From positions 1 to 32,955 of the forward strand of contig JALWYX010000079.1 in the NCBI GenBank assembly GCA_027078415.1: a DNA stretch of 32,955 nt, given 5' to 3'. The translations under genes and the position numbers were made by a program. Below the pieces are notes generated by a model, which saw only the letters and a list, made by a program, of their open reading frames with translations, was not told the DNA's origin and made no database searches. This document shows, piece by piece, positions 1 to 32,955 of the stretch. This DNA comes from Thermoanaerobaculia bacterium (GTDB lineage Bacteria > Acidobacteriota > Thermoanaerobaculia > JALWYX01). How positions within the stretch are numbered: position 1 is the stretch's first letter; the number at the start of each line of letters is the position of its first letter.

Positions 1-395
1 TTGCTCTTTTAAATAGAAAAAAATTTGCGTTAGAAGATAGACTCTATTTAATAAAAAGCAATTGGCTACACGCTTTAGATAGTGAACCTTTTGATTTTGT
101 TGTAACCAATCCTCCATATGTTGATTTCGCAGATTCTAAAATAGATAAGAGTGTTGTTGATTTTGAACCTCATGTTGCACTGTTTTCTCCAGGAGGCACT
201 TCGAGTTACGAGACTATTTTTTCTTCTTTATCTTTGAAAAAAGGTGCATTTTTTGTATGTGAAATAGGTTGTGGTCAGGAAAAGAAAGTTGTAGAAATAG
301 GAGCAAGATACGGTTTTCGACTAACAAAATATAAGTGTGATGGTTTAGGATATAAACGTGCTTTACTTTTTGAGAGGTCGGAGGATTTGAAGTGA
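1..395 (+). CDS. prmC: Release factor glutamine methyltransferase, C-terminal part
   Basis: Carboxy-terminal end of a PrmC/HemK-type SAM-dependent methyltransferase, which N5-methylates the glutamine of the GGQ motif in peptide-chain release factors. The reading frame (codons from base 3) is open from the window edge to the TGA at 393-395. It carries the diagnostic substrate-glutamine motif NPPY at bases 108-119, preceded by FDFVVT. The segment after it (SYETIF, then CEIGCGQEKKV and YKRALLF) matches the end of the PrmC catalytic domain. The SAM-binding GxGxG part lies outside the window. The stop overlaps the GTG start of murA in a GTGA arrangement, so the two are probably translationally coupled; prmC next to murA occurs in other bacteria. 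Family assignment is secure; only the length is unknown. Confidence 0.9.
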   Translation, partial: ALLNRKKFALEDRLYLIKSNWLHALDSEPFDFVVTNPPYVDFADSKIDKSVVDFEPHVALFSPGGTSSYETIFSSLSLKKGAFFVCEIGCGQEKKVVEIGARYGFRLTKYKCDGLGYKRALLFERSEDLK

Positions 396-1672
396 AAAAA
401 TTTATAGATGATTCTATAGTTATAGAAGGTCCTCAAATAAGTAAAGGAACTGTACGGATAGGAGGAGCTAAAAATAGTGCTCTTCCTATAATAGCTGCCT
501 CTCTTATAAATATAGGAAAAGTAAAATTGACAAATATACCTTGGGTTAGCGATATAGATTTGTTACTTCAAATAGTATCTGAATTGGGTGTTGGAGTGTT
601 CAGAGAAAATAATATTGTTCACCTTTCCGTAGGAGACAGTTTAGAAAGTTTTATAAATCCAGATCACGTTAGAAGAATGAGAGCTAGTATATTGTTAGTA
701 GGAGCTCTTTTGCCCAGAGTTGGGAAGGTAAATATTGCTAAACCTGGCGGGTGTTCTATAGGTGTTAGACCTATAGATCAGCATCTTAAAGTGTTTGCAT
801 CTTTTGGTGCAGAGATAGAAGAGAAGAACGATTTTATAAAGGTTGAAGCTAGAAAGTTACAACCTACAAATTTTTCATTTAATGTAAAAACTGTAACAGG
901 CACAGAGAACGCTCTGATGCTTGCTTCATCTGTTAAAGGTAAATCTCTACTGTTAAATTGTGCTCAAGAGCCTGAAATAGTTGATCTAGCTTCTTTTTTA
1001 AAGAAGATGGGAGTTAAGATAAAAGGTGCAGGTTCTCCCGTAATCGAAGTAGAAGGCAGTGCATTGTTGAGCAATGATATTACTCATTCCGTTATTCCTG
1101 ACAGAATAGAAGCTGGTACGTACGTTATTGTAGCTGCTGCTACAGGAGGTGAGGTTACTGTACTGGATTGTATTCCAGAGCATCTAAGATCTTTGATCTA
1201 TACTCTTAGAAAAGTAGGAGTTGAAATAGAAACTACTGCAAACACAATCTTTATTCGAGGTAAAGAACGTTATAATTCCCAGCTTAATTGTGTAAAAACC
1301 TCTCCTTACCCAGGTTTCCCTACAGATTTACAAGCTCAATTTTGCGCTTTAGCAACTAAGTTGGATAAACCCACAACTGTTGTAGAAACTATATTTGAAA
1401 ACCGATTCCAGCATTTAAAAGAAATGAAAAAAATGGGAGCTAATTTCTTAATAGAAGGTAGTAAAGCTGTTATATATCCCTCCTTACTCTTGGGAGCAAA
1501 AGTTGCTGCTAGCGATTTAAGAGCTTCCGCTTCTCTTGTTATAAGTGCTTTGATAGCCCACGGAACAACAACTATTACCAATTTACATCATTTAAGAAGA
1601 GGATATGAAAAATTGGAAGAGAAGCTAGCTTCTTTGGGAGTGGAGGTACATTCAGAAAGTTTAATAAAGTAG
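392..1672 (+). CDS. murA: UDP-N-acetylglucosamine 1-carboxyvinyltransferase (MurA)
   Basis: Catalyses the first committed step of peptidoglycan synthesis in the cytoplasm: transfer of enolpyruvate from PEP to UDP-GlcNAc. It is 426 residues, the normal family length. Visible family residues are Lys27-Asn28 in GGAKNSA (equivalent to E. coli K22/N23), Cys121 in PGGCSIGVRPID (the catalytic, fosfomycin-reactive cysteine) and Asp312 in PGFPTDLQAQ (equivalent to D305). Because the loop residue is Cys and not Asp, fosfomycin sensitivity would be expected from this enzyme alone. The start is GTG at 392, overlapping the prmC stop. The last 85 bases overlap the 3' end of the convergent SurA-like gene. 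Identification is secure. Confidence 0.96.
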   Translation: MKKFIDDSIVIEGPQISKGTVRIGGAKNSALPIIAASLINIGKVKLTNIPWVSDIDLLLQIVSELGVGVFRENNIVHLSVGDSLESFINPDHVRRMRASILLVGALLPRVGKVNIAKPGGCSIGVRPIDQHLKVFASFGAEIEEKNDFIKVEARKLQPTNFSFNVKTVTGTENALMLASSVKGKSLLLNCAQEPEIVDLASFLKKMGVKIKGAGSPVIEVEGSALLSNDITHSVIPDRIEAGTYVIVAAATGGEVTVLDCIPEHLRSLIYTLRKVGVEIETTANTIFIRGKERYNSQLNCVKTSPYPGFPTDLQAQFCALATKLDKPTTVVETIFENRFQHLKEMKKMGANFLIEGSKAVIYPSLLLGAKVAASDLRASASLVISALIAHGTTTITNLHHLRRGYEKLEEKLASLGVEVHSESLIK

Positions 1673-2214
1673 TCATTTATCTTAACTGCACTTTTTGTTT
1701 CCAGAAGAGATAAATACTCTTTTAACGTTGCCGTTACTTTTTGTTCATGAAGTAAGTTGCGGATCTTGTCTTTTAAAACCCTTAAGGGAGGTTTTGGATC
1801 GGGGAGAGAATTGTAATAATTTTTTATTTCCGTAAAAGAGATTATCGCCTGGGGCTTTATAAAAGATTCTATGTATTTTTCTACTATAAGTTGCTCTCTT
1901 ATCATATGATAAATAAAACGTTTATCTACAACATCTATTGATTTTAATTGGTTTAAATGACGTATTATTTCATCTTCGGATACCGATATCTGTAATTTTC
2001 TGGCAGTTTGAACAATTAGTTTTCTTGAAATTACTTGTTCCAGTAACTCTTCGTAGCTTATATTTTTACCACTAATTTTGCATATTGCTGAGTGTAACTT
2101 TTGTATATATAGCAGAGTTATAGGTTCAGATTCTACGACTGCTACAACTTTGTCGTGTAAAAAGAAAATATTACCCTTGCTGAATGCTAAGATAATACTC
2201 AGTAATATGGGCAC
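1588..2214 (-). CDS. SurA N-domain-like periplasmic chaperone lacking a PPIase domain
   Basis: 208-residue protein with an amino-terminal hydrophobic signal segment (PILLSIILAF) followed by a SurA_N-like helical chaperone fold. HDKVVAVVESEPIT, then LLEQVISRKLIVQTARKL, then SVSEDEIIRHLNQL and a later FTEIKNYYNSLPD are typical of SurA/PpiD/trigger-factor-like proteins. No parvulin domain follows: after the helix ending near KEYLSLLETKSAVK there are only about 30 residues. The likely role is holding unfolded outer-membrane proteins in the periplasm. A TAA lies two codons upstream of GTG 2214, so this GTG is the only good start. It overlaps the start of rsmI on the other strand by 8 bases, and the 3' end lies 85 bases inside murA antisense. 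Family is fairly clear; exact function is inferred. Confidence 0.75.
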   Translation of the reverse strand: MPILLSIILAFSKGNIFFLHDKVVAVVESEPITLLYIQKLHSAICKISGKNISYEELLEQVISRKLIVQTARKLQISVSEDEIIRHLNQLKSIDVVDKRFIYHMIREQLIVEKYIESFIKPQAIISFTEIKNYYNSLPDPKPPLRVLKDKIRNLLHEQKVTATLKEYLSLLETKSAVKINDYFIKLSECTSTPKEASFSSNFSYPLLK

Positions 2215-2881
2215 GCTTTATATAATAGCAACTCCTATAGGTAATATAGAAGATATCACCTTAAGAGCCATAAGAATTCTAAAAGAAGTGGATTATATAC
2301 TATGTGAAGACACAAGAGTAACACGAAAACTTCTTTCTCACTACGATATAAGAAAGAAAAATCTTTTAGTTGTTAATGATAAATCTGAATTTAGGGTGTT
2401 AGACAAAATAGTGTCTTTACTTTATAAAGGTAAGAAACTTGCGTTAGTTAGTGATGCAGGAACTCCTCTGATATCTGATCCTGGATATGTTTTGGTTAAA
2501 AGGGTACGGGAAGAGGGGTTTGAAATAGTCGCTATTCCAGGGCCATCGTCACTTACAGCTGCCTTGTCGATTGCTGGACTTCCCGTGATTCCATTCACTT
2601 TTTTCGGTTTTCCACCTAAGAAGAAGTCTAAATTGGATAAAATACTTAGAGTTGTAAAATCTTTAAACCATACTTCAGTTTTTTTCGTATCTCCTTATAG
2701 ATTGGTAGATTTTTTGGAACGTGTTAAAAACTTGAACGGAGAAAGAGAAATAGTTCTTGTAAAGGAAGTAACCAAAAAATTTGAGACGGTTATATCTGGA
2801 AATGTAGAAAAGGTAGTAGAGGAGTTGAAAAATAGTGATATAAAAGGAGAATGGGTCGTTTTGGTAGGAGCATCACGTTAG
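2207..2881 (+). CDS. rsmI: 16S rRNA (cytidine-1402-2'-O)-methyltransferase
   Basis: RsmI is a tetrapyrrole-methylase-fold enzyme that 2'-O-methylates C1402 in the 16S rRNA decoding site. Family motifs are LYIIATPIGNIEDITLRA at the amino end, CEDTRVTRKLLSHY, LVSDAGTPLISDPGY, AIPGPSSLTAALSIAG and a closing KEVTKKFETV. The ATG at 2207 is chosen because homology begins at MGTLYIIATP; the frame is open further upstream, but that stretch runs antisense through the SurA-like gene and shows no homology. At 224 residues it is shorter than E. coli RsmI and lacks the extra carboxy-terminal domain. No convincing Shine-Dalgarno sequence precedes the ATG, but a GATAAT at 2191-2196 could be a -10 box, which would make the mRNA nearly leaderless. 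Its end overlaps the next gene by 31 bases. Confidence 0.92.
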   Translation: MGTLYIIATPIGNIEDITLRAIRILKEVDYILCEDTRVTRKLLSHYDIRKKNLLVVNDKSEFRVLDKIVSLLYKGKKLALVSDAGTPLISDPGYVLVKRVREEGFEIVAIPGPSSLTAALSIAGLPVIPFTFFGFPPKKKSKLDKILRVVKSLNHTSVFFVSPYRLVDFLERVKNLNGEREIVLVKEVTKKFETVISGNVEKVVEELKNSDIKGEWVVLVGASR

Positions 2882-5382
2882 TTGTATTTTTTGGTTCGTT
2901 ATATTTGGTTGAAAGAAGTTTTGGTAAGGACGATGATTTTTTGAGACAGGTAAGTCTTATAATAAGTAAACAAGAAAAAGAGGTGTACCTTTCTCTAAAA
3001 GAGGAGCATCGCAAAAGAGCTTTCATAGATGCTTTTTGGAAATCGCGCGATCCCTACCCGGAGACTAGCCGGAATGAGTTTAAGGAAAAGTGGTACCGTA
3101 GGTTGGAAGAATGTAGATTGATGGGAGCGGATTACGAGTGGGATCAAAGGTGTGAAATGTTACTCTTAAATGGTTCACCCCAAGTAAGAAGGGTGTTACG
3201 TTGTTCTACGTTATATCCTATAGAGGTATGGTACTACTCTGAAGGCGAAAATTATCCCTATGAATTATTTGTAATTTTTTATCGTGTAAATTTGAAGAAA
3301 GGTTTTAAAATTTGGTATCCTCATGAAGGTGTCGGAACTCTTTTTAATTTCCCCTCTTTTACTCTCTCTCGTTTGTGGAATGAGGTAAATACAATTTGCC
3401 CTGTATCTGATGCGGATTTTATCAAAGCTGCTCTGGATTTTGTTTTTACCCAAGGTACTCTGGCTTATTCTTCTTCAGTGGCTTCTGCACTTAAACCTTT
3501 CCCACCCCCTGGTACAGAATGGTTAGATAAGTTTCTTGGCCGATTAGCTATTAAGAGAGAAGATACTAAAGATATAAATTTATCTGTATATTTTCCTTCT
3601 AAAAGGGGTGACAGGACTCTTGTTACTTTTATTCTTCCTTTGGATAAAGAGAAAATTTCTTCTGTAGTGGAAACCGAAGAGGTAAACCTCTATACCTTGG
3701 AGGTTATAGGGGAAGTCGTTAAGAATGATGAAATGTTTGAGACCTTTAGGTATCTTTTTTCATATCCTGAAAGTGTAAACTCTCCACTACCTGTAACTTT
3801 TGATAGGTTGCTTAGACCTGGAATATATAGGGTTATTGTCAAGGTAGTCGATAAGGGTAGTAAAAGAGAATTTATAGCTGACAAAACAATAGAAGTTCCA
3901 TTGGTAGAGGAAAAAGATTTGATCGAAAGTTCGAAAGCCAACAAGGAAACTGCTAGTATATCTAGAGTTAATGTGTTTGATCCAAGAATTGATTATAAAG
4001 AGGAGACGTTTTCCTATCCAAATTTTTCTTTGAGCGATATTTTAGGGATTCCGATTGAAAAGGGAGAATTTAAGCTTCTCTTAGATAAAAATAGGCGTTA
4101 TATAACAGGAAATGTGAGAGTTTTAGCTATTTCAGATAAAAAAATTTCTAAAGTTGTGTTTACTTTAAAGGGTAACGATACTTACCGTGTAGTAAAAACA
4201 GAACCCCCATTTTCTGTAGAGTTTAATCTGGGTAAATTACCCGTACCGGTAATTTTAGAGGGTGTAGGGTACAATGCTGAGGGCCATGAGATAGGTAGAG
4301 ATGAGATAGTATTAAATTCCAGCGAACACGTTTTTAGGGTTAGAATTTTACAACCTGGTGCAGGTTTTAAAGGGAAAGTTGTGCCTTTTAGAATAAGAGT
4401 TGATAAGCCGCAAAATAGAAAAGTTGAATATCTAAAGTTGGAATGGAATGGAAAACCACTAGTCACTCTGTACCAGGAACCCTGGGAAGGTGTAGTAACT
4501 TTGTCCTCTGAAGAATACGGCATTTTTAAAGCTCGTGTAAGGTTGGATGACGGTAGAGAAGACGAAGACTCTGTACTTATAAACGTTGAAGGATTTGTGG
4601 AACAGCTAGAGGTCAAAGTTGTAGAAATATTTTTTTCTCTATCTAAGAAAGTTAGTGCAAATTTTACACCTTCCGATATAGAACTCTACGATAAAGGAGA
4701 AAAAAGGAAGGTCCTTTCTGTTGAAAGAGTGGGTAGTAAACCTTTTTCTGCCGTCTTACTTATAGATAGTTCATCTTCTATGGAAAAACTTATGCCCGAG
4801 GTGCGTAAAGCGGCGTTGTATTTCTCAAAAAAAGCTGTTGATGGAGGAAATTTTGTCTCGATCTTGAGTTTTAACGATTTTGTCTCAGTAATTTCTCCTT
4901 TTACACGCGATTATCTATTACTAACTAAAGCTATAACAAAATTGGAAGCTGAAAGGGGAACAGCTCTATACGATGCTGTAGTAAGAGCTGTAGCTAGTTT
5001 AAATGGAGTAGAAGGGTTAAACGCTGTTGTACTTTTATCGGATGGCATAGATGAACACTCAAAGTTTTCTTTGCAAGAGGTTTTGAGCTTGCTTAGAAAA
5101 AGTAAGGTTGTAGTCTACACCTTGGGGTTGGGTGAGTCGCGTAAAGGCAAGAGTGTACTGCGCAAAATAGCTTCTATAACAGGAGGGGTCTTCTATAATA
5201 TGAGAGATACAACCTCTATAGAAAAGGTCTATGCCGATATTCTTAACGATTTAGAATCTAGATACCGGTTGTTGTTCGAAGCTACCTTTGCGAGAAACGA
5301 GGTGGAATTCAGGCCTATTGAGATAAAAATCCTTTCTATGCCTAAAGTTAAAATATTCGCTCCCGAGGGTTACTTTCCTTAA
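2851..5382 (+). CDS. Secreted GWxTD-like / VWFA fusion protein
   Basis: 843-residue exported protein. A signal peptide (ITLVVFFGSLYLVE) is followed at about residues 28-175 by a GWxTD-type domain: FIDAFWKSRDPYPET, EFKEKWYRRLEE, then the degenerate core YEWDQRCEMLLLNGSPQ, where family members usually have GWxTDRG...GxP. A beta-rich middle comes next. At about 610-800 lies a VWFA-related domain with an intact MIDAS metal site: D639-x-S641-x-S643 in LLIDSSSSM, T704 in RGTALYDA and D731 in LLSDGIDEH. Both families are typical of Acidobacteriota-type exported proteins of unknown function. A role in surface protein-protein contact is inferred from the MIDAS site only. ATG 2851 overlaps rsmI by 31 bases and gives a good signal peptide. 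Confidence 0.85.
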   Translation: MGRFGRSITLVVFFGSLYLVERSFGKDDDFLRQVSLIISKQEKEVYLSLKEEHRKRAFIDAFWKSRDPYPETSRNEFKEKWYRRLEECRLMGADYEWDQRCEMLLLNGSPQVRRVLRCSTLYPIEVWYYSEGENYPYELFVIFYRVNLKKGFKIWYPHEGVGTLFNFPSFTLSRLWNEVNTICPVSDADFIKAALDFVFTQGTLAYSSSVASALKPFPPPGTEWLDKFLGRLAIKREDTKDINLSVYFPSKRGDRTLVTFILPLDKEKISSVVETEEVNLYTLEVIGEVVKNDEMFETFRYLFSYPESVNSPLPVTFDRLLRPGIYRVIVKVVDKGSKREFIADKTIEVPLVEEKDLIESSKANKETASISRVNVFDPRIDYKEETFSYPNFSLSDILGIPIEKGEFKLLLDKNRRYITGNVRVLAISDKKISKVVFTLKGNDTYRVVKTEPPFSVEFNLGKLPVPVILEGVGYNAEGHEIGRDEIVLNSSEHVFRVRILQPGAGFKGKVVPFRIRVDKPQNRKVEYLKLEWNGKPLVTLYQEPWEGVVTLSSEEYGIFKARVRLDDGREDEDSVLINVEGFVEQLEVKVVEIFFSLSKKVSANFTPSDIELYDKGEKRKVLSVERVGSKPFSAVLLIDSSSSMEKLMPEVRKAALYFSKKAVDGGNFVSILSFNDFVSVISPFTRDYLLLTKAITKLEAERGTALYDAVVRAVASLNGVEGLNAVVLLSDGIDEHSKFSLQEVLSLLRKSKVVVYTLGLGESRKGKSVLRKIASITGGVFYNMRDTTSIEKVYADILNDLESRYRLLFEATFARNEVEFRPIEIKILSMPKVKIFAPEGYFP

Positions 5383-5578
5383 ACTTAGTTCGGAGTATAT
5401 AGAATTTTTTGAGAAATACAGTTTGAATTAAAAAACGAGAATTTAAATATAGAGTAACAGTTGTATATTTTTTGTCAAGCTGTAGCTACTATATGTTTCT
5501 GAACAAATAGGTGAGATATATAGGTTGTGCAATATTATTACTGTTTGCATGTTTGCAATGTATAAATTTGTATAGCTA
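5383..5578. other. AT-rich spacer, no recognised gene
   Basis: About 200 bases after the GWxTD-VWA stop. Both strands are stop-rich and I see no hairpin followed by a T-run, so no clear terminator. On the minus strand short peptide-like stretches (for example NNIAQPIYLTYLFRNI) continue beyond the remnant at 5579-5890 and may be its further decayed tail, but this is too weak to call. Confidence 0.4.
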
Positions 5579-5890
5579 ATCAACGATTTGGTTACTTATT
5601 TTTCCAACTTTGCGGGTATTGTTATTACTGTAAAAGTAACGTGTATAGTAAAAGTTTGACAGTTTAAGTGTACCTAACACTTTTGTCTGTATGGCTGGGT
5701 TGCTTCCTGCGTTTAGGGGTTCAAAAGTGCTGAAAATACCTAACTTTGCATAGATATTAAAAATTAAATCGGTAGTCAAGAGCAGCTTTTGCCCATACAT
5801 TTATACCGGTTTGAGCTAGATTAAATATATTTGAGCTAGATATAAATACAGATGCATCGTGTATACTATCCGCGATCTTGCAAATATTGA
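5579..5890 (-). pseudogene. Frameshifted remnant of an exported or beta-barrel-like protein
   Basis: Minus-strand reading from about 5890 gives a protein-like stretch in one frame (DASVFISSSNIFNLAQ, then TGINVWAKAALDYRFN). It stops just after RFN and continues in another frame as NIYAKLGIFSTFEPLNAG, SNPAIQTKVLGTLKLSNFY and a stop at the low-coordinate end. The two halves join at an imperfect 7-base tandem repeat (ATTAAAA/ATTAAAT, 5756-5769). Removing one copy restores RFN-IYAKLG, so a slippage duplication explains the break. There is no start codon or signal peptide, so the front is also missing. Alternating aromatic and polar residues suggest a beta-strand-rich envelope protein, but I recognise no family. 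It lies just downstream of the DUF1573 gene on the same strand. Confidence 0.5.
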
Positions 5891-5918
5891 TGCCCTGCTT
5901 TAAAGTGTTTTTTTATTT

Positions 5919-6965
5919 CTAGTTGCTTGTAGGTAAGGTTTTAGCTATATCTATTTCTCCTTTTATAGGTAATATCACTTTTTGCCTCAGTGGATGTTTA
6001 AATTCTAGTGTTAGTAAACCTTTGAACTTCCCTTCCTTTAAGTTCGAAGAATCGAATATTACCTTTATTAGGTATTTGTGTCCTTTGGATATTTCTTTTG
6101 TTACTACTTCTACACCTTTTATATCTGTAGTTGCTTTTAGTTCCTCTATAGGTATTTCTGTAAAGTTGTTAAATACGTATCTGAATATCCTTGGTTTACC
6201 TTCACTTATTGTAAAAGTTCCAAAATTGCCATCTTTTGGTGTTAATTTGTCGTACTGCCCTATGAAGAATGCTGGTCTAACAAATCCTGAGATTGGTAAG
6301 ATAGCTTTCTTCTGTTTCTTATGGTCTGTAGTTATCTGGATAGATCCTTTTATAGGTCCTATAGGTGCTGCTTGTGGATCGAATGTTAATGTTAGAATCC
6401 AACCATCCTTACCTAGCCGTTCTTCTTGGTTGTAGGAGTATTTAACGTATTTGTAGTCGCTTTTTACGTCAACTATATTAAATTTCTCTCCCTGCTCGTC
6501 AAAAATAAAGTGTTCTGTAGTACCACTTTTTGCTCCTTTGTATACGATCCATCGTGAGTAGGGAGGAAGAATTTTTATATATTCCTCTATGTTAGCTTCT
6601 ATAGATAGTTCAATTTTTTTAAAATAAGGATTGTCGGTTTCTACAATTATTTTACTTCTTGCTTTTCCCAGCTTTAAACCTGTTGAGTCAAATTTAGCTT
6701 TTATAATTCCTGTTTTACCGGGTTCTATTGTTTTATCAAATTTTACTACTGTGCACCCACATGTAGGTGAAGCTTTAATTATAGATAGAGGTTTGTCCGT
6801 TCCGTTGTATATTGTAAATTCTACTTCTCTAGATTCGTTTTTAGCTATTGAACCTAAATCTATTACCTCTTTTTCTACTACAACTTTTCCTTCTTCAGCT
6901 ATTACTGTAACTTCACTTAAAAAAAATCCTGTTAACATCACAAAAGCTAATTTTCTTATTACCAT
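5919..6965 (-). CDS. DUF1573 (ASH-like) exported protein
   Basis: 348-residue exported protein of unknown role. Signal peptide VIRKLAFVMLTGFFLSEVTVIA is followed at about residues 28-130 by a classic DUF1573 domain: DLGSIAKNESREVEFTIYN, then the hallmark SPTCGCTVVKFD and EPGKTGIIKAKFDS. Two further immunoglobulin-like ASH-type segments follow (about 131-230 and 231-348, the last opening with DGNFGTFTISEG). Such proteins are usually periplasmic or surface-attached. ATG 6965 has a good ribosome site (AGGGAG, minus strand). The gene is divergent from the FG-GAP protein gene, with an 82-bp shared promoter region. Confidence 0.85.
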   Translation of the reverse strand: MVIRKLAFVMLTGFFLSEVTVIAEEGKVVVEKEVIDLGSIAKNESREVEFTIYNGTDKPLSIIKASPTCGCTVVKFDKTIEPGKTGIIKAKFDSTGLKLGKARSKIIVETDNPYFKKIELSIEANIEEYIKILPPYSRWIVYKGAKSGTTEHFIFDEQGEKFNIVDVKSDYKYVKYSYNQEERLGKDGWILTLTFDPQAAPIGPIKGSIQITTDHKKQKKAILPISGFVRPAFFIGQYDKLTPKDGNFGTFTISEGKPRIFRYVFNNFTEIPIEELKATTDIKGVEVVTKEISKGHKYLIKVIFDSSNLKEGKFKGLLTLEFKHPLRQKVILPIKGEIDIAKTLPTSN

Positions 6966-6989
6966 AATAATTTCTCCCTTACTTTGTTT

Positions 6990-6998
6990 TGGTATAAT
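6990..6998 (+). promoter_or_regulatory. Extended -10 promoter for the FG-GAP gene
   Basis: TGGTATAAT forms an extended -10 element (TGn plus a perfect TATAAT at 6993-6998) in the divergent intergenic region, with no good -35 at the expected distance. Transcription would start near 7005, leaving about 43 bases before the ATG at 7048, which has the ribosome site AGAGGTGTAGG. Confidence 0.5.
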
Positions 6999-7011
6999 CT
7001 ACTAACCAGAC

Positions 7012-7017
7012 ATTATA
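7012..7017 (-). promoter_or_regulatory. Candidate -10 box for the DUF1573 gene
   Basis: The minus strand reads TATAAT here, 47 bases upstream of the DUF1573 start. It faces the plus-strand TATAAT only 13 bases away, so the two polymerases would start in overlapping positions and could compete. No convincing -35 is visible. Confidence 0.35.
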
Positions 7018-7047
7018 ACTCAAAAAGTTTTTAAGAGGTGTAGGGTT

Positions 7048-8688
7048 ATGAGAAAGATCATTTTGTTTGTAGTTTTTCTTTGTGTATCTAGTTATTTGAA
7101 AGGGATAGGTACCGAGAGTGTGGTGAGTGACAAGGATAATAAAAAAGATAGTAGTGAGGTAAAGACTGGTCGTTTTTTTGACCTTGAGCCTCCTGATGGC
7201 AAATGGTTGACAGATAAAAATGGTAGGAGATATTTTATCCAAAAACTTAAAAAGGTCCCTGGTACTTACAGGATCATAGGTGCTAATATGGTAAAAATTA
7301 GATACAGGGGGTTTGGTATACCTTTTTATCTTGAGAAGGAAGACGAAGAGTATCTATACGTGAGGATATACGATCCTAAAACTCTACCCCCGCCCAAGGA
7401 TTTTTTTGCTCCTGAGGAACCTCTTCCAGATACGCTGGTATTGCAAGAAGTAGACAAGTTGAATTTTATACCTTTTGATAGGGGTCTTCCTAAAAGAGGA
7501 CAGTGGAGACACGGTTTTGCTATAGGAGATATAAACAAAGATGGGAACCTAGACCTTGTTTTTCCTCCGCCACGTAAAGGTCAGTTTAAGACACCTGTTA
7601 TCTTTTTAGGAGATGGTAAAGGTGGTTGGAGACTATGGAAAGAAGCTGTTTTTCCTGACTTTGCTTTAGATTATGGCGACGTAGGTTTGGCAGATTTCGA
7701 CGGTAATGGATTGCTAGATATAGTTGTTGTATCGCATTTGCGGGGGATAAAGGTATATGTACAAAAAAATTTAGGGGAATTTCAAGATTGGAGTGTAGGT
7801 TTGGAGTTTAGAGAACCTGGTAAAGGTGAGGAAGCCGCTAGTTTTTCTTCACGTGAAGTAGAAGTGGTAGATTGGAACTCCGACGGTAAGCCAGATTTTG
7901 TTGTTTTAGGAGAAGGTCCTAGACTTGTAATAAAGACAGGAGATACTAAACCTTCTTTCGGAGGAAAGGCTGAAGGTGAGCGAGTATATCTGAACCAGGG
8001 AGACGGTACATGGCTTATGGTAAACGTAGAGGATACTAAGATACGCCATTTTGGTGATAGTATGGCGATAGGGGATCTTATAGTTGGAAATGGTCATCTA
8101 GAATTTATTGTTGCTAGTAGAGTAAGAAACGTTACAGATATATTGCATTTTTTTGATAATGGTAAGGTAAAATCGACCTTCTTTGCAAAACCTGTTCATA
8201 ATAGAGCAATTCCTTGGTCTGTTGCTCTTGTAGATTCGGCTGATAAAGAGCCGGATAAGGTTGTTCTTGCATCGTTGGTTCAGCAAGCTGGTGAGTGGCG
8301 TTCTGTAGTAGAGATATTTGAGTATAGTAAAAATGGATGGAGCGGCAAAGTAGTTTTTTCCAAAGATACGGACGAAGCGATAAATTCTATAGCTACAGGA
8401 GATCTTGATGGAGACGGGGATCACGACCTTATTTTAGGTGGAAGGATGGGTACTATTTGGATTTTACTAAACGAGAAAGGAAATTTCGTGCTGGAGAAAG
8501 AAAGTATAGGAGACAATGAAAAATGTTCCGTTTACGGTTTGAAAATAGCTAATCTGGATAGAGATGGTGATAGCGAAGTGATTATAAGTTATGCTGGTGA
8601 ACCTGGTAGTGAGGTTTTATTTAAAGTTGCGCCGCAGTGTACCAAATTTGGTAGGGTAGAAGTCTGGAAGGTTAAAAAGAGAGGTTGA
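7048..8688 (+). CDS. Secreted FG-GAP/VCBS repeat protein
   Basis: 546-residue exported protein. Signal peptide RKIILFVVFLCVSSYLKG, then a linker of about 130 residues, then a beta-propeller of FG-GAP/VCBS repeats with calcium-type DxDxDG loops: AIGDINKDGNLDLVF, LADFDGNGLLDIVVV, VVDWNSDGKPDFVVL, ATGDLDGDGDHDLIL and IANLDRDGDSEVII. The repeat spacing suggests a seven-bladed integrin-alpha-like propeller, with two blades less well marked. Role unknown; such proteins are surface or secreted and often bind other proteins or glycans. Start at ATG 7048 with a good ribosome site. Its TGA stop at 8686-8688 lies inside the -35 box of the next promoter. Confidence 0.85.
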   Translation: MRKIILFVVFLCVSSYLKGIGTESVVSDKDNKKDSSEVKTGRFFDLEPPDGKWLTDKNGRRYFIQKLKKVPGTYRIIGANMVKIRYRGFGIPFYLEKEDEEYLYVRIYDPKTLPPPKDFFAPEEPLPDTLVLQEVDKLNFIPFDRGLPKRGQWRHGFAIGDINKDGNLDLVFPPPRKGQFKTPVIFLGDGKGGWRLWKEAVFPDFALDYGDVGLADFDGNGLLDIVVVSHLRGIKVYVQKNLGEFQDWSVGLEFREPGKGEEAASFSSREVEVVDWNSDGKPDFVVLGEGPRLVIKTGDTKPSFGGKAEGERVYLNQGDGTWLMVNVEDTKIRHFGDSMAIGDLIVGNGHLEFIVASRVRNVTDILHFFDNGKVKSTFFAKPVHNRAIPWSVALVDSADKEPDKVVLASLVQQAGEWRSVVEIFEYSKNGWSGKVVFSKDTDEAINSIATGDLDGDGDHDLILGGRMGTIWILLNEKGNFVLEKESIGDNEKCSVYGLKIANLDRDGDSEVIISYAGEPGSEVLFKVAPQCTKFGRVEVWKVKKRG

Positions 8689-8713
8689 CAAAAGCAAAAA
8701 ACCAATCTATATT
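8685..8713 (+). promoter_or_regulatory. Strong consensus-like sigma-70 promoter
   Basis: A perfect TTGACA (8685-8690), a 17-base spacer and TATATT (8708-8713). It is the best promoter in the window and serves the secreted protein gene at 8861. Transcription would begin near 8720. The -35 overlaps the stop codon of the FG-GAP gene. Confidence 0.8.
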
Positions 8714-8860
8714 CTTAGAATAAGAAACATTTTTAACAGGGAGGTGATGCCATAAAGGGAGGAAGACCAAGGAGTTACGAGGAGAGATAGCTAGTAAGAG
8801 GTGAACTTCTTACCATACAATTAAAAAATATAAGTGTTCGGTAAGGAGGGAATAAAGATT
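8714..8860 (+). promoter_or_regulatory. Purine-rich leader with an array of Shine-Dalgarno-like motifs
   Basis: The 5' untranslated leader of the 8861 gene, about 140 bases. It holds GGGAGGTG (8739-8746), GGGAGG (8757-8762), AAGGAG (8769-8774), GAGGAG (8779-8784), AGAGGTG (8797-8803) and the probable working site AAGGAGGG (8843-8850). The first is followed directly by a two-codon reading frame, ATG CCA TAA. A small hairpin, GTAAGA/TCTTAC (8794-8813), partly covers AGAGGTG. The leader may act as a ribosome standby or stability element; this is inference. No known riboswitch class was recognised. Confidence 0.5.
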
Positions 8861-10213
8861 ATGAGAAAGGAGATAAGGAATATGAAAATGAAAAAGTTTA
8901 TGACTGCGGCGGTATCTGTTGCTGCGTTGGTAGGGCTGGGGAGTAATGCGTTTGGTGCTGTGTGTACTATAGATGCTGTTCCAGCTGCTACTTTGCTTTT
9001 GCCCTATTTTGAGGTGGATTTGGATAGATGTGGAAGCGCCGATGGCTTTACTACTCTTTTTTCTATAAATAACGCTTCTGATGAACCTGTAGTAGCTCAC
9101 GTTACATTGTGGACCGATTTTAGTGTACCTTCGCTCGACTTCGATGTTTATCTAACCGGTTATGATGTTCAAACTATAAACTTGCGTGACGTTTTCTGTA
9201 ATGGTATTTTGCCTGTAACTGCTGACCTTGATGATGACCCTGCTGATACTATAAGCCCTCAGGGTCCGTTAAGCGGTGATGTTGTTTATCCTAACTGTAC
9301 CGCTTTCCCGTTCCCGACACCGGCTCTTGATGCTACGTTGTTAGGGCATATACAGGGCTGGCACACTGGAAACGCTTCTCCTGTTTTTGGAAGTTGTGCA
9401 GGAGCCCCGTATGGAGATAACGTAGCACGCGGTTATATAACAATAGATGTTGTAAATCAATGTTCGCTCCAGTTCCCAGGTGAACCTGGTTACTTCGCTG
9501 ATGGTGGAACCGGTGTTGCAAGCAACCTCAACGTTTTGTGGGGTGATTACTTCTACGTAGACGATGTTAATAACTTTGCTCAGGGTGATACTCTGGTTCA
9601 CATAGAGGCTGATGAGAATACCTTTAATAACGTCGGGCAATATACCTTCTACGGCAGATATGTAGGATTCGCCACTACCGATGATCGTGAGCCTTTGGCT
9701 ACTACTCATGCTGTTAGATATATAATGGGTGGTACATTTGATGGAGGTACTGAACTGGTTGTATGGAGAGACTCGAAAGATACATCGCCTAGCTTCAGTG
9801 GTTATGCCTGCGGTGGTGCTCCTCCATGGTTCCCGTTAAATGCTGCCGATGTTGTGGCATTCGACGAAGCTGAGTTGCCTGCTAACCTATGTGTGCCTAC
9901 AGGCTCTATAGTGTCACCTCCATTAGGTGAAGATCCCACCTGTTTCCCATTGGAGACCGCGCGTTATCACCTCACATCACCTACAGTGCCCGGAGCCGAT
10001 CCTGTTTCACCTCCATTTAACTTCGGTTGGTTGTACCTTAACCTTAACCATTACTTCCCAGATGCTACTCTTGACCCAACCGGAGGTCCCGCTCAATCTT
10101 ACGTTAGCGCCATTATGTCGGCTATGGGTAGGTTTAGCGTAGGATTCCAAGCGGTGACGCTACAACACGCTTGCTTCGAAAACGGTTTGGGCGTTATCCT
10201 GGTGTCACCGTAG
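8861..10213 (+). CDS. Cysteine-rich secreted protein of unknown function, probably highly expressed
   Basis: 450 residues from ATG 8861; ATG 8882 or 8888 also give a valid signal peptide (MKMKKFMTAAVSVAALVG...SNAFG|A). The ribosome site AAGGAGGG at 8843-8850 favours 8861; another, AAAGGAG (8866-8872), would serve 8882. The mature protein is acidic, poor in lysine and contains ten cysteines, consistent with disulfide bonding outside the cytoplasm. The first 60 mature residues (AATLLLPYFEVDLD, TLFSINNASDEPVVAHV, LTGYDVQTINLRDVF) look like a conserved exported domain seen in hypothetical proteins, with an Ig/ASH-like feel resembling the carboxy-terminal blocks of the neighbouring PKD protein. 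It has its own strong promoter and terminator, and uses C-ending codons (TTC, TAC, AAC) more than its neighbours, a common mark of high expression. No function is known to me. Confidence 0.75.
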   Translation: MRKEIRNMKMKKFMTAAVSVAALVGLGSNAFGAVCTIDAVPAATLLLPYFEVDLDRCGSADGFTTLFSINNASDEPVVAHVTLWTDFSVPSLDFDVYLTGYDVQTINLRDVFCNGILPVTADLDDDPADTISPQGPLSGDVVYPNCTAFPFPTPALDATLLGHIQGWHTGNASPVFGSCAGAPYGDNVARGYITIDVVNQCSLQFPGEPGYFADGGTGVASNLNVLWGDYFYVDDVNNFAQGDTLVHIEADENTFNNVGQYTFYGRYVGFATTDDREPLATTHAVRYIMGGTFDGGTELVVWRDSKDTSPSFSGYACGGAPPWFPLNAADVVAFDEAELPANLCVPTGSIVSPPLGEDPTCFPLETARYHLTSPTVPGADPVSPPFNFGWLYLNLNHYFPDATLDPTGGPAQSYVSAIMSAMGRFSVGFQAVTLQHACFENGLGVILVSP

Positions 10214-10240
10214 TGTAGATTTTTTTGAATTAGAAGCATG

Positions 10241-10269
10241 AAGGCTGGCTTTGCCAGCCTTTTTTTTTG
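10241..10269 (+). terminator. Intrinsic terminator
   Basis: Perfect 9-bp stem AAGGCTGGC / GCCAGCCTT with a TTT loop (10241-10261), followed by a long T-run. It closes the 8861 transcription unit and separates it from the PKD/glycosyltransferase cluster. Confidence 0.93.
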
Positions 10270-10317
10270 TTCTAAAATTTTTATTACAGGGTAATTTGTA
10301 GTAAAGTAATACGAACG

Positions 10318-13300
10318 ATGATAAAAAAAGTAAATGCTATACTCTTGATACTACCTTCTTCCTTTTTATTTGGTAAGGTATGTACTGAGGGGAGTCCTGG
10401 TTATGGTGTATGTGGTTCGTTGAGTGGTAGTGATTTGTTGGATTGTAGGAGTGCTTTGTGGGGAGAGTTGAAGCCTGTTGATGAGGGTCAGATTCCTGGT
10501 TTTCCTAGTAGTAAGGATCGTGATACTACTGCGTATACTGGTAATCAGGTTGCTGATTCTAATTATCCGTTGTGGCAGGATGTGGAGGTACGTGGTGGTA
10601 GGTTATATAGTGCTTATTGGGGAGGTTTTCACATATGGGATATAAGTGGTAGTAGGGCTGTTGATCCTGAGAAGTTGGTTGATATAGATGGTAGGGCTTT
10701 TTGTGCTGTGAATAATTGTGTTTGGCCTCCTGGTGGTGAGGGTGATAGTTATGTGCAGGATTTGAGTGCTCCTGTGGGTAGTGATTTATTTGTGTTTACT
10801 GGGTTAGAGGTTGGTACGTTTGTGTTTAGTTACGATGGAGGTGGTAATGTTTCATACAAGTATCAGAACGATGCGTTGGATGGTCGTTCTGTGTGGGTTG
10901 GTGATATAGGTGGTGTTTTGTATGCGTTTATTGGTAGTGATGTTGGTGGTGTTTCTGGTGTGCATTTGGTTAATTTGGGTATAGCTGGTGGTTTAGGTGG
11001 TTGTTATCAGAACGATTTGGTTGTTGGTGGTAGTTGTGGTGGTGCTTATAGGGGTGAGGTTATAAATTTAGCTGGCAAGTATGTTGATGGTATTAGGTTT
11101 GGTGGTTCTGTGTATTTAGCTGTTAGTACGGGTATGTTTACCGATCCTGCTCGTGGTGTGTGGGTGTATAAGGTGGATGATCCTGAGAATCCTCAGTTGG
11201 TTGTTAGGTTGCATGGTAATGTGGATGTTGTGAGTAATGGTATAGCTTTTTGGGAGTATGGTGGTGATGTTTATTTAGGTGTGTATGTTGTTCGTAATGG
11301 TAGTGATGAGTATTTGGATATATTTAGGATGACGCAGTGTTTGGATGATGGTGTTTGTAGTGGTGCTAGTTTAGTTAGTAGTACTCGTGCTGAGTTAGCT
11401 TCTTCTAGTGCGTTTATGTTTGTGTCGTTTTCGTATGCTGAGGGTGGGGTGCCGTTTTTGTATTTAGGTAATGAGACTAAGTGTCATAGTGGTTTACAGC
11501 AGGAGTTTTTGTTTGATGTAAGCGATCCTTATAATCCTCGTGAGATTTCCCCTAAAGGTACTTATACTTACGTAGATGGTGATCCTGGGAGTATAGATAC
11601 CGTTGATTATTGGGGCTGGTACTACTCTTTAAACTCAACTGGATTTTCGCAGGTGATGCCTCGTAAAGCACGTTTTAATGGTAGATATCTCTACAGAGCA
11701 GCTCTTACTATACTAGATATACATGAGTGGGTGGGTAATACTCCTACCATCAATATTTCTGGACCAACTTCTGGGTACGCTGGAGATACTTTAACTTTTA
11801 CGGCCAATGCTGTTGGGTGTACCCCTGTTACTAATGGTTGGAGTTGGAACGTTGATGGTGGTACTATAGTAGGATCTAGCAATGGTTCTAGTATAGACGT
11901 TTATTGGAACAGTATTGGTGTAAAAAACGTTACTGTTACTAACAGTGGTTGTAGTAATGCTCAAGGAGCTATTCAGGTTACTATCAATGATCCTGCACCT
12001 TCTATAGGAGGGATATCGGTTTATCCTAATCCGGCTTTACAGTGTCAGTCTGTAACTTTTGATGCTCAGAATGTAACAGGTCAACCTCCTATAACTCTTT
12101 CGTGGGAGGTCAAAGACTCTTCTAACAATACTGTTGCCACAGCTGGTAATGTTGATCCGTTTGTATGGAATACTTCTGCTTCTACAGCTGCAGGCAACTA
12201 TACTGTTACTCTTACAGCTACCAATTCTGCTGGAAGTGATAACAAGAGTGCTAATGTTACTGTGAACGCTCTTCCAACTTTGTCTGTTGATACACCTGTT
12301 ATAGTTAATCAAGTCAACAATGTGGTAGAGTTTTCTGTAAATTCTACCGGAGCTACCGAGTGGTGCTGGGATTTTGGTGATGGTTCTACAGGGTGTCCTT
12401 CAACTGGATGGGTCTCTGATCCTTCTACTGGTCCAAATCCGACTCATACATATTCTAACCTCGGAACTTATACTGTTTCTGTGTATGTTCGTAACTGTAT
12501 AACGGGTCCTATTCAGAGTGGCACTGTAGATGTGACTATTACTTCTCTAGAACCTCTAAACGCTGAGTTCCAAGCTACTAATATATTTTGTTCGAGTGCG
12601 GCTTGTTCTGCTAGTGTGGGACAAACTATAAATTTTCAAGATAGTAGTACTGGGTCCCCTGAATTCTGGGATTACGATTGGGATGGAGATGGAATTTTCG
12701 AAGATTCTAACAATAGTTCTCCTGTGACTTCCCATGTATACAACAGTGAAGGCAATTATACTCCGAAGCTACGTGTTAGAAGAGGATCTGCCAGTGATGA
12801 GTTTACTCATGTTATGATAATTGTTTCCACTCCTAATCCTCCTTCTATATCTGTAACTGGTCCTTCGAATGGTGTAGTAAATCAAACTCTTGATTTTACA
12901 GCTTCTGCTTCAAACTGTACTCCTGATAATAATGGTTGGAATTGGAACGTTGACGGAGGAACTATTGTTGGATCTTCCAATGGATCTAACGTTTCTGTAA
13001 AATGGTCTACCCCTGGTACCAAAAATATCTCTGTTACAAACAGTGGCTGTGGTAATGCTCAAGGATCAAAGGTGGTTACTATCTCCTCCGGAGGAGGTGG
13101 TGGAGGAGGTAACGGTGTAGTTACTATATCTGGTCCTACAACTGGTACTGTTGGAGAAGAACTGAGTTTCACTGCGAACTATCAAAACTGTGTACCTGCT
13201 ATAGGAGGATGGCAGTGGGATACAGATGGAGGTGATATAATAGGGCCTTCTACTAATTCTTCTATTAAAGTTAAGTGGAACAGTGCAGGTAGCAAGACTT

Positions 13301-15063
13301 TATCTGTGTTTAACGAAGGATGCGGTTCAGATTCTCATAATGTTAATATTACTCCTAGTGGAGGAGATGGGAATGGAAGTAGTATACAGGTAACTGGTCC
13401 CACTTCGGGTAGTATTGATCAGATACTTTCCTTTACAGCTACTGCTCAAGGATGTACTCCTGACGTCTCAGGGTGGAGCTGGAATGTAGGTGACGGTACT
13501 ATCGTATCGCAGGCTGCTTCTGGCAACAGCTCCACTATAGATGCTAAATGGTCGTTTGCAGGCAATAAAACTGTTACTGTAACTAATAGTGAGTGTGCTG
13601 GAGCTGTTGGGGAAATAAATGTATCTATAGATGCAAACGGAGGCGGCGGAAACGGAAATGAAGCCGAAATAGTAGTTCCTTGGTTGGCAGTTTCTAACCT
13701 TGCCCAAGGTTTACCACAGCAAAGCGATTTGTATATATACAATCCGTCAAATGAAAGTATGACTGTAGATATAGTTTTTAGAAAAAGAGGTAATCCCTAT
13801 CAAAATCCTCCAACCTCTACTGTTACGCTTATGCCAGGTGAGACTAAGATACTTTACAATGTTCTGGAATCGGTCTTTGGACTTGTAAACATCTCAGGGT
13901 TGATAGAGGTGTACCCACAAAACAGTTCAATAGAACCCGTAGTTACTTCATTTAATCGAACTATGAAAGGAGAAGATGAATTCTGGCAATCTGTACAGTC
14001 TCTTTCTTTTAGTAAGTTTACTTCCTATCTTTACAATATCGAAACTAATCCTAAACTTTACCTTATAGGTTTGAATGATAACGATAGTAGGATAAGCTAT
14101 TTTGGAATAACTAAGCCGAATGATGACGGTGCTATATGTACTATAAGGGCTTATTCTAGAGACGGGTCTTTACTTGGAACTGTAACCAAGAGTTTTGGTA
14201 ATCAGGTACAGCTACAACCGAAAGATGTAAGAGAACAATTGAATGTAACAGGTGAAACAGATTATATGGTTGAAATAGAAATAGAGGAAGGTGCACCTTT
14301 GTTGGCTTATGGCGCTAACGTTAGAAAAGGTACTGAAGATCCTTCGTTTTTAATGCCAGGCAGAACTAACAGTTCCACTCAATACCTTGTTGGTTTAATT
14401 CATAGACCAGGTTTGAACAACGCGAATTGGATAGGTGATGCGGTAGTTGCAAATATTACAGGCTATCCTATGGATGTTTACTTCGAGTTTATTCCTATAG
14501 GTGTAAATCAAACATCTGTTACTCACGGTCCTGTTACTTTGGCTCCACGTCAAACTTTACGTATAGGTGGAATATTATCCCAGTATTTCAATAACGAGGA
14601 CGCTGTTGGGGTGTTAAAAGTAACTAGTCCTGGAGTTAATGGAGTTTACCCGATTGTTCAAGGTGAGAGTTTTGACGACCAAGGTGTCCTTAATAGGTAC
14701 GGACAGTTCATACCAGCTATGACTGATGAAGATGCAGCTACTTTTGGAAAGAAACATATACTTGTAGGTTTGCGTTACGGCCAAGGATACAGAAGCGTAG
14801 TTTGGATATATAACTCTTCTGAAGAGCCGGCAAGTTGCCAATTAGTATATAAAGCACCGGATGGTTCTGTTATAAAAAGTATTAATTATCAGGTACCTGC
14901 TGGTAAGGTAAGACAAATAGGAGCTTTGCAGCACGATTTGGGGGATTATGAAGGTGTGTTTACTCTAGAGATACAAGTTGGATCTGGTAAGATACTAGCT
15001 ACAGCGCAAGTTGTTAGAGATTCCAACAACGATCCTGCTTTTGTGGTAGGTAAGACTAGATGA
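10318..15063 (+). CDS. Giant PKD/Ig-repeat surface protein
   Basis: 1581 residues with a signal peptide (VNAILLILPSSFLFG). Layout: about 20-470, a cysteine-rich (ten Cys) domain with LVIVD/beta-propeller-like strands; about 476-558, a repeat with paired cysteines (CTPV...GWSW...SGC); about 560-655, an Ig-like domain; about 653-743, a PKD domain with the classic CWDFGDGSTG; about 745-838, a PKD-like domain with DYDWDGDGIFED; about 841-1105, three more Cys-pair repeats joined by glycine-rich linkers (one has seven Gly in a row); about 1116-1581, four blocks of the type seen in secreted proteins of Acidobacteriota (PWLAVSNLAQGL, YLVGLIHRPG, ILVGLRYGQG). There is no sortase or PEP-CTERM-like tail. 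Many N-x-S/T sites are present. Adhesion or a surface-layer role is inferred. The ATG at 10318 has only a weak ribosome site. The front third differs sharply in codon use. The glycosyltransferase genes start 5 bases downstream. Confidence 0.85.
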   Translation: MIKKVNAILLILPSSFLFGKVCTEGSPGYGVCGSLSGSDLLDCRSALWGELKPVDEGQIPGFPSSKDRDTTAYTGNQVADSNYPLWQDVEVRGGRLYSAYWGGFHIWDISGSRAVDPEKLVDIDGRAFCAVNNCVWPPGGEGDSYVQDLSAPVGSDLFVFTGLEVGTFVFSYDGGGNVSYKYQNDALDGRSVWVGDIGGVLYAFIGSDVGGVSGVHLVNLGIAGGLGGCYQNDLVVGGSCGGAYRGEVINLAGKYVDGIRFGGSVYLAVSTGMFTDPARGVWVYKVDDPENPQLVVRLHGNVDVVSNGIAFWEYGGDVYLGVYVVRNGSDEYLDIFRMTQCLDDGVCSGASLVSSTRAELASSSAFMFVSFSYAEGGVPFLYLGNETKCHSGLQQEFLFDVSDPYNPREISPKGTYTYVDGDPGSIDTVDYWGWYYSLNSTGFSQVMPRKARFNGRYLYRAALTILDIHEWVGNTPTINISGPTSGYAGDTLTFTANAVGCTPVTNGWSWNVDGGTIVGSSNGSSIDVYWNSIGVKNVTVTNSGCSNAQGAIQVTINDPAPSIGGISVYPNPALQCQSVTFDAQNVTGQPPITLSWEVKDSSNNTVATAGNVDPFVWNTSASTAAGNYTVTLTATNSAGSDNKSANVTVNALPTLSVDTPVIVNQVNNVVEFSVNSTGATEWCWDFGDGSTGCPSTGWVSDPSTGPNPTHTYSNLGTYTVSVYVRNCITGPIQSGTVDVTITSLEPLNAEFQATNIFCSSAACSASVGQTINFQDSSTGSPEFWDYDWDGDGIFEDSNNSSPVTSHVYNSEGNYTPKLRVRRGSASDEFTHVMIIVSTPNPPSISVTGPSNGVVNQTLDFTASASNCTPDNNGWNWNVDGGTIVGSSNGSNVSVKWSTPGTKNISVTNSGCGNAQGSKVVTISSGGGGGGGNGVVTISGPTTGTVGEELSFTANYQNCVPAIGGWQWDTDGGDIIGPSTNSSIKVKWNSAGSKTLSVFNEGCGSDSHNVNITPSGGDGNGSSIQVTGPTSGSIDQILSFTATAQGCTPDVSGWSWNVGDGTIVSQAASGNSSTIDAKWSFAGNKTVTVTNSECAGAVGEINVSIDANGGGGNGNEAEIVVPWLAVSNLAQGLPQQSDLYIYNPSNESMTVDIVFRKRGNPYQNPPTSTVTLMPGETKILYNVLESVFGLVNISGLIEVYPQNSSIEPVVTSFNRTMKGEDEFWQSVQSLSFSKFTSYLYNIETNPKLYLIGLNDNDSRISYFGITKPNDDGAICTIRAYSRDGSLLGTVTKSFGNQVQLQPKDVREQLNVTGETDYMVEIEIEEGAPLLAYGANVRKGTEDPSFLMPGRTNSSTQYLVGLIHRPGLNNANWIGDAVVANITGYPMDVYFEFIPIGVNQTSVTHGPVTLAPRQTLRIGGILSQYFNNEDAVGVLKVTSPGVNGVYPIVQGESFDDQGVLNRYGQFIPAMTDEDAATFGKKHILVGLRYGQGYRSVVWIYNSSEEPASCQLVYKAPDGSVIKSINYQVPAGKVRQIGALQHDLGDYEGVFTLEIQVGSGKILATAQVVRDSNNDPAFVVGKTR
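11744..13630 (+). repeat. Four Cys-paired Ig/PKD-like repeat units inside the surface protein
   Basis: Protein-level repeats starting near 11744, 12838, 13117 and 13381. Each opens with a G-P-[TS]-[ST/N]-G strand, has an early C-[TV]-P, a central G-W-x-W and ends near [NS]-x-[GE]-C. The two cysteines per unit probably form one disulfide. Units 1 and 2 share WNVDGGTIVGSSNGS but differ at many synonymous sites, so the duplication is old and protein-constrained. Units 2-4 are contiguous; unit 1 is separated from them by Ig and PKD domains. Confidence 0.75.
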
Positions 15064-15068
15064 TATAG

Positions 15069-16085
15069 ATGCGTATCTCTCTAGTTACCGTTAGTTATTT
15101 TTCGGCTAGAGAGATAGGGAGACTCATTTTTTCTTTTAAACGTGAGTTGGAAAGAGAAGGTTTGCAAGGAGAGATAATCGTAGTAGATAACAGTGGCAAC
15201 GATAGATCTCTTGACTCTGTAGATGCAGATATTATTTTACATTCGAAAAATGTAGGTTATGCACGTGGCATTAATTTAGGAGTTAAAGAAGCAACAGGTG
15301 ATCTACTATTTTTAGCTAATCCTGACCTCTGTTTTATGCCATCTTCTCTTTCCAATATAAGATCTTACATTAACTCGAGAGCTATATTTGGCCCTCAATT
15401 TTCTTTGGGTAAGTGGTTTTTTTCACCTCAAAGAAGTTTTGACTTGATCGAAACTCTCTATCTCTACATTGTATCTAGAAATTTTACGTTGTGGAAACGT
15501 GCCTTCTATAAACAGATATATAATACTTTAAAGATTTGCGTTTCTAAAGATCCTGTAAAAGTAAAAAATATATCAGGTGCACTTATGGTTATAGGAAGGG
15601 ATAGCTATGAACCTCTTCCTGAAAACTATTTTTTGTTTTTTGAAGAGACTGAATGGTTGTTTATGATGCGTAAAAAAGGTGTAAAAGTGTTTATAGACCC
15701 TAATTTAGTCGTAGAGCACAATTGGGGCCACTCTTTAGATCGGTTAAACTTTAATTATTTCGATAAGTCTTTAAATATTTATCTTAATAGACGGTATAAC
15801 AGATTAGTAGCTTTTTTTATGCTAAAGTTACTTGATAAGATATGGAAAACAGATCTAGATGATAAACTTAGATCTTTACCGACCGAAGTAGATTTGATTG
15901 TCTATTCACCTTTAAAAGTTGGTTTTCCTTGTGCTGTATGGGTAGGGGACAATATGATAGATAAAGCGTTAGGCGTTTTGGAGCGTGCGGGAAAAACTAA
16001 AGGAACTTTGTTTATTGTAAGTGGTACCAACTTATGGTGTGGAGATATTGATGAGACAAAGAAATATATCTATTTACGAGAGTAG
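15069..16085 (+). CDS. Family 2 glycosyltransferase
   Basis: 338 residues. A GT-A fold transferase of the GT2/rhamnosyltransferase-like type: LVTVSYFSAREIGRLI at the start, IIVVDNSGNDRSL, SKNVGYARGINLG, then the nucleotide/metal motif LFLANPDLCF in the position of DxD, and ALMVIGRD, FLFFEETEWLFMMRKKG and VEHNWGHS downstream. About 95 extra residues after the GT core have no recognised domain. No membrane segments. The start is 5 bases after the PKD gene stop, without a strong ribosome site, so translation is probably coupled. The end overlaps the GNAT-like gene by 35 bases. The sugar and acceptor are unknown; glycosylation of the upstream surface protein is a reasonable guess from position. 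Confidence 0.88.
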   Translation: MRISLVTVSYFSAREIGRLIFSFKRELEREGLQGEIIVVDNSGNDRSLDSVDADIILHSKNVGYARGINLGVKEATGDLLFLANPDLCFMPSSLSNIRSYINSRAIFGPQFSLGKWFFSPQRSFDLIETLYLYIVSRNFTLWKRAFYKQIYNTLKICVSKDPVKVKNISGALMVIGRDSYEPLPENYFLFFEETEWLFMMRKKGVKVFIDPNLVVEHNWGHSLDRLNFNYFDKSLNIYLNRRYNRLVAFFMLKLLDKIWKTDLDDKLRSLPTEVDLIVYSPLKVGFPCAVWVGDNMIDKALGVLERAGKTKGTLFIVSGTNLWCGDIDETKKYIYLRE

Positions 16086-16977
16086 CGACGAAGATATAGA
16101 GGAATTATGTACCTTTTTAGAAAAGAGATTTGATCGTACTTTCTCTCCGGAAGAGATAATATGGAAGTATAAGAGACTGCCTGGTCTATCTCGTTCATTT
16201 ATAGCCAGATCGAAAGGTGATAAAAGAATAGTAGCTCATACAGGTACAATAGGTTTTAAGGCGTTGTATGGAGGAGAAGAACGTTTTTTATGGCAATTAG
16301 TGGATTTTGCAGCTGAGCCTTTAGGACTCAGCAAGCGGCTTCCACTTGTGTTGACTGCTGAAGCTATGTTGGACGGTATACCTGCTAAAGAGGATCTGCC
16401 TTGGGTTTTTGGGTTTCCTAGTTATAGGCATTTTATCATAGGGCAAAAATTCCTAGGTTATGAACCTGTTAAGCCTTTTTTTTTCTGGCAGGGTGTGCCT
16501 AGAAAGTGTAACCTTGCAGATTCCGATATTATAACTAGTGATAAACCTACTAAAGAGCTTGAAAATTTATGGAGAAAAGTGAGAAGAAAAGGGATCATTC
16601 GTAGCTACAACTTTCTATTATGGCGGTATTTTGAACGTCCAGATCGGTATTACCGTTTTTATATCGACTACAAACAAGGGTGGATAACTGCAGCATTCCT
16701 AGGTAAAGAAGCGTGGTTAACAGAAGTTGTATATCTTCCTGGTAAATTGAAACCTCTTATAATATCTGTTTTAGATGATCTGGCTCGAGAAGGTATAAAA
16801 ATTGTAAAAATATGGAACGATAATAGAGATGAGAGTTGGGATACCTTTACAGCGTTAGATTTTTTACCCAATTCAGAAATGGTTCTTGTAGCTGTTAGAG
16901 GGAGAGGAGGGATAAGGGGTATATGGAAAAAGGCGTATAATTATGATTACTACTTGGGAGATTGGGATATAGTATGA
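16051..16977 (+). CDS. GNAT-like acyltransferase
   Basis: 308 residues. The amino half looks like the GNAT-type proteins found in polysaccharide and surface-glycan clusters: FSPEEIIWKYKRLPG, then an acyl-CoA-fold strand pair (RSFIARSKGDKRIVAHTGTIG) and FLWQLVDFAAEP. These resemble families where a W-x-Y-x-x-x-P precedes the acetyltransferase core. It may acylate an amino sugar in the glycan, which would fit the PIG-L deacetylase encoded next. ATG 16051 has GGAGAT just upstream. The frame is open upstream to at least 16021, but homology starts later. Ends in an ATGA overlap with the next gene. Confidence 0.6.
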   Translation: MRQRNISIYESSDEDIEELCTFLEKRFDRTFSPEEIIWKYKRLPGLSRSFIARSKGDKRIVAHTGTIGFKALYGGEERFLWQLVDFAAEPLGLSKRLPLVLTAEAMLDGIPAKEDLPWVFGFPSYRHFIIGQKFLGYEPVKPFFFWQGVPRKCNLADSDIITSDKPTKELENLWRKVRRKGIIRSYNFLLWRYFERPDRYYRFYIDYKQGWITAAFLGKEAWLTEVVYLPGKLKPLIISVLDDLAREGIKIVKIWNDNRDESWDTFTALDFLPNSEMVLVAVRGRGGIRGIWKKAYNYDYYLGDWDIV

Positions 16978-18812
16978 GGGAAATTGTTTCTACTACCTCT
17001 CTTCCTACTCCTGAAAAGGTTTTGGTGATTGCTCCTCATTACGATGATGAGCTGTTTGGATGTGGAGGTTTGCTGATTCGTTTACGTAAAGAGGTTGGAA
17101 GTAGTATCGATCTGCTTTTTGTTTCTGACGGAGGAGAAGAAAAGGAGAGTAGATTTCGTGAAGCGCAAATAGTAGCTCTTCACTTGGATGCATTTTTGTT
17201 AGAGCCTTTGAATTTACCGGATGGAAAATTGATAGATTATATAAGTGAAATTAAAGATTTTTTGAAAAAAGTATTGGTGAAAGGGTGTTACGATTTGGTG
17301 TTGATCCCTTCTGCGAGTGAGATAACTGATGATCATAAAGCAACTTTTATAGCTTCGTTTTTAGCTCTTAATTCTGTTAGAGATCTCGATATTTTAAACG
17401 TTTTTACAAATACCCAGTTTTGGTTCTACGAAGTAAACCATCAGCTGAAACCTAATACTTTAGTTGATATAACCTCTGTAGAAAAAGAGTTGTGTACGCT
17501 TATGGAACTTTATAAAAGCCAGCTCAAGAAGCATCCCTATCATAATGCCTCTTTAGGACTTAAGAAGTTTAGAACGCTTACTTTATCTCCTGAGACGGTT
17601 CTCGCTGAAGCTTATTTTGTAAGCGATATAGAAAATATTCGTAAAAGTTCACTAACCTGGTTTGCTCATCAAATGGGAGGTAACACAAACGGTTATTCAG
17701 TGGTTACAGAACCGCTTAAAGTTTCAGTTATAGTTAGAACATTTAATCGTCCTACTCTTTTAAAGGAAGCTTTAGATAGCATAGCTTCTAATAGATACCG
17801 TAACCTTGAGGTTATAGTAGTAAATGACGGTGGTGATAAACCTGAGATAGATTGTGATAAATTCGATTTCGATGTACGTATTGTGGATCTGGATAGTAAC
17901 AAAGGGCGAGCAGCTGCAGCAAATGTAGGTCTAAAGTTCGCGACAGGAGAGTATATAGCTTTTTTGGATGATGACGATCTGTGGGAACCGGAACATTTGG
18001 TTACTATAACATCTGTAGCTAAAAATCAGAGGGATGCTGTAGTATACTCAGATGCTGCCGTTGTGTTCTATGAAGTTACTCAAGATGGCTGGGAACCTAC
18101 CTCTAGGAAACTTGTATATAGTAGAGACTTTGATAAAGATCTTATAAAAGTAGATAACTTTATCCCTTTCAATACACTACTTATACCTAGAGAAGCTCTA
18201 GATAAAGTTGGTTTATTCGATGAAAGTTTACCTTTCTTTGAGGATTGGGACTTTATAATACGGCTCAGTTTCAAATTTAGGTTTATACATATTCCAAGAG
18301 TTACGTGTGAATACCGCCATTTTAAGGGCAGTGATCAGGTGTTCGGGAATGATCCGTGGAGAAGAGATGATTTTAGGAAAGTTAAAAGAGAAATATGGAA
18401 ACGCTACTCTGGTAGTGTAGAATGTTTACTCCCTCTTATAGATAAGTTCAAAGACGAAGTTGCTCTTTTAACTGCTAATTTGTCTAGTATGAGGGAAGAG
18501 ATAGGAGAGCTTCGCAGGTTTAACAACATTTTGTACGATGAAAAGCTTATTTGGCAAAACAGATTTTTTGAACTTGAGAAACGTTTTTACCCTTTGAAAG
18601 GGGAGGTAGAAGCTCTGCGCCTAGAGTATGAGAGAGTGTCAGCAGATTTAGCGCGTTTTAAGGAAGCTGCAGATGATAGGGGTAAACATTTAGAGCAGAT
18701 GTTTGCCAGGGAGAAGGAATTAGTTGCAGAGATCGAACGGTTACGCCTTGAGCTTAATTCACGGTGGTGGCGTAAGATATTTATTCTTGCTAGAAAGTTA
18801 TGGAGAAAGTAG
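16974..18812 (+). CDS. PIG-L deacetylase / GT2 / coiled-coil fusion
   Basis: 612 residues in three parts. About 14-230: a PIG-L/LmbE-type zinc deacetylase with VLVIAPHYDDELFGCGG (H22, D24, D25), SDGGEEKESRFREAQ and SEITDDHKAT supplying the third metal ligand; usual substrates are N-acetylated amino sugars. About 250-470: a GT2 domain with VSVIVRTFNRPTLLKEALDS, LEVIVVNDGGDKPE and FLDDDDLWEPEH. About 485-600: a predicted coiled coil (LTANLSSMREEIGELRR, EVEALRLEYERVSADLARF, EKELVAEIERLRLEL) ending in a basic W/R-rich tail (WWRKIFILARKLWRK) that could touch the membrane. ATG 16974 overlaps the upstream TGA (ATGA). The same protein may remove an acetyl group and add a sugar. Confidence 0.85.
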   Translation: MREIVSTTSLPTPEKVLVIAPHYDDELFGCGGLLIRLRKEVGSSIDLLFVSDGGEEKESRFREAQIVALHLDAFLLEPLNLPDGKLIDYISEIKDFLKKVLVKGCYDLVLIPSASEITDDHKATFIASFLALNSVRDLDILNVFTNTQFWFYEVNHQLKPNTLVDITSVEKELCTLMELYKSQLKKHPYHNASLGLKKFRTLTLSPETVLAEAYFVSDIENIRKSSLTWFAHQMGGNTNGYSVVTEPLKVSVIVRTFNRPTLLKEALDSIASNRYRNLEVIVVNDGGDKPEIDCDKFDFDVRIVDLDSNKGRAAAANVGLKFATGEYIAFLDDDDLWEPEHLVTITSVAKNQRDAVVYSDAAVVFYEVTQDGWEPTSRKLVYSRDFDKDLIKVDNFIPFNTLLIPREALDKVGLFDESLPFFEDWDFIIRLSFKFRFIHIPRVTCEYRHFKGSDQVFGNDPWRRDDFRKVKREIWKRYSGSVECLLPLIDKFKDEVALLTANLSSMREEIGELRRFNNILYDEKLIWQNRFFELEKRFYPLKGEVEALRLEYERVSADLARFKEAADDRGKHLEQMFAREKELVAEIERLRLELNSRWWRKIFILARKLWRK

Positions 18813-20014
18813 GACTTTTTGTAAGCGAACCTCTACGAACAACTGTAGCAGGAATCGGCAAGAGATATTTGGATATTGCACGGTTACTTGCTAAAGAAGG
18901 TTTTAAAGTTGTTCTCTCGGCACCGAGTATATCTGTCGAAGAGATAGAAGGTGTAGAATATAGAACTTATAGAAAGGAATATATAGGTTCACTTTTTCAG
19001 GATGTAAATTCCCTATTGGTACAGGGATACTTAGCTACAGAGATCTTGAATATTTACAATGGTCTACCTATAGCTGTAGATTTGTACGATCCATATATAG
19101 TAGAGAACCTCGAATATATTCACGAAATAGGTTCGAGAATTTACCACGATGATCTGGAACGTTTAAAAACCCAGCTTGCAATGGGAGACTTTTTTCTTAT
19201 AGCACACAGAAACCAAAAGATTTTTTATTTTGCTATGCTTATGGTGTTAGGTAGAGTATCGCCTGATCTTTATTTGCAAGATCCCTCGTTTGATACTATT
19301 TTTGGAGAGATTCCTTCTTCTCCACCTGCAGATTTACCGCCTTATAGACCGCTTTTAGGTTATTCTGTTCCACAACCTCGAATTCTGTTTGGATCTCTAT
19401 ACCCATGGTACGATCCTTTTCCTGTGATAGAGGCGGTTGTAAACTATGATTTAGGATCTTTGATTTTTATCAATTCTCCGCATCCTGATACAACACCGTT
19501 AGGTATATATGAAAGTGTGAAGAACAGATACAAAAGTTTTATCGATAGGAAGATTTTTTTTATCGATTCTTTAGAATATAGCAAAGTATTGAATCTTTTA
19601 AGAGAGGTTGATCTACTTATAACAATAGGTAAAAGAGAGATAGAAACTTTGTTATCTTTTAGGACAAGATATTTAGACGCTTTAGCTGTAGGGTGTCCGG
19701 TGATAATAGAGGAGGGGAGTATTCTTGCTTATGAGATAGAAAAAGCTAACGCTGGAATCGTGATAACCTCTAAGGAGGTAAGAGATGTAAAGGAAGCCTT
19801 GGTAAAAGTTTTACAAAATAAGGAGCTGGCCCGTAAGTATGCAGAAAATGGTAAGAGGCTAGTGAGGAAGTGGTTACTTACTGATACAATTAAACCCTTA
19901 GTTAATTTTTTCAAGAATCCTCGTAAGTTATCTAGGTGTATAAATCCTATTTACAAAGAAAAATACTTGTTGTCTGTTGCCAATAGGGTTTTGTCTTTAT
20001 TTGGTAAGAGGTGA
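18800..20014 (+). CDS. GT-B fold glycosyltransferase (GT4-like)
   Basis: 404 residues. It resembles GT-B glycosyltransferases: an amino Rossmann part (VGLFVSEPL...GIGKRYLDIARLLAKEGFKVVLSAP, AVDLYDPYIVENLEY), then PRILFGSLYPWYDPFPVIEA at the start of the donor domain and TRYLDALAVGCPVIIEEGS at the usual nucleotide-sugar position. The canonical EX7E motif is not clear, so the family number is uncertain. The start ATG overlaps the end of the fusion gene by 13 bases, and its TGA overlaps the GTG of the next gene. Confidence 0.75.
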   Translation: MEKVGLFVSEPLRTTVAGIGKRYLDIARLLAKEGFKVVLSAPSISVEEIEGVEYRTYRKEYIGSLFQDVNSLLVQGYLATEILNIYNGLPIAVDLYDPYIVENLEYIHEIGSRIYHDDLERLKTQLAMGDFFLIAHRNQKIFYFAMLMVLGRVSPDLYLQDPSFDTIFGEIPSSPPADLPPYRPLLGYSVPQPRILFGSLYPWYDPFPVIEAVVNYDLGSLIFINSPHPDTTPLGIYESVKNRYKSFIDRKIFFIDSLEYSKVLNLLREVDLLITIGKREIETLLSFRTRYLDALAVGCPVIIEEGSILAYEIEKANAGIVITSKEVRDVKEALVKVLQNKELARKYAENGKRLVRKWLLTDTIKPLVNFFKNPRKLSRCINPIYKEKYLLSVANRVLSLFGKR

Positions 20015-21117
20015 GTAGAAAGTTTGCATCTATAATAATTCCTTCGTGGAATGGACGTGCTCTTTTGGAGGAATGTATAAATTCTATCGATTATATTGGC
20101 GATTCAGAAATAGTTGTATTTGATAACGGTTCCAGCGATGGTACAGAACTTTTAGTTAAATCTCTCGGTTTAAAATATTTACGTAGTAAGGTTAATCTAG
20201 GTTTTGCTGGAGCTATAGATGCTGCAGCACGGGAAGTAGATTCTGAGTATCTGATTTTTTTGAATAATGACGTTAGGGTTTCTAAGAATTGGTATATTCA
20301 TCTTTGCACGGCTGTGGAGAAGGAAAAGGCTAAGGTTGTATCTGGATTGATAGTTGACTGGGAAGGATCACGGTTAGACTTTGCCGGTGGTATTATGACT
20401 TTTGATGGACACGCATTCCAACGCTACTACGGTTTTGATTTAGAAAAAGTTGTTTTACCCGAAACTGGTGATAATATATTGTTTCCTTGTGGTGCCAACA
20501 TGATCATAGACAGAAGACTGTATTTGTTAGTAGGAGGTTTTGATAAAGATTATTTTGCGTATTTTGAAGATGTAGATCTTGGGTGGAGAGTTAATATATA
20601 TGGAGAACGGGTAGTATTTTCCCGAGAAGCTAAAGTTTTTCATATGTCACAAGCTAGTAGTAAAAAATTGGGTTTAGGTGAACGTGGTGCTTTATTTGAA
20701 AGAAACGCTTTTTGGACGGTATTTAAGAATTACGATTCTTCTTTATTCGATCGAATGGTTAATTTGGCAATATTTACTTTCCTACATAGGTTGTACTTTC
20801 TCAAGACAAAAAATAATAAAAATAGAAGTTTGATAGGAAAATTATTACCTTTTGCAAGAAATGAAGATCCTAGATTATATGCACAAATGAAAGCTAAAGA
20901 TATGATATTTTGTAACTTGAAAGATTTAGTATCTAAAAGAAAATTTGTTCAGAGTTTACGTTCAGTGCAGGATAGTACAATTTTTGAAAAGTTTCCCCTC
21001 GCTGTAATACCCACCTATCCTGGAGATAGCGAGTTTTTTTCTTCAGATTTTTTTCTTTCTCTGCTACCTGAAACAATCAATTTTCAATTTTTAGAGTTAT
21101 CCAGTATTATGCGTTAA
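20011..21117 (+). CDS. Family 2 glycosyltransferase
   Basis: 368 residues. GT2 of the rhamnosyltransferase-like type: ASIIIPSWNGRALLEECI, IVVFDNGSSDGTELL, SKVNLGFAGAIDAAAREV, LIFLNNDVRVSKNW (NND in place of DxD), LFPCGANMIIDRRLY and YFAYFEDVDLGWRVNIYG with the acidic catalytic site. About 100 carboxy-terminal residues are unassigned. GTG 20011 is fused to the upstream stop (GTGA). A 37-base gap follows. Confidence 0.9.
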   Translation: MSRKFASIIIPSWNGRALLEECINSIDYIGDSEIVVFDNGSSDGTELLVKSLGLKYLRSKVNLGFAGAIDAAAREVDSEYLIFLNNDVRVSKNWYIHLCTAVEKEKAKVVSGLIVDWEGSRLDFAGGIMTFDGHAFQRYYGFDLEKVVLPETGDNILFPCGANMIIDRRLYLLVGGFDKDYFAYFEDVDLGWRVNIYGERVVFSREAKVFHMSQASSKKLGLGERGALFERNAFWTVFKNYDSSLFDRMVNLAIFTFLHRLYFLKTKNNKNRSLIGKLLPFARNEDPRLYAQMKAKDMIFCNLKDLVSKRKFVQSLRSVQDSTIFEKFPLAVIPTYPGDSEFFSSDFFLSLLPETINFQFLELSSIMR

Positions 21118-21154
21118 TTATGGTATCTTTGCAGGGAAAAAGCAGGTTGGTGGT

Positions 21155-22066
21155 ATGTCAAGATTTCTTTATTCTGTTGTAATACCTTCTTTTAAACGTT
21201 CAGATAGTTTGTCGCAAGTTCTAGCAGCACTATGCTCTCAAGTGAAAGCTCCAGAATTCGAAGTTGTAATAGTAGACGATAATTCCAAAGATGGGACCTT
21301 AGAGTGGCTTAGACGTGTAAGTGTTCCTTTCCGTTTATCTGTTTTTCTGTCTTCTGGCAAAGGACCTGCTGCAGCACGCAACTTAGGTGTTGAAAAGTCA
21401 AAGGGTGAAAGGGTGATCTTTTTAGGTGACGATACTGTACCTTCTAGGAGATGGTTGTATTATCACCATAAAAGATGGATCGAGTGCGGTGCTTATAGCA
21501 ATGTAGCTGTTCTAGGATATACGAAATGGCATAGAAGGATATCTAAAACCCCTTTTTTAGAGTATATAAATGAGTTTGGCCTGCAATTTGGTTACTCATT
21601 GATAAAAGATTTCGATGCAGTACCTTTTAACTTTTTTTACACTTCTAACGTTTCTATAGATAAAGAACTGGTATTAAAAGAAAAGTTTGATGAACGCTTT
21701 CCTTATCCTGCATGGGAAGATATAGATCTTGCCTACAGACTTAGTAAAAAACACAACCTTAGGATATTATACACACCTTTGGCTATAGTGGAACACGACC
21801 ATCCAACCGATTTAAAAAGATTTGCAAAGCGACAATTTTATGCTGGTAAAGCTGCGGTCTATTTTGCCAAACTGCACCCTGAACTCGCACTGTTCGTAGG
21901 AGTTGGTGAACGTTTACCTAGAGTTAACAAAATAAAAAAATTTGTTACGTATGTGTTGGCATTATTTTTGCAAAGATTTAGATTTGGAAGAAAGGTATGG
22001 GATGATGTTCTTAATGAATTTTATAAAGAGGGGTTGTATCATGGTAGAGAAGAGTTCAAAGGTTAG
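21155..22066 (+). CDS. Family 2 glycosyltransferase
   Basis: 303 residues. GT2 with YSVVIPSFKRSDSLSQVL, EVVIVDDNSKDGTLEWL, GKGPAAARNLGVEKSKG, VIFLGDDTVPSRRW (GDD as the metal site), FFYTSNVSIDKELV and FPYPAWEDIDLAYRLSK; the amino part is the clean catalytic fold. The carboxy end (FAKRQFYAGKAAVYFAKLHPE) resembles GT2 proteins that modify lipid- or protein-linked sugars. ATG 21155 has AGGTTGG upstream. The last 26 bases overlap the PEGA gene. Confidence 0.9.
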   Translation: MSRFLYSVVIPSFKRSDSLSQVLAALCSQVKAPEFEVVIVDDNSKDGTLEWLRRVSVPFRLSVFLSSGKGPAAARNLGVEKSKGERVIFLGDDTVPSRRWLYYHHKRWIECGAYSNVAVLGYTKWHRRISKTPFLEYINEFGLQFGYSLIKDFDAVPFNFFYTSNVSIDKELVLKEKFDERFPYPAWEDIDLAYRLSKKHNLRILYTPLAIVEHDHPTDLKRFAKRQFYAGKAAVYFAKLHPELALFVGVGERLPRVNKIKKFVTYVLALFLQRFRFGRKVWDDVLNEFYKEGLYHGREEFKG

Positions 22067-22895
22067 TTCTTTGTTAAAATTTTTTAGAGGAGGAATTGGA
22101 TATGGGGTAGTTTTAGATCTTTTTGTCTACTCTTTAATTTTTCCGTTTGTTCCTATGCTTCATGCAGGTGTGGATTATAAGCCTCTAAGATATTATTATC
22201 CTGACATTGGTGCTCTAGATCTAGATATAGATCCTGAAGAAGCTTACATCTATATAGATGGTGAGTTAGTAGGTATAGCAGATCAATTTGATGGGTGGCC
22301 TGGATATTTGTGGCTTAAAAAAGGGGTATACGATTTGGTTATATATTATCCTGGGCGCAAAACTATCTCTAAACAAATTACTGTTGTACCAGGGGTTGTT
22401 ATAGATATAGAGTATAAGATGAGGAAGGGAATATCGTTGCTACCTGAAGAGTTGATCAGTAAAGATGAGAAGTATCGTAAAAGAAGGTTGGAACGGTATA
22501 GGGCAAAAGAGCAGGAGTGTGAAGATAATACTGTCTTAGAAGATGATACTTTATTAGAGATTGAAAAATATGAGGATGATATCGAGATTAAAGTTAAGAA
22601 AAAGCGTTTTGCTAAGGATGATGGTAAGTATGGATGGGTTGATTTAAAGATCGAGCCTGAAGAGGCGGCGGTTTATGTAAACGGTAACTTTGTAGCAATA
22701 GCTAAGGAGATAAGTAGGATGAAATCATCGCTGTCACTCCCTGCTGGTGTTCATGAAATAGAAGTTATACATCCCGATTACCCCAAAATGAGTTTAGATG
22801 TTGAAGTTCGTGAAGGAGAAACTGTAGTTGTTGAAGTAGATCTTGTTGAAGAAAAGACTAAGGAAGAGGAGAAAAAGGAGGTTGAAGATGAATAA
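22041..22895 (+). CDS. Exported protein with two PEGA domains
   Basis: 284 residues. Signal or anchor segment VVLDLFVYSLIFPFVPMLHA, then PEGA domain 1 at about 50-125 (LDLDIDPEEAYIYIDGELVG ... LKKGVYDLVIYYPGRK) and PEGA domain 2 at about 195-270 (VDLKIEPEEAAVYVNGNFV ... LPAGVHEIEVIHPDY). A charged linker (about 130-195) and an acidic/lysine tail flank them. PEGA domains are small beta-folds in surface proteins of unknown binding role. ATG 22041 has GAGGGG 8 bases upstream. It overlaps the preceding GT2 by 26 bases and the following CsgG-like gene by 8 bases, so the pair is likely coupled. Confidence 0.85.
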   Translation: MVEKSSKVSSLLKFFRGGIGYGVVLDLFVYSLIFPFVPMLHAGVDYKPLRYYYPDIGALDLDIDPEEAYIYIDGELVGIADQFDGWPGYLWLKKGVYDLVIYYPGRKTISKQITVVPGVVIDIEYKMRKGISLLPEELISKDEKYRKRRLERYRAKEQECEDNTVLEDDTLLEIEKYEDDIEIKVKKKRFAKDDGKYGWVDLKIEPEEAAVYVNGNFVAIAKEISRMKSSLSLPAGVHEIEVIHPDYPKMSLDVEVREGETVVVEVDLVEEKTKEEEKKEVEDE

Positions 22896-23528
22896 GAAGG
22901 CGGTTTTTATGGTTGCTACTGTGTTGTTTCCTTTAACTCTTTGTGCTGTAGCTGAAGATCAAGCACAATCTACTGAGGTTGTAAAGAAGAAAAAACCTCG
23001 GATTGCGGTTTTTTCCTTTAAAAATAAGGCTCATTCTAGCCCGTGGTGGAAGATAGAGGAGCACAGGCAGCACAAGATATGTTTGTTACAGAATTGGTTA
23101 AGAGCGGTAAATTCAGGGTTATAGAAAGAGAACGGTTGGATGCTATTATGAAAGAGAAAAACCTCGTTCTTTCTGGAGATATTGATCCTGCTACAGCTAT
23201 GAAGATAGGTAAACTTATAGGAGTTGATTACATACTAACTGGGGCTTTAACCGAGTATGGTAAAACTGAGACAGGCGCAAGAGGTGCGTTCGGTATAGGT
23301 TTCGGCGCTAAAAAAACTACTTTTGTGGCAGCTATGAATGCTAGACTTATCGATGTTGAAACGGGAGAAATCGTTTGGGCTGATGAGGCAAGAGCAGAAG
23401 ATGCAAACTTTAAACTTCATATAGCTGGATTTGGTGGGGGTGTAAGCGCCGATCAAAGAATGTTTGATAAAGTATTAAAACCTGTTATCCAACAGCTGGT
23501 AGCTAGCCTAAAAAACGCTGATATCTGA
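22888..23528 (+). pseudogene. CsgG/HfaB-family protein, broken by a frameshift
   Basis: Frame 1 (from ATG 22888) encodes a signal peptide (KAVFMVATVLFPLTLCAVA) and the start of a CsgG-like fold (RIAVFSFKNKAHSSPWWKI). The family then continues in the -1 frame: GAQAAQDMFVTELVKSGKF, RVIERERLDAIMKEKNL, IGKLIGVDYILTGALTEYG and a normal end at 23528. The break is near 23054-23060, where ATAGAGGAGCA stands for an expected ATAGGAGGAGCA: one missing G restores KIGGAQAAQDMF. CsgG-type proteins are outer-membrane-associated, often secretion-linked. No classic slippery heptamer is seen, so a true mutation or a sequencing/assembly error is more likely than programmed frameshifting. Apart from the shift the gene looks intact. 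It is the last gene of the cluster. Confidence 0.8.
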
Positions 23529-23559
23529 TCTTGGTGCTCTAAGGCCTACAATTACCTTT

Positions 23560-23608
23560 AAACGCTCTAAAAGGTAAAACATTCACCTTTTAGAGCGTTT
23601 GTTTTTTT
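23560..23608 (+). terminator. Strong intrinsic terminator
   Basis: Perfect 16-bp stem AAACGCTCTAAAAGGT / ACCTTTTAGAGCGTTT (23560-23575 and 23585-23600) with a 9-base loop, followed by G and a T-run. It ends the 10.3-23.5 kb cluster. Confidence 0.93.
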
Positions 23609-23663
23609 CTCCCAAAGAGTTGGTTGTCTTCGTTATAAGAGATGATCCGCAGTAGAAATAAGC

Positions 23664-23679
23664 GTTTCATAATTGAAAC
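23664..23679 (+). promoter_or_regulatory. Inverted repeat abutting the ribosome site of the porin gene
   Basis: GTTTCA-TAAT-TGAAAC, a 6-bp stem with a 4-base centre, ends one base before the AGGAGG ribosome site (23680-23685) of the 23695 gene. It could be a small operator or an RNA hairpin limiting ribosome access. No function is proven. Confidence 0.35.
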
Positions 23680-23694
23680 AGGAGGCAATAGACA

Positions 23695-24834
23695 ATGAAA
23701 AGAAAGGTTATGCTATTTCTATTTGCGGGTTTGTTAACAAGACAGATAGAGGCGGAAAGTGGACATTTTTCTTTGAATCTACGTTATAGAATCGAATGGG
23801 TTAGTCAAGAAGGTTTTGCAAAAGATGCTATAGCTTCTACAGTACGTACAACTTTAGATTATAAAACGAGATCTTTTAAGGGTGTTTACGCTTTTATACA
23901 ACTAGAGAATATCAGTGCCTTGCCTAATGATTCTAGCTATAACAGTAAACTGAACGGTAATACCGATTATCCGGTTGTAGCTGATCCGGAACTAACGGAA
24001 GTTAACCAATTCTATGTGGGGTTCAAAAACGAAAAATTGGATTTGCGCTTAGGACGTATACTAATAACTGTAGGAGATCATAGGTATATAGGAAACGTAG
24101 GATGGAGACAAAACGATCAGACGTACGATGGAATTAATTTTATATACAGTATAGGTAGAGTCTCCTTAAACTATGGATATATAGACGATGTTAATAATAT
24201 CTTAGGAAAAGAACTTCCTTCAGCTCACCATTTTCTATTTGCAGGTATAAAGCTAGGTAAAGTTGAAGTTACCCCATACAGTGTACTTCTTAATTGGGAA
24301 AAATCTTCTGTTCTTAATTCTTTTACCTATGGTATAGAAGTGAAAGGTAGGGTAAGGAAAATTTTTACTTACGAAGCGGAGTTTGCTCGTCAAATAGATA
24401 AAGGTGATAACCCTAAGAACTTCAGTCATAATTATATTTTCGTTCAAGGTATCTATAGCTTTTCTAATTTTAGCGTTGGGGCAGATTACGAACTTTTGGA
24501 AGGTAATGGGCAGACGTCATTTAGCACTCCCTTAGCAACCTTACATAAGTGGGATGGATGGGCAGATATGTTCCTCGTAACTCCACCAGATGGGTTGCAA
24601 GTCGGATCCATTTTTTTCAAAGGAAAAACCAAAAAAGTATCCTGGCTAGTAAGAGTATTGGATTTTAAATCGAAGGTTGATTCTTACTCATACGGTAAAG
24701 AGATAGATGCGCTTCTAGGAATTAAAGTTAAAGGACAAACGGTATTCTTCAAGTTTGCAAAATATATTGAAGATAATTACGGAAAAAATACAACAAAATT
24801 GATGTCTTGGATAAGTTGGGGAGTAAAAAAGTAA
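23695..24834 (+). CDS. Alginate-export-like outer-membrane beta-barrel
   Basis: 379 residues. Signal peptide MLFLFAGLLTRQIEA, then a beta-barrel rich in alternating aromatic strands. Features of the alginate-export/porin type include LNLRYRIEWV, STVRTTLDYKTRSFKG, QLENISALPNDSSYNSKLNG, FYVGFKNEKLDLRLGRILI, YIGNVGWRQNDQTYDGINF and a closing MSWISWGVKK. Such barrels form channels in the outer membrane; the true substrate is unknown and alginate is not implied. ATG 23695 has AGGAGG upstream. It is a single-gene unit after a strong terminator. It is among the best evidence for an outer membrane in this organism. Confidence 0.8.
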   Translation: MKRKVMLFLFAGLLTRQIEAESGHFSLNLRYRIEWVSQEGFAKDAIASTVRTTLDYKTRSFKGVYAFIQLENISALPNDSSYNSKLNGNTDYPVVADPELTEVNQFYVGFKNEKLDLRLGRILITVGDHRYIGNVGWRQNDQTYDGINFIYSIGRVSLNYGYIDDVNNILGKELPSAHHFLFAGIKLGKVEVTPYSVLLNWEKSSVLNSFTYGIEVKGRVRKIFTYEAEFARQIDKGDNPKNFSHNYIFVQGIYSFSNFSVGADYELLEGNGQTSFSTPLATLHKWDGWADMFLVTPPDGLQVGSIFFKGKTKKVSWLVRVLDFKSKVDSYSYGKEIDALLGIKVKGQTVFFKFAKYIEDNYGKNTTKLMSWISWGVKK

Positions 24835-25589
24835 TTGGCTATAACCGGTATAGTAAATACCAATTTGTGTTTATAAATAGCCGTTGTTGACGTTTAGGAA
24901 GTTTTTTAGGATTTTTAGATGTTAGATAATCGCTGTTTATGGGTTAATAAAGTTTTGTTAGCTACCGTTTTTAACTGTTCTTTGGCTGATTTTGTATCGC
25001 TCTATTAAGCTATTTTAGTCTGGTTAGTAGATAATTTTAACTTCCTTATTGCTTTCGGTATGGAAAAGTTGCGAGTGATTTGTTTTATAAACTGTTCAAT
25101 ATATAGTAGTTACCATGTAGGATCCAAATAAACAAGATTTACCTCTTTTCAGTTGCTCTTTAGTAAAATAAGCCGCTTTTGTATAGAGTCAACTTTTTCT
25201 AGAAGATGCAGTGCTGAATTACTCAGAAGTTTTCGAGCAATAAAGTTACTGCATGTATTAATTTTTAACAGATAATGTAATTTATAGAGTGACTTACTTT
25301 AAGGTGTTGTTTGTAAGTTGGTAGTAACTCTTTAGAAAGTAGTTTTCTGTAATGTTAGGTATATATAAGGGTTGGAAAATTTTTGGTATCTAGGTATCGG
25401 TATGTTAAAAACGGATTGAGTGATTGAGCGTTGATATACTATTATTGTGAGTAGACATAGTGAAGTTGGATGATTTTGTTTTGTGGTGGTAAAAGATTTG
25501 AGGGAAGGAAAGTTAGTAAGCACTGGTTTAGATCTGGCTGTAGTGGTAGGTAAGTAGAGTGTTTAAAATAAAGTTGAGTGGAGGTTATT
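24835..25589. other. Long AT-rich intergenic region, no clear gene
   Basis: About 750 bases with no frame I can support on either strand. It begins with an imperfect hairpin (GGCTATAA...TTATAAATAGCC enclosing GGTATAGTAAATACC, 24838-24884) that lacks a T-run, so it is not a standard terminator. Near the right end one plus-strand frame reads VVVKDLREGKLVSTGLDLA before a stop (about 25480-25556), possibly the end of a dead gene, but this is weak. A promoter for bactofilin might be TTGAGT (25416) with TATTAT (25440), 18-base spacing, low confidence. No tRNA-like or CRISPR-like structure was seen. Confidence 0.4.
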
Positions 25590-26081
25590 ATGTCCTTTTT
25601 TAGGAGAGAGGACGGTTATATAACTTCTGAACGTTCTAGAGAACAGCAGCATAAGGATGAAGTTGCTAGGGGCGTTACATCTAATGCAGAAGTGCGAGGT
25701 GTAGTGGTATCAGGTAAAACGGTTATTGCGAAGGGTACTTCTATAGAGGGTGTTATAACTGGTAGTTCCGATCTTATAATAGAGGGCAACCTTGAGGGAG
25801 AAGTTAAAATAGATGCTAGTTTTAGGGTAGAGGAGGGTGGAAAAGCAAAGGCGACAGTATTTGCTAAGATTATAGTTATAGCAGGTGATGTTCAAGGGAA
25901 TATGACTGCTACTGATAAAGTTGAAGTGCTAGCTAGTGGTAGGTTGGAGGGAGACGTAGTAGCACCTAGGGTTGCATTAGCAGAGGGTGCTTTCTTTAAG
26001 GGTAGAGTAGAAATGTCTGGGGTGGTTCCGTCTTCGAAATCTAAGAAGAAAGAGGAAGAGAGAGTGAAGGAGAAAATCTAA
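25590..26081 (+). CDS. Bactofilin
   Basis: 163 residues. A bactofilin (polymer-forming cytoskeletal protein): short charged amino end ([17 protein letters not shown]), a central right-handed beta-helix at about 35-140 with regular turns ([67 protein letters not shown]) and a lysine/glutamate tail. Bactofilins form membrane-bound filaments linked to cell shape and envelope work. ATG 25590 is chosen because GGAGG (25580-25584) lies 5 bases upstream. Its stop shares one base with the start of ald (TAATG). Confidence 0.92.
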
Positions 26082-27193
26082 TGATAATAGGTGTACCTAA
26101 AGAGATTAAGGATCACGAATATCGTGTTGGTTTAATCCCTGCTACGGTGTTTGAATTGGTTCGCTATGGGCATGAGGTACTTGTTGAGCAAGGTGCAGGT
26201 GAAGGATGTGGCATATCAGACGAAGATTACAAAAAGGCTGGTGCAAAAATAGTAAGTAGAGCTTTGGATCTGTATAAAAACGCTGAGATGATAGTTAAAG
26301 TAAAAGAGCCTTTGGAGGAGGAGTACAGTCTGCTGCAAGAGGAACAGATTCTTTTTACTTATCTGCATTTAGCTCCTATTAGATCGTTAGTAGATGAATT
26401 GTTGTCTAGGAAAGTTACAGGAATAGCGTATGAAACGATTACAGATGAGAATGGAAGACTCCCTTTACTTGCTCCTATGTCAGAGGTTGCTGGAAGGATG
26501 GCTCCTCTAGTAGGGGCGTATTACTTGCAAAGACCCTATGGCGGTAGGGGAGTACTTTTGGGAGGAGTGCCGGGTGTTCCTCCAGGTGATGTGGTTATTA
26601 TAGGTGGTGGTATAGTAGGTTTTAATGCTGCCAAGGTTGCCTTAGGAATGGGTGCAAGAGTTACGATATTAGAAAAAAATATCGATAGAATGCGGTTTAT
26701 AGATGACGTATTTGGTGGAGCTGTAACTACTCTTGCTTCTAATTATCACAATTTGGAAGCAGCCTTAAAAAGAGCAGATCTCCTGATCGGAGCTGTGCTA
26801 ATTCCGGGACATTCAGCGCCTAAATTAGTTACTCGGGAAATGCTTTCGTTGATGAAAAAAGGAGCAATTATAGTTGATGTTGCTGTAGATCAAGGGGGAT
26901 GTTTTGAAACTACACGCCCCACAACTCATTCAAATCCTGTATACGAAGTAGATGGAGTCTTACATTACTGCGTTGCTAATATGCCCGGTGCTGTACCTAG
27001 AACTTCCACTTTTGCACTTGTCAATGCTACTACACCTTACGTAATAGAAATAGCTAACTTGGGCTTTGTAGAAGCCGTTAAGCAAAATAGATCGCTGTTC
27101 GAAGGGGTTAATACCTTTAAAGGATACCTAACGTGTAAAGCTGTTGCCGAATCGCAGGATAGAGAGTATACGCCTTTAGATACACTTCTTTAA
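26081..27193 (+). CDS. ald: Alanine dehydrogenase
   Basis: 370 residues, the typical length. NAD-dependent interconversion of L-alanine with pyruvate and ammonia. Family residues are Arg15 ([11 protein letters not shown]), Lys75 (VKVKEP), His96 (TYLHLAP), the NAD-binding [20 protein letters not shown] and the catalytic Asp near residue 270 in [10 protein letters not shown]. Starts one base inside the bactofilin stop; the pairing with bactofilin is unusual and its meaning is unknown. The last 77 bases overlap the 3' end of the convergent rluD-family gene. Confidence 0.97.
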
Positions 27194-28214
27194 AAATAGT
27201 GTCGTTATCCAGTTCTGCCAAATCGTTAAGCGAAAAGTGAAAGTAATCCCCGAGAAAAGATTTTATATCGTTAGGAATAGGTGCTTTGAATGTTACTCTT
27301 CTATCGCTATTAGGTGCTATGAACGATATTTTAAAGCTATGTAAAAGAGGACGATCTATACGTTTTATACACTCTTGATACTCGTTAGGAACTGTTTTCC
27401 ACCTATTTATCCCTGCATAGGTCGAATCTCCTATAAGGGGTGTTCCTAAATATTTTAAATGTACTCTTAACTGATGCGTTCTGCCGGTTACCGGAAACAA
27501 TGCTAATACGGAGACTGTTTCCAAATCTGCTAATGATTTGTAAATGGTCAAAGAAGTTTTACCTTTGCTCTTTGCGTTTATTATCTTTTTTCTATCTTTA
27601 GAACTCCTTGCAAGTTTACTCTCTATCACACCGAAAGAGTTGGAAGGTTTACCGTATGTAATACCTATGTATAGTTTTTTTACTAGACGGTTACTGAACT
27701 GTTTTACAAATGAGTTATAAGCTTCTTGCGTTAGAGCAACTACCATAACTCCACTTGTTCCTTTATCTAGCCTGTGAACTATACCGGGTCTCAGAGGGTG
27801 TCCAACTTTTAAAGCTTGGGGAAAATTTTTTGCTATAAAAGACGCTAAAGTGTTTTTTGTATTACCACTGCCTGGATGTACTACTATACCAGCTGGTTTG
27901 TTTAAAACTAGAAAATGCTTGCTTTTATAGAGTATATCTATTTGTGGTGTTTGCGAGGTGTCTAGTTGCTCTAGATAAGGTGCGGTCTGTTTAATAGTTA
28001 CTTCTATTTCTTCTCCTCCTTTTAGAGAGTAGGCAGGTTTTGTAATAGTAGTAGAATGTATTTTTACGCAGTTTTCTTTTATTAATTTTTTTACGTATGA
28101 TCTGCTTAAAGAGAGTCTTTGCGCTAAGTAGGTATCTATCCTAAGTGCTGGTGTTTCTGATGGAACCTTAACTGTTACTCTTCTCAAAGTTTTTTCTTTG
28201 TTGCTTAGTTGCAA
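27117..28214 (-). CDS. rluD: RluD-family 23S rRNA pseudouridine synthase
   Basis: 365 residues. An S4 RNA-binding domain at about 24-75 ([20 protein letters not shown]) is followed by the RluA/RluD catalytic domain at about 93-310: [16 protein letters not shown], the catalytic motif HRLDKGTSG (Asp150), [10 protein letters not shown] and the late [15 protein letters not shown]. It isomerises uridines to pseudouridine in large-subunit rRNA or tRNA; the S4 domain favours RluD but the exact target is inferred. TTG 28214 overlaps lspA by 47 bases; a TTG at 28187 is an alternative. The last 26 residues run antisense through ald and have no family counterpart that I recognise. Confidence 0.88.
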
Positions 28215-28677
28215 ATGGTAAATTTTCTACTAGTAGTAAAAGTATTCCTATAGTGATAAATACATCTGCTAAATTGAAAGTGTGCCAATGGAAGTTTTTG
28301 TAATAGATATCTATAAAATCTGTCACTTCTCCGTCTATTATTCTATCTACCAAATTTCCTAAGGCACCTCCTAAGATGAATGTAAGTGCACTTAGTTGTA
28401 AGGTGTTATCAGGTGCCGTTTCCCAGTAAAGAGACAAAATTACAATCAACGCTACTACACCTATAGCTATAAGGATTAACGTTTTTGTTGTATTCCCATA
28501 AGTTTGGAATAAACCGAAAGCTATGCCGGTGTTTGTTATATGAGTAAAATTTACAACCCCAGGGATGACTTTGAAACTATGCATCAACGGCATCTTTGCT
28601 TCTATTATGCTTTTTGTAGCAAGATCTATAATAGCTAACACTATAGAAATGGATAGCGCAACAAGTTTCTTATTCAT
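28168..28677 (-). CDS. lspA: Lipoprotein signal peptidase (signal peptidase II)
   Basis: 169 residues with four predicted membrane helices. It removes signal peptides from prolipoproteins at the inner membrane. Signature catalytic aspartates are Asp111 in GGALGNLVDR and Asp138 in FNLADVF; NTGIAFG is also a family motif. Part of the minus-strand cluster FecR-thiE-acpS-lspA-rluD, 3 bases after acpS and overlapping rluD by 47 bases. The internal sequence looks complete. Confidence 0.96.
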   Translation of the reverse strand: MNKKLVALSISIVLAIIDLATKSIIEAKMPLMHSFKVIPGVVNFTHITNTGIAFGLFQTYGNTTKTLILIAIGVVALIVILSLYWETAPDNTLQLSALTFILGGALGNLVDRIIDGEVTDFIDIYYKNFHWHTFNLADVFITIGILLLLVENLPFATKQQRKNFEKSNS

Positions 28678-28680
28678 AAA

Positions 28681-29040
28681 TCAACTTATTATAGCTACCG
28701 CTACTGCGAACTCCCGCTCATGTGATATCGAGATGTGTACTCGATTTGCACCTATTACAGATAACTTATTTTTTATCCTGAAAGGCAATTTTACCATAGG
28801 TTTCCCATTCTCTTTTACTACCTTTATATCCTTTAAGCTTGTTTTTATACCCACAGCACTTAGGGCTTTAAAAGTGGCTTCTTTAGCTGCGAAGATTCCT
28901 GCTAGATGTTCGTAAGTGTATCTCTTAGACTTTATATGTTCCGCTCCAATACCAATTTTTTCTAAGAATCTATCTCCCCACTTATCAAAAAGATTGGCTA
29001 TTCTTGAAGTTTTTACTATATCTATACCGATACTTTTCAT
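28681..29040 (-). CDS. acpS: Holo-[acyl-carrier-protein] synthase
   Basis: 119 residues. Transfers 4'-phosphopantetheine from CoA to the serine of acyl carrier protein in fatty-acid synthesis. Metal/CoA motifs are GIDIVKTSRI (Asp7) at the start and FAAKEATFKAL in the middle; the end (VHISISHEREFAVAVA) is the usual closing motif. ATG 29040 is chosen because homology begins at MKSIGIDIV and it overlaps the thiE stop as ATGA. Confidence 0.95.
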   Translation of the reverse strand: MKSIGIDIVKTSRIANLFDKWGDRFLEKIGIGAEHIKSKRYTYEHLAGIFAAKEATFKALSAVGIKTSLKDIKVVKENGKPMVKLPFRIKNKLSVIGANRVHISISHEREFAVAVAIIS

Positions 29041-29642
29041 CCTGCTTCTTTCCAGCGTTCTACCATCTTTTTTGCTATATCCGGATCGATAAATGCACTT
29101 ATACCAGCTATTCCCCAACAACCTGTATTTTTTACTTCTTCTATATTATCCAAGCTTATACCGCCTAATGCAATAGTATATCTATACTTTTTTGAGGCAC
29201 GTTTAAGGAATTCTACTCCTAATGGAGTTATTTTATAGGGTTTAGGAGTATTAAAAACAGGGCTTAAAAGTATGTAATCTGCAGCTTTTGCAATTTTATT
29301 TATATTTTCTACATCGTGCACAGATCTACCTACCAGTACCTCTCTAGGTATAATATCTCTTACAGTGAGTGGATCTAAGTAATTTTCCGGCAAATGGACT
29401 CCTAATACTTTAATAAATCTAACTAGGTAAAAGCGGTAACTTATTATTAGCTTTGAAGAAGCGAAGGTTGAAATTTCTGTACATAAATGTAAGAAAGCTT
29501 TATCAGGTAAATCTTTTTCTCGTAAAAGTATAGCGTCTACTCCTGCGTCTAAGACCAATTTTGCCCAATCTAGCAAATTGAGACCTCGTGGTAGTATCTC
29601 TCTACAAGAGATAGCTATAACTTGAGGAGGGGAAGCACTCAC
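29037..29642 (-). CDS. Thiamine phosphate synthase / TenI family protein
   Basis: 201 residues, TIM-barrel fold of the ThiE/TenI family. Motifs: DAILLREKDLP, LGVHLPENYL, VLVGRSVHDVE, DYILLSPVFNTPKP, IALGGISLDNIEEV and GIAGISAF. ThiE joins the thiazole and pyrimidine halves of thiamine; TenI members aromatise the thiazole or have unclear roles. GVHLP, without the Q-x-D that usually follows in ThiE, leans towards TenI, so I leave the symbol blank. No other thiamine gene is nearby. GTG 29642 starts 15 bases after the FecR gene stop, and no strong ribosome site was seen. Confidence 0.8.
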   Translation of the reverse strand: MSASPPQVIAISCREILPRGLNLLDWAKLVLDAGVDAILLREKDLPDKAFLHLCTEISTFASSKLIISYRFYLVRFIKVLGVHLPENYLDPLTVRDIIPREVLVGRSVHDVENINKIAKAADYILLSPVFNTPKPYKITPLGVEFLKRASKKYRYTIALGGISLDNIEEVKNTGCWGIAGISAFIDPDIAKKMVERWKEAG

Positions 29643-29657
29643 ACTCTTTAAATATTA

Positions 29658-31481
29658 TCACTTTCTGGGTCTTGTAACTCTAGCTTTTGTCGAGTGTCGA
29701 GACTTAGTTGAACTTTGCTTTAAGATCGACTTTTTCCTTGGATAGTGTGAGTGCTTCCATGAGGAAGAGGAGGGGTTGAGTAGGGAGTTTTTTATTTTCT
29801 TATTTTTTCTAGAAGAACGTTTAATGACGTTTTTAACAGGTGATCTTTTGTTAGAAACAGGTTTAGAAGAGATTGTATATCTGCGAGGGTAGTCTTTAGA
29901 AATGGTTGTAGAAGGAGCTCTGTATCTACTATTTTTTATCTTGCTATTTCTATTAGGTATAGTTGTTATCTTTCTTATTCTAGTATCTTTCTTAGGTTTT
30001 GTTAAAAGAGATCTAGTTGTGCGAGAAGTGTCCGATTTCACTCTTCTTGCTGGCTTTGTGCCTAAGATGTATGTTGTGTTTTGTCTAGCTGGTTTTGTTA
30101 CTATTTTAAATTCGTCTTTTCTAGTAGAAGTTATTATGCCAGGACCATCTGTTTTACCTGGTCTTGTTGCTATTATAGAACGTATTCTATCTGTTCTATC
30201 TTCTTTGAACAATCGTGTTACGTTTACGATATTTGTCCGACCACTTCTTTCCACGATTTTCCTGGGGGTTAGCTTAAGTATTCTATTTTTCTCTACTACA
30301 AATCTTGTGTCTGTTAGTAATAACCCTTTTGAATTGCCTGCTATAAGACGGTTTTTTATTACTTTGCCTGGTCTGGTATAGAGTGCTAATCTTGGATGGT
30401 CTATGTGATTTATATCTACGAATACCCAGATATCTACGTTGACATGGGGGTAGTAATGCCAGTCGAACCAGCCGTGGATACCCCAGTTAACGTGAACGTT
30501 GTAGTTGTGCCAGTACCTACGGAGATAGAACCCTATAGGACACCAACCTACGTAGTAGTCTCCCCAGTACCAATATACCCAGGCGGGAGCGTACACGTTA
30601 CCTGGAACCCATACCCATCCCCATCCAGGTATATAATCCCAAACTCCGTAATGATGGGTAATCCAACCCCAAGGTTCATACGGTACCCAAGTTAGTCCCC
30701 AACTGGTTGGTATCCATCGACCGTTGTAGTAAGGTCTCCATGAAGTAGATACTTCTGTGGGCACCCATACCCATCGATCGTCTATGTATTCCCATTCTCC
30801 AAATTTGTCTAACTCGTATAGGTACGGATCGTTAACTTCCGATATCTGGCGATCGGTATTGTTGTAATAGATGGTAGAAGGTAGATTGTTTTCTACCCAT
30901 ATTGCAAAACTAGGATAATGAAAATTTATCTTTTGAGGAGGGTTGCTACTGTTTACAGTAAATGTTTTCCTAAAACCTATTACAATAGATCCGTAATCTG
31001 AAGATAGTTCTCCTCGTCCTTCAATAGAAGTAGCTGTTGTAGCACCATAGCTTGATTCTACCAAAAATCTACCTTCAGTTAATGGATAAAAATTTGCCTG
31101 CGGTGTTTTTATTACAACTTCATCTTCCAGCTCAGATATAAGAATATATATTTGACCTCTATGGAGATCAATTTCTGTCACCTCTAGAGGAGAATATCGA
31201 GATAAAGTAACTTCTGTATTACTGTCAATCGCTACTACTGTTCCTCCATTTGTGGGAATTACTATTATTGCCTTTCCGTTGTATCTACTACTTGTAATTG
31301 TATCCCCTGGTAATACAGGATAGTTTACTTCTACTCTTTCTTTTTTTAGTTTGTTGTCTGTTATGTAAACGTTACCTACTACCTCTTTTATATATGCTAA
31401 TGGAGGTATATTTTTAGCAAAAAGAGCATTGCTACTTATTAAAAAAGCTAATAGGTAAAGATTTTGTGTTACTTTGCTCAT
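29658..31481 (-). CDS. FecR domain and W/Y-rich (DUF6600-like) exported protein with a basic tail
   Basis: 607 residues from ATG 31481, chosen for the GAGGTG ribosome site just upstream (31492-31487) and the signal peptide NLYLLAFLISSNALFA. About 20-190: a FecR-type beta domain (GDTITSSRYNGKAIIVIP, TEVTLSRYSPLEVTEIDL). About 220-370: a tryptophan/tyrosine-rich stretch with repeated W-x-P-Y and G-x-W blocks (WRPYYNGRWIPTSWGLTWV, YEPWGWITHHYGVWDY, GWGWVWVPGNVYAPAW), like DUF6600 proteins of Acidobacteriota. About 420-607: a very Lys/Arg/Ser-rich, low-complexity tail (RKKSILKQSSTKSRHS), probably disordered and able to bind acidic polymers. Role unknown. It is the first gene of the minus-strand cluster. 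Confidence 0.85.
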   Translation of the reverse strand: MSKVTQNLYLLAFLISSNALFAKNIPPLAYIKEVVGNVYITDNKLKKERVEVNYPVLPGDTITSSRYNGKAIIVIPTNGGTVVAIDSNTEVTLSRYSPLEVTEIDLHRGQIYILISELEDEVVIKTPQANFYPLTEGRFLVESSYGATTATSIEGRGELSSDYGSIVIGFRKTFTVNSSNPPQKINFHYPSFAIWVENNLPSTIYYNNTDRQISEVNDPYLYELDKFGEWEYIDDRWVWVPTEVSTSWRPYYNGRWIPTSWGLTWVPYEPWGWITHHYGVWDYIPGWGWVWVPGNVYAPAWVYWYWGDYYVGWCPIGFYLRRYWHNYNVHVNWGIHGWFDWHYYPHVNVDIWVFVDINHIDHPRLALYTRPGKVIKNRLIAGNSKGLLLTDTRFVVEKNRILKLTPRKIVERSGRTNIVNVTRLFKEDRTDRIRSIIATRPGKTDGPGIITSTRKDEFKIVTKPARQNTTYILGTKPARRVKSDTSRTTRSLLTKPKKDTRIRKITTIPNRNSKIKNSRYRAPSTTISKDYPRRYTISSKPVSNKRSPVKNVIKRSSRKNKKIKNSLLNPSSSSWKHSHYPRKKSILKQSSTKSRHSTKARVTRPRK

Positions 31482-31607
31482 TTTTTCACCTCTATATCTT
31501 TCCACGCTTCTACTTATATTATTACGCAATATGTGTGCCATTTACCTAGACCTATTTAGTTTTGGTATTATTTAATTAAAGTTAAAAGTTTTGTAGTTGA
31601 GGTTCTT

Positions 31608-32504
31608 ATGATTGAAAAGGTTGTGGAATTTTTGAACTCTTTGTTCAAGAGTGGAAGTAGGAAAAGAAAGGAAGATATGTCCATTGACGAATTAATAGCT
31701 GAAGGATTATATGATGATGCTGTTGTAAGGTTGGAAAAGGAGATATCTTCCAAAAGGCACGATCCTACTCTTAAGATAAGGCTAGCTGAAGTAAAGGAGA
31801 AGCTAGGTAGGATAAACGACGCTGTGGAATTGTATTTACAAGTAGGCAGCGAATATGCTCGTGATGGTTTTTACGATAAGGCTATAGCTACTTTACAGAA
31901 AGCTGTTCGTTTGGATCCTAATAACGAAGTGGTTGTTCGAAAACTTAGGTCTGTTGAGAATATGAAAAAGTTAGAAGAATCCAGGGTTTCGGCTATTAAC
32001 GCTTTTGTAGGTAAAATTCCAGAGGACGATCCTGAGAAAGCCAACTATTTTATAGAATTTCAGGCTTTGTGGCCCAATTTAGCCAAATGTCCTATAATAA
32101 AGTCCTTACGTGGATGGCAGATGAGAATACTTTTTGAGAATATGGATATAGTACGTTTCGATCCTAAGAAAGTTATATTTAGAAGAGGAGAAAAGAGAGA
32201 GGAATTTCACATTATAGCTTCTGGGGAAGTGGAAGTGGGAGTGGAAGATGACGGAAATTTTGTTGTATTGAGAATGTTAGGACCAGGAGATGTTATGGGG
32301 GATGCAGCTTTGTTTGAGGGAAAACCTTGGCCAGCTATTTATAGAAGTACTGGAGAACAGGTTACCACCTTGCGTATGGATAAAGCTGGGCTAGCTACAG
32401 CTTTGAAAGGTAATAGAGATCCTGTGGAATTTTTACGTTTACTTCGTGTTCGTCAAAGTGATAATGAAATAGCTAAAATAGTAAAAGATTTTCTTAAAGA
32501 GTAA
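31608..32504 (+). CDS. TPR protein with a degenerate cyclic-nucleotide-binding domain
   Basis: 298 residues, cytoplasmic. About 25-125: helical TPR-like repeats (DELIAEGLYDDAVVRLEKE, INDAVELYLQVGSEYARDG, FYDKAIATLQKAVRLDPNN). About 155-275: a cNMP-binding/CAP-like beta-roll (FRRGEKREEFHIIASGEVEV, LGPGDVMGDAALFEG). The phosphate-binding cassette reads GDAALFEGKPWPAIYRS, where CAP-type binders have GE...PRxAT: the Glu is Asp and the key Arg is replaced by Trp, so binding of cAMP or cGMP is doubtful. There is no DNA-binding helix-turn-helix. Likely a signalling or protein-interaction role. ATG 31608 has GAGGTT upstream. The stop overlaps the def start (TAATG). Confidence 0.8.
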   Translation: MIEKVVEFLNSLFKSGSRKRKEDMSIDELIAEGLYDDAVVRLEKEISSKRHDPTLKIRLAEVKEKLGRINDAVELYLQVGSEYARDGFYDKAIATLQKAVRLDPNNEVVVRKLRSVENMKKLEESRVSAINAFVGKIPEDDPEKANYFIEFQALWPNLAKCPIIKSLRGWQMRILFENMDIVRFDPKKVIFRRGEKREEFHIIASGEVEVGVEDDGNFVVLRMLGPGDVMGDAALFEGKPWPAIYRSTGEQVTTLRMDKAGLATALKGNRDPVEFLRLLRVRQSDNEIAKIVKDFLKE

Positions 32505-32955
32505 TGGCAGTTAGAGAGATAGTAGTATATCCAGATCCTATTTTGAGGAAAAAGTGTACTGTTGTTGAAAATTTCGATTTAGAGCTACGAGAATTGGTAG
32601 CAGATATGATAGATACTATGCATGATGCTCCCGGAGTAGGATTGGCAGCTCCTCAAATAGGAGTAGATAAAAGAGTTATAGTTGTAGATCCAACAGCTGG
32701 TAAGGATCCGGAATCAGTCAGAGTTTTTGTAAATCCAGAAATAGTTAGTCAGAAAGGTAGAGTGTTGGGAGAAGAAGGATGTTTATCTATACCTGGTTTT
32801 GTAGAAAAAGTGATACGTCCTGAACAGATAGAGTTGGTATATCAAGATTTGGAGGGCTATGAAAGCTCTTTGAAGGCAGAAGGTTTCCTTGCCAGAATTA
32901 TATGCCACGAGGTAGATCATATAAATGGAATATTATTTGTAGATCGTCTTACAGG
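32504..32955 (+). CDS. def: Peptide deformylase, 3' end cut by window
   Basis: Removes the formyl group from new proteins at the ribosome. About 150 residues are visible, open to the window end. All three metalloenzyme motifs are present: GVGLAAPQIG, EEGCLSIPG (metal Cys) and CHEVDHINGILFVDRL (HExxH-type metal histidines and Glu). Only the last residues are missing. ATG 32504 shares one base with the TAA of the upstream gene, suggesting coupling. Confidence 0.96.
   Translation, partial: MAVREIVVYPDPILRKKCTVVENFDLELRELVADMIDTMHDAPGVGLAAPQIGVDKRVIVVDPTAGKDPESVRVFVNPEIVSQKGRVLGEEGCLSIPGFVEKVIRPEQIELVYQDLEGYESSLKAEGFLARIICHEVDHINGILFVDRLT

What the first reader, a model, noticed from the sequence alone, without database searches (positions are those of the whole stretch)
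10370..11520. Front third of the giant surface protein uses almost only T- or G-ending codons, with a sharp boundary
From about 10370 to 11520, within one uninterrupted frame, Glu is GAG, Lys is AAG and Gln is CAG throughout (I saw no GAA, AAA or CAA), Ser is mostly AGT, Gly mostly GGT and Leu mostly TTG. Before 10370 (signal peptide) and after about 11520 the gene returns to mixed use with many AAA, GAA, TCT and GGA codons. The switch coincides with the end of the cysteine-rich propeller-like domain. Possible causes: an imported domain, gene conversion among paralogs, or a local strand-biased mutation or selection process. The purine/pyrimidine pattern (C to T and A to G on the coding strand) would fit deamination of exposed non-template DNA, but the GGT-over-GGG preference does not fit this fully.
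Basis: partly seen in the sequence, partly recalled or inferred. Interest (0 to 1): 0.75.

Follow-up and report, generated by a model that had tools for sequence, protein, structure and literature searches.

The report
G/T-biased block inside surface-protein gene
One 1.15-kb stretch inside a large bacterial surface-protein gene, and nowhere else found in its genome, has had nearly every optional C and A on its coding strand turned into T or G, enough to shift the protein's amino acids too; it looks like the scar of strongly one-sided DNA change, but why it stops so abruptly is not known.

Summary
Observation confirmed and sharpened. Codons 18-400 (window 10369-11517) of the 1581-codon gene 10318-15063 end in G/T 91% of the time (rest of gene 63%); GAA/AAA/CAA 0 of 33, CTN Leu 0 of 30. 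It is a flat block with edges resolved to roughly 10 codons. In 1.11 Mb of the same genome nothing resembles it (211 bits against at most 19). Two reader claims fail: the right edge lies about 70 residues INSIDE the propeller-like domain, and there is no paralogue. New: amino acids in the block, but not in the rest of the domain or the PKD repeats, are displaced along the direction expected from C>T plus A>G on the coding strand (first of 33 homologues, about 5 sd), and third positions fit "transitions from the host's own codon usage" better than a free new base composition. So the composition is a footprint of strand-asymmetric transitions under protein-level selection, not host codon optimisation or a foreign domain. 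The family is confined to the host's class; block and domain tail attach at the same place in the tree; no biased donor was found. Confinement to one block is unresolved: mosaic replacement from an unsampled biased homologue (about 0.4) or a local transcription/R-loop-type process (about 0.35). GGT excess fits neither cleanly.

The parts
10318..15063 (+). Gene of 1581 aa: signal-peptide-like N-terminus, propeller-like domain (about residues 30-470), PKD-type repeats, C-terminal region
   Evidence: ORF; PKD_4 E=8e-33, PKD E=9e-25; relatives align over the propeller-like domain and PKD part
10240..10262 (+). Intrinsic-terminator-like hairpin between the upstream gene and this one; suggests the gene has its own promoter
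   Evidence: consensus scan; weak evidence
10318..10368 (+). Signal-peptide codons with ordinary usage (AAA, ATA, CTC, CTA, TCC), left of the block
   Evidence: G/T3 = .41
10369..11517 (+). The G/T-ending block, codons 18-400
10831..10869 (+). Small patch inside the block where ordinary codons cluster (TAC, GGA, TCA, TAC, AAC)
   Evidence: 5 of the 11 non-NTA exceptions within 16 codons, p = 0.003 by permutation
11518..11727 (+). Last part of the propeller-like domain (residues 401-470), ordinary codons; the edge is inside the domain
   Evidence: homologous and conserved in relatives; G/T3 .62 for codons 411-470
11728..15063 (+). PKD-type repeats and C-terminal region, ordinary codons

Best explanation
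The block carries the footprint of strong, long-lasting strand-asymmetric transitions (C>T and A>G on the coding strand) that acted on a host-like ancestral sequence while selection kept the protein working; this step is supported by the data (I put it at about 0.75). How it came to be confined to 1.15 kb is inferred: most likely the block is a mosaic tract, a piece of the same gene from an unsampled relative or replicon where the gene lived under that pressure, swapped into the middle of the host gene, so that the edges are recombination edges and not domain edges. A local process at this spot is nearly as likely.
For: Flat G/T3 of .85-.96 over 383 codons with abrupt edges, as expected of a replaced tract and not of a decaying gradient. 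Uniqueness in the genome. Amino-acid displacement along the C>T/A>G direction: slope .225, r = .81, first of 33, others mean .001 sd .042, and absent from the rest of the domain (-.045) and the PKD part (.016); the index of residues with G/T-type codons is z = 4.4 in the block and normal in the tail. Third positions: transitions from host usage, 2 parameters, lnL -192.6, against free composition, 3 parameters, -194.4; without Gly -141.0 against -155.8; purine:pyrimidine ratios unchanged in Val, Ala, Pro, Thr, Ser4 and Ile. The block is more divergent than the tail (identity ratio .66, lowest of 33; end branch 1.74 against a median of .42 in the block.67 against .23 in the tail).
Against: No donor found: family members only in the host's class (28 of 149 class genomes; 8 of 396 genomes sampled over the phylum, all of the same class), none of the relatives whose reading frame could be scored is G/T-biased, nothing in plasmids, phages or viral contigs, no close relative in 85,000 species genomes by peptide scan. 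Block and tail have the same tree position. The GGT excess (p = 2e-10) and AGT excess (p = 1e-5) are not predicted by synonymous transitions; with Gly included, 'host usage times a base tilt' (3 parameters) fits better, lnL -184.1. No edge repeats (14% by chance). I know of no prokaryotic genome with 100% GAG/AAG/CAG (own knowledge).
Confidence: 0.42

Rival explanations
1. Local process: the promoter-proximal part of this transcript forms stable R-loops (or the coding strand is otherwise single-stranded here), and C>T and A>G changes pile up on the exposed coding strand; rising G and falling C make the R-loop more stable, a self-reinforcing loop.
For: Same tree position of block and tail; third positions keep the host's purine:pyrimidine ratios and ATA preference; leading- and lagging-type genes of the host differ in the same direction (about .57 against .42 G/T3), with a weak 5'-to-3' decline in both sets (.61 to .57.46 to .40); GC skew about .6 in the block; GG-type G4 motifs 7.8 per kb against 1.8. 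A>G and C>T deaminations are favoured in single-stranded DNA (PMC3269015).
Against: Flat plateau with sharp edges; no other gene scanned shows it; GGT excess; the genome-wide gradient is about 0.04-0.07, not 0.3. PMC2031905 argues that skew trends across bacteria disfavour simple cytosine deamination as the general cause. Motif density and skew may be consequences, not causes.
Confidence: 0.35
2. Selection on codons or mRNA: the block is written for translation speed, low mRNA structure or another RNA-level property.
For: The block RNA folds more weakly than host-codon versions of the same protein (-22.5 against -27.1 kcal/mol per 120 nt); tRNAs with C-starting anticodons for Glu, Lys, Leu and Arg exist.
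Against: Ribosomal-protein genes of the host do not use these codons (GAG .43, AAG .36, GGT .46); folding is no different when the block's own codons are shuffled; amino acids are shifted too; CTT and TCT are avoided although they end in T.
Confidence: 0.1
3. Import of a complete foreign domain from an unrelated lineage, or gene conversion among paralogues.
For: Sharp composition step.
Against: Edge inside the domain; no paralogue; family confined to the class; tree position shared with the tail.
Confidence: 0.05
4. Assembly chimera or population-variable cassette joined by the assembler.
For: Draft genome in 80 contigs; contig ends are enriched in G/T-skewed sequence (11 of 138 beyond the interior 99% level), one of them inside another gene with G/T-ending codons (C35 end).
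Against: One uninterrupted frame homologous to relatives across both edges; contig-end enrichment may be poly-T and intergenic sequence.
Confidence: 0.08

Closest known systems
Replication/transcription strand asymmetry of bacterial genes (G and T excess on leading/coding strands; PMC2031905)
   Same: Same direction: G over C and T over A at third positions on the coding strand; the host's leading-type genes show it weakly
   Different: Confined to 1.15 kb inside one gene, far stronger (.91 against about .57), sharp edges
Mitochondrial single-strand deamination gradients (A>G and C>T, PMC3269015)
   Same: Same two transitions, mostly at third positions
   Different: Those are gradients over a whole molecule tied to replication; here it is a block in a bacterial chromosome
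Mosaic genes from homologous recombination (pneumococcal pbp type; own knowledge)
   Same: Sharp edges inside a gene, in-frame replacement of part of a domain
   Different: Donor not found; the codon dialect is more extreme than any prokaryotic genome known to me
Diversity-generating retroelements (own knowledge)
   Same: Locally concentrated change in a surface-protein gene, adenines affected
   Different: No reverse transcriptase in the genome; C as well as A affected, mostly synonymous, 1.15 kb long

Membership tests
Strand-asymmetric transition footprint (C>T, A>G on coding strand) | C and A depleted, T and G enriched at synonymous sites of one strand | tested here: met
Strand-asymmetric transition footprint (C>T, A>G on coding strand) | Purine:pyrimidine ratio at four-fold sites unchanged | tested here: inconclusive
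   Unchanged in Val, Ala, Pro, Thr, Ser4; violated in Gly, p = 2e-10
Strand-asymmetric transition footprint (C>T, A>G on coding strand) | Amino-acid shift in the predicted direction, only in the affected segment | tested here: met
Mosaic / horizontally replaced segment | Abrupt edges and uniform interior | tested here: met
Mosaic / horizontally replaced segment | Segment and flanks have different phylogenetic positions | tested here: not met
   Both lie on the branch between the two main groups; the tail has only 68 columns, so power is low, and a donor from the host's own unsampled order would look the same
Mosaic / horizontally replaced segment | Identifiable donor with the same codon dialect | tested here: not met
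Diversity-generating retroelement target | Reverse transcriptase in the genome | tested here: not met
   RVT_1 search, 0 matches, controls positive
Gene conversion among paralogues | Another copy in the genome | tested here: not met
Host translational optimum | Highly expressed genes use the same codons | tested here: not met
   S10-region ribosomal genes
R-loop hotspot | RNA:DNA hybrid at the locus | not testable with these tools
   only GC skew and G-cluster density
Beta-propeller / LVIVD repeat family | Significant match to a propeller profile or confident fold | tested here: inconclusive
   LVIVD matches one relative at E = 0.0045 and the window protein not at all; single-sequence model pLDDT 35

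The most novel reading that the evidence does not exclude
A bacterial chromosome contains a sharply bounded, gene-internal segment that is persistently hypermutated on one strand (C>T and A>G on the coding strand), reshaping a surface-protein domain while selection preserves its fold.
Probability: 0.3. Interest if true: 0.85.

Novelty: new variant of a known kind. Interest (0 to 1): 0.58.

Why it matters
Strand asymmetry is normally a weak, chromosome-wide property. A block this strong and this sharply bounded inside one reading frame either records a gene swap with a lineage whose codon usage is more extreme than any described to my knowledge, or shows that strand-specific mutation can be focused on about a kilobase of a bacterial surface gene. 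Either can be tested directly by sequencing close relatives.

Tried and rejected
Whole-genome NNK-run search: in the own genome it hits the block, one contig end (C35) and, apparently, antisense of Lys/Glu-rich genes; over the class it is non-specific and was dropped. The C35-end gene start (YfhO-like by eye; the Pfam YfhO search of the genome gave only sub-threshold hits elsewhere) ends 95% of 58 codons in G/T, but its Ser and Leu codons differ (TCT, CTT) and it scores only 15.9 bits, within the shuffles. Edge repeats: not significant. Inverted repeats around the block: none of 24 nt or more. RNA fold: nothing beyond base composition. Diversity-generating retroelement: no reverse transcriptase. 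Structure prediction from a single sequence: pLDDT 35, unusable. Contig-end enrichment in G/T skew: real but confounded by poly-T and intergenic sequence. A quick tree placed block and tail on different sides, but this vanished once long-branch rows were removed.

Full report
WHAT WAS CHECKED. The gene 10318-15063 (+) encodes 1581 aa. Codons 18-400 (window 10369-11517) have third-position T .645, G .269, A .068, C .018, against T .497, A .246, G .132, C .124 in the codons from 401 on. All 15 Glu, 8 Lys and 10 Gln codons end in G; Gly is GGT in 54 of 61, Ser AGT in 24 of 34, Leu TTG/TTA in 30 of 30. The two-edge likelihood fit puts the edges at codons 17-21 and 400-410, and the interior is flat.

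HOW UNUSUAL. In about 1.11 Mb of the host genome (1001 ORFs) a codon-dialect score gives 211 bits for the block and at most 18.9 elsewhere, with shuffles reaching 23. The score was trained on the block itself, so its absolute height is inflated; the gap to everything else is the point. Scanned for any within-gene change of third-position composition, with nothing trained, the block is first of 705 genes, G = 143, next 47. The genome as a whole has ordinary replication-type strand asymmetry: G/T3 about .55-.65 for genes on one strand of a contig and about .40-.45 for the other, with a weak 5'-to-3' decline inside genes. The block goes in the same direction but is far beyond it.

WHERE THE EDGES LIE. 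Relatives of the domain occur in 28 of 149 sampled genomes of the host's class (the count includes the host) and nowhere else in 396 genomes sampled over the phylum. In these relatives the domain continues through the residues equivalent to 401-470 of the window protein ('DYWGWYY ... YLYRAA ... LDIHEW'), and the best relative aligns over residues 45-922, across the edge. The right edge is thus inside the domain and not at its end. The propeller-like label is plausible (LVIVD repeat in one relative, E = 0.0045) but not proven; a single-sequence model was unusable.

WHAT THE BLOCK LOOKS LIKE AS EVOLUTION. (a) Third positions: a two-parameter model that starts from the host's leading-type codon usage and converts C to T (87%) and A to G (73%) fits better than a three-parameter free base composition (lnL -192.6 against -194.4; without Gly -141.0 against -155.8). 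Purine:pyrimidine ratios in Val, Ala, Pro, Thr and Ser4 boxes and the ATA preference of Ile stay those of the host, so the sequence seems to remember host-like codon usage. The exceptions are real: Gly is GGT far more than expected (p = 2e-10) and Ser AGT (p = 1e-5). A>G also turns GAT and AGT codons into GGT, and AAT into AGT, which explains part but not all of this; with Gly included a host-usage-times-tilt model fits best (-184.1). (b) Amino acids: relative to 32 relatives, Gly and Val are up and Thr, Ala, Pro are down in the block. The displacement follows the change expected from C>T plus A>G on the coding strand with r = .81 and slope .225; the 32 relatives scatter around zero with sd .042, maximum .073; the rest of the same domain (-.045) and the PKD part (.016) show nothing. 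A C>G plus A>T model correlates almost as well (r = .75), so the amino acids show enrichment of G and T more firmly than the exact exchange. At first and second positions C is clearly depleted, A hardly. (c) Rate: the block is unusually divergent relative to the domain's tail (identity ratio .66, lowest of 33). (d) Tree: with long-branch rows removed, block and tail both attach on the branch between the two main groups of the family; the tail has only 68 columns, so this is weak.

WHAT THAT EXCLUDES. Host translational optimum: ribosomal-protein genes use ordinary codons. mRNA structure: nothing beyond composition. Paralogous gene conversion: no second copy by protein or DNA. Reverse-transcriptase-driven diversification: no reverse transcriptase. 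A foreign domain from an unrelated lineage: the edge position and family distribution speak against it. Deep single-step editing is also unlikely (inference): third positions are about 80% converted but the amino-acid displacement is only about a fifth of the one-step flux unit used, so the changes must have accumulated under selection.

MECHANISM. Supported: a footprint of strand-asymmetric transitions, restricted to the block. Inferred: why it is restricted. A flat interior with abrupt edges is what a swapped tract would look like, so I favour mosaic replacement from an unsampled relative or replicon in which the gene was under such pressure (0.42). But no biased relative was found, and the block keeps host-like codon memory and tree position. 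A local process at the promoter-proximal part of the transcript, for example R-loop-assisted change of the exposed coding strand (GC skew about .6; G-cluster density four times the rest), is nearly as likely (0.35). Its weak points are the plateau and the sharp edges. A>G and C>T are the deaminations favoured in single-stranded DNA (PMC3269015), but skew trends across bacteria have been argued to disfavour simple cytosine deamination as a general cause (PMC2031905), so I do not claim the chemistry.

HOST. The window lies in a draft genome of 1.96 Mb in 80 contigs; its nearest held relatives are of the same class only. Best named MurA matches include an Acidobacteria bacterium (47% identity) and Aminicenantes, so a deep acidobacterial lineage is likely (inference).

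VERDICT. A real, statistically overwhelming and, in this genome, apparently unique feature with a specific evolutionary signature and an unresolved cause. I rate it a new variant of a known kind (strand-asymmetric composition), with a modest chance of something new.

Noticed in passing
G000 contig C35 18671-18893 (L024): Start of a YfhO-like membrane-protein gene, cut by the contig end, ends 95% of 58 codons in G/T; a YfhO-like gene also opens contig C68, whose first 18 codons are mostly G/T-ending before ordinary usage resumes. Different Ser/Leu codons from the block in the window.
   Followed up: partly
G000 contig ends (138 ends): Contig ends are enriched in G/T-skewed sequence: 11 of 138 exceed the interior 99% level. 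Could be poly-T and intergenic sequence, or a sign that such segments break the assembly.
   Followed up: partly
L065 (G000 C72 1-20000): A contig with mostly one-strand genes (type IV pilus pilM/pilN, secretin, M4 peptidase with PKD) has the strongest ordinary G/T3 bias in the sample (.61-.72), well above other leading-type genes.
   Followed up: no
window 11796-13629: PKD-type repeats in the same gene are about 77% identical at DNA level between copies 1098 bp apart, suggesting repeat duplication or conversion in the C-terminal part.
   Followed up: no
window 10831-10869: A patch of ordinary codons inside the block (5 of 11 exceptions within 16 codons, p = 0.003).
   Followed up: partly
L048 11167-11258 (G000 C34): A tRNA-Sec gene is predicted, so the organism may use selenocysteine.
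   Followed up: no
window 29661-31541 (-): The DUF6600 protein gene has the second-strongest within-gene third-position shift in the sample (codons 220-375, C3 .31 against .14).
   Followed up: no
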